Shown piece by piece: positions 1-64,000 of a DNA stretch of 64,000 bases. The notes beneath the pieces were generated by a model. That model saw nothing but the letters and a program-made list of their open reading frames with translations, did not search any database and was not told where the DNA came from. Position 1 is the first letter of the stretch. The number at the start of each line of letters is the position of its first letter. The stretch is taken from positions 1-64,000 of the forward strand of contig JAATGV010000023.1 of the NCBI GenBank assembly GCA_015654475.1, in the 5' to 3' direction. This stretch comes from Actinomycetales bacterium. Its GTDB lineage: Bacteria; Actinomycetota; Actinomycetes; Actinomycetales; Microbacteriaceae. Both the position numbers and the translations under genes were made by a program.

Positions 1-830
1 AGTTTCGTGAGACCGGAACTCAGCGTCGACGCACCAGTGGAGAGCTTCGTTACTCCGCTGGATAGGCTCGACGCGCCCGATTTCGCCGAAGCAAGGCCGG
101 TATCGAGTGTCGCTGCCCCAGCACTCAGCTTCTGCGCTCCAGTTGCCAGCGAACTGGTTCCGGTGCCGAGCTCTCCCATGCCATCCACGAGCGTCTGGAG
201 ACCAACCGTGATCGTTGACGACCCGTCTTGCGCAGTCGTGGCGCCGTCGGCGATCTTGCTTGCGCCGTCCGCCGCATCCGACATGCCCGAGCTCGCGTCG
301 TTCAGACCGACCAAGACAGTGTTGACCTGAGTGTCGCCGATCTCGGTGGCGACGGTGTCCCGTAGTTCCGTCATGGCCGACTTGCCGAGGGTAGAGGCAA
401 GGAAGGAGTTGGCGTCATTGTATGAGACCTGAATCTGCGCCGATGTCGGGTTGTCCGTTGCCGGTGATGCGATGTCGGTCGAGAAGTCTTTGGGAATCGT
501 CACTGAGAAGTAGTAGTCACCGTTCTGCACACCGGTGGCCGCCGTATCCGCATCGGTGAGCGTCCACTTCAGGTCCTGCCGATCGAGCAACTCGGTGACG
601 AGCTCTTGTCCCGCATCCACGACTGTTCCGTCAGTGGATGTCGTCGAGACGTCCTGATTGACGAGCGCGACCGGAAGATTGTCCATCTTTTCCGTAGGGT
701 TCCAGAACGCCCAAAGATAGAGCGCTCCATAGAGCAAAGGGATGAAGAGCAGAACGATGATCGCCATCCGAGGCAACACACCCTTGCTGAATCGGCGCAG
801 TTCTGTGCCTGAGGACAAAAAAGCAAACAT
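1..830 (-). CDS. YhgE/Pip-type membrane protein (C-terminus outside window)
   Basis: The first 276 codons are visible and the frame runs off the window edge without a stop. The protein opens MFAFLSSGTELRRFSKGV, followed by one strong transmembrane segment (about residues 20-42, rich in I, L, V, F). Next comes an extracytoplasmic region with NPTEKMDNLPVALVNQD, typical of the YhgE/Pip N-terminal domain. After about residue 190 it shows the repeated small-residue heptad pattern (S/TG..xL..G) seen in these proteins. The family is related to phage-infection proteins and ABC-2-like exporters; the substrate is unknown. It lies 71 bp downstream of, and on the same strand as, the ABC ATPase at 902-1582, so the two probably form one operon. 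The ATG at 830 gives the conserved N-terminus. Confidence 0.85.
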   Translation of the reverse strand, partial: MFAFLSSGTELRRFSKGVLPRMAIIVLLFIPLLYGALYLWAFWNPTEKMDNLPVALVNQDVSTTSTDGTVVDAGQELVTELLDRQDLKWTLTDADTAATGVQNGDYYFSVTIPKDFSTDIASPATDNPTSAQIQVSYNDANSFLASTLGKSAMTELRDTVATEIGDTQVNTVLVGLNDASSGMSDAADGASKIADGATTAQDGSSTITVGLQTLVDGMGELGTGTSSLATGAQKLSAGAATLDTGLASAKSGASSLSSGVTKLSTGASTLSSGLTK

Positions 831-901
831 ACGTGTGGTTTCTTTCGTAAGCGGTGAGAGTTTTCAGAAGTAAGGGTTGCCGTTGTGGAGGCCTTGGGGC
901 G

Positions 902-1582
902 TTAGGCGCTGACAGCCTCAGGAACGACGTGAATCAGGACGGGTCGGGGTTCGAGCCCATCCCAGAGCCGCGTGTCGTCGCTTGCAGCGCTCACGACCGA
1001 ACTGACGCCTCGCGCGGCCAGGCTGGAGAGGGCCGCCCAGATCTCGACGCGACTGCTCTCTGACTGGATCTGCTCGATCGCATCGATGAAAACGATGGCC
1101 GGCTTCGCCATGAGGGCGAGGGCGAGCTTGAGCTTGAGTTGTTGAGCTTCGTTGAGCGACCAGATACGCGTGTCGCGAGACGGTTGGTCGTCACCAAACA
1201 CGGGCTGCAGGACTTTTTTGACGCTCTTCTCGTCCGGGCGAGCGACAAAGGCGAACCACGGGCCTAGCCAGGCCCGACGCTCCCGAATCACGTCTGCGAC
1301 AGTCAGCATGCCGTCGAGGTCGTCAATGGATGTGAATCCTGCGATCCCTGTCAGCTTCTGGACCTGGCGCACCTTTTTGGGCAGTGCGAAGCCGAGCGTC
1401 TTGGCTGTGCCCGAGCTGGGCCGCATGCGGCCACTCAGCGTAAGGAGGAGAGTGGTTCGCCCGCTCCCTACTGGGCCTTGCAAGACGGTGATCCCAGGGG
1501 TGATGTCGAGATCTACCGGCCCGAAAACGGTTCCGCGGTGGGAACGAAGCGCTAATGCTCTGGCAGAAATGATGTTGTCCAC
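902..1582 (-). CDS. Degenerate ABC ATPase paired with YhgE
   Basis: This 226-residue protein has a single ABC nucleotide-binding fold. The P-loop reads GPVGSGRTT (residues 36-44), with Arg where Walker A normally has Lys. The Walker B stretch reads AIVFIDAIEQI, so the usual catalytic Glu after Asp is Ala. The signature region reads SLNEAQQLKLKLALAL instead of LSGGQ. The overall fold and length still match ABC ATPases. It probably serves the YhgE protein encoded immediately downstream. These substitutions suggest weak or no hydrolysis, with a regulatory or structural role, but that is inference. A 14-bp palindrome 22 bp upstream of the ATG is a likely operator. Confidence 0.85.
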   Translation of the reverse strand: MDNIISARALALRSHRGTVFGPVDLDITPGITVLQGPVGSGRTTLLLTLSGRMRPSSGTAKTLGFALPKKVRQVQKLTGIAGFTSIDDLDGMLTVADVIRERRAWLGPWFAFVARPDEKSVKKVLQPVFGDDQPSRDTRIWSLNEAQQLKLKLALALMAKPAIVFIDAIEQIQSESSRVEIWAALSSLAARGVSSVVSAASDDTRLWDGLEPRPVLIHVVPEAVSA

Positions 1583-1604
1583 GTGATTTCCTCTGCATTT
1601 TTAT

Positions 1605-1618
1605 ACTGACTAGTCAGT
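1605..1618. promoter_or_regulatory. Perfect 14-bp palindrome, TetR-like operator
   Basis: ACTGACTAGTCAGT is a perfect palindrome located 22 bp upstream of the ATPase start codon. Its sequence and length resemble operators of TetR-family repressors, which often control YhgE or MMPL export genes. No TetR gene lies in the window; one may sit beyond the left edge. The assignment rests on symmetry and position only. Confidence 0.5.
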
Positions 1619-1698
1619 CTAGCACTTTTTCAGGAAAACGACACTAGCTGCTGGCATTTGGCGACACCAACCGATACGACACGTTGCGTTGTGCGTGT

Positions 1699-1780
1699 GG
1701 TTGCAGCTAAAAGAGGAAATGCAGGGGGTCCGAGAGAATAGTGGCTTCGAGAGCGGGCATTTCCTCTGTTAGCTGCAACC
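1699..1780. repeat. 24-bp inverted repeat with 34-nt loop
   Basis: The arms are at 1699-1722 and 1757-1780 and match at 23 of 24 positions (GGTTGCAGCTAAAAGAGG... against its complement). An outer GTGT/ACAC pairing continues after a small bulge. It lies between the 5' end of the ATPase operon (1582) and the 3' end of the SprT-like gene (1836). It has no T-tract, so it is not a standard intrinsic terminator. Its architecture, with long near-perfect arms and a 30-70-nt loop, recurs at 55597-55712 and 58969-59041, although the sequences differ. Confidence 0.75.
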
Positions 1781-1835
1781 CACCACACCGGCGTGCTATT
1801 GACAATCTCGTCACGCCGAACGCCGCTCAGCCGAA

Positions 1836-2285
1836 TCAGCGCCGCGCCCACGTGATCTGATACCGCAAATCGAACCCGCGATGGCATCGAGAGCACGTGC
1901 GCGGCCCAGACGGCATCCGGTATCGAAAGAACTGATGCCCGTTAGGGCAGACCCCGACAATCGGCGCATCCCGCTCTGCTACGCCACCGTCCGAGAGAGT
2001 TTCTCGCCGGCAGCCGATGCGATCAGCCTGCGCTCGCCACCGCACACCGTGTCCGGCTGCTGCACCCGCGAGCGCGTGGGCGATCTCGTGCAGAACAACC
2101 TGTTCGCATTGTTCGATGGCCCATACCTCTGCGAGGGCGCGAGAGAGTTGGATGCGGCGGGTCTGATAAATGCACACACCACCCCGCCTGCGCGCACGAT
2201 CGAACCCGAACTGCCACCCTTGACCGGGAAGATGATGACTGATGAGGCGTTCGGCAAGGCCACGGACCTCGGCAAGATCAGCCAT
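1836..2285 (-). CDS. SprT-like zinc metallopeptidase-fold protein
   Basis: This is a 149-residue protein. The metal-binding motif HEIAH is present in VVLHEIAHALAGAAAGHG, and the C-terminus carries a zinc-ribbon-like pair, CPNGHQF...CSRCHRGF. The SprT family (kin of eukaryotic Spartan) comprises small intracellular HExxH proteins, several implicated in DNA-protein crosslink handling; the role here is inferred from family only. The frame is open upstream for another 22 codons. The ATG at 2285 is preferred because AAGG precedes it by 5 nt and the extension is basic and unconserved in appearance. It stands alone, divergent from the GH25 gene at 2481. Confidence 0.75.
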   Translation of the reverse strand: MADLAEVRGLAERLISHHLPGQGWQFGFDRARRRGGVCIYQTRRIQLSRALAEVWAIEQCEQVVLHEIAHALAGAAAGHGVRWRAQADRIGCRRETLSDGGVAERDAPIVGVCPNGHQFFRYRMPSGPRTCSRCHRGFDLRYQITWARR

Positions 2286-2480
2286 CACACCTTCTGTCTT
2301 CGAACGCTTCGACGCGCTCACCGGCCCAGCACGCCTGCTTTTCTGCGACACTCTGTTTGCTCAATAGCACCACCAGTCCCACTATTCACAGGTCCTCCGG
2401 GTACCATGACAGCTAAACGCACGGCACAATGGCATAGTTTGCTGACCGAGATGAGAGCCTGAACGTTGAATAGAGTACCC

Positions 2481-4304
2481 ATGCATCTGGCGAAGACGGC
2501 CACAAGCATCGGCATGTCCGTTGCTCTCGTGGCAGGACTCACCTTCGCAGTTGTGTCCCCTGCACAAGCAGCAACACTCACAAAGATCACCTATCAGCCC
2601 AAGAGCGTGACCTGGGAATACGGTAGCACCGCGACGTTCAGCGTGAAGGCGAAAGGCACGAAACTCAAGTACCGCTGGTATGTGAAGAAACCTGGCAGTT
2701 CACGGTTCGTCGCAGTATCAAGCAAGGTTACGGGAGCGCACACTCGCATTCTGAAGGTAGTTGCGACCAAGTCGGGCAACAAGTCGAAGTACCGTGTCAT
2801 CGTCACCGGGTCTCGCGGAAAATCCACATCCAAGACTGCGACACTCACCACTGTCGCGGCAACAACCAAGATCACTAAAAATCCTGTTGCGGCTACCGTC
2901 GTCAGCGGCGCGAAGGTGACGCTCAGGGTCACGGCCACAGCGCGCTCGAAGCTGAAGTACCAGTGGTATTCGCGTCCCGCCGGTGCCAAGAAGTGGACGA
3001 CGCTCAAGAGCACAAACGCCAAAGCCGCCGCATACACGTTCACGTCTAACTACGCAGCGCACAACAAGCGCGTCTTCAAAGTCATCGTCACGTCAAAGAC
3101 AAGTTCCATTTCGAGCCGCTCGGTTGCGCTCAAGGTCATACCGAAATCGACGATCGTCAAAGCAACCCTCAGTAACGCGACGATCAACCGCTATGGCAGC
3201 AACACGACCAAGACTTATAGCGTGTCCGCCACCGGAGAATCACTCACCTATACGTGGCAGTCTCGCCCCACAGCCAGCGCGGCATGGGTCAATATCGCAG
3301 GCGCCAGGTCCGCCAGTTACACGGTCTCATCGTCAATCTGGAAATCCGGCACATCATTCCGGGTGATCGTCGCGGGCGCCGGAGGCACCGTCACCTCGTC
3401 GTCTGCCACGGTCAAGGTGCTCGTACCCACAAATACACCCGCAGCGGACGCACAATCTGCGTTCGGCTATAGCGGGCTCACGCAGGGTGTCGACCTTTCC
3501 GCATACCAATACACGCCAACCGCCAAAGTGAACATGAGCAAGATCGCCGCATGGACCGGAACCAATGGTTTCTCCATCCTGCGCAACGGCACGGGAGCGA
3601 TACCAAGGAACGAGCAATACACGAACCGTTGTGCAGGGACGACTCTGAAGACCGGCAACGTGCCCGTCGTCCAAGACTGTGCCTACTCGACTCTTGCCGA
3701 TCAGGCAGAGACGACAAAGTTGAGGCTCGGCCACTATTGGTTCAATGGCTGGATCGCTCCTCTCGATACCACGAGCGGCAACATCTTCTCCGGTCCTTTC
3801 TCCGCTGCCGATTCTGCAGATCAGTTCGTATCTTGGCTGATCGCGGACGGCAATTACACGAAGACCGACACCGATCCCCTCGTACTCGACATCGAGGCGG
3901 GCAGTACCTACATCAAGACTTCTGGTGGCAAGAAGTACACGCTGAAGCAGCGTGCGTGGAACGCCTCCGAAGCGAAAGACTTTCTCGCCCAGGTCAAGAC
4001 GAATCTCACGAGCAAGGGCTACAAAGCAAACCTGTACGTCTACATGAGTGCAAGCGTTGCCACGCAGAAAAAGAACGGCGCCTATGTATGGAAGGATGTC
4101 GCCGCGATCGCGCGTCTGTGGGTCGCCTCGTGGGGCAGCAACAACGGGCGCATCCCATCCACGGAGCCGAGCGTCGGACCGTGGACAGGGAAAAACGGCG
4201 GCTGGTCGATCTGGCAATACACCAGCAACGCAACGATCAGCGGCAGCAATGTCGGTCGCGTCGACGCTGACATCGCCAAGTCAGATGCCTGGATGCCTCG
4301 CTAG
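2481..4304 (+). CDS. Secreted GH25 muramidase with three Ig-like modules
   Basis: This is a 607-residue exported protein. A signal peptide occupies about residues 1-30 (hydrophobic MSVALVAGLTFAVVS, cleavage near AQA-A). Three similar beta-rich modules of about 95 residues follow, each with a W/YVK or WYSRP core and ending V.V, resembling bacterial Ig-like repeats that bind wall or sugar. The C-terminal 270 residues match glycoside hydrolase family 25: GVDLSAYQ at the first strand, the catalytic DxE in LVLDIEAG, then LYVYMS, LWVASWG and IWQYTS near the end. GH25 enzymes cleave the MurNAc-GlcNAc bond of peptidoglycan. The frame also allows a TTG start at 2466; the ATG at 2481 gives a normal signal peptide. 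Confidence 0.85.
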   Translation: MHLAKTATSIGMSVALVAGLTFAVVSPAQAATLTKITYQPKSVTWEYGSTATFSVKAKGTKLKYRWYVKKPGSSRFVAVSSKVTGAHTRILKVVATKSGNKSKYRVIVTGSRGKSTSKTATLTTVAATTKITKNPVAATVVSGAKVTLRVTATARSKLKYQWYSRPAGAKKWTTLKSTNAKAAAYTFTSNYAAHNKRVFKVIVTSKTSSISSRSVALKVIPKSTIVKATLSNATINRYGSNTTKTYSVSATGESLTYTWQSRPTASAAWVNIAGARSASYTVSSSIWKSGTSFRVIVAGAGGTVTSSSATVKVLVPTNTPAADAQSAFGYSGLTQGVDLSAYQYTPTAKVNMSKIAAWTGTNGFSILRNGTGAIPRNEQYTNRCAGTTLKTGNVPVVQDCAYSTLADQAETTKLRLGHYWFNGWIAPLDTTSGNIFSGPFSAADSADQFVSWLIADGNYTKTDTDPLVLDIEAGSTYIKTSGGKKYTLKQRAWNASEAKDFLAQVKTNLTSKGYKANLYVYMSASVATQKKNGAYVWKDVAAIARLWVASWGSNNGRIPSTEPSVGPWTGKNGGWSIWQYTSNATISGSNVGRVDADIAKSDAWMPR

Positions 4305-4460
4305 CAGTAGCAGTGTGCGACGCTGCGGGGGCTGATTGATTGACGAGGCTGTCGGAGACGAACGGTTCACGGTTGATCGGCGCGGGGCACGCTCCGCAGC
4401 GTGCAGTTCACGCGCGCAACGACTGACCAACTGATTCCAGCCATCGACCTGCACCTATGC

Positions 4461-4516
4461 GTGAGGGGTGATCTCCTTCGCTACACGAACATGCAGCTTG
4501 AGAAACCACCCCTCAC
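4461..4516. repeat. Inverted repeat in intergenic gap
   Basis: GTGAGGGGTG (4461-4470) is the exact complement of CACCCCTCAC (4507-4516), with weaker pairing continuing on both sides and a 36-nt loop. It lies in the 239-bp gap between the convergent ends of the GH25 gene and the gene ending at 4544, so it may act as a bidirectional terminator or belong to the window's family of long-loop hairpins. No T-tract is seen. Confidence 0.45.
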
Positions 4517-4543
4517 AGGATGCGTCACGCAGAGGATGCGTGC

Positions 4544-5203
4544 TCAGCGGCCGAGCGGATACTTCGCGTACGCGAAGGTCGGGTCCTCAGCTAGGCGAAG
4601 GTAGGCTTCGACGGCTATCGAGTCCGGGAAACTAAACGAGTTGTTGGCGCAGGTGTAGCCGCGGGCTACCGAGATGATGTAGTCGGTCCAGGAGGCGAAC
4701 CGGGACTGCACTTCCGCATAAATGGCGGCGAGCAGCTCCCAGATCTGGTCATCGGTTCCGTATTTCATCTCCCGCGCAAGACGCACAAGATAGGCAGCGT
4801 ATTCCAGCCGAATAGCACCGAAATCCGTGCAAGCCCGCACCTGCTGCTCAGTGACGCGTATGGTCGACTGCGGATTCTTCGCGGCCGCCTTCTCAAAGAG
4901 GGCAAGCGTGTTCGCGACCGACTTCTCGACCTTGTCGGGCTGTATGTCCGGAGTCCGTGACGATCCGACCAGATCCGACACCACGTTGCGGAGGCTCCCG
5001 TAGCTGGAGATCTCCCACATCGGCAACAGATACTTGCCACCCTTGCCGTTGCGCGGATCCTTAAGTATGCGAGCTGACTCAGGCCCGCCATCGCGCTCAA
5101 TCAACCCAATCCCAAGCGCGAGCAGATATTCACGGTCTGCCGGAACCCTGTGTTCTGCGATAAAAGATTCTGAAATGGCCTTCTTTTTGCCAAAAATCCC
5201 CAT
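4544..5203 (-). CDS. Hypothetical protein, possibly DUF1266-like
   Basis: This is a 219-residue soluble protein with no signal peptide or membrane segment. It begins MGIFGKKKAISESFIAEHR and ends with a helical region containing FASWTDYIISVARGYTCANN, which faintly recalls DUF1266 proteins of unknown role. The frame is open for 33 more codons upstream. The ATG at 5203 is chosen because AGGGGGA sits 6 nt before it and the upstream extension is low-complexity. It is a single-gene unit between the GH25 gene and tRNA-Lys. No function can be assigned; the family suggestion is weak. Confidence 0.6.
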   Translation of the reverse strand: MGIFGKKKAISESFIAEHRVPADREYLLALGIGLIERDGGPESARILKDPRNGKGGKYLLPMWEISSYGSLRNVVSDLVGSSRTPDIQPDKVEKSVANTLALFEKAAAKNPQSTIRVTEQQVRACTDFGAIRLEYAAYLVRLAREMKYGTDDQIWELLAAIYAEVQSRFASWTDYIISVARGYTCANNSFSFPDSIAVEAYLRLAEDPTFAYAKYPLGR

Positions 5204-5340
5204 GATGGTTTTCCCCCTGGATAATATGCCTACTAAAACCGCCGACCGGCGCAACTGCGGCCCCAGCCCCCCAACAGACGACAGAACCCGAGCCCTGGCC
5301 ACTGATCATTTGAGCCAAAATTCGGGGCTTGCCTATTGAG

Positions 5341-5413
<73 letters not shown>

Positions 5414-5442
5414 GCGGACGCTGCATAGCGAACCAAGCAACG

Positions 5443-5472
5443 ACATTACCACTGACCGAGCGCTCACAACAA
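5443..5472 (-). promoter_or_regulatory. Candidate promoter for tRNA-Lys
   Basis: On the minus strand, TTGTTG (5467-5472) and TAATGT (5443-5448) are separated by 18 bp, and the -10 lies 30 bp upstream of the tRNA 5' end. The match to sigma-70-type consensus is moderate. Confidence 0.35.
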
Positions 5473-5535
5473 AACCAAGCCGCTGACATCCAATAATCAC
5501 ACCGCCGTCCGACAGATCCGCCATACACTTGACGA

Positions 5536-6012
5536 GTGCCTCACCCGTCTCACCTCCTCGCACCAGGGGATATCGCCCCGTCCTTCGCGCTTCCCGATCA
5601 GACGGGAGCAACTGTTTCGCTTGAGCAAAACGCCGGTTCGAAGCTGATCGTATTCGTCTACCCGGCAGCATCCACGCCAGGGTGCACCACTGAGGCCTGC
5701 GACTTTCGCGACAACGTCAGCGTCTTTCAGACGGCCGGATACCGCCTTCTCGGCATCTCTCCGGATGACATCCCCGCTATCGTCAAATTCGATGACGCAC
5801 ACGGATTCGGTTACCCGCTGCTCAGCGACCCTGCCAAAGACACCATCAAGGCTTACGGCGCCTATGGCATGAAGAAACTTTATGGGCGAGAGTTCGAGGG
5901 AGTCTTGCGATCAACGTTCGTCATCGACGAGACCTCGCACATTACGCTTGCACGCTACAACGTTCGAGCAACCGGGCACGTGGCCATGTTGCGCAAGCTG
6001 CTTGGGCTCTGA
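5536..6012 (+). CDS. bcp: Thiol peroxidase / peroxiredoxin, Bcp type
   Basis: This 158-residue protein is an AhpC/TSA-fold peroxiredoxin that reduces hydrogen and organic peroxides using thioredoxin. The motif YPAASTPGCTTEACDFRD carries the peroxidatic Cys50 and the resolving Cys55, five residues apart as in the Bcp (PrxQ) subgroup. The later GVLRSTFVIDE is the usual core strand with the conserved Arg. Length is normal for the family. Translation starts at GTG 5536; no closer ATG gives the conserved PGDIAPSFALPDQ opening. It is the only gene in its unit. Confidence 0.92.
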   Translation: MPHPSHLLAPGDIAPSFALPDQTGATVSLEQNAGSKLIVFVYPAASTPGCTTEACDFRDNVSVFQTAGYRLLGISPDDIPAIVKFDDAHGFGYPLLSDPAKDTIKAYGAYGMKKLYGREFEGVLRSTFVIDETSHITLARYNVRATGHVAMLRKLLGL

Positions 6013-6044
6013 CACCCGGCGTCGGCCTGCACGCCAGGCTAGCG

Positions 6045-6488
6045 TCACGGTCGGCTCCGAGAGTTGTCGTCAACGCCGAGGTATCGCGCGAACCGGTTAG
6101 ACATCACAACCGTCAGGCCAGCGGCCAACGCAGGCACAACAAGCGCGACGGCGATGCCCCACTGCGCATCCACACCCTGTGCGCTTCCCACACCCATGGC
6201 GAGGGCGAGCAGCTGGCAGAAGACCGCCGCGCCTCGACTGCGCACAGAACGGCGCAGGATTCCTACAAAGGTGGCCGCCCAGAACGCCACCCCCATGGCG
6301 ACAATTACAGTCAAAAACAAGGCTGTCGACAGCGACTCCGGGGAATCAACGAAAAACTCAACGATCAGCCAGCCGAGTACCACGACGAGGACGACCGTCT
6401 GAAGGGCGAGCACAGCCAAAACAACCACGACACTCGCAGGAAGACCACCCCATTGGCCAAGCCGGCTCTGTTCTGATCGCTCTGTCAT
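6045..6488 (-). CDS. Small four-helix membrane protein, unknown function
   Basis: The 147 residues contain four hydrophobic segments at about 18-47, 55-77, 88-101 and 108-130, with short charged loops and a polar C-terminus (NRFARYLGVDDNSRSRP). No catalytic motif is visible. It is convergent with bcp and divergent from whiB1. Hydrophobic pattern and codon use support a real gene, but no function can be given. Confidence 0.75.
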   Translation of the reverse strand: MTERSEQSRLGQWGGLPASVVVVLAVLALQTVVLVVVLGWLIVEFFVDSPESLSTALFLTVIVAMGVAFWAATFVGILRRSVRSRGAAVFCQLLALAMGVGSAQGVDAQWGIAVALVVPALAAGLTVVMSNRFARYLGVDDNSRSRP

Positions 6489-6689
6489 TCCAACCTGTGA
6501 ATTCTGGCACTTAGGGATATTCGCGGGTCGGAAAACCTTGATTTCCCGTGAACGGTGTGCAAATCTTGTTGAGGCTCAATCGTACAGGGCATCACTCGTT
6601 GATGCATCTGCACACAGACGAGATCACCCACAGTCCCTGAGTTGTGGGCTAGGAGCCCCAATTCTTCGTCCACGTGGAGGTAGTACGTT

Positions 6690-6938
6690 ATGGACTGGCG
6701 TGACAAAGCTGCTTGTTTGACAGCCGACCCTGAACTTTTTTTCCCCGTAGGAAACACTGGTCCCGCGGTTGACCAAATCGATAAGGCAAAGGCTGTCTGT
6801 CATCGCTGCAGTGTCACGGAGATGTGCTTGCAGTACGCACTCGAGACAAGCCAAGACTCTGGCGTGTGGGGCGGCCTCAGCGAAGACGAGCGCCGCGCGC
6901 TACGCCGCCGAGCAGCGCGCGCACGCCGCGTCGGCTAA
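6690..6938 (+). CDS. whiB1: WhiB1-type iron-sulfur transcription factor
   Basis: The 82 residues include the four cluster-binding cysteines Cys9, Cys37, Cys40 and Cys46 (CX2C, then X5), the beta-turn GVWGG and the basic DNA-binding tail ERRALRRRAARARR. The opening MDWRDKAACLTADPELFFPVGN matches WhiB1/WblE rather than WhiB2. These proteins carry an NO-sensitive [4Fe-4S] cluster and bind the sigma factor A C-terminal region. GGAGG lies 9 nt before the ATG. The stop codon is only 6 bp from the stop of the convergent pdtaS gene, the same arrangement I recall from mycobacteria. Confidence 0.93.
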   Translation: MDWRDKAACLTADPELFFPVGNTGPAVDQIDKAKAVCHRCSVTEMCLQYALETSQDSGVWGGLSEDERRALRRRAARARRVG

Positions 6939-6944
6939 CACGGT

Positions 6945-8453
6945 TTACGGCTGCGAACCCAGCCGCAGCTCGTTTCTGACAGGGAAATTGAGGGTGACCT
7001 CAGTACCCGAGCCGACCATGGTATGCCAGTCGATCGTTCCGCCCAACTCCCCCTCGATGAGGGTGCGCACTATCTGCGTTCCAAGGCCCGCCCCAACACG
7101 TCCCTCTGGCAGCCCCGATCCGTCATCCCTGACAACAACACTCAGATTCTCGCCCTCGTGAGTGACGACGACGGTGACCTCACCTGATCGCCCTGCGAGG
7201 CCGTGCTCGACGGCGTTTGTGACAAGCTCGGTCAATGCGAGGGCTAACGGTGTGGCCGCCTCACTCGGCAGGGAACCGAATGAGCCTTCCCGGTTGAGCA
7301 CGACGCGGGTGTTGTGCGACGAAGCAACTTCGGTGGTGAGCATCAATACGCGGTCGAACACGTCGTCGAAGTCGACGTTCTGCGTAAGACCGCTTGCCAG
7401 GGTGTCGTGAACCACGGCGATGGATGCGACCCGACGCATGGCCTGCAACAGCGCGTCACGTGCCTCCGTAGTGTGCGTGCGTCTAGCCTGAATGCGCAAC
7501 AACGACGCAACGGTCTGCAGGTTGTTCTTGACTCTGTGATGGATCTCACGGATCGTCGCGTCTTTAGTGAGCAGCTCTTGCTCCTGCCGCCGCAGATCGG
7601 TCACGTCGCGGCACAGGATGATCGCACCGGTGCGAACGCCCGAGACCTTGATGGGGATAGCACGCAAAGTGATAGAGACTCCGCGCACATCGAGATCGGC
7701 CCACCACGAAGCCCGACCCGTCACAACCACAGGCAAGGACTCGTCGACGTTGAGTTGCTGCGGCAACAGTTCGGTGGTCACCTCCGAGAGATTGCGCCCC
7801 TCAAGCTCTCCGCGATAGCCGAGGCGATTGAATGCAGAAAGCGCATTTGGGCTGGCAAAGGTCACATCGCCGTCGAAGTCGAGCCGGATGAGCCCATCGC
7901 TGACCCGCGGTGCCCCACGACGTGGCCCCGTCGGGGCGGCGGCATCGGGAAAATCTCCGGCAACGATCATGTCGAGTACATCGTTCGCGCAGCTGAGGAA
8001 GGTCAGTTCAAGGCGACTCGGAGTGCGCGCTTCAGACAGATTGGTGTGCCGGGTAATGACAGCAATAGGGGCAGACCGTGTGATCCCCCCGGATGGGGTG
8101 CGCAGCTGTTGCCGCACCGGAATTGCCTTGAGGCGCGTAGCCGCCTGATCAAACCAGTCTGGCGATGACGAAGAAACTGCGCTTCCCGACTCAAATGCTT
8201 CGGTGACGAGGGTTGCCCACTGCTCCCGAATGCGCTGGCCGATGATGTCACGGTAGAACACCGTGTTCGAGCCGGAGGGCCGGGCGTGCGCGACAGCCAC
8301 GAATTCACCAGAGGCGTCGCGCACCCACAAGACAAGATCTGCAAACGCGAGATCTGCGATGAACTGCCAATCGCCGAGCAACTGCCGTATCCAACGAACG
8401 ACATCTTCGCTGAGATGCGGGTTGTCGACGGCGATCTCTTCAAGCTCAGACAT
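6945..8453 (-). CDS. pdtaS: PdtaS-type cytosolic sensor histidine kinase
   Basis: The 502 residues have no membrane segment. They contain an N-terminal GAF-like domain (about 1-165), a PAS domain (about 185-290, IRLDFDGDVTFASPNALSAF) and a HisKA_2/HATPase module. The phospho-acceptor region EIHHRVKNNLQTVASLLRIQ has its His pair at 305-306. ATP-binding motifs are ELVTNAVEHG, DDGSGLP and GLGTQIV. In mycobacteria PdtaS phosphorylates the RNA-binding antiterminator PdtaR; the length of about 500 matches. No pdtaR gene lies in this window. It is convergent with whiB1. Confidence 0.9.
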   Translation of the reverse strand: MSELEEIAVDNPHLSEDVVRWIRQLLGDWQFIADLAFADLVLWVRDASGEFVAVAHARPSGSNTVFYRDIIGQRIREQWATLVTEAFESGSAVSSSSPDWFDQAATRLKAIPVRQQLRTPSGGITRSAPIAVITRHTNLSEARTPSRLELTFLSCANDVLDMIVAGDFPDAAAPTGPRRGAPRVSDGLIRLDFDGDVTFASPNALSAFNRLGYRGELEGRNLSEVTTELLPQQLNVDESLPVVVTGRASWWADLDVRGVSITLRAIPIKVSGVRTGAIILCRDVTDLRRQEQELLTKDATIREIHHRVKNNLQTVASLLRIQARRTHTTEARDALLQAMRRVASIAVVHDTLASGLTQNVDFDDVFDRVLMLTTEVASSHNTRVVLNREGSFGSLPSEAATPLALALTELVTNAVEHGLAGRSGEVTVVVTHEGENLSVVVRDDGSGLPEGRVGAGLGTQIVRTLIEGELGGTIDWHTMVGSGTEVTLNFPVRNELRLGSQP

Positions 8454-8744
8454 GTCCTTCAGTTTATGCGGTGGCCACTGGGAGTCACTGCGCGACTCCG
8501 TGCGATCCTCCTGCGCACACTCTGTCCCCCAACAGGACGGCGGCGGTCAGTGTTTTCCACAGTCTTCGCGTGTCCTGTATGAATTCTGGATAAACTATCC
8601 AAAATCTTGGCCGCGAGGGGAAGTGCGGCCTGTTCGCCACAGGGGGCACAATGAAGAATGGATACGTCCGGCCGCGCCGACCACAGGCATACCTTGCCGG
8701 CATGCTAGGTCGCCAACTGCACGAACCAGAGGGGTGACTGGTGC
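8454..8744. other. Intergenic region without recognised gene
   Basis: This stretch of 291 bp lies between the divergent starts of pdtaS and the Rv3235-like gene. It includes an AT-richer patch around 8580-8610 that may carry promoters, but no clear -35/-10 pair, RNA gene or repeat was recognised. Short frames here are interrupted or have no ribosome-binding site. Confidence 0.4.
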
Positions 8745-9176
8745 ATGCCGACGCTCGCACGAGCCGTCCTTGGCTCGTCACCGATACCTGCATCCACGCA
8801 TATGCTCGCTCGCTCTCCCCGACCGCGAACTTCGGTCGACCCGCTGGTCTTCGCGCATAGGCTCTCGTTGATCGTGTGGGAGATCTGCGCGGATCGCAGG
8901 CCAATCGAACAGATCACACCATGGGTCACCGAGAATGTTCATCAGAGGCTGAGCAAACGGCTCACTCTGCTTCGCAATGCGGCTCTGGTCGCAAAGCCAG
9001 AAGGGCCGAGCTCCGCGAGCGATCTTCGCATTGGCTCACACAGAGCCATGCATCCCGATGAGCACACACTCGAGTTCTGCGCGACAGCACGAATCGACGG
9101 TCGCACTAGGGCAATGGTGATTTCCGTGCGAATCTATGTGGCCGGACCACGCGCAACATCAATAGACGTCATCTGA
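8745..9176 (+). CDS. Rv3235-family protein
   Basis: The 143 residues fit the small actinobacterial family typified by M. tuberculosis Rv3235. They show a helical middle with RRPIEQITPWVTENVHQRLSKR and a C-terminal beta-rich part ending TARIDGRTRAMVISVRIYV. Members are found beside secA and are of unknown function; the position directly next to secA here agrees. The first 30 residues are low-complexity. GAGGGG lies 11 nt before the ATG, so the start is reasonable but not certain. It is convergent with secA. Confidence 0.75.
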   Translation: MPTLARAVLGSSPIPASTHMLARSPRPRTSVDPLVFAHRLSLIVWEICADRRPIEQITPWVTENVHQRLSKRLTLLRNAALVAKPEGPSSASDLRIGSHRAMHPDEHTLEFCATARIDGRTRAMVISVRIYVAGPRATSIDVI

Positions 9177-9225
9177 GATGCTCTAGAGCAACGGCACACG
9201 ACAGTACAGATCGGCCCTTGCGCAG

Positions 9226-12039
9226 CTACTTCTTCTTCTGCGATGCACGGCGCTGAGCGCGGTTCAACGCTGGCTCATCGCCTTCGCCGTCCGTATCTAC
9301 GGCGGCCGGGCCAAACGCCGACTTGCGCGCCGGGGCCGCCTGCGGGTTCGTGCGCAGGGTTGCCGAAACCGCCACCTTCGTTGCCTTCGCACTGCGCGCT
9401 TTGTCCACCACTCCCGACGCGCTGCGCACGGCAACACCTCCGGCATCATCGGGGGACGAATAGCTCAACGCTCGCGACTCATCTTCGCGACTAAGGCCCT
9501 TCGCGCTCACTGCTGGAGCAGACGCTGAATCGCTAGCAGTGTTGACTTCCACCTCTATGCGATACAGGTACTCCAACGCCTCTTCTCGGATCTGCCCCGT
9601 CATCTGCTCGAACATGGCGAAACCCTCGCGCTGATACTCGACGAGAGGATCACGCTGAGCCATCGACCGTAGCCCAATACCCTCCTTGAGGTAATCCATC
9701 TCATACAAGTGGTCGCGCCAGCGGCGATCGACGACAGAAAGAAGAACTCGACGCTCTAGCTCGCGCATTGCCGCAGAACCGATCCGCTCCTCACGTTGCT
9801 GATACTGAAGGCGTGCGTCGGAAAGTATCTCCTCCGTCAGCCAATCCGCCCGAATCCGGCCGGCACCGCCCGCAGCCTCAAGCACCTCATCCACCGTGAT
9901 ACTGACCGGATACAAAGTATTCAGATCATTCCAAAGCGCATCGAAGTCCCATTCCTCACCAGAGGAACCATTCGTGTGCTGGTTGATGATCGCGATAACC
10001 ACTTCACTCAGAAAGCCCTGGATCTGCTCTTGGAGGTCGCCCTTCTCAAGAATTCGGCGACGATCAGAATAAATCGCCTCGCGCTGCCTGTTCAAAACAT
10101 CGTCATACTTCAGAACGTTCTTGCGAATTTCGGCGTTGCGGGCTTCGACCTGCCCCTGTGCGCTGGCGATTGCCCGCGAGACAACGCGCGACTCGATCGC
10201 AACATCGTCAGGGATCGACGAGCGAGACATGAGCGCCTCCGCAGCACCCGAGTTGAACAGCCGCATCAGGTCGTCAGTGAGAGACAGGTAGAAGCGGGTC
10301 TCTCCCGGATCGCCCTGACGGCCAGATCGCCCTCGCAACTGATTATCGATCCGTCGCGACTCGTGGCGCTCGGTGCCGAGAACATAGAGGCCGCCGGCTT
10401 CGCGGACTTTGACGGCCTCGGTCTCTACCTTCTCCTTGATCGCGGTGAAGACCTCGCCCCAATGTTCTTCGTACTCTTCCGGACGCTCTTGCGAGTCGTA
10501 GCCGCGCTCCTGCATCTCGGCAACGGCAAGAAACTCCGCGTTGCCACCAAGCATGATGTCAGTACCGCGGCCGGCCATGTTCGTTGCAACGGTGACGGCA
10601 CCAAGACGCCCAGCCTGAGCCACGATTGCGGCCTCACGCGAGTGGTTCTTCGCATTGAGCACTTCGTGCCGAATACCACGCTTGGCCAGCTTCTTTGAGA
10701 GATATTCGCTCTTCTCGACGCTGATAGTTCCAACAAGAACGGGCTGACCTTTGGCGTTACGCTCGATGATGTCTTCGACGACCTGATCGAATTTGACCTC
10801 TTGATTCTTATACACAAGGTCGGTCTGATCGACACGGATCATCGGTCGGTTTGTCGGAATCGGAACGACACCCAGCTTGTAGGTCGACAGGAACTCGGAC
10901 GCCTCGGTTTCGGCAGTACCCGTCATCCCAGACAACTTCTCGTACATGCGGAAATAGTTCTGCAATGTGACGGTGGCGAGCGTCTGGTTTTCAGCTTTCA
11001 CCTGCACCCGCTCTTTGGCCTCAATCGCCTGGTGGATGCCTTCGTTGTAGCGCCTTCCGGCCAGGATGCGACCGGTGTGCTCGTCGACGATGAGCACCTC
11101 TCCGTCTATCACGACGTAGTCCTTGTCGCGTTTGAACAGGGCCTTCGCTTTGATGGAGTTATTCAGGAACGAGATGAGTGGCGTGTTGGCCGACTCGTAA
11201 AGGTTGTCGATGCCGAGGTAGTCTTCCACCTTCGCGATTCCGGGCTCGAGAACCCCGATAGTGCGCTTCTTCTCGTCCGCTTCATAGTCTTCGCCCTCAA
11301 CGAGACGGTCAGCGATAGAGGCAAACTCTGTGAACCACCGATTGGCCTCTCCGGAGGCAGGGCCGCTAATGATCAGCGGTGTGCGCGCCTCGTCGATAAG
11401 AATGGAGTCGACCTCATCCACGATGGCAAAATGGTGCCCGCGCTGCACGAGATCTTCTTCTTGCCACGCCATGTTGTCGCGCAAATAGTCGAACCCGAAC
11501 TCATTGTTTGTGCCGTACGTCACGTCGGCGGCATACTGCAGGCGGCGCTCCTCTGGATTTTGTCCGGTAACGATACAGCCCGTGGTCATTCCGAGCGCGC
11601 GAAACACACGTCCCATCAGATCACTCTGATAGCTGGCCAGGTAGTCGTTGACGGTCACGATGTGAACGCCCTTGCCCGCTATGGCATTCAAGTAGGCGGG
11701 AAGAGTAGCAACGAGGGTCTTGCCTTCACCGGTCTTCATCTCAGCGATGTTGCCGAGGTGCAAAGCCGCACCACCCATGAGCTGAACGTGGAAAGGCCTC
11801 AGGCCCAAAGTGCGGCTCGCCGCTTCCCGAACAGCCGCGAAGGCCTCTGGGAGGAGGTCATCCAGGCTCTCCCCCGCTTCGTATCGCGCCTTGAAATCGG
11901 CGGTCTCGTTTCGTAGCTCCTCGTCGGAGAACGCCCTGAAGTCCTCTTCTAGCGTGTCGACCTGATGAGCGTAGCGGTCAAGCTTCTTGATGATTCGACC
12001 CTCGCCGACACGCAAGACTTTCTCAAGAACTGAGGCCAC
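9226..12039 (-). CDS. secA: Preprotein translocase ATPase SecA
   Basis: This 937-residue protein is the motor that drives unfolded preproteins through SecYEG at the membrane. Visible motifs in order are [19 protein letters not shown] (Walker A), [37 protein letters not shown] (DEVD box), [25 protein letters not shown] and [17 protein letters not shown]. The C-terminus is basic ([11 protein letters not shown]) and lacks the Cys-rich zinc motif of E. coli SecA. The frame is open further upstream, but GTG at 12039 gives the conserved [14 protein letters not shown] opening and has GGAG 9 nt before it. It is downstream of hpf on the same strand. Confidence 0.97.
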
Positions 12040-12147
12040 GATTGATTTCTCCATCCGATAAAGCGGGTGCCTTCCGGCACGCGTCTGCGCCTCACGGCGC
12101 ACAAATCTTCAGTCATTCTAACGGGTAACGGTGAACACGACCTGGAT

Positions 12148-12190
12148 CGCGTGTTGGCGGAGATCCGATCCCGATGCCCGCCAACACGCG
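12148..12190 (-). terminator. 13-bp perfect stem-loop after hpf
   Basis: CGCGTGTTGGCGG (12148-12160) and CCGCCAACACGCG (12178-12190) are exact complements with a 17-nt loop, starting 7 bp beyond the hpf stop and ahead of secA. There is no T-tract, as is common for actinobacterial terminators. It would separate hpf from secA transcription. Confidence 0.65.
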
Positions 12191-12197
12191 CCCGGTG

Positions 12198-12842
12198 TCA
12201 ATCAAGATCGAGGGCGATCACCCCGTAGTCGTATCCCTTCCTGCGATACACGACACTCGGCTTATTCGACTCTGCGTCGAGGAACAGGTAGAAGTCGTGT
12301 CCGACGAGCTCCATGTTCGATAGGGCATCATCCAGAGTGATGGGGCGCGATACGAAATTTTTGCGACGGATCACCATTGGCGAGTAGTCAGGGACGTCAT
12401 ACGGATCCGGCTCAGTCTCAGCGATCACGGCGATGGCACCCGTACCGAGAGACTCAGGGGAGGCCGGCTGAACAGCGACGTCGGCGAAGCCGTCAAAGCT
12501 GCGCTCACCAAACGACTTGTTGCTGCGACGTCCGCCCTTACTGATCTTCTTCTTGTCGCGTGACCTGCGCACACGCTCAAGCAGCTTGTCGTATGCGATG
12601 TCGAAGGCGGCGAACTTGTCTGGGGCAACAGATTCTGCGCGAATCACTGGCCCAGCGCCGATCAGAGTCAACTCCACTTTGGTGTCCGCTGCGCTGCCGC
12701 GGCTTGGCGCATCTGATGAAGCTTTGACTTCGATCGCCTGCGCACGGTCTGCGAGATTCTCGACTTTATCGAGCTTCTCCGTTGCATAGGACTTGAAACG
12801 ATCAGTAAGAGTGACATTCTTGCCGAAGATGGTGACATCCAT
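12198..12842 (-). CDS. hpf: Long-form ribosome hibernation factor HPF/RaiA
   Basis: The 214 residues consist of an N-terminal ribosome-binding beta-alpha-beta-beta-beta-alpha domain (MDVTIFGKNVTLTDRFKSYA to about 105), a variable linker rich in Lys, Ser and Ala, and the C-terminal dimerisation domain of long HPFs (residues about 155-214: VIRRKNFVSRPITLDDALSN...DFYLFLDAESN..VVYRRKGYDYGVI). Long HPF pairs 70S ribosomes into inactive 100S dimers in slow growth. AGGAGGAGCGTC precedes the ATG. It lies between comF and secA on the same strand, a common actinobacterial order. Confidence 0.94.
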   Translation of the reverse strand: MDVTIFGKNVTLTDRFKSYATEKLDKVENLADRAQAIEVKASSDAPSRGSAADTKVELTLIGAGPVIRAESVAPDKFAAFDIAYDKLLERVRRSRDKKKISKGGRRSNKSFGERSFDGFADVAVQPASPESLGTGAIAVIAETEPDPYDVPDYSPMVIRRKNFVSRPITLDDALSNMELVGHDFYLFLDAESNKPSVVYRRKGYDYGVIALDLD

Positions 12843-12968
12843 GACGCTCCTCCTTGCGTATTAAGGGGCCGCCTCTGACATTCGGCGGCACCCGCCTTGT
12901 CGCTTCAACGCTACTCGCTTGCGGGCAGGGCCACCAGCACATATGTCGCGGGTTCAGCAGTGTGACAG

Positions 12969-13715
12969 CTAATCAGCAGCATGCTGCCGCACATGGCTGA
13001 TGGCGGCGACGCCACATATTGACGCTCCCGCATCGAGAAGTGCAGCTACCGCCGTTCGCACGGTGGCTCCCGTGGTCACCACGTCGTCGACGAGCACCAC
13101 CGGCACACCCGCGATGCCACGATCCGCACAGACCAGCGCGCCCTCGAGGTTCTCTCGCCGCTGCCTCACATCAAGGCCACGTTGATCATGAGTCGGGCGA
13201 ACCCACTCGAGCGATCCCAAACCGATCGAGACCCCAACGGGAAATCGGCACCTGATCAGTATGTGCTTGAGAGGCCAATAGCCACGGCGACGAAAAGCAC
13301 GTGACGTTGTGGGAATGGGCACGATCCGTGCTGCAGAGTGGCGACCTACTGCGCGAGTGATGCCGTCCTCCAGTACAGCTGCGAGCACAGAGACCACCTC
13401 GAAATGCTCGGCATCTTTGAACGCCGAGACGACCCGGCGGCATGCTTCCGGTTGCGCCGACGAATACACGGGGATGTCGAAACCCTGCACACTGACGTGT
13501 TCCACCACCAACCCATCTGCAGCTATTCGGGCAGTGCATGCTCCGCATACTCCACGTGCCGGCATGGCACAGACAGGGCACCAAGCGGGAAACACGAGGT
13601 CCGACCATCCGCGTCTCACATTCTGCAATGCAGCTTTCAGCCACCCCGTTCCGCCCGCCCCCGAGCGGATAGGGCTGAGCCCGCCAAGCCTTTCCTGCCT
13701 AGAGTTTTCTGTCAT
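12969..13715 (-). CDS. comF: ComF-family phosphoribosyltransferase-like protein
   Basis: This 248-residue protein has a zinc-finger-like N-terminus (CPVCAMPARGVCGAC, about 46-60) and a type I PRTase fold ending in the PRPP-loop motif VVLVDDVVTTGAT. ComF proteins are linked to natural DNA uptake in Firmicutes and Proteobacteria; in Actinobacteria the role is unproven. The RRENLEGAL stretch is the usual ComF motif preceding the PRPP loop. ATG at 13715 is preferred over 13742. It lies between the repeat-rich region downstream of lpqB and hpf. Confidence 0.85.
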   Translation of the reverse strand: MTENSRQERLGGLSPIRSGAGGTGWLKAALQNVRRGWSDLVFPAWCPVCAMPARGVCGACTARIAADGLVVEHVSVQGFDIPVYSSAQPEACRRVVSAFKDAEHFEVVSVLAAVLEDGITRAVGRHSAARIVPIPTTSRAFRRRGYWPLKHILIRCRFPVGVSIGLGSLEWVRPTHDQRGLDVRQRRENLEGALVCADRGIAGVPVVLVDDVVTTGATVRTAVAALLDAGASICGVAAISHVRQHAAD

Positions 13716-13963
13716 CGCACCATCGTGGCCACAGTTGAGCATTTAGATCACCGCGCCCGCACATAACAAGAACACATTGGCAGTCGGAACGGGATGTGAA
13801 AAACAGTCAGTTCTACCGGGCGAGATGAGGACCAAACTTGCAGTTGGATTTGCGTGGTGCCATCCACTTTCTCTCGTTTTTGCCCCGCCCCCTCCGAGAC
13901 GTCTCCCTCCGAGACGCGCTCTCGAGACGCCCTCTCCGAAACACTCCCTCCGTAGACTCGTGT

Positions 13964-14243
13964 TCCTGCAGACGCCCCCACTCGAAGGCCCAATGCCGCT
14001 CCGTGCCTCGCCACGTCACCCACGCCCACCACCCGGCCCCAATGTGCAGACGCCCCCATTTGAACTCCCGATCTGCCCGAACCTGGCACCGTGGATGCCC
14101 GAAATACCGGGCAACACGACGTGTAGCTGATTCTTGTGGGAGCTTCAGATGGGGGCGTCTGCACCTCACAGCGGACGAGCAACTCCCTGCTGGGTCACGC
14201 AGGCAACAAGCGGCGTCAACACCGACTGGGGGCGTCTGCAGAA
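13964..14243. repeat. Nested inverted repeats with four TGCAGACGCCCCCA copies
   Basis: TGCAGACGCCCCCA occurs at 13967-13980 and 14045-14058, and its complement at 14150-14163 and 14227-14240. With flanks, the inner pair (14044-14064 and 14144-14164) matches at 20 of 21 positions, and the outer pair (13964-13984 and 14223-14243) at 19 of 21. The copies are therefore arranged as one hairpin inside another. A partly matching fifth unit with GAGACGCCCTCTCCGAAAC lies at about 13924-13942. Confidence 0.8.
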
Positions 14244-14264
14244 TAAGACTCATCACTGATTGGC

Positions 14265-14380
14265 AAGCAGTAAGCAGTAAGCAGTAAACGACGAACGACG
14301 AACAACGAACAACAGATGAACTACGGACAGCACTCAACAACACTCAACAGCCAGAACCCAGCAGCACCCAGCAGCACCCA
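14265..14380. repeat. Short tandem repeats (7-mers and 10-mers)
   Basis: Three exact copies of AAGCAGT (14265-14285) are followed by four heptamers ACGACGA, ACGACGA, ACAACGA, ACAACAG (14288-14315). Next come two CACTCAACA(A/G) decamers (14331-14350) and two GCAGCACCCA decamers (14361-14380). The tract lies just beyond the lpqB stop codon at 14424 and is of the type prone to slippage. Confidence 0.8.
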
Positions 14381-14423
14381 ACACACCCAGCAAACGACGA
14401 CCGCCAGGCAGCAAGCGAACGAG

Positions 14424-16139
14424 CTACCAGCTGTACCCGATCGCGGAGATCCCGGTCGCAACCTGCAACCAGCTTGACCCCCGGGGAGCAAATACTTCGC
14501 CAGACTCGAGAAGAAGGCGAATCGAGTCTTCGCCAGACCCGGCGGTCATCGCGATGGCCTTTGCCGTCGACGTCTTCGTTGTCGACTCTCCGCCAACGGT
14601 CATCACTGTGACAGTGGATGCGTTTCCGGCACTTGCCAGGATCGCGACGTCCTGATCGGAAGACCATACGATGGCGCTCGCGCCACGATCAAGGGTCGTC
14701 AGAGTAAGCGGCTGCACGAGTTCTGATGGCTTGCCTTCTTTGTCGCGCACCAGCCCGGAGACAAGCACGGAGACGCGTGACCCGTTTCGCGCCAAAATAG
14801 CGAGCCTCGTTCCGTCACGCGAAAGCTTTGCCGAAATCACATCGTCGCCAAGCCATGACTGCGCAACGGAAGTCTCCGAGCCGTCCGGTCCGAATACTTT
14901 GACACGCTGACCGACCACGGCCCACACATAGCCATGGGGATCGATCGAGACTCCGGAAGAGCTCGATTGTGTCAGTTGCGTCGGAGCGTCGGCGTCTCCC
15001 GTGGCGATCCACAGACCTTGCGCCGTCGTCCCTGCCGCGGTGGAGCCGCGAATGGTGAAGCTCGTCAGCGGCAACTGGCTGATCGCGTCAGCAAGACCAG
15101 CGATTTTCTCCGTAGTGCCATCGTCGGAGAGGTAGGCGAGCGACTCTCCGTCATCGACGATAAGGCGCGCCGCCTGGGGAGAAGGATTCGTAATCGGTGC
15201 ATCGCTACCGAGGTCGCTGATCGGAACCACCGTGTCATTGACCGAAATTTGCACCTTTGAGACGGTACTCAACCCTGACAACGTTGCCTGCAACTGCAAC
15301 AGCATCAGCTGTCTGCCCCGCGCATCCGCGGTCAGGGCTTGAGATGACAGTTCAACAGTCGTGACCGACGACGAAGTGGATATCGTGTCCACCGCTAACT
15401 GGGTGCCGTCGGGCACAGCGGTGGCAACAGTGCCCTTTGCGAGCCACGAGCTCGGCCCCTTGAGCAGAAGCTGAACCAGGCGTGTCGCCGCCCACGGGGT
15501 GTTCGCGATCCACCGAACGTCGGGAACCCGGAATGCGAAATCCGGATCGTAAAAATACAGCGTCTGCTGCGTGTAGATGAGGCTGAAGCGCGGCCGGATG
15601 ATGGCCACGCCATCCGGTGCAGAAGCAATACGCCATTCACCGGAGACCTGGACGAGGGTGAAGGTCTGCTTGACGTCGGCATTTGTCGACGTCTCCGTGA
15701 GATGGCCGTCCTGATCGATGCTCGCGCCGACGCTGACCGAGACATCGGCTTTGCCGTCCTGCCCGATGGATATCGTTGGCTGGCCATCGTAGACGAGCAC
15801 CGAGGCGGACGGATCCCACGTCGACTTCAGGTCCGACGTCAGGTATTCGCGCGCAACCGCGTAGTCGTTCGAGAAGCCTGTTCCTGCGTCGATGAATCCT
15901 CGCAATATCTCTTCCTGGCTATCTCCGGATGCAGGCCCTGCTGGAGTAATGATGTATCCGCCCGTTGCGTCAGTGTCAATGTCGCTGACATGGTTCGGAC
16001 CTCCCGACGTCGGGATGCTCGCACACCCGCTGAGCACGCCGGTCACGGCGACGACAACAGAAAGGACGCACGCGAGCCTGGCGCGCCCCCCGCCCCACGT
16101 CTGGCCGGCGCGCAGCAGACGCATTCGACTACTTGTCAT
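14424..16139 (-). CDS. lpqB: Lipoprotein LpqB
   Basis: The 571 residues start with a basic leader and hydrophobic helix ending in the lipobox LSGC (Cys39), followed by ASIPTSGGPNHVSDID. A GerMN-type domain occupies about residues 200-330, and a beta-propeller-like C-terminus follows. LpqB is the third gene of the mtrAB-lpqB operon; in mycobacteria it is reported to interact with the extracytoplasmic part of MtrB and influence MtrA phosphorylation. The ATG at 16139 overlaps the mtrB stop by 11 bp, implying coupled translation; the longer frame would read through mtrB. Downstream lies the repeat-rich non-coding region. Confidence 0.93.
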   Translation of the reverse strand: MTSSRMRLLRAGQTWGGGRARLACVLSVVVAVTGVLSGCASIPTSGGPNHVSDIDTDATGGYIITPAGPASGDSQEEILRGFIDAGTGFSNDYAVAREYLTSDLKSTWDPSASVLVYDGQPTISIGQDGKADVSVSVGASIDQDGHLTETSTNADVKQTFTLVQVSGEWRIASAPDGVAIIRPRFSLIYTQQTLYFYDPDFAFRVPDVRWIANTPWAATRLVQLLLKGPSSWLAKGTVATAVPDGTQLAVDTISTSSSVTTVELSSQALTADARGRQLMLLQLQATLSGLSTVSKVQISVNDTVVPISDLGSDAPITNPSPQAARLIVDDGESLAYLSDDGTTEKIAGLADAISQLPLTSFTIRGSTAAGTTAQGLWIATGDADAPTQLTQSSSSGVSIDPHGYVWAVVGQRVKVFGPDGSETSVAQSWLGDDVISAKLSRDGTRLAILARNGSRVSVLVSGLVRDKEGKPSELVQPLTLTTLDRGASAIVWSSDQDVAILASAGNASTVTVMTVGGESTTKTSTAKAIAMTAGSGEDSIRLLLESGEVFAPRGSSWLQVATGISAIGYSW

Positions 16140-17742
16140 GGCCCGACTCCTCTCGCCACGTCTTGGGCAGGATGATGGAACTCGTCTGCGGGCTTGGCGA
16201 CGTTGGCGGAAGCCCGAGGGGACTCGTAGTGATCTGCCCATCCGGCGTTCGCGGAATGGTGAGCCGAAAACAGGATCCCTCTCCGGGTTTCGACCACACT
16301 TCTAGGGCACCGTGGTGCAGCAAGGTGTCTTCGGCGGCGATCGACAGCCCAAGACCTGTACCGCCGATCGTGCGCTTCCTCGACGAGTCGGCGCGCCAGA
16401 ACCGGTCGAAAACCCTCGACTGATCGACTGCGGCGATGCCAACTCCATGATCTCGAACCGCGACGGAGACTGCCGACCGGTTTGCACCGATCCACACCTC
16501 GATCTGCCCGCCATCACCATGCTCGATGGCGTTGGCGATGAGGTTGCGGACGATGCGCTCGATGCGTCGCTCGTCAGCCGTGACAAGGCACTTCGGCCTT
16601 GGCGCCCGCAACGTGAGTTCGCTTCCCCTCTCAGCGGCAAGCGGCAGAAACGAGCTCACAATGCGCTTCGCAAGGGCTTTGAGCTCGAACTTCGTGGCCG
16701 ACAGGGTAGCGGCACCTGCATCGAAGCGGCTGATCTCGAGAAGATCGCCAAGCAGGAGTTCGAACCGGTCTACCTGGTTGTGCAGGAGTTCGACCGCCCG
16801 CTTGTAGCTTGGATCGAGCTGTTCTCGCCCATCGAAGATCATGTCACTGGCGAGCCGGATAGTTGTGAGTGGAGTTCTCAGCTCATGCGAGACATCGGAG
16901 ACGAAGCGCTGCTGCATGGTGGATAGGGTTTCCAGTTGGATGATCTGCGACTGGATCGATTCGGCCATCTGATTGAACGAGGTGGCGAGTACGGCAAGTT
17001 CGTCCTCACCGCGGACGTCAATTCTTTGAGCGAGGTCGCCGCCTGCAAACATGCGGCTCGTCGACGCAACAGCCCGAACTGGTCGTATCACCAGTGTGAC
17101 GACTCCGAGCATGATTGCGCTGAGGAGGAGAGCGAGCGCGATCCCTCCGACATACAGAATCTGCTGCACATACGCGAGTGTCTGAGCCTCTCCGCTGAGG
17201 TCGAAAACCACATAGACCTCATGCAACCCCGCGACTTGAACCGTCAACCCCGCTCCAACGATGATCGCCGGATCTCCCCCGATGTCGACCGATTCCCACC
17301 ACAACCCTGTCGAGTTCTCTCGCACCGCAGCGCGCAAGCTCTTGGGCAGGTCGTCGAGCCCTAGCCCACCACTTGTGATGTCTTGGGTGTATCCGAAAGA
17401 GGCCTTCTCGCTGCGCAGCAACGCCACCTTTTGCGAGGTCGTGGTGCCTTCGATGTCGGAGAGCACCTTGTTCATGAGTTCCTGGATGGATGCGGTATCG
17501 GTAGCGGCCGAGGCGGACAGCGAACTCTGCGCTTCGGCTATTGCGCGATTCGAGACGGAAAGCACTTGGTTGAGGCGCGAGCTGAACAGGTCCTGGCTGA
17601 TGCTCAGGGCCGCGACGGCACCGAACACGGCAATCGCCATCGAGGTCAACAGGACCGTGATGACGACAGTACGAACCTGCAGCGAACTTCGCCAGAGGTT
17701 GCCAATGGATGCAAATCGCCACCTCCGGGGACCTACCCTCAC
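16129..17742 (-). CDS. mtrB: Sensor histidine kinase MtrB
   Basis: The 537-residue membrane kinase has transmembrane helices at about 26-49 and 196-220 flanking an extracytoplasmic sensor, then HAMP (about 217-270), HisKA with phospho-acceptor His286 in VSDVSHELRTPLTTIRLASD, and HATPase motifs NLIANAIEHG, DHGVGI and GTGLGLSIA. MtrB phosphorylates MtrA, which controls cell-wall and division genes. Its GTG start shares four bases with the mtrA stop (GTGA), and its stop overlaps the lpqB start. Length is normal. Confidence 0.95.
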   Translation of the reverse strand: MRVGPRRWRFASIGNLWRSSLQVRTVVITVLLTSMAIAVFGAVAALSISQDLFSSRLNQVLSVSNRAIAEAQSSLSASAATDTASIQELMNKVLSDIEGTTTSQKVALLRSEKASFGYTQDITSGGLGLDDLPKSLRAAVRENSTGLWWESVDIGGDPAIIVGAGLTVQVAGLHEVYVVFDLSGEAQTLAYVQQILYVGGIALALLLSAIMLGVVTLVIRPVRAVASTSRMFAGGDLAQRIDVRGEDELAVLATSFNQMAESIQSQIIQLETLSTMQQRFVSDVSHELRTPLTTIRLASDMIFDGREQLDPSYKRAVELLHNQVDRFELLLGDLLEISRFDAGAATLSATKFELKALAKRIVSSFLPLAAERGSELTLRAPRPKCLVTADERRIERIVRNLIANAIEHGDGGQIEVWIGANRSAVSVAVRDHGVGIAAVDQSRVFDRFWRADSSRKRTIGGTGLGLSIAAEDTLLHHGALEVWSKPGEGSCFRLTIPRTPDGQITTSPLGLPPTSPSPQTSSIILPKTWREESGHDK

Positions 17743-18419
17743 CCGCCGCCCGCCCGGTAACCGACGCCACGAACCGTGACCACGATTTGTGGTTCGTCGG
17801 GGTTGTGCTCAATTTTGGAGCGTAGACGCTGGACGTGCACGTTCACTAGGCGTGTGTCTGCCTTGTACTGGTACCCCCAGACCCGTTCGAGCAGCGCCTC
17901 ACGCGTGAATACTCGTCCAGGGTTGGAGGCGAGGGTGACGAGCAGGCTGAACTCGAGCGGGGTCAGCGAGAGGGGAACACCGTCGCGCGTTGCCGTGTGG
18001 GCGCGTGCATCTATGGTGATGTCGCCGACGACCACAGATTGGGCGGCACTATCGTTCGGTGCTGGCCGCAGGCGTGCCTTGACCCTGGCGACAAGCTCTT
18101 GTGGCTTGAATGGCTTGACGATGTAGTCGTCGGCACCCGATTCCAGGCCGCGCACGACGTCATTCGTCTCTGCCTTGGCAGTCAACATAATGATCGGCAC
18201 GAACGATTGCGTGCGAATGGTGCGGCAGACCTCTATGCCGTCCATTCCCGGAAGCATGAGATCTAGCAGCACAAGATCGGGCTGGTGCGTGGCGAAGTCG
18301 TCCACGGCGCTGATGCCGTCGGCCGAATGGTTGACTTCATAGCCCTCATTCGCCAGAACCAAGCCCACCATCTCAGCGAGAGCGTTGTCATCGTCGACAA
18401 TCAGAATCTTGCTCGCCAT
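17739..18419 (-). CDS. mtrA: Response regulator MtrA
   Basis: The 226-residue OmpR/PhoB-class regulator has acidic residues DDD at 9-11, the phospho-acceptor Asp53 in LVLLDLMLPGMDG, the switch Thr/Lys in IIMLTAKAET, and a winged-helix output domain ending VHVQRLRSKIEHNPDEPQIVVTVRGVGYR. The ATG at 18419 gives the conserved MASKILIVDDDNAL opening; the frame continues upstream without conservation. It is first in mtrA-mtrB-lpqB. It is essential in mycobacteria and regulates division and wall hydrolase genes. Confidence 0.96.
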   Translation of the reverse strand: MASKILIVDDDNALAEMVGLVLANEGYEVNHSADGISAVDDFATHQPDLVLLDLMLPGMDGIEVCRTIRTQSFVPIIMLTAKAETNDVVRGLESGADDYIVKPFKPQELVARVKARLRPAPNDSAAQSVVVGDITIDARAHTATRDGVPLSLTPLEFSLLVTLASNPGRVFTREALLERVWGYQYKADTRLVNVHVQRLRSKIEHNPDEPQIVVTVRGVGYRAGGG

Positions 18420-18537
18420 GAAACTATCCCATCCCGCCAATCGAGTGTCTGACACAGGTGCACTAGCTGGGGAAGCCGCCCCTCTCAAGAATAGTCGAGT
18501 TGGATGCATACCCCGCGCGTTACCTCGGCATGTATGG

Positions 18538-18747
18538 TTACGGCGTTGGTTCGGGGAGGTGGCGGATCACCTGCCATCCCACTGGGGCCGTCAGTGTCTC
18601 GGCGTGCTCTTGGCAGAGGTCGTATGCCCCGGCCACGGGGAACTGCGGTAATGGACCGATGACGGCGAGTGATCCTTGATAGTCGTAGGTCAGAGTTGCC
18701 GCTGCCGGCCGATTGCACGAAATTTTGGAACACTGCCGAGAACTCAC
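18538..18747 (-). CDS. DUF3499 family small Cys-rich protein
   Basis: The 69 residues begin at GTG: MSSRQCSKISCNRPAAATLTYDYQGS, then CQEHAETLTAPVGWQVIR. Two Cys near the N-terminus and the later C..H suggest a metal-binding site. This is the conserved actinobacterial DUF3499 pattern; the function is unknown. It lies 118 bp upstream of mtrA on the same strand, and divergent from the zincin-fold gene. Confidence 0.85.
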   Translation of the reverse strand: MSSRQCSKISCNRPAAATLTYDYQGSLAVIGPLPQFPVAGAYDLCQEHAETLTAPVGWQVIRHLPEPTP

Positions 18748-18808
18748 TTCTCTAGCGTAAACGTGCCCGGCAATGTCGCACTGCGCCGCCGCGCCATAGG
18801 ATGGTGCT

Positions 18809-19237
18809 ATGGTACGACGACGCCACGAGCTGGCCCCCCGACGAGGCAGTCGTCATCGCGAGTTGCGCTCGCCGGTGCAGGGGCCATACCTCCCCTCACT
18901 CGAGTCGCAACGGGATCTGTTCTATTCGACAGTCGCCGAGACCGCAGGGTATCTGGTGTCGCGCTGGCATGACGAGTTGGCTCCGGTGCGACTCGAAGTC
19001 GCCGATGTCTCGGCAAAGGAACTGCCTGCGACCACTGGTCAACGCTGGCTGTCCGATCACGCGCAGCAGCGGGTTGTCATCTTTCGACTTCCCGTGCAAC
19101 GTGCGGGAATCATGCGTGGCCTCGACCCGCTGCACGTTCAAATGATGATCGAATACACGGTGTTTCTCGCTTTCGCCGACTACTTGGGCAAAGAGCCGTG
19201 GGAACTCGCGCCGGACAGGTATCGCCCATTTTTGTGA
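18809..19237 (+). CDS. Metallopeptidase-family (zincin_1-like) protein lacking HExxH
   Basis: The 142 residues fit the actinobacterial family typified by Rv3259, annotated metallopeptidase family (PF06262-like). At the place where active members have TVxHEIxHHFG, this protein reads YTVFLAFADYLGKEPWEL, so His, Glu and the second His are all replaced. It is therefore probably not a protease. AGGA lies 9 nt before the ATG. It is divergent from the DUF3499 gene, an arrangement conserved in actinobacteria as I recall it. Confidence 0.72.
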   Translation: MVRRRHELAPRRGSRHRELRSPVQGPYLPSLESQRDLFYSTVAETAGYLVSRWHDELAPVRLEVADVSAKELPATTGQRWLSDHAQQRVVIFRLPVQRAGIMRGLDPLHVQMMIEYTVFLAFADYLGKEPWELAPDRYRPFL

Positions 19238-19275
19238 ACCGGTTCGCTCGCGCAATGTAGTCGAGTCGAACCGGT
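19238..19275. terminator. Bidirectional stem-loop between convergent genes
   Basis: ACCGGTTCG (19238-19246) pairs exactly with CGAACCGGT (19267-19275), with CTC/GAG pairing continuing inside after a bulge. It begins one base after the stop codon of the zincin-fold gene and lies 38 bp from the DUF5719 stop, so it can serve both strands. Confidence 0.6.
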
Positions 19276-19313
19276 CATCATCACCGAGCGCCAAGCTCCT
19301 CGTGCTGTGCCGC

Positions 19314-20966
19314 CTATTGCGGGAACACTGTTTCGACAACCGCGAGCGTGTCGGCGGCAGTGACCGGATACCCCGCGATCGATCCTGCGCCGGAAACCGT
19401 GACCACGGCCGCATATGCCGTATCCGCATTCAGTGTGTACCCGCCCGATGACAACGGCAAAGTCACCGGCGTCTGGGCCGAAACCGCAACCGACTTCTGG
19501 CCACCACCGGCATCGGTCAACACCACCGTCCCGTCAATGTCGGGATAGACCGTCAGCGTCGCCGATTGTCCTGCCGCAAGGGCCGGCACGGCGAACACCA
19601 CGGATTGCGTGCTGAGACTTGCGCTCGGGATCCACCCGAAGTCGAGACTGTTGGATGCACCTGCCCTGGATACGAGCGCTGCAGCTGCGACGGGCGCATC
19701 GGATGCGACGTTGACTTGGTACATGCCGTCGGCAAGGGATGTCATCGACACATCTGTGGCGATACCGGCCTTGAGGGAGATCTCGCTTGCAGAGCCCGTT
19801 CCCCCCGAAGCCGAAATGGCGGTGATCGTTGCCGCGGTGTCGGTTTCGGAGATCAGCCGAACGGTGGCGCCGCGACCAGCCACCAGGACACCCGGAATGT
19901 ATTGGGCAACGGATGCGGGTGCACCATAGCTCCATAGATCGAACCCGACCGGGGTGAGCGCATCGATGCTCGTCTGCTGCAGATAGGCTGCAATCGGCGC
20001 CCCGGTGGAGGTCACATGGATGGCGAGTTGTTTGGCTCCAGGGGCGACCGCCGAAAGTGGAATGGACACCTCACCAGATGGGGGCACGCTCGCAGCGGAC
20101 TCTTTCGCCTTCCCCACGTCGGTATATGCCTGAATGGTCACGTCAGCCTCGTTGGTACTCGAGTTGAGCAGCCGAAGAACGACCACGCGACCGGTTGTGG
20201 TGTCGCCGCCGACAAGCCATGCGTCTGACGATGCCGTCGTACATGCCGTAGCCGAATAGCCTGAGACGTCTTCGCGCGACAGTGTCTCCGTCTGCACTGC
20301 GCCGACCAGCCCGCCACCAGTGTTCGCCTGTGCGCCAATGACGGCAGCCGCCTTGCGGCCGGTGACGCCGGCTTGGGCAAGCCGCGGCGCCTCGTCAGCA
20401 AGTGCCGAAGCGATGTCGCCGCCGTCGAGTTCTCCGATGCGAACGCCCGACACATCGGAGGATGCGGCAGCTATGTCGGCTGAGCCAAGCACCGTCCCCG
20501 TGCTATTGCCCTGCGCATTCCCTTGCATTCTCGCCGGCCCCGCACAGACAAGGTCGAGATACGAAGCCGCCGGTTTCACCGCTACCGAAGCGGGGGCAGC
20601 CGTCACGGTGAGCTGCGGAGTGACGAGTGCGCCGAGCACAGTGATGGGCAGCAGCGCGACAACCACAACCGTGACACCGACGCGTGCACCGACTCGGCCC
20701 CAGCGAACCCGCGATCGACGAGAAGTGTGCTGTGCTGCGGTGGCCTCCTGCGCTTCGATGCGTATCGCGCCGCGGGGCACATCGGGAGTCTGTCGTGGTT
20801 CCTCGTCCTGCGCGACGTGATCGCTTTCCGGCTCGCTCACGTCAACCGCCTCATTCGGCTCCGGCTCTTTGCCTTCCGGCTCTACGGCTTGCGGCTCTGC
20901 AGCCGTCACAGGTTCGACCGGTGTCGGTTCTTCAGAGCCATGGTCGATCGGGTCACTCATCGTCAT
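19314..20966 (-). CDS. DUF5719 family membrane-anchored protein
   Basis: The 550 residues consist of an acidic Glu/Pro-rich cytosolic N-terminus (about 1-85), one transmembrane helix (about 102-125, VGVTVVVVALLPITVLGALV) and a long extracytoplasmic beta-rich region rich in Ala, Ser and Thr (residues 130-550). This layout fits the actinobacterial DUF5719 family, which usually follows a GT2 glycosyltransferase as here. ATG at 20966 or 20960 both fit; they lie inside the last codons of the upstream GT2 gene (14- or 8-bp overlap), implying translational coupling. Function is unknown; a role in envelope polymer export is inferred from the partner. Confidence 0.8.
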   Translation of the reverse strand: MTMSDPIDHGSEEPTPVEPVTAAEPQAVEPEGKEPEPNEAVDVSEPESDHVAQDEEPRQTPDVPRGAIRIEAQEATAAQHTSRRSRVRWGRVGARVGVTVVVVALLPITVLGALVTPQLTVTAAPASVAVKPAASYLDLVCAGPARMQGNAQGNSTGTVLGSADIAAASSDVSGVRIGELDGGDIASALADEAPRLAQAGVTGRKAAAVIGAQANTGGGLVGAVQTETLSREDVSGYSATACTTASSDAWLVGGDTTTGRVVVLRLLNSSTNEADVTIQAYTDVGKAKESAASVPPSGEVSIPLSAVAPGAKQLAIHVTSTGAPIAAYLQQTSIDALTPVGFDLWSYGAPASVAQYIPGVLVAGRGATVRLISETDTAATITAISASGGTGSASEISLKAGIATDVSMTSLADGMYQVNVASDAPVAAAALVSRAGASNSLDFGWIPSASLSTQSVVFAVPALAAGQSATLTVYPDIDGTVVLTDAGGGQKSVAVSAQTPVTLPLSSGGYTLNADTAYAAVVTVSGAGSIAGYPVTAADTLAVVETVFPQ

Positions 20967-23769
20967 CACCCCCGATCTCGGGAAGAGGATCCAATTCGTC
21001 TGTCCGCGACAACTGGCGGGCCGGTCGGGAGGTGGGGATCGCAAGCAAGACGAACAGCAGCAGGATTGCCCCGCGCACTCCCATGACGAACCAATCCGTG
21101 CGGGCGCTCGGAGTCTGGATAGATGTCGCATCCGACACCGCCCACAACTCGCCGAAGTCCGTTGTCGCAACCTTGTCGATAGCAGGGTTCACCTCGAGCA
21201 CCTTGATATCGCTCTCGCCTGCCTCGCTGTCCTGCGTTTGATAGACCACGTATCGAACTCCGAGCGTATCAAGGCCAGCAGCTGCAGCGTCGTCCGCGCC
21301 CGGCGTCACCAAAGCTGCGGCAACCGAGGCCAACTGTTCGTGACCAGGAGTGACATTCTGCGTTGCGTTCGCCACAGTGTTGGCCGAATCCAATCTGCCG
21401 GCGCTCGCAAGCTCAAGCCGGGCACTGAGCCGCCCGTCCCCAAGCCGCGTAACCGTCAAAACCCTCAGGTCGGGATCTCCCGACCGGCTTACCTCCACTA
21501 TCGCGGGAAATACAGAGCCGTTTGAGGCCTGGACTAGACCCTTGCCCGCCACGATCGACATCCCCCACGGCACGGAAACAGCAACAAGGGCGAGCACAGC
21601 GACGCTGCTGATCAACGAGCCCTGCCAACGCTCAGAGCTTCCAGCACCCGATGCCGCCACGACGAGTCCCAGATAGCCCACAGACAGCAACGACCCCGTC
21701 CAGATCGGCACGCCCTCGCCATTGGCGGACATGAGCGTGACGGGGGAAAGCACAACGGCAGCCAACGCGCACGCAAGGTAGCACACGATCCCAACGGCTG
21801 CCGTCAACCACCGACGTGTGACCAGCGCCGCCGCGGCAGCAAGCAACGCAACGAGAACGGGCACGGCAAGCCCCACAACACCCGGAATACCAAACGACTC
21901 TGCAAGGTCACGCAAGCCGAGTGCGTCGGTTTGCGGCAATCCTGCCAGCACCGTCAAGCGCGATGGTACGTCAAAAGCGACGGGGATGCCCGGGTCGGCG
22001 AATACACGAAGCGGCGAACCGGCGAGGATAGCCGAAACCGCCGTTGGAAAGATCACGACGAGCGACGGAACGATGGTCCAGACCGTGACGACGGCCGATC
22101 TCGGCCGAACAGCCATGACGATGATCCAGGCAGGCACAAGCCCGATCAGAATGCTCGGCGCCGCCGATACTGCGACGGCGGCGACCAGGCCCGCCGCAGA
22201 AAAAGCCGTAACCGACTGAGCCGTCGTTCTGCGTCGGTCGAAGGCCACGGTCATGAAATATGCCACAAACGGAATACACAGATGGGCGATGATAGCGCCA
22301 AGACGACCGGCTGCAAGAGCGGACAGAAAAGGAGGCGCAAGCATCCATCCAATCGAACCGATCACTGCGGCACGGCCCGAACCCAGAATGCGGCCCGTAG
22401 CCACACCACCGCCAAAAGCGGCGAATGGGATCGCCAAAACGAACACGGCGACCACGCCAACGGACGGCGCCCAGCCGGCGACAGAACCTATCACGGCAAG
22501 TACGGCTGTGAAGGGATCAGGCGGTGAGCTCACACCGGAGACAAGGTCGACCGATGTCCGTAGCGCGTTGTTCCACAACTGTGGCAGATCGGAGAGGGGC
22601 GCGACACCTCCGCCGGTGAGCGCGGATGCAGAAAGCAACGGAAGCCAGAGCACAACCGCGACGGCAACGGCGAATGCGACGATCCAGGGCGCTCGTGACT
22701 CCCAGTACCGAAATTCTGGAGCACCAGAGAGATCGACCCCGGCAAGGCGTTGCGCAACCTCGCGCTCTCGGTTTGCGGCTCGCCCCGCTCGCGTCTCCGC
22801 CGGTCGCTGGAAAAGCGGTTCTATGCTCGACATCGGCATTGTTCTCGTACGACGGAAACGCTTCCTGCCCCGAAGCAGCTTTCTCGGCGAGACAAGTGTG
22901 ACGATGGCCGCCGCGAACTCGCCAGGAACCCGACCCGGATGTTTCGCGATCAAGTGGCCGGCAGAAAAAACGATCGCAGCAATCACCACCGTTATCCAGC
23001 GAACAAACCCGACGAGGGGGTTGGCGTAAACGATTTGGCGGTACCACTGCTCTTCCCGCTTCGCGCCATAGCCCCGACGAACGTGGCTTCCCGGCCTTTC
23101 TGTGGCAAGTGGATGCGCGACGCGCGCGCCAGGAACGCGAATCACTCGTGTTCCCGTGAGTCGCGCCCTGACACACAGGTCGAGGCCGTCGTCGCCAAAG
23201 CTCAACGACGAGTCGAAACCGGCAAGATCGACGAGGGTCGAGCGACGGACGAGCATGCCTGGTGTTCCCACCCCGAGCACATCGGAGACGTCGTCGAATT
23301 GCGATTGGTCAAGTTGGCCTTGACCGATGGCAACGAGTCGGCCAGCGCGCGTGAGCGTCAACCCGAACTCCGTCAGCCGCGACGGGTTGTCGGGAGACAC
23401 CACCTTTGGCCCGGCTATGGCGACACTCGGCCCCATTTCAAATGCCGTTGTCAGATTGTCGAGAGCACCGGGAAGCGGCGAGGAATCGTCGTGCAGGATC
23501 CAGATCAAGTCGTCATCGCGAGTGCCCGCAGATGACAGGGCGTACAGGGCGACGGCAATCGATTCGGCAAAAGTCGCATTCGCGTTCACGCTAAGGGCGT
23601 GCCGTGGCTCAAGAGTGGAGAGTAAAGCTGCCGTGCCATCTGTGGACGACACGTCGACAGTGACGATCTCGGTGATCGCGCGCGCGTTCTGTTTGATCCC
23701 CTCGATGGTTCTCGGAAGGAACTTTTCGCCGTTTCGGGCGACGAGGACAACAAAAACACGCTGGTTCAT
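20953..23769 (-). CDS. Large GT2 glycosyltransferase with polytopic membrane domain
   Basis: The 938 residues begin with a family 2 GT-A domain (about 1-260): VFVVLVARNGEKFLPRTIEGI, the acidic DSSPLPGALDNL metal motif and FDSSLSFGDDGLDLCVRARL. After about residue 360 come some 12 hydrophobic helices alternating with extracytoplasmic loops, and a C-terminal globular part followed by a last helix. The build fits actinobacterial envelope glycosyltransferases; donor and acceptor are unknown. It follows whiB2 by 38 bp and overlaps DUF5719, so whiB2-GT2-DUF5719 is probably one operon. Confidence 0.85.
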   Translation of the reverse strand: MNQRVFVVLVARNGEKFLPRTIEGIKQNARAITEIVTVDVSSTDGTAALLSTLEPRHALSVNANATFAESIAVALYALSSAGTRDDDLIWILHDDSSPLPGALDNLTTAFEMGPSVAIAGPKVVSPDNPSRLTEFGLTLTRAGRLVAIGQGQLDQSQFDDVSDVLGVGTPGMLVRRSTLVDLAGFDSSLSFGDDGLDLCVRARLTGTRVIRVPGARVAHPLATERPGSHVRRGYGAKREEQWYRQIVYANPLVGFVRWITVVIAAIVFSAGHLIAKHPGRVPGEFAAAIVTLVSPRKLLRGRKRFRRTRTMPMSSIEPLFQRPAETRAGRAANREREVAQRLAGVDLSGAPEFRYWESRAPWIVAFAVAVAVVLWLPLLSASALTGGGVAPLSDLPQLWNNALRTSVDLVSGVSSPPDPFTAVLAVIGSVAGWAPSVGVVAVFVLAIPFAAFGGGVATGRILGSGRAAVIGSIGWMLAPPFLSALAAGRLGAIIAHLCIPFVAYFMTVAFDRRRTTAQSVTAFSAAGLVAAVAVSAAPSILIGLVPAWIIVMAVRPRSAVVTVWTIVPSLVVIFPTAVSAILAGSPLRVFADPGIPVAFDVPSRLTVLAGLPQTDALGLRDLAESFGIPGVVGLAVPVLVALLAAAAALVTRRWLTAAVGIVCYLACALAAVVLSPVTLMSANGEGVPIWTGSLLSVGYLGLVVAASGAGSSERWQGSLISSVAVLALVAVSVPWGMSIVAGKGLVQASNGSVFPAIVEVSRSGDPDLRVLTVTRLGDGRLSARLELASAGRLDSANTVANATQNVTPGHEQLASVAAALVTPGADDAAAAGLDTLGVRYVVYQTQDSEAGESDIKVLEVNPAIDKVATTDFGELWAVSDATSIQTPSARTDWFVMGVRGAILLLFVLLAIPTSRPARQLSRTDELDPLPEIGGDDDE

Positions 23770-23807
23770 CAGTCGATGAGTGGTTGCGGCGGGGCTGTGC
23801 CCTTGAC

Positions 23808-24128
23808 CTAAACCGCTCGCTTCCTTAATTTACGTCGCTCCCGTTCGCTGAGGCCGCCCCAAATGCCAAACCGCTCATCGTGCTGAAGGGCGAACTCCAG
23901 GCACTGGGCCCGAACGTCGCATCCCTCGCAAATCTTCTTGGCGTCGCGGGTAGACCCGCCTTTCTCAGGGAAGAACGCCTCCGGGTCGGTTTGCGCGCAG
24001 AGAGCATCGATCTGCCAAGCCATCGGATCGTCGGGCAGGGAACCACGAGAGATGCCCGGAACGCCACGAACGACGGGGTCAACGAACCAGTCTTCTGGAA
24101 CATGTGAGGAGTTCCCCGAGAAACCCAT
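23808..24128 (-). CDS. whiB2: WhiB2-type iron-sulfur transcription factor
   Basis: The 106 residues have the four cluster cysteines Cys44, Cys67, Cys70 and Cys76, the turn GIWGGLSERERRKLRKR and an N-terminal extension WFVDPVVRGVPG typical of WhiB2/WhiB (WhmD). The group controls septation and sporulation genes in actinomycetes, generally with WhiA. The ATG at 24128 has GGGAGAGAT directly upstream; the longer open frame would start upstream of the promoter at 24187-24215 and is rejected. First gene of the presumed operon with GT2 and DUF5719. Confidence 0.92.
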   Translation of the reverse strand: MGFSGNSSHVPEDWFVDPVVRGVPGISRGSLPDDPMAWQIDALCAQTDPEAFFPEKGGSTRDAKKICEGCDVRAQCLEFALQHDERFGIWGGLSERERRKLRKRAV

Positions 24129-24186
24129 ATCTCTCCCTCTCGTCGTCACTGCACTTCCCCCCGGCAAAGCTCGAAGCCTTGGAGTA

Positions 24187-24215
24187 ATTACACTCGTGTT
24201 ATTCGCCGTCGTCAA
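24187..24215 (-). promoter_or_regulatory. Sigma-70-type promoter of whiB2
   Basis: Minus-strand TTGACG (24210-24215) and TGTAAT (24187-24192) are 17 bp apart, close to consensus. Transcription would start near 24180, leaving a leader of about 50 nt before the ATG at 24128. Confidence 0.6.
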
Positions 24216-24267
24216 GTCCGATGGCGTCTTCACTTCAACCAATGCCCGATAGTTTAGGGCGACACGC

Positions 24268-25626
24268 CTAGTCCGAGGCCGCCCCTGATGACGAGGTTCC
24301 AGAGGCGTCGGCGATCGCTTCGGAGACAAGAGATTTGATCAGCGCAAAGTCGGGATCACCCGTGACAATCCCATTCGCCGGCGTGAGCTCGAGATTGCCG
24401 GTCTCCTGTCCCTGGGCCTTTTCGGCGACGCCGACGAGCGTTGACACCGCCGATTCGGGGATGTCCGTCTCAAGAGTTGCCTTGCCCGCCTCGGCAACCG
24501 CCTGGAACTTGGTCACAATCGTCAGCGGGGAGAACTGATTCAAGATCGCCTTCTGGATGAGCCTCTGCCGCTTCATGCGGTCATAGTCGTTTGTGGTTTT
24601 GCGCGATCGCGCAAACCACAGCGCCGTCCTGCCGTCCATATGCTGTTCGCCCGCCTCGATCCAGCCGTGATGTTTGAGATTGCCGTCAGACCCCTCCACC
24701 AGCTCGACCCGCGTCTCAACGTCAACGGTGATCCCGCCGAGCGCGTCGACGAGCTTCTCGAACCCGGCCATATTGACAAGAACGTAGTTCTGGATGGTCA
24801 GGCCGGTCACGCCTTCGACCCCGTCTTTCGTGGCCTCGATGCCGGCCGTGGATCCTTGAGCCTCGGCATCCGGGTAGAGATCGGCGTTGTTCTCGCCCTC
24901 GGTATACAACGCATTGATGAGGCAGTCGTTGCCGCAATTGAAGCCGTTCGGATACAGGGAGTACATCGGCGACGACTTGCTGAACGGCACATTCTGCAGG
25001 TTTCGAGGAATGCCGATGATCACAGTGCTTCCGGTCTCTGCATCGACGCTTACCACGGAGAGGCTATCTGGACGAAGCCCTGTTCTGCCCTTTCCCGAGT
25101 CACCGCCGAGCAGAAGGAAGTTGTAGCGGCCATCCACCGGTTCGAGCGCCACTCCGTTACCGAAGACGCTGCCGAGAACGTCGCGCGCCACGCCCGCCTG
25201 CACGACCCCATACGACAACCCGCTGACAACGAGGCCAAGAGCCACGAGCGTCGAGAGCGGCGCGAGCATGCGGCTCGCCGCGCTCAGCCGTACGATTCGC
25301 AACATCCGCAACGTGTCGATGGTGAGAACGACGAACAACAGACCGATGAGAACCACATAGATCTGCACAGCCCATAAGAAAAAGGCATTGGTCACGAGTG
25401 CGGCAAGAAGCGGCTTGTTGGCGATCAGACCCCAGATGAGTGCACCGACGATGATCCACGTCACCACAGTTGCTGTCAGTCCGATGCGGCCGAGCCGCCT
25501 GTTGCCCGCGACGGTCTGGGGCAGACCTGGAACAACGAAGTTGAGTACGACGAGCCACCAGGCTCGACGATCCATAACACCCGGAGCCTTTTGGTTTGGA
25601 TCCCGAAGTGTGCCTACTGCTGTCAC
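24268..25626 (-). CDS. LytR-CpsA-Psr (LCP) family ligase with multi-helix N-terminus
   Basis: The 452 residues start with four hydrophobic helices (about 22-140) followed by an LCP domain: [41 protein letters not shown], the Arg-containing [20 protein letters not shown], and a Ser/Ala tail. LCP proteins transfer lipid-linked wall glycopolymers (teichoic acid, arabinogalactan) to peptidoglycan outside the membrane. The open frame extends back through purE in another reading frame. GTG at 25626 is the real start because it forms a GTGA overlap with the purE stop. The operon with purE/purK is notable because the functions are unrelated. Confidence 0.88.
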
Positions 25627-26129
25627 GAATCCCGCCGTTGCTTCAGTTTCTTGGCCTTTTCCTCCACCGTCGCAGCAAGACCTGCGGCATAGGTCGAAAG
25701 CTGCTGAGCAACTGCTGTGTCCGTTGTGCCGAGGATGCGGGCGGCGAGAAGGCCGGCATTGGCCGCACCACCGATCGAGACTGTCGCGACAGGAACTCCG
25801 GTGGGCATCTGGACGATGGAAAGCAACGAATCCAGCCCATCGAGCGTTGCAAGCGGAACCGGCACGCCGATCACGGGGAGAGTGGTCACGGCGGCGAGCA
25901 TGCCAGGCAAGTGGGCCGCACCACCCGCACCGGCGACGATGACCCGAAAACCGTCCGATGCGGCCCGAGTACCGAAGTCGATCATTCGCTGAGGGGTGCG
26001 ATGCGCGGAGAGGACATCGACCATATAGGGGATCGAGAACTCGTCGAGCATGTCCGCCGCCTTCGACATCACGGCCCAATCCGAGTCGGAGCCCATGACG
26101 ATCGCGACGGCCGGCTTCGGTGCGGACAT
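25623..26129 (-). CDS. purE: N5-carboxyaminoimidazole ribonucleotide mutase
   Basis: This 168-residue class I PurE moves the carboxyl of N5-CAIR to give CAIR in purine synthesis. The motifs [20 protein letters not shown] and [12 protein letters not shown] form the active site. ATG at 26129 is preferred: AAGGGA lies 8 nt before it, whereas the in-frame TTG at 26135 lies too close to that site. It follows purK, whose product feeds it, and overlaps the LCP gene by four bases. Confidence 0.95.
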
Positions 26130-26264
26130 CGGCAATTCCCTTCGTTACGCCTGCAATGCTATGACCCGTCACTCCAGGACAGACATGACTGACACGCTGA
26201 ATGGCGAATCTGGGCGACTCAGGCGCACGCCGCGGCGAGGATCGGCGCCTGGGTGAGCGTTCTA

Positions 26265-27440
26265 CTATTCGGCACCGAGAGCCCGGGCGACAGTGCGGGC
26301 ACGCTCACGCGCATCCATCACCACACCGATCGAATCGGAGACGGCTTCACCGCCCCGCGCACCGGCCACGACGGTGACATGACCGACTTTGCGTCCCTTA
26401 CGCCATTCCTTGCCGTACCAGTGCACCTTCGCCGCAGCATCCACCGACAACGCCTTGGCGAGCGCCTCGTCGACATCGCCCGGTCGGGGGCCGCCAAGCA
26501 CATTGACCATGACGGCAGCAGCGCCAGTGAGAGCCGTGTCGCCAAGCGGCAAGTCGAGCACAGCTCGCAGATGCTGTTCGAACTGGCCGGTCACCGAACC
26601 GTCCATAGTCCAGTGACCCGTGTTGTGGGGCCGCATCGCCAGTTCGTTGATCAGGAGGCTGCCATCACGTGTCTCGAAGAGTTCAACCGCGAGCACGCCG
26701 ACGACGCCGACGCCCGACGCAATGGATTCGGCGATCCGGTAGGCCTCGTCGGCCAGGGCCTTGTCAGCGTGTGGCGCAGGGGCGACGACTTCGACGCAGA
26801 TCCCACCGCGCTGAACCGACTCAGCGAGCGTCCATGCGGCGAATTCTCCCGATGGCGACCGCGCGGAAAGCTGCGACAGCTCACGCGTGAACTCCACTGC
26901 CTCCTCGGCAAGCAAGCCTTGAGGGAAGCCCAAGAGCGCATCGGGATTGAGCCAATCGGCGACCTCCGATGCCTGAGAGACGAACCGCACGCCATGCCCG
27001 TCGTACCCGCCGACCGGAAGCTTCACCACCGCGCGGCCGCCGTGCTCCGAGATAAATCGATCGAGTTGTGCCTCATCGGAGACCACAGCCCAAGCAGGCA
27101 CAGGCAGACCGAGTTCTGCCATGCGCCGGCGCATCGCGATCTTGTCTTGAGCGAAGCCGAGCGCGTACGCCCCCGGCCGAACAGCCACGCCGTCCGACTC
27201 AAGAGAGGCGAGAACCGGCTGAGGAACATGCTCATGGTCGAATGTCAGCACGGTCACTGTGGATGCGAACTCCCGAACCGTCTTTTCGTCGCGATAGTCG
27301 CCAACCATGGTGGCCGCGAGTTGCGCCGGGGCACCCTCGGCCTCGGCAAGGACGCGGATGTCAACCCCGAGTTCAACCGCGGGACCGATCATCATTCGCG
27401 CTAACTGCCCGCCGCCAACTACGCCGACAACGTGTGCCAT
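26265..27440 (-). CDS. purK: N5-carboxyaminoimidazole ribonucleotide synthase
   Basis: The 391-residue ATP-grasp enzyme carboxylates AIR to N5-CAIR with ATP and bicarbonate. It opens MAHVVGVVGGGQLARMM, and has the ATP-grasp stretch VVKLPVGGYDGHGV and the catalytic part LLINELAMRPHNTGHWTMDG. The frame extends 58 codons upstream into unconserved sequence, so ATG 27440 is taken. It lies upstream of purE on the same strand and divergent from gtrA. Confidence 0.94.
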   Translation of the reverse strand: MAHVVGVVGGGQLARMMIGPAVELGVDIRVLAEAEGAPAQLAATMVGDYRDEKTVREFASTVTVLTFDHEHVPQPVLASLESDGVAVRPGAYALGFAQDKIAMRRRMAELGLPVPAWAVVSDEAQLDRFISEHGGRAVVKLPVGGYDGHGVRFVSQASEVADWLNPDALLGFPQGLLAEEAVEFTRELSQLSARSPSGEFAAWTLAESVQRGGICVEVVAPAPHADKALADEAYRIAESIASGVGVVGVLAVELFETRDGSLLINELAMRPHNTGHWTMDGSVTGQFEQHLRAVLDLPLGDTALTGAAAVMVNVLGGPRPGDVDEALAKALSVDAAAKVHWYGKEWRKGRKVGHVTVVAGARGGEAVSDSIGVVMDARERARTVARALGAE

Positions 27441-27598
27441 ACGCGGCCTCCAACTCTGAGATTCCCCTGTATAGGCCAGCCAATATGAGAATGCCCACCC
27501 CCTGAATATCGTATCCTGAGGAAAGCGGCCGAGTAACGTCTCATGAGTTCCCGAAACTTGCACCGGGCGCATTTGCCAGAGTAAAGGGCCTTTTTCAC

Positions 27599-28099
27599 AT
27601 GTCACCACGCGCACAGCGCTTCAAACGGTTTGCGGCTTCGGTCACAAAGTTCGGCCTCGTCGGGCTCGTCGGTTTCGTCATCGACCTCATTGTCTTCAAC
27701 GTGTTGAGCACGACCGTTCTTTCTCCCGACGTCCTGCACGAGGGCCCGCTTGTCGCGAAGTTCATTTCGACGACATTCGCCATCTTCGCCAACTGGATCG
27801 GCAATCGAAGCTGGACTTTCCGGCAACATCGCTCTACAAGCAGCAGGCGCGAAATGGTCGAGTTCTTCGTGGTCAGCATCGCGACGTTGCCTGTGAGCAT
27901 CATCTGCCTGTGGATCTCACGCTACGTGCTCGGCTTCTCCACTCCACTTGCAGACAACATCTCCAGCATGATCGTCGGAACGATACTCGGCTCGGTACTC
28001 CGCTACGCGCTATACCGGTATTGGGTTTTCAGCCCAACCCGAACCGCCCGTGTGATACCAGTAGACACAACCGAGATTCGGGTCGCAGAGGTGAACTAG
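27599..28099 (+). CDS. GtrA-family membrane protein
   Basis: The 166 residues have four transmembrane helices (about 17-40, 52-72, 88-112, 118-142) with the GtrA pattern KFGLVGLVGFVIDLIVFNVL, FIFANWIGNRSWTF and LRYALYRYWVF. GtrA proteins are thought to help flip polyprenyl-linked sugars, here perhaps for wall polysaccharide. It stands alone, divergent from purK. Confidence 0.85.
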   Translation: MSPRAQRFKRFAASVTKFGLVGLVGFVIDLIVFNVLSTTVLSPDVLHEGPLVAKFISTTFAIFANWIGNRSWTFRQHRSTSSRREMVEFFVVSIATLPVSIICLWISRYVLGFSTPLADNISSMIVGTILGSVLRYALYRYWVFSPTRTARVIPVDTTEIRVAEVN

Positions 28100-28125
28100 C
28101 GGCATCTTCTCGGCTCAGGTGCCGC
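28099..28125. terminator. Weak stem-loop between convergent genes
   Basis: GCGGCA (28099-28104) pairs with TGCCGC (28120-28125) over a 15-nt loop in the 38-bp gap between the gtrA stop and the PH-domain gene stop. GGGTTTATT follows on the plus strand. The stem is short. Confidence 0.35.
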
Positions 28126-28137
28126 ACGGGTTTATTG

Positions 28138-28677
28138 CTATAGCTCGGTGAACGTGCCCTGCGCCGCCGTATTCTGCTGCCCCTGCGCGATCGCCCATGA
28201 GTCGCTGGCCTCTTGGAGATCCTGAAGAGCCCGCGTAAACACCTTTGCGTGTGGCACATCCTTGACGAGGATGGGATGGTCGAGCCCGACATTGACTCGC
28301 ACGTCACCGGAACCGAACACTCGCTGCAACGGAGACTGGACAAGCTCGCAGCCATATCCGCGGGTATGCAGAATCTCTTGCCTGTGCCGCACAAGCACAC
28401 CCCGCTGCACGATGAGGCGGCGAGTGGTGACGACGTACCTGCGCGCCAACCAGGCCAGCCACGCCAAAGCGAATATCAGCACGCCGAGCCCGAGGATGGT
28501 GGGACCGAACCACACGCCTCCCCAGTACGGGGCGGCACGACCAGTAAAGTACGAGCCACTGCCGACGGCCACCACGAGTATGAGCGCTGGCAATGCGAGC
28601 CTGCGGGCATGCCTCCGTACCGATGCAATCGTCACCTCTGGGGCGGCCGATTGCGGGCGGGGACGGGGCATCGACAT
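28138..28677 (-). CDS. Bacterial PH-domain membrane protein
   Basis: The 179 residues have two hydrophobic helices (about 28-50 and 58-80), then a bPH-type domain: RRYVVTTRRLIVQRGVLVRHRQEILHTRGYGCELVQSPLQRVFGSGDV. Such proteins (YdbS-like) are membrane anchored and of unclear function. An Rv3278c-like gene beside birA is the mycobacterial counterpart, as I recall it. GGAGG is close to the cluster GTG-ATG-TCG-ATG, so the start could be 28677 or 28671. Confidence 0.8.
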   Translation of the reverse strand: MSMPRPRPQSAAPEVTIASVRRHARRLALPALILVVAVGSGSYFTGRAAPYWGGVWFGPTILGLGVLIFALAWLAWLARRYVVTTRRLIVQRGVLVRHRQEILHTRGYGCELVQSPLQRVFGSGDVRVNVGLDHPILVKDVPHAKVFTRALQDLQEASDSWAIAQGQQNTAAQGTFTEL

Positions 28678-28708
28678 CACACCTCCACGTTATCCGACGC
28701 GCCGCGGA

Positions 28709-29539
28709 TTAGCGCACATGAACAACGTCGCCGGACGAGAACGCTGAGATAGAGTCGCCGACGCTCGAACTGTCACGCGAGCTAAGGAGGAGCCGGCCGT
28801 CGGAATCGATCCCGACGCATCTGCCAGCGACCACCTCGCCCCCCGGTTGCTCAAGTCGTACTTCGGCCCCGATCGTGCTGCACACACGCTGGTATTCCTC
28901 TCTCAACCCGGAAGCATCGAGAGATCCGGATGCGCCGAACAAGTCATCCGTTCGTCGGCGCATGGCATCCCCGAGGGCCACGAGAACCTGGCGAGCGCCC
29001 ACGTTGCCTGCGCCTTGCGCGGCGAGCGAGGTCGCCACGACCGGGTCGACTCCGCTGGATGCGAATGCGGTGGCAGAGTCGAGAAGGTTGAGTCCGATTC
29101 CCGCGACGACCGCCCCGGCAGGCGAAACCTCGCACAGGATCCCCGCGATCTTCCTACCACCGACGAGCACATCGTTAGGCCACTTGAGGGATGGAGTATC
29201 GCTGATGAGTTCCATGATCACATCGCGTACGGCAAGACCCACCACCAGAGGAATTCGACCATATGCCTCTCGCGGCATGCCGAACTCGTGCGGCCGCAGG
29301 ACCACCGAGACCGCCAACGCCGCGCCAGGGTCGGTCGCCCAAATCCGGCCACGCCTTCCTCTGCCAGAACGCTGGTCGAGCGACGCGAGTGCAGACAGAT
29401 GAGGCCACATCGGCTCGCCGCTCACTGCGTCGCCGTCGACCACGGCTAGCACATCGGCGTTCGTCGATCCTGTGGATGAGACCATCCGGAGGCGCGAAAA
29501 GCCTGTGCGGTCTTGAGGGAGTGCTGGAAGCGAGGTCAC
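28709..29539 (-). CDS. birA: Biotin-[acetyl-CoA-carboxylase] ligase
   Basis: The 276-residue single-domain ligase activates biotin with ATP and attaches it to the carrier lysine of the acyl-CoA carboxylase alpha subunit. Motifs are [23 protein letters not shown] (biotinyl-AMP loop) and [21 protein letters not shown]. There is no N-terminal DNA-binding domain, so it does not act as a repressor like E. coli BirA. It is divergent from the carboxylase beta gene 140 bp away. Confidence 0.94.
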
Positions 29540-29679
29540 ATGCCAAGAGTAGCTTTCATACAGCTAAGCCGCCGCGCGGTTGGGTGCTGTCGACAAAGGT
29601 GGCCGTCCACACGCGGTATATAGTCGAGCCGAAGGGAATCGCCTGCCGAGTTCCACCCACGTTAAAAGGGAGTCACTTC

Positions 29680-31275
29680 ATGACGTCTACCCCCATCCCC
29701 GCCGACGACACCACTGCGTCGAAGCTGAGGGATCTGCACCAACGGTATGCCGAGGCGGTCACCGATCGGGAGTCCGTGGCCGTCCAAAAGCAGCACGCCA
29801 AAGGCAAGAAGACCGCCCGCGAACGCATCGAGGAACTGCTCGACCAGGGAACGTTCGTCGAACTCGACGAGTATGTTCGTCATCGCACAACCGCGTTCGG
29901 CATGGACGCCAAGCGCCCGGCAGGCGACTCGGTGATCACAGGCACCGGCACGATCCATGGCCGTCAGGTGGCCGTTTACAGCCAAGACTTCACCGTCTTC
30001 GGTGGATCGCTTGGCGAAGTTGCCGGAGAAAAGATCATCAAGGTGATGGAACTCGCCATCAAGACGGGAGTGCCGATCATCGGCATTCTCGACTCGGGCG
30101 GCGCACGCATCCAAGAGGGCGTCATCGCACTATCCAAATATGGCGAGATCTTCCGGCTCAACACACAGGCGAGCGGCATGATTCCGCAACTCTCCATCGT
30201 GATGGGCCCCGCCGCCGGAGGCGCAGTATATTCGCCGGCGCTTACCGACTTCGTCATCATGGTCGACAAGTCGAGCCACATGTTCGTGACAGGGCCGGAT
30301 GTGATTCGCACCGTCACGGGTGAAGACGTCTCGTTCGAAGACTTGGGCGGTGCGCTCACGCACAACAAGATCTCCGGCGTCGCACACTACCTCGCCTCCG
30401 ACGAAGATGACGCCCTCGACTACGCACGCGCACTGATCAGCTACCTGCCGGACAACAACAACGCTCCCGCACCGACTTATTTCTCGAACGTCGACCTCGA
30501 GATCACTGACAACGACAGAAGGCTCAACGCCTTGCTGCCCGACCTGGCAAACCAGCCGTACGACATGCAGGTAGTGATCGACACGCTGCTCGACGACGGT
30601 GAATTCCTCGAAGTTCAGCCGCTCTTCGCGCCGAACATCATCATTGGGTTCGGGCGGATAGAGGGACACACCGTCGGGGTCGTCGCCAACCAGCCCAACC
30701 AGATGGCGGGCACGCTCAATATCGATGCAGGAGAGAAGGCCGCCCGGTTTGTGCGGTTCTGCGACGCATTCAACATCCCCATTCTCACGCTTGTGGATGT
30801 GCCCGGCTACCTGCCGGGGACAGACCAGGAGTGGACCGGCGTAATTCGCCGTGGCGCGAAGCTCTTGTATGCGTACGCCGAGGCCACTGTGCCGCTCGTG
30901 ACCGTCATCACCCGCAAAGCCTATGGCGGCGCATATATCGTGATGGGCTCCAAAGAGATGGGGGCCGACATGAACTTTGCCTGGCCCACTGCCGAGATCG
31001 CGGTCATGGGCGGTCAGGGTGCCGTCAACATCCTGTATCGCGGCGAGCTCGAACGCGCAAAGGAGGCGGGAGAAGACCTGAAGGAGGTGCGCGCTCGGCT
31101 TGCCACCGAGTACACCTATACGGTCGCAAGCCCGTTCCTTGCCGCCGAGCGCGGCGAGCTCGACGGCGTCATCGAGCCGGCAGCCACGCGGGTCGCCGTC
31201 ACCCGAGCCCTACGCGCCTTACGTACCAAGTCCGTCGAGCGACCGAAACGCAAACACGGGAACATCCCGCTCTAG
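29680..31275 (+). CDS. Acyl-CoA carboxylase beta subunit (carboxyltransferase)
   Basis: This 531-residue protein is the carboxyltransferase of acetyl/propionyl-CoA carboxylase, with two crotonase-type halves. It shows [32 protein letters not shown] and [16 protein letters not shown] in the first half and [33 protein letters not shown] in the second. The nearest known type is AccD5/PccB. AAAAGGGAGT before ATG 29680 decides the start; the frame continues upstream but unconserved. A TATATAGT sequence at about 29617 may be its -10 box. The epsilon gene overlaps its stop. Confidence 0.94.
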
Positions 31276-31529
31276 TGGGGAAGGACACACAGGGCGGCGC
31301 ATTACGCGTAGACGAAGACGCCGAGCTGACCGCCCGCTCATACGGCTCCCGCACTCGCGACACCTCACACACCGACATCCACAATTCAGACGTCGATGAC
31401 GCAGACAGCACATGGCTGCCCTCTTCGGAGTTGCGGATCGAGCATGGCTCACCGACGCCGGAGGAGGCCGCCGCCGCGATCGCCGCAGTTTTCGTCAAGA
31501 CAGACGCTGCGCGCATCGAGACGCTGTAG
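31275..31529 (+). CDS. accE: Acyl-CoA carboxylase epsilon subunit
   Basis: This 84-residue protein begins at GTG 31275, overlapping the TAG of the beta gene by one base. The N-terminal half is polar and Asp/Thr-rich; the conserved part is LRIEHGSPTPEEAAAAIAAVF near the C-terminus, the signature of actinobacterial epsilon subunits that stabilise the alpha-beta complex. Position directly after the beta gene supports this. Confidence 0.85.
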   Translation: MGKDTQGGALRVDEDAELTARSYGSRTRDTSHTDIHNSDVDDADSTWLPSSELRIEHGSPTPEEAAAAIAAVFVKTDAARIETL

Positions 31530-31564
31530 AACGCGTTCCGCGCGAGCGTCCTAGGCTTGACGCC

Positions 31565-33232
31565 ATGGATACCCAACGCAACTGGACCCCAATCGATCAA
31601 TGCGCCGACAGATGGGTGCAGACTCTCGCGAAGCTCTCTCCGAGTTTCGCGACATATGCGGGGCTGCCGTCAGACCAGACCCGCTACGACGACTACTCGC
31701 CCGCCGGCGCAGACGAGTACGCCACAGCAGTGAAGGCTGTGCTCACTGAGCTTGAGACGCTCGAGCCGACAGATCGGGTGGATGAGGCGACTAAGTCCGG
31801 CATGCTCGAAGAGCTTGGCCTTGCGCTCGAGTTGCACGAATCGAAGTGGGCCCTCCGTAACCTCAACAACATCGAGTCGGCCCCACAGGCGATCAGAGAT
31901 GTCTACGACCTGATGCCGGCCGAGACGGTGGATGACTGGCAGATCATCGCCGCGCGAATGAACAAAGTGTCTGTGGCCGTCGATCAATACATTGAGACGC
32001 TGTCACTCGGCATCGCCAACGGCATCACGCCTTCCAAGCGACAGATCAACATCGTGCTCGATCAGATTGCCGCGAACACCGGCGGCACCTCGTTCTTCCA
32101 CGACTTCGCTGCAACGGCACAAGACCACGTCCCAGACCTACCCACGACACTTGGCTCCGACCTCACCGAGGCCGCCGATTCCGCTGCCGAGGCATACGAG
32201 CGCCTTACGGCGTTCCTGCGCGACCGCGAGTTGCCTGCGGGCGGCGACGTGGACGGCGTCGGAAGAGACTATTACGAACTGCTCTCACAACAGTTCGTCG
32301 GCGCGAAGGTCGACCTGGACGAGACCTACGAGTGGGGCATCGAGGAGCTTGCCCGAATGGCGCGAGAGCAGGAACAGATCGCCGAGCAGATCGTGCCTGG
32401 CGGATCCGTCGCCGATGCAGTCGCTGCCCTGGACGCAGATACCGCTCACGCGCTGCACGGCACTGAGGAGCTGCGTGAGTGGATGCAGCAATTGGCTGAC
32501 ACGGCAGTCGTGACGCTCGGCAACAGCCACTTCGATATCCCGGAACCTGTACGTCGCATCGAATGCATGATCGCCCCGACGGCGACCGGTGGGATCTATT
32601 ACACGGCACCCAACGATGACTTCAGCCGCCCCGGCCGCATGTGGTGGTCGGTGCCGGAGGGCGTGACCACATTCAACACGTGGCGCGAGACGACCACCGT
32701 GTACCACGAGGGGGTGCCCGGCCACCATTTGCAGCTCGGGATGAGCGTCTACCTGCGGAACAGCCTCAATTCCTGGCGCCGGTTGGCATCGGGATCGAGC
32801 GGATTCTTCGAAGGCTGGGCGTTGTACGCCGAGCGCCTCATGGATCAGCTCGGCTATCTGAAGACTCCGGCCGACCGGCTGGGCATGCTGGACGGCCAGC
32901 GGATGCGGGCCGCACGTGTCGTGCTCGATATCGGTGTGCATTTGGGAAAGCCGCAGTTGGATGGACGTGGAGTTTGGGACGGCGACTATGCGCTGGAGTT
33001 CTTCCGCAACCATGTCAACCTTGACCCGGCAAGCGTCGAGTTCGAGGTGAATCGGTATCTTGGGTGGCCGGGTCAAGCGCCTTCGTACAAGATCGGTCAG
33101 CGGGTGTGGGAGCAGGAGCGCGACAACTACCTCGCCACGCGTTCAGGCGCAACTCTGACGGACTTCCATCGCGAGGCGCTCTCGCTCGGCTCTCTCACGC
33201 TCGATGGGCTCAAGCGCGCGCTGCGTGCATGA
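31565..33232 (+). CDS. DUF885 family zinc metallopeptidase-like protein
   Basis: The 555 residues match the DUF885 family, predicted M32-like metal-dependent proteins. The central motif TTVYHEGVPGHHLQLGM contains HExxxH-type metal ligands, followed by SSGFFEGWALYAERLMDQLG with the third ligand Glu. It is mainly alpha-helical and has no signal peptide, so it is cytosolic. ATG 31565 gives the conserved N-terminus; the frame extends upstream over accE. It starts 35 bp after accE on the same strand, and is likely co-transcribed. Substrate unknown. Confidence 0.88.
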   Translation: MDTQRNWTPIDQCADRWVQTLAKLSPSFATYAGLPSDQTRYDDYSPAGADEYATAVKAVLTELETLEPTDRVDEATKSGMLEELGLALELHESKWALRNLNNIESAPQAIRDVYDLMPAETVDDWQIIAARMNKVSVAVDQYIETLSLGIANGITPSKRQINIVLDQIAANTGGTSFFHDFAATAQDHVPDLPTTLGSDLTEAADSAAEAYERLTAFLRDRELPAGGDVDGVGRDYYELLSQQFVGAKVDLDETYEWGIEELARMAREQEQIAEQIVPGGSVADAVAALDADTAHALHGTEELREWMQQLADTAVVTLGNSHFDIPEPVRRIECMIAPTATGGIYYTAPNDDFSRPGRMWWSVPEGVTTFNTWRETTTVYHEGVPGHHLQLGMSVYLRNSLNSWRRLASGSSGFFEGWALYAERLMDQLGYLKTPADRLGMLDGQRMRAARVVLDIGVHLGKPQLDGRGVWDGDYALEFFRNHVNLDPASVEFEVNRYLGWPGQAPSYKIGQRVWEQERDNYLATRSGATLTDFHREALSLGSLTLDGLKRALRA

Positions 33233-33338
33233 GCTGGACGAAAAGGGATGTCCCTGGGGCTGGATAGCCTATTTTGTCGCAGGCAGAGCATCCAAGGTGC
33301 GCGTCGCGGTGAACTCTGATTCTGTTCCTCACAAGGAA

Positions 33339-33369
33339 TTGACGCGGGGTGCTCCGCTCCGCATACGAT
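33339..33369 (+). promoter_or_regulatory. Candidate promoter of the GNAT gene
   Basis: TTGACG (33339-33344) and TACGAT (33364-33369) are 19 bp apart. This places the in-frame ATG at 33368 inside the -10 box and supports the next ATG, 33395, as the true start. Confidence 0.45.
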
Positions 33370-33394
33370 GGAAACCTTGAAAGGACGGCCCGCC

Positions 33395-33862
33395 ATGACG
33401 AGTATTGTTCCGTTGAGCGACGAGCTCTATGAGCGAGCACTGCACCTGCGCCCAAGCTCCGACCAAGAAAAGTGGAGCGGCACCGCCGCGACGACACTCG
33501 TTCAAGCCCGATCTGCTCCCAACCAGCACGTATTCGTCATCCTGAGCGACGACGATATTCCTGCCGGCTTGTTCGTGTTAGACACGCAGCCCTATATTCC
33601 GCTCCAAGGCATCGACTTGCAGCTGCACTCGTTTTTCATCGATCAAGACTTTCAGGGCAGGGGCCTTGCCACGTCAGCAATTGTGGGAGTAGCAGACGTC
33701 GTCAAGGAACATCTGCCCGACACACGGCTGCTCGGGCTCGCTGTGAACGTGCAGAACCCGATCGCGTACCGCTTGTACCGCATTCACGGCTTTTCCGAGT
33801 CTGAGCAGATGTACCTGGGTGGGGCACGCGGCCCAGAACACATGCTATCGATGGCGTTCTAG
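33395..33862 (+). CDS. GNAT-family N-acetyltransferase
   Basis: This 155-residue acetyltransferase fold has the acetyl-CoA-binding motif DQDFQGRGLATSAI and the later VNVQNPIAYRLYRIHGFSE typical of GNAT enzymes acting on small amines. Substrate unknown. Start at 33395 is supported by a promoter just upstream and AAAGGA 10-12 nt before it. Its stop codon overlaps that of the convergent RNA methyltransferase gene by four bases. Confidence 0.88.
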   Translation: MTSIVPLSDELYERALHLRPSSDQEKWSGTAATTLVQARSAPNQHVFVILSDDDIPAGLFVLDTQPYIPLQGIDLQLHSFFIDQDFQGRGLATSAIVGVADVVKEHLPDTRLLGLAVNVQNPIAYRLYRIHGFSESEQMYLGGARGPEHMLSMAF

Positions 33863-35142
33863 CCAGCGGAGTCCCGCTCGAACACCGCGAGAGTCTCCAC
33901 ATGATGACTATTGGGATACAGGTCGAACGCACGCAGTGACGCAAATGCGTACCCCGCACGCACCAACGCCCCCGCATCGCGAGCGAACGTGACAGGGTCA
34001 CACGCCACATACACGATCCGTGCCGGATTCAGCGCGATCAGTTCGTCCATGACCGCATTGCCCGCGCCCGCGCGCGGTGGATCGAGCACAACCGTCGCCG
34101 CGTCGAGGCTGCGCTCGCTCCTGCGCGCGTTGCGCAGATACCAGAGTGTCGATGCCACAGCAGCCGTAGCGGCTGGCCAGGACGCGAGATTGCGTGCCGC
34201 CAGTTCCGACGCTTGAGAATCTGACTCCACTGTGACGATTCGGGCACCGGATCGTGCAAGCGGTGCAGCAAGCAAGCCGACCCCGCCATACAGGTCGAGG
34301 TTGTCGGCCTGTGGCTCCCAGGCGCTGCCGAGCACCGCGGATTCGACTGCCGCGGCGAGAGTGTCCGCGGCATCGACATGCACCTGCCAGAAGCCGGATG
34401 CGAGCACCGAGAACTCGATTCCTGCCGCGGTTCGGGTGGTTACCGCCTCCGGCTGGCCGTCGACGAGCACACGAGCGCCCTCGTCGGAGAGCACGAGATC
34501 CACCCGCTGAGCCCCGGGGTGCACGGCGCGATGCGCGCCAAGCGCAGCCAGATCGGGATGAGCGAGCGGCAGATCATGAACCGAGACGACCGTGTTGCTG
34601 CGCGCCGCCATCGGCCCGGTCACCCCGCCCGCATCGACATGCAGACCGACACGAGTGCGCCAACCAATGCCTCGATCCCGCACGGCGCCTCTACCCACCG
34701 GCTCAACCTCGAAGGCAGGAAACTCGACGATCTTGCCCACCCTGTGCAGTGCGTCTGAGATCACGCTACCTTTCAGCTGCCGTTGCTCACTCAGCTGGAT
34801 GTGGCCGAAATCCGCGCCGCCGGGCCGAGCGGTCTCGGGTCGTCCCAACTGCGCCTCCGGCCAAACGTGATCCTGCCGCGAGGCTGACGGTTCGACCACC
34901 TCGGTGACCAGCCCGCGCATAAAGGAGCCCTTGTCTTGGGTGATGCGCGCTCGCACCACTTCGCCAGGCATCGTGTCCGGCACGAACACGACACGACCCT
35001 GCGTGCGGCCGACGAACACGCCACCATGTGCCACGCCCGTCACCTCGAGCTCGACCTCGCTGCCCTCCTCGCCCTTGGGTGCAGAGACACCTTCGGTGCT
35101 CGGCGAGTCTGATGCGGATGTGCGTGGGCGACGATGAGGCAT
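33859..35142 (-). CDS. Class I SAM-dependent RNA methyltransferase with TRAM domain
   Basis: The 427 residues have an N-terminal TRAM RNA-binding domain (about 27-85: VELEVTGVAHGGVFVGRTQGRVVFV) and a TrmA/RumA-type methyltransferase domain with LDLYGGVGLLAAPLA (SAM loop), VLDPPRAGAG and IVYVACDPVTFARD, where the Cys is the catalytic nucleophile. It methylates uracil-5 in rRNA or tRNA by family. The iron-sulfur Cys cluster of RlmD is not seen. ATG 35142 is only 12 bp from the divergent maf start. Confidence 0.88.
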   Translation of the reverse strand: MPHRRPRTSASDSPSTEGVSAPKGEEGSEVELEVTGVAHGGVFVGRTQGRVVFVPDTMPGEVVRARITQDKGSFMRGLVTEVVEPSASRQDHVWPEAQLGRPETARPGGADFGHIQLSEQRQLKGSVISDALHRVGKIVEFPAFEVEPVGRGAVRDRGIGWRTRVGLHVDAGGVTGPMAARSNTVVSVHDLPLAHPDLAALGAHRAVHPGAQRVDLVLSDEGARVLVDGQPEAVTTRTAAGIEFSVLASGFWQVHVDAADTLAAAVESAVLGSAWEPQADNLDLYGGVGLLAAPLARSGARIVTVESDSQASELAARNLASWPAATAAVASTLWYLRNARRSERSLDAATVVLDPPRAGAGNAVMDELIALNPARIVYVACDPVTFARDAGALVRAGYAFASLRAFDLYPNSHHVETLAVFERDSAG

Positions 35143-35154
35143 GACAATGACTCT

Positions 35155-35784
35155 ATGACCCAACTGATCCTCGCATCCACCTCGCCCGCCCGGTTGGCTA
35201 TCCTGAGAGCGGCCGGAGTGGAGCCGGCGCCCGTTCCGAGCAACGTTGACGAAGACGCCATGGTTGCCAAGGCCACTGAGGCGAGCGGGCCGATGGATGC
35301 TCCGGCCGTTGTGGCGTTGCTCGCCAGAGCGAAGGCCGAGGCTGTTGCCAACCAACTGCCCGAGAGCGATGCGCTCGTGTTCGGCGGAGATTCGGCGTTT
35401 CTGTTCGACGGTGAGATCTGGGGCAAGCCGCACACCCCCGAAAAGGCGAAGGAGCGCATTCGCAGGTTGAGCGGCGCACACGGCGTGCTGTATTCGGGGC
35501 ACTGGCTCATCGACATGCGACAGGGCAGCGGCCGACGCGGTGTTGGGCGGGTCGACTCGGCGATCGTCCATTTCTCCAGCATGAGCGACACCGAAATCGA
35601 TGCCTATGTCGCGACGGGAGAACCACTCGAAGTTGCCGGCTCATTCACCGTCGATGGGCTCGGGCAGGCGTTCATCGACCGCATCGAGGGCGCGCCAAGT
35701 TGTGTTATCGGCCTGTCGGTGCCGACGCTGCGCAGCCTGTGCACCGAGCTCGGGGTCGCGTGGCCACAACTGTGGTCGAGGTAA
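35155..35784 (+). CDS. maf: Maf-family nucleoside triphosphate pyrophosphatase
   Basis: The 209 residues begin MTQLILASTSPARLAILRAAG with the usual SxSPRR-like loop. They contain DALVFGGDSAFLFDGEIWGKP and the later YVATGEPLEVAGSFTVDGLGQAFI, which corresponds to the YxxTGEPxxxAGxxxxxG motif. Maf proteins hydrolyse non-canonical or canonical NTPs to monophosphates. Length is normal. Only 12 bp separate its start from the divergent RNA methyltransferase start, so the two promoters must lie within each other's genes or the transcripts are leaderless. Confidence 0.92.
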   Translation: MTQLILASTSPARLAILRAAGVEPAPVPSNVDEDAMVAKATEASGPMDAPAVVALLARAKAEAVANQLPESDALVFGGDSAFLFDGEIWGKPHTPEKAKERIRRLSGAHGVLYSGHWLIDMRQGSGRRGVGRVDSAIVHFSSMSDTEIDAYVATGEPLEVAGSFTVDGLGQAFIDRIEGAPSCVIGLSVPTLRSLCTELGVAWPQLWSR

Positions 35785-35992
35785 CCGGCAGGCGTGCCAT
35801 CGGATCCGCCATGTCACGTCAAGCTTGACTCTCGACACGGCCACGATCGGAACAGCGGCAATCAGCAGCTAAACGCGTAGTCACCCACTAGCATGAGCGA
35901 AGGCATTGGCTACGCTCGACAATGAATGCTGCGCGTATTTGTCGCAGAGCCACTGAATCATGTCCCCGACCTTCAATAGGCTAAGAAATACT

Positions 35993-37813
35993 ATGGACCT
36001 CACCGCTACAACGCACACTGCCCAAGAGCACGGCGATGCGACGCCGCGCGCCATTTCTACCGTGCTCGTCGCCAACCGTGGCGAGATCGCGGTGCGGGTC
36101 ATTCGTGCCGCGCGCGACTCCGGTTACCGTTCGGTGGCCGTGTACTCCGACCAAGACAGACACTCGCTTCACGTTCGGCTGGCAGATGAGGCCTATTCGC
36201 TCGATGGCGCCACCGCCGCAGACACCTATCTGTCGATTCCCAAGCTGCTATCGGTCGCTGTTCGTGCCGGTGCAGACGCAGTTCATCCCGGTTACGGGTT
36301 TTTGTCTGAGAACCCCGACTTTGCGCGCGCGGTCATCGATGCGGGGCTGACGTGGATCGGGCCGTCCCCAGAAGCCATCGAGGCTCTCGGCGATAAAGTA
36401 TCGGCGAGGCATGTCGCCGAGCGAGTCGGAGCGCCGCTTGCCCCTGGCACGGTCGACCCGGTATCGACGCCGGAGGAGATCGTGGCGTTCGCCAACGAGG
36501 TCGGCCTCCCCGTGGCCATCAAGGCGGCCTTCGGCGGCGGCGGCCGCGGCCTCAAAGTCGCATACACGTTGGAGGAGATCCCGAGTCAGTTCGAGTCCGC
36601 TACTCGCGAGGCATTGGCTGCTTTCGGCCGAGGCGAGTGTTTCGTGGAAAAGTTTCTGGCCATGCCCCGGCATATCGAAACACAGTGCCTCGCCGATTCA
36701 CGGGGAACAGTGGTCGTCGTCGGCACTCGTGACTGCTCGCTGCAGCGCCGCAACCAGAAGCTCGTTGAAGAAGCACCCGCGCCATTCTTGAGTGCCGAAC
36801 AGGAGAAGGTCCTGTACGAGTCGTCGAAGGCGATTCTGGCTGAGGTCGGCTACGTCGGGGCAGGAACGTGCGAATTCTTGCTCGGACACGACGGCACGCT
36901 GTCATTTCTCGAGGTCAACACTCGCCTGCAGGTCGAGCACACTGTCTCTGAAGAGACCACCGGAATCGATCTTGTCCGCGAACAGTTCCGTCTTGCTGAG
37001 GGGGGAACCCTCGATTACCCAGACCCTCGGCCTCACGCCCATTCCTTCGAGTTCCGCATCAATGGCGAAGACCCTGGTAACGGATTCCTGCCCACGCCCG
37101 GCATCATCCATTCGTTTCATGCCCCATCGGGTGCAGGTGTGCGTGTGGACACCGGGTACGAGTCCGGCGATGTGGTCTCCGGCGCGTTCGATTCGCTTCT
37201 CGCGAAACTCGTTGTGACAGGTCCAACACGAGAAGAGGCGCTACAGCGCGCCCGCAGGGCTCTCGGTGAATTCGAGGTGACTGGGGTGCCGACGGTGCTG
37301 CCTTTCGACAGGGCGGTGGTCAACGATCCAGATTTCACTGCTGTCGACGGCACGCTTCGCGTCTTCACGCAGTGGATAGAGACCGAATTCAGCGCCGAGA
37401 TCCCCGCCTGGTCGGGAAGTGCAGAGCACCCGAATCCGCTGCTCTCCGAACGCGACTCGGTTGTCGTCGAGGTCGACGGCAAGCGCATTGAGGTCAGTGT
37501 GCCGCGAGTCCTGGCGTTCGCAGGAAAGTCGGGCGATACGCTTCAGGTCGCACCGCAACGGCGGTTCCGCGACCAGACCCGATCCGCAGCATCCGGAGAC
37601 GCGGTGACCGCGCCCATGCAGGCCACCGTGATCGCGACGAATGTCTCGGTGGGTGACCGAGTTGTGAAGGGTGACCCTCTCGTTGTCCTCGAGGCGATGA
37701 AGATGGAACAGCCCATCCTTTCCCCGCGCGACGGCATCGTCGCCTCGGTCGATGCACCCGTGGGACACACGGTCACGAGCGGCCATGTTCTTGTCGCGCT
37801 CGAGCCCGCCTAG
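35993..37813 (+). CDS. accA3: Acyl-CoA carboxylase alpha subunit (biotin carboxylase + biotin carrier)
   Basis: The 606 residues contain a biotin carboxylase ([36 protein letters not shown]-grasp loop, [20 protein letters not shown]) and a C-terminal carrier domain with [15 protein letters not shown], whose Lys is biotinylated by BirA. With the beta and epsilon genes 5-6 kb upstream it forms the acyl-CoA carboxylase making malonyl- or methylmalonyl-CoA. The start could be 35960 or 35993. The latter is shorter and fits better; neither has a strong ribosome-binding site. Confidence 0.93.
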
Positions 37814-37983
37814 CAGCATAGCTCCACCATCTTTTGCCTGCCGAAGGTCCCGTCAGGCGTTCACCTCCGGTTTGCGCAACTTTGAACAATCGATTAGGTT
37901 CTTCTCCGTTATTGATTCGTTATGGAGATGGCTGGGCCCCATGCCCGGCGTGCAGGGCCCGATGCCCGCCGCACATACCCGTT

Positions 37984-38592
37984 ATGCACCCCCCAATTAG
38001 CAGACAACACACCCGATCCAATCAAAAACCAACAACACCAGTACCTGGCCTTCCCGGTTCTCGGACTCGACGGAGCGCAGCCCTTCTGCTCGCTGGAGTG
38101 ATGAGTGTCAGCCTCATCAGCGCGGCCCCGAATGTCGCACAGGCCGCGCCTGCTCCGGCCCGCGTGACCGCGGCATCTGCAAAGGCGACACCCGCAGCGC
38201 TTAAAGTCTCAAAAAGCCTGAAAAAGCGAGTCAAGGCCAACTCCTCTCGCAGTTCCGTCCCCGTAACCGCTAAGAACAAGCAGGCCGCAAAGGCGTACGC
38301 CAAAATGCTGCTCTCGCGGAAATACTCCTCGCAGAAGAAAGCCGCGAAGCAGTACACCTGTATCGCCAAGGTGTTCAGCTACGAATCCGGCTGGAAGTGG
38401 ACAGCCCGGTCAGGCACCGGCTATTTCGGGATCCCGCAGACAAAGAACAACATGGCGAAATACGAGCTCAAGCGCCAGAACTGGCGCAAGCACTACGAGC
38501 CGCAAATTCGCTTCGGGTTCGCCTACATGACCAAAAAGTACGACAACCCGTGCGGCGCCTGGAAGCACATCCAATCGGTCGGTTGGTATTAG
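37984..38592 (+). CDS. Secreted transglycosylase-like protein
   Basis: The 202 residues have a long basic n-region then signal helix (about 31-55, RSAALLLAGVMSVSLISAA, cleavage near AQA-A), a Lys/Ala-rich linker and a C-terminal lysozyme-like domain: YTCIAKVFSYESGWKWTARSGTGYFGIPQT, the ESGW..A...G.YG.PQ pattern of aggregation-promoting-factor and lytic transglycosylase proteins. The Glu in YESGW is the likely catalytic acid. The start is uncertain because no ribosome-binding site precedes it. The leader contains GGGCCC repeats at about 37935-37965 that could fold. Confidence 0.7.
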   Translation: MHPPISRQHTRSNQKPTTPVPGLPGSRTRRSAALLLAGVMSVSLISAAPNVAQAAPAPARVTAASAKATPAALKVSKSLKKRVKANSSRSSVPVTAKNKQAAKAYAKMLLSRKYSSQKKAAKQYTCIAKVFSYESGWKWTARSGTGYFGIPQTKNNMAKYELKRQNWRKHYEPQIRFGFAYMTKKYDNPCGAWKHIQSVGWY

Positions 38593-38733
38593 ACGACCTG
38601 CCAGCCGGGCCGTGTGCACCAGCGGAAGGCCCGCGCCTTAACGCGCCCAAGCACAACGGCTCGGCGGCACAGTCGTCGAGAACAGAGGCGGGGCCGTTCG
38701 CCCATCGCCCTCCGAGGCTTTAGGCTGGAGGCT

Positions 38734-39576
38734 ATGAGTTCTGCCCTCCCGAACCCGCTCGACGACCCAACAGCCGTGCCAACGGAGGTCGCTGCTTCGG
38801 CGGCGGCCCGAATCGCCGAGTTGACGGGTGTGGAACGGCATGACATCGCCCTCACCCTCGGCTCCGGCTGGGGAAAAGCCGCCGAATTGATCGGTACAAC
38901 CGTTGCCGAGTTCGCGGCAACCGAGGTACCCGGATTCAGCGCACCGGTAGTGCCTGGCCACCCCGGGTCCATTCGGTCGGTCGTCCTCGAGTCAGGCACA
39001 CATGTGCTCGTCATCGGCGCCCGTACCCACTTCTATGAAGACCACGGGGTGCGTCGGGTTGTGCACAGTGTGCGCACTGCCGCCGCAACCGGTGCCAAGG
39101 TCATGGTGCTCACCAACGGCGCCGGCGGTATCAAGCGCAGTTGGCATGCCGGTCAGCCCGTGCTGATCAGCGACCACATCAATCTCACGGCCGCATCACC
39201 CCTCGAAGGCGCCACTTTCGTCGATCTGACCGATCTGTATTCTGCCCGCCTGCGGGATCTGGCAAGGTCGGTGGATCCCTCCCTCGATGAAGGCGTGTAC
39301 GTGCAGTTCCGTGGCCCGCACTTCGAGACCCCCGCTGAAGTGCAGATGGCCAAGGCCATCGGCGGCCATATCGTGGGCATGTCAACGGCTCTTGAGGCCA
39401 TCGCCGCACGAGAGGCAGGCATGGAGGTGCTCGGTCTCTCCCTCATCACCAATCCCGCCGCCGGCATCACCGGAGACGCGCTTTCACACATCGATGTCAT
39501 CCAGGCAGGCAAGGTAGCCGAGCCCGTCATCAGCGCGCTTCTCGCGCGCATCGTCAAGGAGATCACCGTCCCATGA
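38734..39576 (+). CDS. Purine-nucleoside phosphorylase
   Basis: The 280-residue trimeric-type PNP has IALTLGSGWGKAAE (phosphate loop), ARTHFYEDHGV, VLTNGAGGIKRSW and YVQFRGPHFETPAEVQM. It cleaves (deoxy)guanosine and inosine with phosphate to base and (deoxy)ribose 1-phosphate. GGAGG sits next to ATG 38734. The phosphomutase gene starts within its stop (ATGA overlap), matching a shared pathway step. Confidence 0.93.
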   Translation: MSSALPNPLDDPTAVPTEVAASAAARIAELTGVERHDIALTLGSGWGKAAELIGTTVAEFAATEVPGFSAPVVPGHPGSIRSVVLESGTHVLVIGARTHFYEDHGVRRVVHSVRTAAATGAKVMVLTNGAGGIKRSWHAGQPVLISDHINLTAASPLEGATFVDLTDLYSARLRDLARSVDPSLDEGVYVQFRGPHFETPAEVQMAKAIGGHIVGMSTALEAIAAREAGMEVLGLSLITNPAAGITGDALSHIDVIQAGKVAEPVISALLARIVKEITVP

Positions 39577-41270
39577 GCTCACAATCAGCCGACACAGCAC
39601 TCGAAGCCCTCCTCACCGCCGCCGAGACCTGGCAGGCGCAGGACCCGGATCCGGATACGAGCCTCGAGTTGGGCGACCTCATCACGCGAGCCTCAGCTGG
39701 CGACGCCAAGGCGAACGCCGAGCTAGAGGCGCGGTTCGCCGAACGCCTCGCCTTTGGAACCGCCGGTTTGCGTGGCGAGATGGGCGCCGGACCGAACAGG
39801 ATGAACCGGGTGCTGGTTTCGCAGGCCGCGGCCGGTTTCGCCGCGTACCTGCTCGATACCTTCGAGCAGCCGACCATCGTGATCGGTTTCGATGGCCGAT
39901 ACAAGTCCCTCGATTTCGCTAAAGACACCGCCGAGATCATGGCTGCGGCCGGCGTCCGTGCCTTGTTGATGCCACGCGAACTGCCCACCCCGGTGACGGC
40001 ATTCGCCTTGCGCCACCTCGACCTGTCTGCCGCCGTCATGGTGACCGCGTCGCACAACCCCGGCAAAGACAACGGATACAAGGTCTACCTCGGTGGAGCC
40101 GACGCCGGCTCTCAGATCATCTCGCCGACCGACCAGGTCATCGCCGGGTACATCGACGACATTGCGCTCAACGTCAAAGTGCAAGACATCCCCCGCTCCG
40201 AGGATTACGACCTCGTCTCAGAAGCCGTCATCGACGCATATGTCGACGAGACGGTCGCCACGCTTGCCCCTGGGCCACGCGAGATCAATTTCGTTTACAC
40301 GGCGATGCACGGCGTGGGCTGGGAGGTTGCAGCCCGAGTGTTCACCGACGCAGGCTTTGCGCTTCCCACGATCGTCGCCGAACAGATATCCCCCGACCCC
40401 GCCTTCCCCACTGTGCCATTCCCCAACCCAGAGGAACCAGGTGCAATGGATCTCAGTTTTGCCCTCGCCCGTCAGATCGACGCCGAGTTGATCATCGCCA
40501 ACGACCCCGACGCCGACCGCCTCGCCGTCGCCATCCCTGACCTGTCGGTAGAGGCCGGCTGGCGTCGGCTGACGGGCAACGAGGTAGGTGCCCTGCTCGG
40601 CGAGCACATCGCATCCGTCCTTCCTGCCGAGGATCGACCGGGCAAGACTCTGGCACAGTCGCTGGTGTCCAGCCCATTGCTTGGACGCATTGCCGAGCGA
40701 TATGGCCTGGGATACGTGCAGACGCTGACTGGATTCAAATTCGTCAACCGCGTGCCCGGCCTCATTTTCGGCTACGAGGAGGCCCTCGGTTATCTGGTCG
40801 ATCCCGACCTTGTGCGCGACAAAGACGGTGTCTCCGCCGCCGCCGCTTTTCTCGTCTACGCCGCAGCGCTCAAGGCAAAGGGCAAGACGGTCGCCGATGC
40901 GCTTGACGACATCGTGGACGCCTATGGTCGTTACGATTCCGACCAGGTGTCCCTTCGGGTCGACGATCTTTCACAGATCGCACGCATCATGCGCGGTCTG
41001 CGCGAAAACCCCCCAACCGAGTTCGCAGGCATCAGCGTCTCGCGCACAGACGACCTCTTGACCGGCTTTGAGGACCTGCCGGCAAGCGACGTGTTGCGCT
41101 ACTACCTGACAGACGGGTCGCGAGTGATCTTCCGCCCGAGCGGAACCGAGCCGAAGCTCAAAGTGTATTTGGACGTTGCGTCTGTCGATGGCACGAGAGC
41201 CGAGCGATACGCGGGCGCCGCGCACAAGCTCGCCGAACTGCGCGCAGCAGTGACCGCAATCGTCAAATAG
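39573..41270 (+). CDS. Phospho-sugar mutase (likely phosphopentomutase role)
   Basis: The 565-residue alpha-D-phosphohexomutase family protein has the catalytic Ser in AAVMVTASHNPGKDNGYKVY, the metal loop IANDPDADRLAVA, the sugar-binding loop GYEEALGYLVDP and the phosphate-binding RPSGTEPKLKVYL. Annotated in mycobacteria as PmmB. Because it is translationally coupled to PNP and close to thymidine phosphorylase, conversion of (deoxy)ribose 1-phosphate to the 5-phosphate is the likely function; this is inferred from context. Confidence 0.9.
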   Translation: MSSQSADTALEALLTAAETWQAQDPDPDTSLELGDLITRASAGDAKANAELEARFAERLAFGTAGLRGEMGAGPNRMNRVLVSQAAAGFAAYLLDTFEQPTIVIGFDGRYKSLDFAKDTAEIMAAAGVRALLMPRELPTPVTAFALRHLDLSAAVMVTASHNPGKDNGYKVYLGGADAGSQIISPTDQVIAGYIDDIALNVKVQDIPRSEDYDLVSEAVIDAYVDETVATLAPGPREINFVYTAMHGVGWEVAARVFTDAGFALPTIVAEQISPDPAFPTVPFPNPEEPGAMDLSFALARQIDAELIIANDPDADRLAVAIPDLSVEAGWRRLTGNEVGALLGEHIASVLPAEDRPGKTLAQSLVSSPLLGRIAERYGLGYVQTLTGFKFVNRVPGLIFGYEEALGYLVDPDLVRDKDGVSAAAAFLVYAAALKAKGKTVADALDDIVDAYGRYDSDQVSLRVDDLSQIARIMRGLRENPPTEFAGISVSRTDDLLTGFEDLPASDVLRYYLTDGSRVIFRPSGTEPKLKVYLDVASVDGTRAERYAGAAHKLAELRAAVTAIVK

Positions 41271-41308
41271 TCGTTGCGAGTCGGCGACGACACCGTCGGT
41301 GCAGTGGC

Positions 41309-42415
41309 CTACAAGCCGAGCGCGTCGAATCCCTCGGTAATGCGGTCGGCCAAGTCTTCGCGCTCATCTGCGCGAAGAAAGCTGCCATCTGCGGCATTGA
41401 GCGCAAAGACTTCCAAATCTCCGAGGTCATAGCCGAAAGCGTCGACGAGCAAACCCAGTTCACGAGTAATACTCGTCGAACTCATCAGGCGGTTATCGGG
41501 GTTCACAGTCACAGAGATTCCAGCCTCGTAAAAGATGTCGAACGGATGGTCTTCGACGGTGTCGCCCAGGTCGCGCATTCCTGCCGTAGCAAGATTGGAA
41601 GACGGGCAGCATTCAAGTGTGATGCCACGATCCCGCACCCACGATGCCGTCTCCCCAAGCACGATCTCGCCCGCCGGAGTGATCGAGATGTCTTCGATGA
41701 GGCGAACTCCATGGCCAATTCGTAGCGCACGACCCGCAACGATGGCGTCCTGAATCGATTCCAGGTCGCCTTCCTCCCCCGCATGGATGGTGGTCGGGAA
41801 AAACTTTGAGGCAAGGTAGTCGAGCGCTTCAGCGTGCAACGAAGGCGGAAAACCCACCTCCGGCCCCGCAAGGTCGAACCCGACAACACCGTCGTACCGG
41901 TTGGCGACAGCGAGCTGCGCGATCTCATAAGAATGATCATTTTGCCGCATCGCGCACAGCACCTGGCGAACGTCGATCTCGCCGCCCCGAGCGCGCACCT
42001 CGGCACGACCAATGGCGAAACCGGAACGCACAGCATCCACTGCCTCTTGAAGGGTAAGTCCACGCTCAAGATGCTGCTCGGGGGCCCAACGCACCTCCGC
42101 ATACAACACGCCGTCGGCCGCCAAGTCGCTGACAAACTCTCGGGCCACACGAGTCAGTCCGGCTGTGGTCTGCATCACTGCGGTGGTGTGCACGAACGCC
42201 TCAAGGTAATCTTCAAGCTCACCCGACGTGCTCGACTCCTCGAACCACCGGGCAAGTGACGTGGCATCCTGCGCCGGAAGGGCATAACCGATATCGTCGG
42301 CAAGTTCGATAATCGTCTGCGGACGCAGCCCCCCGTCGAGATGGTCATGCAACGAAACTTTGGGCACCGTCGTAATGTCGATCCCCTGAACCAGGTATGT
42401 GTCGCGAGTGCTCAT
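41309..42415 (-). CDS. add: Adenosine deaminase
   Basis: The 368 residues have the zinc ligands HDHLDGG near the N-terminus, the catalytic TIHAGEEGD, GHGVRL and ECCPSSNL. It deaminates (deoxy)adenosine to inosine, the PNP substrate. It is the last gene of the minus-strand nucleoside operon, 53 bp after deoA, and is convergent with the phosphomutase gene. Confidence 0.94.
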   Translation of the reverse strand: MSTRDTYLVQGIDITTVPKVSLHDHLDGGLRPQTIIELADDIGYALPAQDATSLARWFEESSTSGELEDYLEAFVHTTAVMQTTAGLTRVAREFVSDLAADGVLYAEVRWAPEQHLERGLTLQEAVDAVRSGFAIGRAEVRARGGEIDVRQVLCAMRQNDHSYEIAQLAVANRYDGVVGFDLAGPEVGFPPSLHAEALDYLASKFFPTTIHAGEEGDLESIQDAIVAGRALRIGHGVRLIEDISITPAGEIVLGETASWVRDRGITLECCPSSNLATAGMRDLGDTVEDHPFDIFYEAGISVTVNPDNRLMSSTSITRELGLLVDAFGYDLGDLEVFALNAADGSFLRADEREDLADRITEGFDALGL

Positions 42416-42468
42416 GTTCTTACCTTAGCCACCGTCGGCAGTCGAAACAGCGTGAGTAAGAGCCACCG

Positions 42469-43761
42469 CTAAGAGGTGATGCGCTCGACAACAATCGGCC
42501 GAGCCTCGGGCGCGGCATCGCCGATCCTCCAAGCTCCATCCAATGACTCGTACGCACGCGCAAAACGCGCGGGATCGCCAGTATTCAGCGTCATCACGGG
42601 CTGGCCCGCGTCGAGCCAATCGCCCGGCTTGGCATGCAAAAGAATTCCAGCGGAGTGATCGATGCGATCATCTTGCCTTGTGCGACCCGCTCCGAGCCTC
42701 CACGCGGCCACGCCTACGCCACGAGCATCGAGCTCTGCGAGATATCCCGACCGCGGGGCTCGCACTACGTCAGACTCGCGCGCGACGGGCATGGCCGCGT
42801 CGGGGTCGCCACCCTGAGCGGCAATCATGGCGCGCCACGCATCCATCGCCCGACCATTTGCCAGATTCTCCGCAGGGTCGACGTCGTGCAGGCCAGACAT
42901 GTCGAGCATTTCGCGAGCAAGCGCGAGGGTGAGTTCAACGACGTCAGAGGGGCCGCCGCCCGCGAGCACCTCGACAGACTCCGCCACCTCGTTCGCGTTG
43001 CCGATGGCAAAACCCAGGGGAACGTTCATATCGGTGAGCAGCGCACGAGTGGTCACGCCCGCGTCGTTGCCGAGGGCCACCATGGTCTTGGCGAGCTCTT
43101 TGGCCTTGTCGAACCGCGTCATGAACGCGCCAGAGCCGAACTTGACGTCGAGAATCAGCGAACCGGCACCCTCGGCAATCTTCTTGGACATGATGGATGA
43201 GGCGATCAACGGAATGGCCTCGACCGTTCCAGTGACATCGCGCAACGCGTACAACTTCTTGTCTGCGGGAGCAAGGCCTGCCCCCGCGGCGCACACCACA
43301 GCACCAACAGTGCGCAGTTGCTCGAACATGGCCTCGTTCGACACCTCGGCATGCCAACCCGGAATCGACTCGAGTTTGTCGAGTGTGCCTCCAGTGTGGC
43401 CGAGGCCTCTGCCTGAAAGCTGGGGAACTGCAACACCGTAGGAGGCGACGAGCGGCGCGAGCGGCAGCGTGATCTTGTCACCGACCCCGCCTGTCGAATG
43501 CTTGTCAGAGGTGACCCGCCCCAGATCGGCGAATGACATCCGCTCGCCGCTGGCGATCATGGCAAGAGTAAGGTCGCGAATCTCGCGACGCGTCATCCCC
43601 TGCAACAGAATAGCCATTGTCAGCGCGCTCATCTGATAGTCGGCGACAACTCCACGCACGTAGGCTTCCACAATCCAGTCGATCTGAGATGTCGACAACT
43701 CGCCGCCATCGCGCTTGATGGCGATGACTTGCACGGCGTCGAATGGCTCGACGGCGCTCAC
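42469..43761 (-). CDS. deoA: Thymidine phosphorylase
   Basis: The 430 residues match pyrimidine-nucleoside phosphorylases: the phosphate-binding DKHSTGGVGDKITLPLAPLVASYG, SGRGLGHTGGTLDKLESIPG and SSIMSKKIAEGAGSLILDVKFGSGAFM. It releases thymine or uracil plus 2-deoxyribose 1-phosphate. The GTG start shares four bases with the cdd stop. Length is normal. Confidence 0.95.
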   Translation of the reverse strand: MSAVEPFDAVQVIAIKRDGGELSTSQIDWIVEAYVRGVVADYQMSALTMAILLQGMTRREIRDLTLAMIASGERMSFADLGRVTSDKHSTGGVGDKITLPLAPLVASYGVAVPQLSGRGLGHTGGTLDKLESIPGWHAEVSNEAMFEQLRTVGAVVCAAGAGLAPADKKLYALRDVTGTVEAIPLIASSIMSKKIAEGAGSLILDVKFGSGAFMTRFDKAKELAKTMVALGNDAGVTTRALLTDMNVPLGFAIGNANEVAESVEVLAGGGPSDVVELTLALAREMLDMSGLHDVDPAENLANGRAMDAWRAMIAAQGGDPDAAMPVARESDVVRAPRSGYLAELDARGVGVAAWRLGAGRTRQDDRIDHSAGILLHAKPGDWLDAGQPVMTLNTGDPARFARAYESLDGAWRIGDAAPEARPIVVERITS

Positions 43762-44159
43762 GCCCGTTCTTCCAAATCACGGGGCCCAAACGCGTCAGGC
43801 AGAACTTCATCGATGGTATGGATGCCAGAGACAGTATTCAGCAGCATTCCCGGCGCTGAGTGCTCGTAAAGAAGTTGTCGGCACCGACCGCAGGGCATCA
43901 AGGTGTTGCCATGCCCATCGACGCAGTCGAAGGCGACCAGTTTTCCGCCGCCGCTGGAAAACAGGGCCGAGATCAGCCCGCACTCCGCGCATAACCCCAC
44001 ACCGTAGGACGCGTTCTCGACATTGCATCCGGTGATGATGCGACCATCATCAACGTACGCGGACACGCCGACTCGGAATTGTGAGTACGGGGCGTATGCC
44101 TTCTGCATCGCTTCGGTCGCTGCCTCGCGCAGTAGTTGCCAAGACTCTTCTGTGACCAT
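43758..44159 (-). CDS. cdd: Cytidine deaminase
   Basis: The 133-residue tetrameric-type deaminase has the zinc motif C-A-E in VGLCAECGLISAL and the two Cys in MPCGRCRQLL; opening WQLLREAATEAMQKAYAPYSQFRVGV is typical. It turns cytidine into uridine, feeding deoA. It lies between the permease (60 bp upstream) and deoA (overlapping), so import and catabolism are one unit. Confidence 0.95.
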   Translation of the reverse strand: MVTEESWQLLREAATEAMQKAYAPYSQFRVGVSAYVDDGRIITGCNVENASYGVGLCAECGLISALFSSGGGKLVAFDCVDGHGNTLMPCGRCRQLLYEHSAPGMLLNTVSGIHTIDEVLPDAFGPRDLEERA

Positions 44160-44219
44160 GGTGTTTACTACTTTCTTCCGTTTCTTCGCATGAACTGCTC
44201 CGGCCCGAAATGCCCGCGA

Positions 44220-45503
44220 TCAACTCTTGAGGTACGGTTTTCCCGAGGCGGCGGGGCCGACAGCCCGCCCAACCAAGAATGCAACTGCGATGAGAGTCAC
44301 CAAGTAGGGAGTCATGGCGATCAGATCAGACGGAATCGTCGATCCGCTCTGTCCCGCCCAGATCCTGAAGTTGCGTGAGAAGCCGAACAGCAACGCGGCC
44401 ACGGCCGCGAGCCAGGGGTTCCACCTGCCAAGAATGACCGTTGCCAGTGCGATGAATCCTTGGCCTGCACTCATCTCACGCACGAACGCGTTCGATGAAC
44501 CCAGCGTGAGTGCCGCGCCACCAAATCCCGCGATCATGCCGGCAAAAGTGACCGTCCAGAACCGCATGCGGTTGACATTGATGCCGACCGTATCCGCTGC
44601 CAGGGGATGTTCTCCAGCCGAGCGGATACGCAGTCCCCATTTGGTGCGGAACAGAAAATACCACGCCGTCGGAATCAACAAGAACATCGCATATGTCGTA
44701 ATGCGCTGATCAAACAGCACGGGACCGAGCACGGGGATGTCCGACAAAAACGGAATCGGCAAGAAATCGAAAGTGCCAGGGAAATTGAAGTTCTGGCTAT
44801 CTTTGGTCAGCACTGTGGAATAGAGGAAATTCGTCAACCCGATGACGAGGCCATTGAGCACAACACCGACAATGACCTGGTCAACCACATACCTGATCGC
44901 AAACACCGCAAGCACCATCGAGACCAAGGCACCAGCGATCATGGCGGCGACGAGACCAGCCCACAAGTTGTTAGTCAAACTCGCCACAAATGCCGACGTG
45001 AAGGCACCGGCAAGCAGTTGCCCCTCGATCGCGACGTTGACCACGCCGACGCGCTCGCCGATTATGCCGGCGATAGCACCAAAGATAACGGGGCTCGATA
45101 GCGCAATCGCCCCTGTAAGCAGAAACACGACGGGGGCTCGCCCGCCAGCACCGACTAGGCCGATCAACGAGGCAAGGAACAGAAATCCACTCAGCATCGA
45201 CCCCCACACAGGCGTGGAGCGTCGAGAATTCGCCAGCCAGAATGACCAGAGCGCCACAATAATCATGATCACGCCACTGACCCACCCAAGCACCCGTGCA
45301 TTGACAACAACGTCGGGCAACATGATGGCGTCTCCGTCTGACGACCAGCTGAAGGCGACATCCCGAGCGTCGCCGAAAATACCAAAAGCGACAAATACGA
45401 TGAGGGCAAGCACCGAAAGCACAATCGGCGTCTTCCAATTGCGGGGCGGTGCTACGCGCCCAAGCTCAGTCTCAGCGTTGGCCGCATTCATGACGGTGCT
45501 CAC
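44220..45503 (-). CDS. Nucleoside ABC importer permease (YufQ/NupQ-like)
   Basis: The 427-residue polytopic protein of the BmpA-type (RbsC-like) permease family has about 10 hydrophobic segments. Conserved stretches are VNVAIEGQLLAGAF, GVVLNGLVIGLTNFLYS and SAGQGFIALATVILGRWNPW. It pairs with the permease encoded just upstream. The GTG start overlaps the upstream stop (GTGA). This copy is intact, unlike its partner. Confidence 0.9.
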   Translation of the reverse strand: MSTVMNAANAETELGRVAPPRNWKTPIVLSVLALIVFVAFGIFGDARDVAFSWSSDGDAIMLPDVVVNARVLGWVSGVIMIIVALWSFWLANSRRSTPVWGSMLSGFLFLASLIGLVGAGGRAPVVFLLTGAIALSSPVIFGAIAGIIGERVGVVNVAIEGQLLAGAFTSAFVASLTNNLWAGLVAAMIAGALVSMVLAVFAIRYVVDQVIVGVVLNGLVIGLTNFLYSTVLTKDSQNFNFPGTFDFLPIPFLSDIPVLGPVLFDQRITTYAMFLLIPTAWYFLFRTKWGLRIRSAGEHPLAADTVGINVNRMRFWTVTFAGMIAGFGGAALTLGSSNAFVREMSAGQGFIALATVILGRWNPWLAAVAALLFGFSRNFRIWAGQSGSTIPSDLIAMTPYLVTLIAVAFLVGRAVGPAASGKPYLKS

Positions 45504-46699
45504 TTCGCTGCCTCCAAAACTCGCGCCTCTGGGAGACGGAATATCGCACGAACCAGTGGCGGCGCCGCGACGAACAACACGATGAGGCTCTGAACCACCA
45601 CAAGCACCTCAGGAGCAACGTCGGCGACCTGCATCGCCGGACCACCCGCTTTCATCGCACCGAACAGAATCCCAGCCAAAACGACACCACGTGCCTTCGA
45701 TCCTCCGAGAAGCGCAACGGTGATCGCATCGAAGCCGATTCCCTAATCGATGCTCGGCGTGAAGGATCCGGTGCGCCCAAGCGCTTGGTTCACGCCCGCA
45801 AGACCGACAAACAGACCTGAGCACACCATGGCGAGGATATAGACCCGGCCGACGTCAATGCCAGATGTGCGCGCGGCGGCGGGGTTGAGCCCGACAGCGC
45901 GAAACCGGAAGCCGATCGATGATCGTTCGAGAAGCCACCAATACACAACAGCCCCGAGAAGCGCCAAGACGAAGCCCAAATGGATCTGAAAGCTATCACC
46001 GAATATTTTTGGCAACTGCGCGTTGATCGCGGGGGCACGAGTAGTCGGGTTCTCGCCACTCGTCATGTCGTGCAGAACTGGGGTACGCATCAGCCATGTC
46101 ACGAGGCTGACCGCAATGTAGTTCATCATGATCGTCACGATGACTTCATGCGCGCCCGATTTGGCTTTGAGCAAGCCCGCAATTCCTGACCACAGTGCGC
46201 CGCCGACCAGGCCGAAGATAATTGCCACGACCAGGTGGATCACCGGCGGCAAGTCGAGCTGGAAGCTGGCCCAGGCGGCGAAGATGGCGCCCATGAGCAA
46301 CTGCCCCTGACCGCCGATGTTGAACAAACCCGATCTGAAGCTCAAAGCGATACCGAGCCCCGCGAGGATGAGCGGACCGGAGAACCGAAGAGTCTCGGTG
46401 AGCGGGTAGATGGCGTCCACGAAGTTGGTGGCACCAAAGTTGATCACCGATCCTCGGAACAACGCGGCGTACGCCTCAGACGCGGCGTTCCAGGCAGCCG
46501 AGAAAGTATCCGTTGGACGCGAGAAGAAATAGCTCGAGGCGTTCTGAACCTGCTCGTTGGTGAAGATGATGAGCAACGAGCCGACCAAGAATGACACCAG
46601 AATAGCGAGCAAGGTCCGCAGAACGCTGCCAGAGGCGATGTCTCGCAACAACTCCCTCATCCGAGAGGGCGCCTCGGACTCGATGCTTTCCGTACTCAT
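45500..46699 (-). pseudogene. Nucleoside ABC importer permease with in-frame TAG (YufP/NupP-like)
   Basis: The 400-codon frame of a RbsC-like permease is interrupted by TAG at codon 319 (45743-45745). Before it the product is normal (FNIGGQGQLLMGAIFAAW, GAHEVIVTIMMNYIAVSL). After it the same frame continues with the family's conserved end (GIGFDAITVALLGGSKARG, then VVLAGILFGAMKAGG) to the expected TGA overlapping the next start. The partner permease has Ala-Gly-x-Gly-Phe where this reads stop-Gly-Ile-Gly-Phe. Truncation would remove the last 80 residues including several helices. The start overlaps the ATPase stop (ATGA). It could be a recent mutation, a sequencing error or readthrough. Confidence 0.85.
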
Positions 46700-48198
46700 G
46701 CTGCAGTAACTCCTGCCATCAGCTGCCCCAGAACACTACGTGGAGTGTCTGCGGGAACGATATCGATAAACCTGCCCCGGTACATCACTGCGATTCGATC
46801 GGCAAGCTCAAGCACTTCGTCAAGCTCTGTCGACACGATGATGACAGGGACTCCCGAGTCGCGAACGGCAATGATGCGTTCATGAATGAACTCCACCGAA
46901 CCGACGTCGACACCGCGGGTCGGCTGAGACGCGACAAAAAGCTTGAGGTCGCGCGAAAGTTCGCGAGCGAGCACCACTTTTTGTTGATTTCCGCCGGAGA
47001 GCTTGCCCGCAGGCGCGGCTGGGCCGGGCGTGCGAATATCGAACTCCGCTATCGCCGACCGAGCGAACTCGTCGAGTTTGCTGAACTTGATGGTGTGTTG
47101 CGAAACGAACTCTCCAGCAAAACTACGGTCGAGCATCAGGTTCTCTGCTACCGAGAACTCGGCGACAAGGCCGTCAACCGTGCGGTCTTCCGGGATATAC
47201 CCGACACCGTTGTCAAGCACGGTACGCACTGACGCCCCCACGAGCTCTTTCCCATACAGCTTCGCGGAACCGAAAACGCGCTCGCCGAGTCCAAGAAGTG
47301 CCTCAGTGAGTTCTGTCTGGCCATTGCCCTGCACCCCAGCGACGGCAAGCACTTCGCCCTCATGCACATCGAACGAGACGTCATCGAGCAGGCGAACGCC
47401 CGAACGAGCGAACATGGTGAGCCCGCTCACGCTCAGGGCCGCCTTTCCGACAGTCGGCGGATTCTTTGCGACAGTGAGACCGATGTCGCGCCCGACCATC
47501 ATGGTGGCAAGTTCATGGGCCGACGATGTCGGCGATGTCTCGCCGACGACCTTGCCCAACCTGATCACGGTGATCGTGTCAGCGACTTCTTGCACCTCGC
47601 GCAATTTGTGAGTGATAAACACAATGGATGTTCCCGATGCGGCGAGCTGGCGCATAATCACCATCAACTCGTCGGTCTCTTGCGGGGTCAGCACTGCCGT
47701 TGGCTCATCGAGTACCAGGATCTCCGCTTTTCGCGAGAGCGCCTTGATGATTTCAACCCGCTGCTGAATTCCGACAGGCAACTCACCGACCAAGGCATCC
47801 GGATCAACTTCAAAACCGAACCGTTCCGAGACCTCGCGCACCTGGCGGCGAGCCTCGGCAAGGTCAATACGCCCAAGACCACGTGTTGGCTCGTGGCCAA
47901 GCATGACATTCTCTGCCACGGTGAAGACCGGCACGAGCATGAAGTGCTGATGCACCATTCCGATGCCCGCAGCCATCGCATCCCCCGGGCCTGCAAACGA
48001 GACCGGCTGGTCGTCGAGAAGAATTTGCCCCTCATCCGGCTGGAAAAGGCCGAACAGCACGTTCATCAACGTTGACTTGCCTGCGCCATTCTCACCGAGT
48101 AGGCAGTGGATTTGGCCAGGCTCGACGGTGACTGAGATCTTGTCGTTTGCAACGAGGGAGCCGAACCGCTTGGTGATGGAGCGAAGCTCAAGTTTCAT
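46696..48198 (-). CDS. Nucleoside ABC importer ATPase, two ABC domains
   Basis: The 500-residue tandem ABC protein of the RbsA/YufO type has a first domain with GENGAGKSTLMNVLFG, LPVGIQQRVEIIKALSRKAEILVLDEPTAVLTP, and a second with GVQGNGQTELTEALLGLG and LSGGNQQKVVLARELSRDLKLFVASQPTRGVDVG. The second Walker A lacks the Lys-Ser, as usual in this family. Reading frame is intact. It follows bmpA after a strong hairpin and overlaps the broken permease by four bases. Confidence 0.93.
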   Translation of the reverse strand: MKLELRSITKRFGSLVANDKISVTVEPGQIHCLLGENGAGKSTLMNVLFGLFQPDEGQILLDDQPVSFAGPGDAMAAGIGMVHQHFMLVPVFTVAENVMLGHEPTRGLGRIDLAEARRQVREVSERFGFEVDPDALVGELPVGIQQRVEIIKALSRKAEILVLDEPTAVLTPQETDELMVIMRQLAASGTSIVFITHKLREVQEVADTITVIRLGKVVGETSPTSSAHELATMMVGRDIGLTVAKNPPTVGKAALSVSGLTMFARSGVRLLDDVSFDVHEGEVLAVAGVQGNGQTELTEALLGLGERVFGSAKLYGKELVGASVRTVLDNGVGYIPEDRTVDGLVAEFSVAENLMLDRSFAGEFVSQHTIKFSKLDEFARSAIAEFDIRTPGPAAPAGKLSGGNQQKVVLARELSRDLKLFVASQPTRGVDVGSVEFIHERIIAVRDSGVPVIIVSTELDEVLELADRIAVMYRGRFIDIVPADTPRSVLGQLMAGVTAA

Positions 48199-48234
48199 GA
48201 AGGTAGTCCCAGGGGTCGTACTCAGAAGAAGGCT

Positions 48235-48263
48235 GGAGACCGGAACAATGCGTTCCGGCCCCC
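48235..48263 (-). promoter_or_regulatory. Strong intercistronic hairpin between bmpA and ATPase gene
   Basis: On the transcript, GGGGGCCGGAAC pairs with GTTCCGGTCTCC through 12 pairs including two G-U, closing a 5-nt loop. It lies 20 bp after the bmpA stop. In ABC operons such hairpins often raise the yield of the binding protein over the transporter; this role is inferred. Confidence 0.55.
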
Positions 48264-48282
48264 AGCGGGTGATGCTGTTGTG

Positions 48283-49359
48283 CTAGCTGGCGGGAACGGG
48301 AACGATGCTTCCGTCGATGATGCCAGCCTCGATCTTCTCGAGGCTCGCCTTGGTCTCGTCTGAGACCTTGTCGTCGAATGCGCCGAAATCGCTCAGAGCC
48401 GTTCCGCCGTTGGCAAGGGTGCCAACGTAAGGATCGATCGAGAATGCCTCACCGCTCTCAAGCGACTTGACCACATCGAAAACAGCCTGCGTCATGCGCT
48501 TCTCAACCGAGGTGAGCACCATGTCTGCATACTCAGGCGAGGTGACCGCGATGTTCTTGTCGACGCCGAGGAACACGACATCCTTGCCCGAGTCCTTGAT
48601 GGCTTCGGCTGTGGCGCTGAAGAGGCCGCCGGCGACAGGGAAGATCACATCGGCGTTGTCAGTGATCTGGCCAGAGCTGATGGTCTTTGCCCCTTAGGTA
48701 TCGCCGAAGGTCAACTCGGGATCGGTGAACGTTCCCGTCTTTGTCTTCGGGTCCCAACCGAGCACCTTGACGGGGGTTCCGGTCTCTTCCTCGTACGCCT
48801 TCGCGCCGTAATAGAAGCCGTCCATGAACGACGTCACTGCGGGAATGTTCTGGCCGCCATACGTGCCGACGACCTTGGTCGTGCTGTAAGACGCTGCGAG
48901 GTAGCCGGCAAGGTAGCTGGACTGCGCCATGTCATAGGTGATCGGCTTGAGGTTCGTCTCGCCCGAGTTCCAACCATCAACCCAGACGAAGTTCGAGTTC
49001 GGGTTGGCGTTGGCGACGTTGGAATGCGTGTCATTCACGGAGAAGTTGAAGCCGACGGCAAAAGTGACGTCACACCCCGCCGCAACCATCTGGGTGAGGT
49101 TCGGCTCGAAATCTTCCGTGCTGTGCGACTCGGCATCCGCTGTCTGAACGCCAAGCTCGGCTCCCGCCTTCTCCAAACCGTCGTGAGCGGCCTCGTTGAA
49201 CGACTTATCGTTCCAGCTGCCCTCGTCAGAGACGGCGCAGGCCTTGAAGTCGGACTGCGCGACTGCCGAAGACGAAGCCGCGCCTGGGGCGCTTGCGCAA
49301 CCCGAAAGTACAAGGCCGGCGGAGGCAAGCGCCGCGGCCATAACCAGCCCGCGTTTCAT
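48283..49359 (-). pseudogene. bmpA: BmpA-type nucleoside-binding lipoprotein with in-frame TAA
   Basis: This 358-codon frame of a BMP-family lipoprotein has a lipobox LSGC at Cys21, DFKACAVSDEGSWNDKSFNE and FAVGFNF. It is stopped at codon 222 by TAA (48694-48696). The same frame then continues with GAKTISSGQITDNADVIFPV, AGGLFSATAEAIKDSG and VFLGVDKN to a normal TAG end, and these are conserved BMP sequences. The truncated product would lack the C-terminal lobe and could not bind ligand. The ATG at 49359 gives a regular signal peptide. It is the first gene of the operon with ATPase, permeases, cdd, deoA and add. Confidence 0.87.
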
Positions 49360-49512
49360 GGTAATAACTGTCACTGTGTGGGTTCCTATCGTGGTGCATT
49401 GCTGACGGCCGCAGGACGGGCCATTAAACGACATTACCGAGTGTTTCAGCGGCCACCCGGCGTGGTGACGATCTTGTTACATGGTCGCAACATTCGGCTG
49501 ATGGGAGCCCGA

Positions 49513-50499
49513 CTAAAGATTCTGGAATGGCCGGGAAGGCGTCGTTTCGATGGCCATGTACCCCCGGATCAATTGGAAGAAGGCCTCACTGTCGATCCGT
49601 TCGACCACCGTGGCATTCGGCGGCAATCCGTAGCGACCCCACGCCATCGCCGAAAATCCGAGCGTGAGAGCGGACGACGTCTCGACATCCACCCGATATG
49701 GCGCTTGGGAGATGATCAGCTCGGGGTGCAGCAGTACTGAGAGGGTCAACGAATCCGGGTGCGTCGATCCGGGAATGCCTGCGGCCTCGTCGAATTCGAG
49801 GGTGGCTAGACAGATGCGATGGTAAAAAGCGGCAAGAGTGGTGCCAAGTGCGCTGATCTCGTCGAAACGCTCACGGCTGAACAAGGCCTGCTCGATCGTC
49901 ACGGGAGCCCACGGCACAATCACAATGTTCTCGAACCCAGCGTCGAGCACAACCTGTGCCGCATGAGGATCGACATAAAAATTGAACTCGGCAGATGGCG
50001 TGATGTTGCCGCGACCGTTGTTCGACCCGCCCATGATGTAGAGCGCCTTGACGTTGGCCACGAAACGTGGGTCTTTGACCACTGCCATCGCAATGTTGGT
50101 AAGCGGGCCGATGCAGACAATCGAAATCTCGCCGGGGGCCTCGGCCGTCAGCCGGATAAGGGCATCCACCGCGTGCTCCCGCTCAGGATCGAGTCCGGTC
50201 ACATCCATTGCAAGACCGCCCGTGCCGTCCCCATGCACGTCTTCGGCGGAAACCCATTGACGCACCATCGGGCGACGCGATCCCAAATACACCGGCACCT
50301 GACCGAGCGCACCTACCGCATTCAGGGTGAGCTGCGCGTTGACGAACTGCCTGTCGAACCCGACGTTGCCTGCGACCATGGTGATCGCGCGCACATCGGC
50401 GGCAGGGTCGAGTATTCCGGCAAGGATGGTCACACAATCGTCTTGCGCAGTGTCGGTGTCGATAATGACGGGAATGGCTCCGGAGCTCGTAGCTGGCAC
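49513..50499 (-). CDS. Nucleoside hydrolase (IunH/RihA-like)
   Basis: The 328 residues carry the calcium-binding signature VIIDTDTAQDDCVTIL (DTDxxxDD), the loop CIGPLTNIAMAV and MGGSNNGRGNITPSAEFNFYVDPHAA. The enzyme hydrolyses nucleosides to base and ribose. GTG 50499 is preceded by GAGG at 8 nt, supporting the start over the longer frame. It lies upstream of bmpA on the same strand with a 153-bp gap that probably contains the bmpA promoter, though no consensus pair is clear. Confidence 0.9.
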   Translation of the reverse strand: MPATSSGAIPVIIDTDTAQDDCVTILAGILDPAADVRAITMVAGNVGFDRQFVNAQLTLNAVGALGQVPVYLGSRRPMVRQWVSAEDVHGDGTGGLAMDVTGLDPEREHAVDALIRLTAEAPGEISIVCIGPLTNIAMAVVKDPRFVANVKALYIMGGSNNGRGNITPSAEFNFYVDPHAAQVVLDAGFENIVIVPWAPVTIEQALFSRERFDEISALGTTLAAFYHRICLATLEFDEAAGIPGSTHPDSLTLSVLLHPELIISQAPYRVDVETSSALTLGFSAMAWGRYGLPPNATVVERIDSEAFFQLIRGYMAIETTPSRPFQNL

Positions 50500-50610
50500 G
50501 TCAGATTCCTCACATGAGATGTTTGAAAAGGGAGGCGAGCCGCGAAGCAGCCGTGCCAATCCTATTCCAGCGCGACACACGCCAGCGTGCCGGACCAGCC
50601 CGAGCGGCCG

Positions 50611-51732
50611 CTAAAGAACGTCGCCACGACCAGTCGAGCGCAGCAGGTCAACCATCTGCTTAATGCGCTGGGCGTTCGCCGTGTTGGTGACAAGCAACGC
50701 ATCTGCCGTGTCAACGATCACCACGTCTTCGAGCCCGATGACCGCAACCACTCGGTCAGTCTCGCCAACGACGATTCCGCTCGACCCGTCAGAGATCACG
50801 CGCGCCTGATCGCCAAGAATGGCAAGACTGCCGGCCCCGCGATTGGCGATATGCCGAGCGATCGCCGAAAAATCGCCGACATCGTCCCACCCGAAATCTC
50901 CGGGAACAACGGCGACCTTGCCGTCTCTCGCTGCGGGCTCGGCGATCGCGTAATCGATCGCCACCTTCTCAAGCTCGTCCCACAGCTTGTCCTTACGCAG
51001 GAACTGCTCCGACGTGCCCCATGCGTCGGCAATTCGGTCAATCGTGTCCGCCAGCCGCGGCCGATTCTCACGCAACACATCGAGCAGCACCGATGCCTTC
51101 GCGATGAACATCCCGGCATTCCACAGATGGTTTCCATCAGCGACATACCGCTCGGCGAGGTCGTGAACCGGCTTCTCGACAAACCGCGCGACGTGCTGCG
51201 CCTCGGCGAAGCGAGACGGATCGATCGGTTCGCCTGTCTCGATATATCCAAACGCCGTCGATGGCTCAGTAGGGGAAATCCCGATAGTCGAGATGTAACC
51301 GTCTTGCGCAACCGCGATGGCCTCGCGCACCACATGCCGAAACTCCGCAGGGGCCGCAACCAGGTGATCCGCGGGGAAAGATCCGACGATCGCGTCGGGA
51401 TCGCGTCGAAGCAAGATCGCGGCAGCGATGCAGATGGCCGCCGTCGAGTCCTTGGGGCTCGGTTCCAAAAAGATGTTTGTCTCGACAACCTCAGGCAGTT
51501 GTGATGTGACCGCGTTGCGGTGCGCGTATCCGGTGACCACGAAAATATTCTCAGGACCGGTCAGCGGCACAAGCCGGTCATACGTGCTCTCAAGAAGCGA
51601 CTTGCCTGACCCGGTCAGGTCGAGCAGGAACTTCGGTGCATCAGCCCGCGACAACGGCCAGAGGCGCGACCCGACCCCACCGGCCGGAATGATCGCGTAG
51701 AAGTTCTTGGCATGCTTCGTAAAAGATGTCAC
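50611..51732 (-). CDS. manC: Mannose-1-phosphate guanylyltransferase
   Basis: This 373-residue nucleotidyltransferase makes GDP-mannose. It opens FYAIIPAGGVGSRLWPLSRADAPKFLLDL with the pyrophosphorylase motif GGxGxRLWPLSR. Other motifs are VGSFPADHLVA, FVEKPVHDLAERYV, NAGMFIAKASVLLD and DFGWDDVGDFSAI. The isomerase domain of bifunctional ManC is absent. GTG 51732 is the only start giving the conserved opening; ribosome-binding sequence is weak. It is divergent from sdhC. Confidence 0.93.
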   Translation of the reverse strand: MTSFTKHAKNFYAIIPAGGVGSRLWPLSRADAPKFLLDLTGSGKSLLESTYDRLVPLTGPENIFVVTGYAHRNAVTSQLPEVVETNIFLEPSPKDSTAAICIAAAILLRRDPDAIVGSFPADHLVAAPAEFRHVVREAIAVAQDGYISTIGISPTEPSTAFGYIETGEPIDPSRFAEAQHVARFVEKPVHDLAERYVADGNHLWNAGMFIAKASVLLDVLRENRPRLADTIDRIADAWGTSEQFLRKDKLWDELEKVAIDYAIAEPAARDGKVAVVPGDFGWDDVGDFSAIARHIANRGAGSLAILGDQARVISDGSSGIVVGETDRVVAVIGLEDVVIVDTADALLVTNTANAQRIKQMVDLLRSTGRGDVL

Positions 51733-51962
51733 GAGCCCACGCTACCGCAGTAAGCACGGGAATTATCAGTATTTCGTGCTCCGCCGGCCGGGCCCTGTCC
51801 TATCCGGCGCTCAAGGCACATCGACCGACCCGACTCGCATCTCAGACGGTCCGCATGCGAGGTGGCGGCAGTGCAATGCCTTGCTTTCGCGACATGACGT
51901 TTATGCTGGATCCACGCACGCTAGGCTTGCGCGAATACCACGGAACCAAGGAGGGTCTTCCG

Positions 51963-52340
51963 GTGCAAACACGACCAGTGGGAACGCTGTATCGCGGACG
52001 CGAAGGCATGTGGTCCTGGGTGCTACACCGCATCACCGGCGTAGCGATCTTCTTCTTTCTGCTCGTCCACGTGCTTGACACGGCCCTCATCCGCGTCAGC
52101 CCAGAGGCGTATAACGCCGTAATCGGTACCTACAAGAACCCCATCATGGGCATTGGCGAGGTCGCGCTCGTCGCGGCAATACTTTTCCACGCACTCAACG
52201 GGCTCCGAATCATTGCCGTCGACTTCTGGCGACTCGGGCCCAGATTCCAGCGACCACTGTTCTGGACTGTGGTCATTGTCTGGGTGGTGCTCATGCTCGG
52301 CTTCGCACCCATGCATCTCATCCGTGTCTTCAGCGAGTAG
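51963..52340 (+). CDS. sdhC: Succinate dehydrogenase cytochrome b556 subunit
   Basis: The 125-residue membrane subunit has three transmembrane helices. It shows RPVGTLYRGREGMWSWVLHRITGVAI and the heme-ligand region VAAILFHALNGLRIIAVDF. AAGGAGG 9 nt before GTG 51963 decides the start; the frame stays open for 79 codons upstream, without conservation. With SdhD it anchors SdhAB and passes electrons to menaquinone. First gene of sdhCDAB. Confidence 0.93.
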   Translation: MQTRPVGTLYRGREGMWSWVLHRITGVAIFFFLLVHVLDTALIRVSPEAYNAVIGTYKNPIMGIGEVALVAAILFHALNGLRIIAVDFWRLGPRFQRPLFWTVVIVWVVLMLGFAPMHLIRVFSE

Positions 52341-52359
52341 CGAGTAGGAGGAACAGATC

Positions 52360-52794
52360 ATGGTCGTCATCGAGACCCCGGTAGCCCGCAAGCGCCGTCG
52401 GTTCAACATCGAGAAATACCTGTGGATGTTCATGCGGGGTTCTGGGGTGCTGCTCGTCGTTCTCATCTTCGGCCACCTCATCTCTAACCTCGTCGTCGGC
52501 GATGGGATCAAGGCCATCGACTTCGGCTTCGTCGGCGGAAAGTACGCGACCCCCTTCTGGCAGTGGTGGGATGTGGTGATGCTGTGGCTCGCACTCATCC
52601 ACGGCTCAAACGGAATGCGAACAATCGTCAACGACTACGTCGAGCGGGAACGAGTTCGCAAAGTTCTCGTCGGCGCGTTGTTTGTCGTCGCGGCGGCACT
52701 CATCGTCCTGGGCACGCTCGTCGTCTTCACATTCGACCCCTGCCCCGCAGGCGCAGCTGCCGACCTGCTTCCGAGCTTCTGTTCGGCTGCGTAG
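52360..52794 (+). CDS. sdhD: Succinate dehydrogenase membrane anchor subunit
   Basis: The 144 residues have three hydrophobic helices (about 23-47, 69-89, 108-128). VLIFGHLISNLVVGDG contains a likely heme His, and LALIHGSNGMRTIVNDYVER follows. GTAGGAGGAACAG lies before ATG 52360. It lies 19 bp after sdhC and 24 bp before sdhA. Confidence 0.92.
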   Translation: MVVIETPVARKRRRFNIEKYLWMFMRGSGVLLVVLIFGHLISNLVVGDGIKAIDFGFVGGKYATPFWQWWDVVMLWLALIHGSNGMRTIVNDYVERERVRKVLVGALFVVAAALIVLGTLVVFTFDPCPAGAAADLLPSFCSAA

Positions 52795-52818
52795 AACCAA
52801 GCGATTCAAAGGAGAACG

Positions 52819-54603
52819 GTGTCAAGCACAGCACGTCCGCCAGTCCAGATCCACGAATTCGACGTCGTCATCGTCGGCGCAGGCGGTGCGGGGATGCGGG
52901 CGGCAATCGAGGCCGGGCCCAAGGCGAAGACCGCCGTCATCTCGAAGCTTTACCCCACCCGCTCACACACGGGTGCAGCACAAGGAGGAATGGCCGCCGC
53001 GCTGGCAAATGTCGAAGAAGACTCCTGGGAGTGGCACACCTTCGACACCATCAAAGGTGGCGACTATCTTGTCGATCAGGACGCTGCCGAGATACTGGCA
53101 AAAGAGGCGATCGACGCCGTCATCGATCTCGAAAACATGGGCCTTCCCTTCAATCGCACCCCGGACGGCAAGATCGACCAACGGCGGTTCGGCGGTCACA
53201 CCCGCGACCACGGCCAAGCCCCCGTTCGTCGCGCCTGTTATGCGGCCGACCGTACCGGGCACATGATCTTGCAGACGCTCTACCAGAATTGCATCAAGCA
53301 CGGCATCGAGTTCTTCAACGAATATTACGTTCTCGACATGATCCTGGTCGACGTGGATGGCGTGCGCCGCCCCAGTGCCGTCGTTGCGTATGAGCTGGCC
53401 ACCGGCGATATCCACGTATTCCGAGGCAAGGCCTTCATCTTTGCGACCGGCGGGTACGGCAAGATCTACAAGACGACCTCGAACGCGCACACTCTCACCG
53501 GCGACGGCGTCGGCATCATCTACCGCAGAGGGCTCCCCCTTGAAGACGTCGAGTTCTTCCAGTTTCATCCCACCGGACTTGCCGGGCTTGGCATCCTGCT
53601 GTCCGAGGCGGCACGCGGCGAGGGCGGCATCTTGCGCAACGCCGACGGAGAGCGGTTCATGGAACGCTACACGCCATCGCTCAAAGACCTCGCGCCACGA
53701 GACATCGTCGCGCGATCGATGGCCAATGAGGTTCGCGAGGGACGAGGCGGCGGCCCGCACAAAGACTATGTGTACCTCGACCTGACCCATCTCGAACCCG
53801 CTGTCATCGACGCGAAGCTGCCGGACATCACCGAGTTCGCCCGCACGTATCTCGGCGTCGAGCCGTACACCGAACCGGTGCCGGTCTTCCCTACCGCGCA
53901 TTACGCAATGGGCGGTATCCCCACCACGAACGATGCCGAAGTATTGAGCAACAGCACCGACATCGTGCCCGGGTTGTATGCCGCAGGCGAATGTGCCTGC
54001 GTCTCAGTGCACGGGGCGAATCGGCTCGGCACCAATTCCCTCCTCGACATCAACGTATTCGGCAAGCGGGCAGGCAATAATGCAGTCGAATTTGCGCGAT
54101 CAGCCGATTTCTTGCCGCTTCCCGACGATGCGGCCGACGGGGTGATCGCCATGGTCGAGGCGGCCCGCACGGCCGACGGTGGGGAGTCAGTGGCCGCTAT
54201 TCGCCTCGAGTTGCAGACGACCATGGACAGAAACGCTCAGGTGTATCGCACCGAGGATTCCCTCTCCGAGGCCCTCGGAGTGATCACGTCGTTGCGCGAA
54301 AGGTACACGCGCATTTCGACACATGACAGGGGCCGCAGATACAACACCGATTTGCTCGAAGCGATTGAGCTCGGCTTTTTGCTGGACCTTGCGGAAGTCC
54401 TTGTGTATTCGGCTCTCGGTCGCAAGGAAAGCCGAGGCGGGCACTTCCGCGAAGACTATCCGACTCGCGACGACGAGCACTTCCTGGTGCACACCATGGC
54501 ATATCGCAACGACGCCGACAGCGAGTCCGAGTCGGAACGCATCCGCATCGGTTGGAAGCCTGTCGTGATCACCAATTACCCACCGATGGAACGCAAATAC
54601 TGA
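52819..54603 (+). CDS. sdhA: Succinate dehydrogenase flavoprotein subunit
   Basis: The 594 residues have the FAD-binding [17 protein letters not shown], the flavinylated His50 in [29 protein letters not shown], and the substrate/FAD loops [15 protein letters not shown] and [21 protein letters not shown]. It oxidises succinate to fumarate. GTG 52819 follows AAAGGAGAAC at suitable spacing. Length is normal for the actinobacterial enzyme. Confidence 0.97.
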
Positions 54604-54687
54604 TCATATGTCGACTGCGGGCCACCGTATCGAAGAACCCGGCCGCTATCGAGACACCACATACATAACGATGAGACGAGGATGACG

Positions 54688-55449
54688 ATGAGTATTGCTG
54701 AAGCAACCAGTTCTCCGCAAGTACCCAGCGGCGAGGTGCCGACATTCACGGCAACGATCGTGGTGCGGCGTTATGACCCGGAGTCAGGAGAAGAGGCGCA
54801 CTGGCAAGAGTTTGCCGTCACCGTGCACGCAACCGACCGCATCCTCGACGCCCTGCATTCGATCAAATGGGAGCAGGACGGATCGCTGACATTCCGTCGG
54901 TCCTGTGCCCACGGGGTATGCGGCTCAGACGCCATGCGCATCAACGGGCGAAACCGTCTCGCCTGCAAGACTCTGATCAAAGACCTCGACATCGACAAAC
55001 CCATCTACGTGGAACCGCTCAAGGGCCTCCCAGTTGAGAAAGACCTGATCGTCGACATGGAACCGTTTTTCGATGCCTACCGCTCAGTGCAGCCGTTCCT
55101 GCAGCCGGCGTCCGTTCCTGAGAACGGCCGCGAGCGCAACCAGTCCGTCGTGCAACGCGCCCGCTTCGACGACACCACGAAATGCATTCTCTGTGCGGCG
55201 TGCACGACCTCATGCCCGGTCTTCTGGACTGACGGCCAGTATTTCGGTCCTGCCGCGATCGTTGGCGCGCATCGCTTCATTTTCGATTCCCGCGACGATG
55301 CCGGAGATGTTCGACTCGACATCCTGAACGACAAGGAAGGGGTCTGGCGTTGCCGGACCACCTTCAACTGCACCGAGGCATGCCCGCGGGGCATCGAGGT
55401 GACAAAGGCGATCGCCGAGGTCAAGCAGGCACTCGTGCGCGGCATCTAA
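54688..55449 (+). CDS. sdhB: Succinate dehydrogenase iron-sulfur subunit
   Basis: The 253 residues contain the plant-type [2Fe-2S] site RSCAHGVCGSDAMRINGRNRLAC and two further cluster motifs, CILCAACTTSCP and CRTTFNCTEACPRGIE, for [4Fe-4S] and [3Fe-4S]. ATG 54688 is taken rather than 54682 because GAGG abuts the first ATG and is 6 nt from the second. It is last of sdhCDAB, 84 bp after sdhA. Confidence 0.95.
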   Translation: MSIAEATSSPQVPSGEVPTFTATIVVRRYDPESGEEAHWQEFAVTVHATDRILDALHSIKWEQDGSLTFRRSCAHGVCGSDAMRINGRNRLACKTLIKDLDIDKPIYVEPLKGLPVEKDLIVDMEPFFDAYRSVQPFLQPASVPENGRERNQSVVQRARFDDTTKCILCAACTTSCPVFWTDGQYFGPAAIVGAHRFIFDSRDDAGDVRLDILNDKEGVWRCRTTFNCTEACPRGIEVTKAIAEVKQALVRGI

Positions 55450-55452
55450 CCG

Positions 55453-55629
55453 ATGCGACGGTCGCTCCCCGGCTTTTTGGGGATTGCATGGATGCTGCTT
55501 GCTGCGTTCTGCTTCGCCCGCGGTTCTCTCGCCTTCGGCGTGGTGTGCGCGCTTGTCGGTCTCAGCCATGGGCTTTGGCTTGCCGGACGGCGGCGCGGAA
55601 ATACAGACCGTCCCACTCCACGCCGTTGA
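55453..55629 (+). CDS. Small two-helix membrane protein after sdhB
   Basis: This frame encodes 58 residues and starts 3 bp after the sdhB stop: MRRSLPGFLGIAWMLLAAFC, then FARGSLAFGVVCALVGLSHG, then a basic tail GRRRGNTDRPTPRR. Two hydrophobic segments (about 7-22 and 26-45) with positive ends fit a small membrane protein. Direct adjacency to sdhB implies co-transcription. The last 10 codons lie inside the inverted repeat at 55597-55712. No family is recognised; I judge it likely real from position and hydrophobic pattern. Confidence 0.55.
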   Translation: MRRSLPGFLGIAWMLLAAFCFARGSLAFGVVCALVGLSHGLWLAGRRRGNTDRPTPRR

Positions 55630-55712
55630 GGCACCCATTCAGTTGTCACATTCGCCACACCAGCCGACATCAGCCCCACTTTTGCCCCATGAAGTGGGGC
55701 GGTCTGTATTCC
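55597..55712. repeat. Long-loop inverted repeat with alternative hairpin
   Basis: Arm 55597-55620 (GGAAATACAGACCGTCCCAC...) and arm 55690-55712 match as complements except for two substitutions and one deletion, around a 69-nt loop. Inside, CCCCACTT (55674-55681) pairs exactly with AAGTGGGG (55692-55699), which is part of the right arm, so two exclusive structures are possible. It overlaps the 3' end of the small gene after sdhB. Confidence 0.7.
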
Positions 55713-55804
55713 GGGCGGGCAAGGCGGAAAGCCGCGCCTGCACGATTTGTGCGTACGCCATCCATCCGCAATCTCCAAATGAGAGTCTCGACCTGAACAG
55801 TATT

Positions 55805-55825
55805 GTGATATCATATTGCTATCAC
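55805..55825. promoter_or_regulatory. Palindromic operator upstream of SPFH gene
   Basis: GTGATA (55805-55810) and TATCAC (55820-55825) form an inverted repeat around 9 bp, and TGATATCA inside it is itself a perfect palindrome. The AT-rich sequence (TATCAT, CATATT) probably overlaps the -10 region. The ribbon-helix-helix protein encoded at 56814-57065 is the likely binder, giving autoregulation. Confidence 0.55.
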
Positions 55826-55860
55826 TTACGCAGTGCGAGGTGCAAGAAAAGGAGTTCACC

Positions 55861-56805
55861 ATGGCTGGCACACCCAACCCCACGGCCGTCGGACACGAAG
55901 GCGCGAGAGTTGCCATCACAGAACGAACGGCTTGGTCGATCAACGGCTTCCTTGGGCTGCTCGTCGGGCTCGCCCTCGTGATCGTCGCCATCATGCTATT
56001 CACCATGACAGGCGCTGACCAAGAGTCCGCAACCCCCGCGTCCGAAGCATCAGGGGTCCTGATTGGAGTAGCTGTATTCTGCGTACTCCTCGGGGCACTG
56101 ATACTCAGTTCACTCACGGTAGTCGCACCAGGAACGACACGGGTCGTGCAGTTCTTCGGCCGCTACGTCGGCACCGTCCGCACCACCGGGCTCATCATGA
56201 CTGTGCCACTGAGCACCCGCAAGCGAGTCTCCGTACGTGTCTCCAACTTCGAAACAAACGAACTCAAAGTCAACGATGCCGACGGCAACCCCGTCAACAT
56301 CGCCTCGATCGTGGTCTGGCAGGTCGCAGACACTGCAAAGGCCGTGTTCGCCGTCGAAGATTACAACGATTTCATTCACGTGCAGGCAGAATCTGCTCTG
56401 CGACACGTCGCAATGTCACACCCCTACGACCATGCAGATGCGGGCGAATCAACCCTCCGCGGCGCGACAGACGTGGTCTCGTCCGAGATTGCTCACGAGG
56501 TCGCGGCCAGAGTCGCCATCGCAGGCATCGAAGTCATCGAAGCACGCATATCCAACTTGGCCTATGCCGCAGAGATTGCTCAAGCAATGTTGCAACGCCA
56601 ACAGGCCGGAGCCATCATCGCCGCCCGCGAACTCATCGTCGAAGGAGCAGTCACGATGGTCGAATCAGCGCTCACGCGTCTCGAAGACGAAAACGTGGTC
56701 ATTCTCGATGACGAACGCAAGGCCGCCATGGTCTCCAACCTGCTCGTTGTGCTGTGCGGCGACAGCCGGGCCACCCCGGTAGTCAACACGGGAACCCTGT
56801 ACTGA
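55861..56805 (+). CDS. SPFH (band 7/stomatin-like) membrane protein
   Basis: The 314 residues start with two transmembrane helices (about 28-50 and 63-83), then an SPFH domain: VVAPGTTRVVQFFGRYVGTVRTTGL, NFETNELKVNDADGNPVNIASIVVW, FIHVQAESALRHVAMSHPYD. A helical C-terminus follows (AAEIAQAMLQRQQAGAIIAARELIVEG). Such proteins oligomerise at membranes. AAAAGGAG 8 nt before ATG 55861 decides the start. The RHH gene follows 8 bp later. Confidence 0.9.
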   Translation: MAGTPNPTAVGHEGARVAITERTAWSINGFLGLLVGLALVIVAIMLFTMTGADQESATPASEASGVLIGVAVFCVLLGALILSSLTVVAPGTTRVVQFFGRYVGTVRTTGLIMTVPLSTRKRVSVRVSNFETNELKVNDADGNPVNIASIVVWQVADTAKAVFAVEDYNDFIHVQAESALRHVAMSHPYDHADAGESTLRGATDVVSSEIAHEVAARVAIAGIEVIEARISNLAYAAEIAQAMLQRQQAGAIIAARELIVEGAVTMVESALTRLEDENVVILDDERKAAMVSNLLVVLCGDSRATPVVNTGTLY

Positions 56806-56813
56806 TAGCCATC

Positions 56814-57065
56814 GTGGCAGACCAAACCGAACCGAAGGGGCAGAAGCAGCAGACCCGCAAGAGTCTGCTGCTTCGACTCGACCCAAGCATCCACGATGCT
56901 CTCGCCAAGTGGGCAGCCGACGATCTGCGAAGCCTCAACGCCCATATCGACTACCTGCTTCGACGATCCCTCAACGAAGCAGGCCGCCTCCCCGCCCGAG
57001 TTCCGAACCCGCGCAAGCCAGGCCGGCCACGTGCGAACGCCCCACAAGACGACGAGACCACCTAA
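56814..57065 (+). CDS. Arc-type ribbon-helix-helix DNA-binding protein
   Basis: The 83 residues have a ribbon strand KSLLLRLDPSIHDALAKWAA followed by helices DLRSLNAHIDYLLRRSLNEA, the RHH (Arc/CopG) pattern, then a basic Pro-rich tail PRKPGRPRANAP that may bind DNA non-specifically. It starts at GTG 56814, 8 bp after the SPFH stop, so it is the second gene of a two-gene unit. Probable repressor of its own operon via the operator at 55805-55825; this is inference. Confidence 0.85.
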   Translation: MADQTEPKGQKQQTRKSLLLRLDPSIHDALAKWAADDLRSLNAHIDYLLRRSLNEAGRLPARVPNPRKPGRPRANAPQDDETT

Positions 57066-57076
57066 CATGGCCATGT
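57065..57076. promoter_or_regulatory. 12-bp perfect palindrome at RHH stop / YihY start
   Basis: ACATGGCCATGT spans the last base of the RHH stop codon and the first bases of the YihY start codon. It could be an operator or a coincidence of stop/start context. Confidence 0.3.
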
Positions 57077-58013
57077 GAGCGAGAACCCCCCGACCAGCCA
57101 GATCGCGACGCGATGGCGCGCATCTGTTGTCTGGGTGCAGGACCTCTCCGCGGTACGCGTTTGGCAGCACTACCTCAACAACCGAGGCCCGCTCATGGCA
57201 GGCGGAATGACCTACAGTTCGCTGTTCTCCGTATTTGCCGGCCTGTGGATCGGCTTCAGTATTCTCGGCATCCTTCGCAACCGCGTAGGCACCGAGCCGA
57301 ACGCTCTCATCGTCTTCATCAACTCCCAGGTACCAGGACTCATCGACGTGGGCGGGGGTGGGGTGGTCGACGCAAACGCACTCACCAACATCTCGACAAC
57401 GCTCACCTGGACCAGCCTCGTCGCCGCCGGCGGCCTGTTGTTCACCTCAATGGGGTGGATGCGGGCCGGCCAGAACGGCGTGCGCGCCATGTTCGGGTTG
57501 ATCGGCAAAGAACGCGGCCCGGTCATCGGCCAAATCATCAACTTTGGCTCGCTTATTCTCCTTGCCATCCTCATCGTCATCGGTGCCGCCGCGTCTGTGC
57601 TCACCCTCACAATCACTTCGGCGCTGCTGACATTCTTCGGAGTGGAGTCGAGTGCCTTCGCTGCAGTCTCCTCTCACGCCGCTGCTGGCGCGGTCAGCGT
57701 CGTCCTCGACTTCAGCATCCTCGTCATGTTCGTCTACGTGCTCGCAGGTGTTCGGCCGCGTTGGGGCCTTTTCTGGCCACGCGCGCTTGTCGGCGCCGGT
57801 GCCATCAGCGCGATCAAGATCGGTGGTGGCCTACTTGTCGGGAGTGCCGGGAGCAATCCGCTGCTTGCATCTTTCGCCGTATTCATCGGGCTGATGCTCT
57901 GGCTCAACGTCATCAACCAGACCTTTTTTGTCTGTGTCGCATGGATAGCCACGAGCAGCGCGGAAGATGCTGCCGAGAGATCGATGGCTCTTCCACCATT
58001 TCAACGGACGTAA
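57075..58013 (+). CDS. YihY/BrkB-family inner membrane protein
   Basis: The 312 residues have six hydrophobic helices. NRGPLMAGGMTYSSLFSVFAGLWIGFSI and the later MLWLNVINQTFFVCVAWIAT are typical of YihY/virulence factor BrkB proteins. No catalytic site is known; the name ribonuclease BN is historical. GTG 57075 is the only start compatible with the opening. It is 9 bp after the RHH gene, so probably co-transcribed, and upstream of xthA. An equivalent sits beside trpS in mycobacteria, as I recall it. Confidence 0.88.
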   Translation: MSENPPTSQIATRWRASVVWVQDLSAVRVWQHYLNNRGPLMAGGMTYSSLFSVFAGLWIGFSILGILRNRVGTEPNALIVFINSQVPGLIDVGGGGVVDANALTNISTTLTWTSLVAAGGLLFTSMGWMRAGQNGVRAMFGLIGKERGPVIGQIINFGSLILLAILIVIGAAASVLTLTITSALLTFFGVESSAFAAVSSHAAAGAVSVVLDFSILVMFVYVLAGVRPRWGLFWPRALVGAGAISAIKIGGGLLVGSAGSNPLLASFAVFIGLMLWLNVINQTFFVCVAWIATSSAEDAAERSMALPPFQRT

Positions 58014-58059
58014 CAGAGACCACAAAGAACTCAACCACACAGGAACGAGGAACCAGCGC

Positions 58060-58920
58060 GTGGATCCAACCAACAACACCATCCGAATCGCGACCGTAAA
58101 CGTCAATGGGGTGCGAGCGGCGTACCGCAAGGGCATGGCCTCGTGGATCGACTCCGTGGACGCAGACATCGTCGCCGTGCAGGAGGTGCGGGCTTCGCGC
58201 AGCGATCTCCTCCTGCTCGTCGGTGACGGCTGGCATGTGCTCAACGACGAGGCCACGGCGAAGGGCCGGGCCGGAGTCGCATTGCTGTCACGGGCCCCCG
58301 CATCCGCGTCCCGTACAGTGATCGGCGCAGACGACTTCGACAGCGCCGGTCGTTGGCTCGAAGCGGACTACGAGTTCGGCGGGGTGCCGCTCACCGTGGT
58401 GAGCGCCTACTTCCACTCGGGCGAGGCAGACACTCCGAAACAGATCGAGAAATACAAGATGCTCGATGCCGCCACGGTGCGGCTTGCCGAGTTGAACTCG
58501 GACGGTGCCCGCGTCGTCGTGGCCGGCGACCTCAATGTCGGGCACACGAAGCTCGACATCAAGAACTGGCGAGGAAACGTCAAGCACGCCGGGTTCCTGC
58601 CACAAGAGCGGGCCTACTTTGATCGTTTCTTCGGTGCAGCCGGGGCCGAGATCGAGGGCGCAGACGGATCGATCGGCCCCGGACTCGGGTGGGTGGACGT
58701 CGGCCGCCAATTCGCCGGCGAAGTCGACGGCCCATATACCTGGTGGTCGTGGCGTGGCCAGGCGTTCGACAACGGCACGGGCTGGCGCATCGACTATCAG
58801 ATGGCCACTCCGACTCTTGCTGCGGAGGTCACCGACTACCGGATCGACCGTGCTGCGAGCTATGCAGAACGCTGGACGGATCATGCGCCCGTCATCGTCG
58901 ACTACCACCTCGGGGGTTAG
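58060..58920 (+). CDS. xthA: Exodeoxyribonuclease III
   Basis: The 286-residue endonuclease/exonuclease/phosphatase-fold AP endonuclease shows RIATVNVNGVRAAYRKG, VAVQEVRAS, VVVAGDLNVGHTKLDI, WWSWRGQAFDNGTGWRIDYQM and the C-terminal WTDHAPVIVDY with the catalytic His. It cuts DNA at abasic sites in base-excision repair. GTG 58060 is taken as start (GAGG about 10 nt upstream), 46 bp after yihY. Confidence 0.93.
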   Translation: MDPTNNTIRIATVNVNGVRAAYRKGMASWIDSVDADIVAVQEVRASRSDLLLLVGDGWHVLNDEATAKGRAGVALLSRAPASASRTVIGADDFDSAGRWLEADYEFGGVPLTVVSAYFHSGEADTPKQIEKYKMLDAATVRLAELNSDGARVVVAGDLNVGHTKLDIKNWRGNVKHAGFLPQERAYFDRFFGAAGAEIEGADGSIGPGLGWVDVGRQFAGEVDGPYTWWSWRGQAFDNGTGWRIDYQMATPTLAAEVTDYRIDRAASYAERWTDHAPVIVDYHLGG

Positions 58921-58929
58921 TGCGCTCGG

Positions 58930-58955
58930 CGCCGCAGGGTGCCGGCGGGCTTTTC
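58930..58955 (+). terminator. Intrinsic terminator after xthA
   Basis: CGCCG (58930-58934) pairs with CGGCG (58943-58947), followed by GGCTTTTCT, starting 10 bp beyond the xthA stop. The stem region GCCGCAGGGTGC (58931-58942) is repeated in inverted form at 59059-59070 on the far side of the 73-bp palindromic element. Confidence 0.6.
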
Positions 58956-58968
58956 TGCGGGTGCAACT

Positions 58969-59041
58969 GTCACTGTGACAGGAAAAACTCGGCCGCATAA
59001 CGACTATGGCGCTGCCCGCAAGTTTTTCCTGTCACAGTGAC
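58969..59041. repeat. 73-bp palindromic element, copy A
   Basis: A 22-bp stem begins GTCACTGTGACAGG and ends with its complement CCTGTCACAGTGAC, with G-rich/C-rich interior between. The interior holds ACGACTATGG at 59000-59009. Copy B at 60113-60185 is the same length, with the same stem except one compensated base pair, and lies in the opposite orientation judged by the interior. An outer exact 12-bp inverted repeat (58931-58942 / 59059-59070) surrounds this copy. Confidence 0.85.
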
Positions 59042-59135
59042 GACGATCCTCCACCGCAGCACCCTGCGGCACCTTTTTCCACATTCCGACGATTGCGTCC
59101 CCGAGCGGGCTCAGCACCGATTACCTTCGACGAGC

Positions 59136-60044
59136 ATGACCCTCTCGAACCTCCCGGGATATTTCTCTCACTCCCTCGTGACCCGTGCAGACTTCCTCGC
59201 GCTTGGGATCACCGCACACAACTTCGGGCGCCTCGTGGAACGCGGGGATGTGGTCCGTTTTCGACGCGGGAGTTATTGCCTGTCACATCTCGACTCACAT
59301 TTCTTAGTGGCAGCACGCATCGGCGGAAAGGTCACGGGCCCCACTCTTTTCGGGCGCCTCGGCGCGTGGCAATTGCCCGACCGAGCGACCATTCACATCT
59401 CGGTGCCCCGGCACACGCACCTGACAAAAGTGCCGCGCGGTGTGCGCCTGCACTGGTCAGGCACACCTGGACGGTCCCTCGCCGAGGAGAAGGACACCGC
59501 TATCGCGCATGTTGCCGCGCTTCGCTCAACTCGCGACAGTGTTGCGGTACTCGACTCGATCATGCACAAGGGGATCATGTCGAGAAGCCAGGTTCTCGCC
59601 GCGCTTCATGCCACTCGACGTGGACGATACCTTGCGCCGATGCTCGACGCGACCGCGGAATCGGGCGTGGAGTCGATGTTTCGCTTGTGGTTGTTGAACC
59701 ATCAGATTCGGTTCCGGTCTCAGGTGCGGATCGGAAACTATCGAGTCGACTTTCTCGTCGGTAAGACATTGGTTGTGGAGATTGTGGGCGAAGAGTTTCA
59801 CGCGCCAAGGGACATGTTCGAAGCAGACGCTTCGCGCGAAGCATACCTGCAAAGTCTTGGATATCGGGTACTGCGGCTGTCGGCCCGCCAAGTCTTGTCT
59901 CGCATGGATGAAGTAGAGGCGGCGGTTCTTGGCCTCATTCGTTCGAAACGCCACAACCGCGGCCCTGCGCCAGCGCCCACGGCGCCGACAAGGCTGACCT
60001 CGAGCCGCGCTCGAGGAGCAGCTTTGCCTTTTTGGTCACCCTAA
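59136..60044 (+). CDS. AbiEi-like winged-helix + DUF559 (Vsr-fold nuclease-like) protein
   Basis: The 302 residues have an N-terminal winged-helix region (about 10-110; FLALGITAHNFGRLVERGDVVRFRRGSYCL) like AbiEi-type antitoxin or regulator domains. The C-terminal DUF559 domain (about 175-285) belongs to the very-short-patch-repair/restriction-endonuclease fold, with Glu179, Asp205 in YRVDFLVG, Glu215 in VVEIVGEEFHAPRDMFEADASR and His222. Function is unknown; nucleic-acid cleavage is inferred from the fold. ATG 59136 is chosen; the frame extends upstream over the palindromic element. It stands alone between palindromic copies A and B, suggesting horizontal gain. Confidence 0.75.
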   Translation: MTLSNLPGYFSHSLVTRADFLALGITAHNFGRLVERGDVVRFRRGSYCLSHLDSHFLVAARIGGKVTGPTLFGRLGAWQLPDRATIHISVPRHTHLTKVPRGVRLHWSGTPGRSLAEEKDTAIAHVAALRSTRDSVAVLDSIMHKGIMSRSQVLAALHATRRGRYLAPMLDATAESGVESMFRLWLLNHQIRFRSQVRIGNYRVDFLVGKTLVVEIVGEEFHAPRDMFEADASREAYLQSLGYRVLRLSARQVLSRMDEVEAAVLGLIRSKRHNRGPAPAPTAPTRLTSSRARGAALPFWSP

Positions 60045-60112
60045 CAGCAATCGCCACCTCGCCTTCAGGATCATGCGCGGTAGTCGCAGCCGCCGATCTC
60101 GCCCGAGCGACC

Positions 60113-60185
60113 GTCACTGAGACAGGAAAAACTCGGGTGCGGCCCCATAGTCGTCATGTAGTCGAGTTTTTCCTGTCTCAGTGAC
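60113..60185. repeat. 73-bp palindromic element, copy B
   Basis: The stem is GTCACTGAGACAGG...CCTGTCTCAGTGAC, 73 bp in all. Compared with copy A, a T-A pair is replaced by A-T in both arms, keeping the stem paired. The interior carries CCATAGTCGT (60145-60154), the complement of ACGACTATGG in copy A, so the two copies are inverted relative to each other. It lies in the 287-bp gap before trpS, which otherwise holds nothing recognised. Confidence 0.85.
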
Positions 60186-60322
60186 GAAGCACCAATCCAT
60201 CGCGTGGATTGAACGGGATCTGCGCTCAGCACGCCCGAAAAGCTGACACCTGACTAGCGTCGCGTTGTCCACACAAGAGCCCGCAACTGGGCTCTGCAAC
60301 GCGCCCCACGCGCCACGATTAA

Positions 60323-61342
<1,020 letters not shown>

Positions 61343-61525
61343 TTGGCGAGGAAGATGAAGGCCGGCCCTCCGCATTAGGGAGGTTGTGGACCGCGGCCGT
61401 CAGGAGAGAAGCGTCCCGCATCCACCGCCTTGTGGGGCATGTGGGAACAACTAGGAGCGCGCGGAAGTGGTGAGTGCGAATTCACCGCGTAATCGTCACG
61501 ATTCGGTCTCGGTGAACCTACCCGC

Positions 61526-61554
61526 TTGAGATTCATACTGGCCCTGGGTAAAGT
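61526..61554 (+). promoter_or_regulatory. Candidate promoter of sugar ABC operon
   Basis: TTGAGA (61526-61531) and TAAAGT (61549-61554) are 17 bp apart. The LacI-like operator at 61589-61600 lies about 35 bp downstream, where a bound repressor would block elongation. Confidence 0.5.
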
Positions 61555-61588
61555 GACTGAATAGGTAGTGGTTGCGTGAACACAAAAT

Positions 61589-61600
61589 GTTTACGTAAAC
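61589..61600. promoter_or_regulatory. LacI-family-type operator
   Basis: GTTTACGTAAAC is a perfect 12-bp palindrome with a central CG, a form typical of LacI/GalR operators, between the candidate promoter and the first permease gene. No LacI gene lies in the window. The sugar is unknown. Confidence 0.6.
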
Positions 61601-61635
61601 CTCTCACGCGTCAACTTCGAGGGAGAAGAGAAACT

Positions 61636-62565
61636 GTGACAACGGCGACACAGCCGATCGGCACACGCCGGACGAGCAACACCTCACAACGAAAACACCG
61701 CCGGAACTGGCGTGGCTGGCTCTTCGTCGGTCCGTTCGCTGCGGTCTTTTTGCTCGTCTTCATCGCGCCCTTGGCGTACGCACTCGGGTTAAGCCTCTTC
61801 GCGAACAGGATGATCGGTGGAACCGTCTTCGTCGGTTTCGGCAACTACCTGACGCTGTTCGCGGACCCGCTGTTCTGGCAGGGCCTGTGGCGCGTCATAC
61901 TCGTGCTCATCGTGCAGGTCCCGCTCATGCTTGCCATCGCGATGTTCGTCGCCCTCGCCCTTGACTCGGGGCGCCTGCACGGGAGTAACTTCTTTCGACT
62001 CAGCATTTTCATGCCCTACCTGATCCCCACTGTGGTCGCCGCACTCATGTGGGGCTTCCTCTACGGCACGAACTACGGGCTCGTCGGGCAACTCAACGGC
62101 TTCTTCGGCACCAGTCTGAACCTCTTCTCCGCCGACTGGATCCTCGTCTCGATCAGCAACGTCATCACGTGGACATACATCGGCTACAACATGCTGATCT
62201 TCTACTCCTCCCTCAAGACCATCTCGCCCTCGCTGTACGAGGCCGCCGTGATCGACGGCGCGAGTGAGTGGCAGATCATCCGGGCCATCAAGATTCCGCA
62301 CCTGCGTGGGTCGATCGCGATCGCGACAATCTTCTCCATCATCGGCACGTTCCAGTTGTTCAACGAGCCGAGCGTCATGCAGAAGATGGCCCCGAGCGTG
62401 ATCACAAACTCCTTTACACCGAACATCTACGCATACAACCTGTCGTTCAACTCGGGTCAGCAGGGGTATGCGGCCGCTCTCGCAATCGTCATGGGCCTCG
62501 TGACTGTGATCATCGCCTACGTTGTCCAGCTGCGAGGTATGCGCACCGAAGAGGGGACGAACTAA
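61636..62565 (+). CDS. Sugar ABC transporter permease (MalF-like)
   Basis: The 309 residues have six transmembrane helices (FVGPFAAVFLLVFIAPLAYALGLSL first). The EAA motif YEAAVIDGASEWQIIRAIKIPHLRG contacts the ATPase. CUT1-family carbohydrate importer. GTG 61636 is taken as start; the frame extends 20 codons upstream across the operator, which argues against the longer form. Overlaps the next permease by one base. Confidence 0.92.
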   Translation: MTTATQPIGTRRTSNTSQRKHRRNWRGWLFVGPFAAVFLLVFIAPLAYALGLSLFANRMIGGTVFVGFGNYLTLFADPLFWQGLWRVILVLIVQVPLMLAIAMFVALALDSGRLHGSNFFRLSIFMPYLIPTVVAALMWGFLYGTNYGLVGQLNGFFGTSLNLFSADWILVSISNVITWTYIGYNMLIFYSSLKTISPSLYEAAVIDGASEWQIIRAIKIPHLRGSIAIATIFSIIGTFQLFNEPSVMQKMAPSVITNSFTPNIYAYNLSFNSGQQGYAAALAIVMGLVTVIIAYVVQLRGMRTEEGTN

Positions 62566-63503
62566 TGACCACAGCACCAGCACCCATACCAGCCGTCGCC
62601 CGCCGCAGCAGGCGAGCAGTCGGAGTCCCCCGCCCGCAGAAGAAGCGGCGCAGCTCTAACGCTCCGCGCAAGAGTTGGACGTTCACAATCGTCACCGGCG
62701 TCTTTCTGCTCTATTCGATATTCCCCCTCATCTGGCTGCTCATCAACGCAACGAAGAGCCAACAGGACTTTGTCAGCACGTTCGGGTTGTCGTTCGGCGG
62801 CTCCTTCGCGTTCTGGGACAACATCGTCGAAGTATTCACAGCCCAGAACGGCATCTTCACCCGCTGGCTGTTGAACACGCTGATGTACGTCGTCGTCGGT
62901 GCAGGGGGTGCCGTGTTCCTGGCGGTGCTCGGCGGCTATGGCCTCGCCAAGTACCGGTTCCCCGGCCGCAACGCGGTGTTCCTCGTGGTCATGGGCGCAA
63001 TCGCCGTGCCAAGCGCCGCACTCGCCGTGCCGACGTTCCTCATGTTTGCGAAGCTCGGCATCACGAACACGCCATGGGCGGTCATCATCCCCTCCCTGGT
63101 CGCCCCATTCGGCTTGTACCTGATGTACGTGTTCTCAATGGAGTCGGTACCAACCGAACTGCTTGAGGCGGCGAGGATGGATGGTGCAAGCGAGTTTCGC
63201 ACCTTCTTCCAGGTCAGTCTGCCCCTGCTTGCCCCAGGGATCGTCACCGTCTCGCTGTTCACGGTCACGGCGACCTGGAACAACTACTTCCTGCCCCTGA
63301 TCATGCTCAAGGACTCCGCCTGGTATCCCCTGACCATCGGACTCAACCAATGGAACCAGCAGGCGTACATCGCCGGCGGAACTCCCGTTCAGAACCTGGT
63401 CATCATGGGATCCTTGATCACCATCATCCCGTTGATCGTCACATTCCTACTGCTGCAGAAATATTGGCAAGCCGGCCTCTCTGCAGGCAGCGTCAAAGAG
63501 TAA
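62565..63503 (+). CDS. Sugar ABC transporter permease (MalG-like)
   Basis: The 312 residues start with a basic, Arg-rich cytosolic segment, then six helices. The EAA motif is LLEAARMDGASEFRTFFQVSLPLLAPGI. Partner of the preceding MalF-like protein; the shared TAATG junction gives coupled translation. No ATPase gene is present in the window; CUT1 systems often use a shared ATPase encoded elsewhere. Confidence 0.92.
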   Translation: MTTAPAPIPAVARRSRRAVGVPRPQKKRRSSNAPRKSWTFTIVTGVFLLYSIFPLIWLLINATKSQQDFVSTFGLSFGGSFAFWDNIVEVFTAQNGIFTRWLLNTLMYVVVGAGGAVFLAVLGGYGLAKYRFPGRNAVFLVVMGAIAVPSAALAVPTFLMFAKLGITNTPWAVIIPSLVAPFGLYLMYVFSMESVPTELLEAARMDGASEFRTFFQVSLPLLAPGIVTVSLFTVTATWNNYFLPLIMLKDSAWYPLTIGLNQWNQQAYIAGGTPVQNLVIMGSLITIIPLIVTFLLLQKYWQAGLSAGSVKE

Positions 63504-63576
63504 GTCCAAGGAGGCAGCACCGCATATCACGTACCCGCACAACAATGGCGTTAGCGCAAACATAGGAAAGGCAAGA

Positions 63577-64000
63577 AATGAAATTCCGTACTATAGGACG
63601 TGTCCTGGCCGGGGCGACCGCCGCCGGTTTGGCACTCGCATTGACAGCGTGCTCAAGCGGAACTGCGGCGAGTTCCGCAACCGCCGAAAGCTTCGACAGC
63701 AGCAAGCAGTACAACATCACGGTGTGGTCATGGGAGCCCACGATTGCCGCTGATTCTGACGTTCTGACTGCATTCAAGAAGGCGTACCCCAACATCAACG
63801 TCACCGTGACGAATGTCGGCTCAAGTGCCGACCAGTACACCGCGCTCTCCAACGCGTTGCAGGCAGGCTCGGGACTTCCCGATGTCGCCCAGATCGAGTA
63901 CTACGCCTTGCCGCAATACGCGATCGGGAGCAACCTCGCTGACCTGAGCTCGTACGGCGCCTCTGATCTCAGCGACAAGTACACGACCGGCACATGGAAC
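63577..64000 (+). CDS. Sugar ABC transporter substrate-binding lipoprotein (3' end outside window)
   Basis: The 141 visible codons open with a signal peptide and lipobox LTAC (Cys25) followed by SSG, then YNITVWSWEPTIAADSDVLT, typical of family 1 solute-binding proteins, and ALSNALQAGSGLPDVAQIEY. ATG 63577 has AGGAAAGG upstream. It is third in the operon after the two permeases and is cut by the window end. Confidence 0.92.

Follow-up and report, generated by a model that had tools for sequence, protein, structure and literature searches.

A nuclease gene between paired palindromes, recurring with different sequences in related bacteria, suggests previously undescribed mobile or selfish DNA

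Introduction

Dispersed bacterial palindromes have a well-described partner gene, the HUH-type RAYT, and most of these palindromes (REPs) lie away from RAYT genes. A different catalytic fold, that of Vsr, is found in homing nucleases such as the mobile-intron enzyme I-Bth0305I (PDB 3r3p), which we take to carry the EDxHD motif. The parts of the REP literature drawn on here describe the REPtron as a gene between two copies of a palindrome that is scattered elsewhere in the genome, with cognate enzyme-repeat pairs and clustered palindromes (PMC2817692; PMC8266576). GTAG- and CGTC-tagged palindromic repeats are also dispersed and mostly intergenic, 20 to 40 bp long and marked by a fixed tetranucleotide; the portion of that survey used here reports CGTC families without a dedicated transposase and mentions no DUF559 gene (PMC3733652). 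Inverted repeats of another kind occur in the AbiE type IV toxin-antitoxin system. According to the sections consulted, AbiEi binds two of them in its own promoter, each 11 bp with a 27-bp gap, or up to 23 bp long and then only 3 bp apart (PMC3985639; PMC7319586), the site being TGTTGCTTTTA-N27-TAAAAGCAACA (PMC3985639).

Here we analyze a 64-kb window, the first 64 kb of contig C20 in a source genome of 2.41 Mb (42 contigs, 98% complete), where an AbiEi-DUF559 gene stands between two palindromes (Table 1). The same palindrome-gene-palindrome arrangement recurs with different sequences in related bacteria, which suggests previously undescribed mobile or selfish DNA. In searches of open-licence PubMed Central papers, the titles and abstract openings listed gave no link between DUF559 or AbiEi-DUF559 genes and palindromes. 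If a restriction-fold nuclease does play the part of the RAYT elsewhere, then unrelated enzymes have made use of small palindromic repeats on at least two occasions. The DUF559 family, which has no assigned function, would then gain a concrete partner, and many naturally diverged protein-site pairs would be at hand for decoding how AbiEi-like domains choose their sites.

Table 1. Features of the 64-kb window discussed in the text.
Feature	Position	Strand	Description
Solo F2 palindrome	1699-1780	none	82 bp; family that brackets the C35 DUF559 gene
Exo_endo_phos gene	58060-58920		PF03372, exonuclease III-like; upstream neighbor
Palindrome A	58969-59041	none	F1 family, 73 bp; half-sites 58969-58989 and 59021-59041; interior 31 bp; model match 58966-59044
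AbiEi-DUF559 gene	59136-60044	+	302 aa; Pfam, PADLOC, PDB profile match, predicted structure; start codon our choice
AbiEi antitoxin-like fold, residues 1-173	59136-59654	+	6y8q_A, Z 7.8, 162 aligned, rmsd 4.8; predicted half-site reader
DUF559 domain, residues 190-266	59703-59933	+	Pfam; conserved acidic residues
Palindrome B	60113-60185	none	F1 family, 73 bp; half-sites 60113-60133 and 60165-60185; interior in the opposite orientation to that of A; model match 60110-60188
trpS-like tRNA synthetase gene	60332-61342		PF00579; downstream neighbor

Predicted protein of the flanked gene

Pfam places both AbiEi_4 (residues 11-49; 29.3 bits, cut-off 25) and DUF559 above their cut-offs in the window protein, and the AbiEi models of PADLOC match it as well. 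The predicted structure has a mean pLDDT of 90.9. Its residues 176-274 resemble the catalytic domain of I-Bth0305I (Z 14.1, 96 aligned, rmsd 2.4) and residues 174-273 resemble Vsr (Z 10.8, 100 aligned, rmsd 2.6), which bears out the Vsr/DUF559 endonuclease fold that a preliminary description of the locus had read at the C-terminus. At the other end, Foldseek pairs the protein with AbiEi (6y8q_A, E 3.2e-6). At a Z of 7.8 two folds may have no more than a general arrangement in common, and we retain the AbiEi assignment because the sequence models agree with it. As modeled, the protein is an AbiEi-like part joined to a Vsr/I-Bth0305I-type nuclease fold. Among viral proteins, Foldseek returned 33 matches at E 0.001. 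Many of these bear DUF559, Vsr-type or restriction-enzyme names, and the comparison settled nothing.

An alignment of 45 of the 81 available proteins, chosen by us and mostly palindrome-flanked, shows three invariant residues: E179, just upstream of the DUF559 span, D205 and D231. E215 is kept in 41 of the 45 and H222 in 32, while residue 217 is aspartate in 38 and valine in the window protein. AbiEi_4 reaches its cut-off in only one of nine other module or paralogue proteins scanned, so the N-terminal part varies among module proteins.

The catalytic fold, the conserved acidic positions and, in part, H222 are thus held in common with the EDxHD/Vsr-fold homing nucleases. Here, however, the gene is freestanding between palindromes rather than in an intron, and an AbiEi-like part is added. 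With AbiE systems (AbiEi, 6y8q; Rv2827c, 1zel) the locus shares the N-terminal DNA-binding fold, and its upstream palindrome, a candidate operator, likewise consists of inverted half-sites a fixed distance apart. It differs in the fused nuclease domain, in a second palindrome downstream with many more elsewhere, and in its neighbors: no AbiEii nucleotidyltransferase toxin gene lies beside the window gene, which has the PF03372 and PF00579 genes on its two sides. In its folds the system resembles both AbiEi antitoxins and homing nucleases, and it lacks the AbiEii gene of the AbiE system.

In third-position G+C the window gene ranks at percentile 11 among 228 called genes, and the other four DUF559 genes of the source genome lie at percentiles 7 to 22 (three genes) and 42 (one). 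From base composition, the low value in the window gene is weakly consistent with foreign origin.

Palindromes A and B and their families

Palindromes A and B had been described as equal in length with a shared stem, and both are indeed 73 bp, with perfect inverted arms of 21 bp in A (58969-58989/59021-59041) and 24 bp in B (60112-60135/60163-60186). With up to three mismatches allowed, the arm motif occurs four times in the window, always within A or B (maximum in 100 shuffles, 0). Two finer points of the preliminary description also stand. One stem pair is changed in both arms, T-A in A (GTCACTGTGAC) and A-T in B (GTCACTGAGAC), and the interiors of A and B agree once one copy is reversed. 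The start codon, as set by rule, follows the end of palindrome A at a distance of 94 bp. Between positions 57000 and 62000, no Rfam family reached its gathering score. Two Rfam microRNA models touched palindrome B, both far below their gathering scores, and we rejected that identity.

By arm pattern and covariance model, the family of A and B (F1) has 12 copies on nine contigs of the source genome, eleven of 73 bp and one of 72 bp. Their shared form is TCACTnnnACAGGAAAAA, in which a variable triplet mostly still matches between both arms of one copy. A weak match of the F1 model led to a sister family, F2, with the form GTTGnnnCTAACAGAGGAAATGC and a length of about 82 bp; its 33 arm matches are interpreted as 16 two-armed elements and one lone arm. 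F1 elements end in GTCAC or TTCAC and F2 elements in GTTG. Interiors are alike between copies (0.46 in F1 and 0.57 in F2, vs 0.31 when shuffled in either family) beyond chance, so that copies within each family share descent. Terminal repeats with a target-site duplication would point to an IS or MITE with a DDE transposase; the elements have inverted arms, and those F1 and F2 flanks that were inspected by eye revealed no such duplication.

The arms covary copy by copy in both families (for the element of A and B, 4 of 1,000 shuffles reach the observed pairing over the outer 13 positions), in a test where the 72-bp F1 copy stood one base out of register and one F2 copy of another length was left out. 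Dispersed copies with covarying stems, as foreseen for this element, are therefore present. The interior shows no covariation as a stem (554 of 1,000 shuffles), so it does not continue the stem, and on this ground we rejected a hairpin through the whole element. Thus the proposal that structure is kept while sequence changes holds for the outer arms but not for the interior. Among four sets from another family treated below, with arm AAATGCAGGA, the arms hardly vary, and pairing is copy-specific in one set only (g91; 43 of 1,000 shuffles); these sets cover 38 of 412 places, one 74-bp, one 76-bp and one repeated copy having been set aside. Template-switch correction of palindromes may also yield covariation in the arm triplets, so the triplets are no proof of a folded state.

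Could the palindromes simply be bidirectional terminators or RNA elements that bracket a lone gene by chance? Many F1 copies have AAAAACTCGG-like arms that end in TTTTT on both strands, and fold strongly, and none of 26 F1 and F2 copies lies inside a called gene. We nonetheless consider this very improbable: the interior lacks stem covariation, F2 arms have ATTTCC at their ends and no T-run, no Rfam family reached its gathering score around the locus, and paired palindromes are missing at shifted positions in the same regions (see below). By our own gene caller, the 26 intergenic copies comprise 8 between convergent, 4 between divergent and 13 between tandem genes, with 1 undetermined, against a background of 26 convergent, 40 divergent and 91 tandem gaps. 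This count covers all but two of the 16 F2 copies, and the labels of the two copies at the C35 module are unreliable because the caller missed the C35 DUF559 gene.

F1 was not found outside the source genome. At E 1e-5, six of 397 other genomes of the family, a set with no further genome of the same genus, had weak model matches, all to other palindromes. There was none in viral contigs or phages, and one 31-bp partial match (E 0.7) in plasmids. A 77-bp place in a Prevotellaceae record, from a pattern search of genome contigs that may have left out records of the source genome, was read as chance.

DUF559 genes flanked by palindromes in related genomes

The source genome has five DUF559 genes, and three of them lie between two palindromes, each pair from its own family: F1 at the window gene, F2 at the C35 gene and a third family (AAACCCCGGCAC) at the C40 gene. 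At the C19 gene, a complete copy of a fourth family stands upstream and half a copy downstream, with 33 nt in common. By the rules used, the fifth gene (C20:90092-90328, about 90 kb; locus L079) has no palindrome on either side. It is 48% identical to the window protein and is possibly a decayed or domesticated member. Ten of the 12 F1 copies lie away from all five genes. Copies occurring as often beside unrelated genes as beside DUF559 genes had been named in advance as a refutation. In view of those ten copies it is an unsuitable refutation, since most REPs likewise lie away from RAYTs.

We took one genome from each of 60 genera of the family; 32 of these genomes contain DUF559 genes, 80 in all. 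Start codons were set by rule, and at G022 the contig stops within the locus. Under a strict flank rule (arms of 14 nt with at most one mismatch, gap 10-69, length 45-100), 29 of the 80 loci have palindromes on both sides, 28 on one side and 23 on neither. The 29 two-sided modules come from 14 of the 32 genomes. At ten shifted positions, two-sided cases numbered 0 (eight times), 2 and 1 of 78-79, and the enrichment beside DUF559 genes that the preliminary description had named as support is thereby borne out. One-sided cases numbered 6-14 of 78-79 at shifted positions, so part of the 28 are background. Hairpins per 500-bp bin reach 0.54 just before the gene and 0.48 just after it, and 0-0.10 in other bins, and a word of at least 15 nt is common to both flanks at 38 of 80 loci vs 4 of 156 controls. 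Outside the family, none of 28 loci (each about 3 kb or less, with the same windows) is two-sided and five are one-sided (G462, G468, G443, G416 and G536), no more than background.

In 26 of the 29 modules the two arms agree at 11-12 of 12 nt, a level reached in 6 of 812 comparisons between modules. Nearly every two-sided nuclease gene therefore carries its own palindrome. This bears on the idea that a homing-type DUF559 gene is only a mobile cassette, settling between palindromes already spread by another enzyme. It is true that the nuclease domain is closest to I-Bth0305I, a homing nuclease of mobile introns. But if one gene type had settled in all these unrelated repeat families, an equal number of other mobilizers would be required, and the source genome has no match to the Y1 transposase domain (PF01797) at E 0.1, where 8 of 14 control genomes matched. 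We regard a mere cassette as unlikely. Protein and arm divergence are correlated across 56 modules (Mantel r 0.125, p 0.0005), a real but weak relation that does not fit simple co-evolution of protein and arm. In module pairs with a relative protein score of at least 0.4, the arm is shared in 1 of 8; similar proteins often have unrelated arms.

The palindromes might instead be operators, with the AbiEi-DUF559 protein a host transcription factor and nothing mobile. AbiEi proteins do autoregulate through inverted repeats of similar design, in the parts of the two AbiEi papers used here (PMC3985639; PMC7319586), and the upstream palindrome ends at a median of 94 bp before the chosen start codon. 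The downstream palindrome, however, begins at a median of 15 bp past the stop codon, 8 of the 26 F1 and F2 copies have convergent genes on their two sides, a setting in which one would not look for a promoter, and the interiors of copies are related by descent. A regulon thus seems a poor candidate, and the distribution of copies among related species, considered next, argues against it further.

Distribution and orthologous sites of one palindrome family

The arm AAATGCAGGA was first seen at modules of two genomes (G063 and G044). As an inverted pair it occurs at 412 places in 33 of 398 genomes, across 16 genera, with 1-43 places per positive genome; a reversed control gave none. In nine sister species of one genus (g74), copy number ranges from 0 to 43, which speaks against a host regulon. 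Doublets recur, with starts 120-210 bp apart. Two of the 60 genomes, G056 and G073, have 11 and 14 places with no DUF559 match at E 1e-5, a point in favor of the cassette alternative. We predicted before looking that palindrome pairs about 1.1 kb apart would enclose a DUF559 protein, and both pairs inspected (G090 and G121) do, as identified by Pfam in G090 and by 47% identity to the G090 protein in G121. A third close pair, 362 bp apart in G044, is not a module. Among the places listed, 104 gave element lengths, with 62-92 bp allowed: 95 are 74-77 bp, 8 are 86-88 bp and one is 68 bp, and the 86-88-bp class comes from three genomes only.

Judging from their translations, the genes flanking the G090 and G121 modules are presumably dapD and gltA. 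Across 13 genomes of the G090 genus, this site holds a module in five and is empty in five. Three occupied sites have AAATGCAGGA arms (G090, G356 and G291) and two have AAATGAAGGA arms (G554 and G405). The empty sites (G153, G555, G382, G251 and G326) have 60-156 bp between flanking matches. G205 has 354 bp with neither module nor arms, in G556 the site is split over contigs, and G557 gave no match. Module proteins are 75-91% identical within the AAATGCAGGA group, 60% within the AAATGAAGGA group and 50.7-53.5% between them. The empty orthologous loci that the preliminary description had looked to were thus found, with the module absent from five or six genomes of one genus. Whole modules that come and go at one site also speak against a regulon.

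Solo palindromes differ between species as well. Stretches from eight g74 sister genomes contain 31 AAATGCAGGA elements, and a comparison was possible at three sites. One palindrome is common to the species compared; each of the other two occurs in one species but not in its counterpart, which at one of these two sites has some 770 bp of other sequence. Junctions of modules and palindromes are too diverged for placement at the base level, and the empty orthologous sites could be losses rather than gains.

Comparison with REPtrons and proposed mechanism

Like a REPtron, the window gene and other modules are flanked by two copies of a dispersed palindrome, and the system shares a probable cognate pairing of enzyme and repeat and the clustering of palindromes with the REPtrons described in the parts of those sources used here (PMC2817692; PMC8266576). 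The enzyme is of another type, as the preliminary description had held: an AbiEi and Vsr-like nuclease protein where the REPtron has a Y1/HUH enzyme. The repeats differ too. F1 is 73 bp, F2 about 82 bp and AAATGCAGGA elements 68-88 bp (mostly 75-77), in contrast to REPs of 20-40 bp with a GTAG head. For one arm counted widely we find 1-43 places per positive genome, whereas REPs usually exceed 100. The GTAG- and CGTC-tagged repeats, as far as the portion cited describes them, resemble our palindromes in dispersal and intergenic position but are shorter and carry their fixed tag (PMC3733652).

The best reading, in our view, is a REPtron-like unit with an unrelated enzyme. The palindromes would be DNA sites cognate to the product of the gene that they enclose, the whole palindrome-gene-palindrome module the autonomous form of a small mobile or selfish element, and solo palindromes copies of it that lack the gene, corresponding to REPs as the module does to RAYT genes; we give this a probability of roughly 60%. 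It is built on the two-sided association, arms that match within and differ between modules, dispersal, the relatedness of interiors, and presence or absence at orthologous sites, all of which were observed; from these we infer binding, cutting and spreading.

Arms that covary around interiors that do not, together with a length step of about 11 bp, lead us to propose that the AbiEi-like part binds the palindromes and that the nuclease part cuts. Each palindrome would be two inverted half-sites on one face of duplex DNA at fixed spacing, bound by the AbiEi-like winged-helix part. The step is about one helical turn, which a hairpin would not need, and this favors two duplex half-sites over one long hairpin. 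The architecture resembles that of the AbiEi promoter site in the part of that work used here (PMC3985639). The Vsr/EDxHD-type nuclease part may then cut at or near the palindromes, with new copies made by cleavage-coupled repair or recombination, and the upstream palindrome is probably also an AbiEi-type operator of the nuclease gene. It is tempting to go further and propose that such units form a class of mobile or selfish DNA of their own. In it, a Vsr/EDxHD-type nuclease fused to an AbiEi-like reader would spread short palindromes of two half-sites, as many diverged pairs in one family and several per genome: a functional counterpart of the REPtron with unrelated chemistry, recognizing duplex rather than folded single-stranded DNA. 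We hold this broader claim tentatively, at slightly worse than even odds.

Further palindrome arrangements

Other palindrome arrangements were seen along the way. A repeat cluster with a GAGCA-AACCCGACA inverted motif, several arms in a row, occurs at two loci with no DUF559 gene adjoining (L079, 1615-1709; L089, 4344-4514). Two neighboring F4-like elements (GCAACTTCGCGG; L088, 4377-4462 and 4556-4637) lie within about 450 bp of an F1 copy. In another genome of the same family (G093, L230), two matching palindromes with GGAACACATTC arms stand about 1.04 kb apart, offset from the DUF559 match. Finally, the module palindromes at three loci (L132, L166 and L195) have further repeats of the arm motif inside them, which suggests insertion of palindrome into palindrome or stepwise growth.
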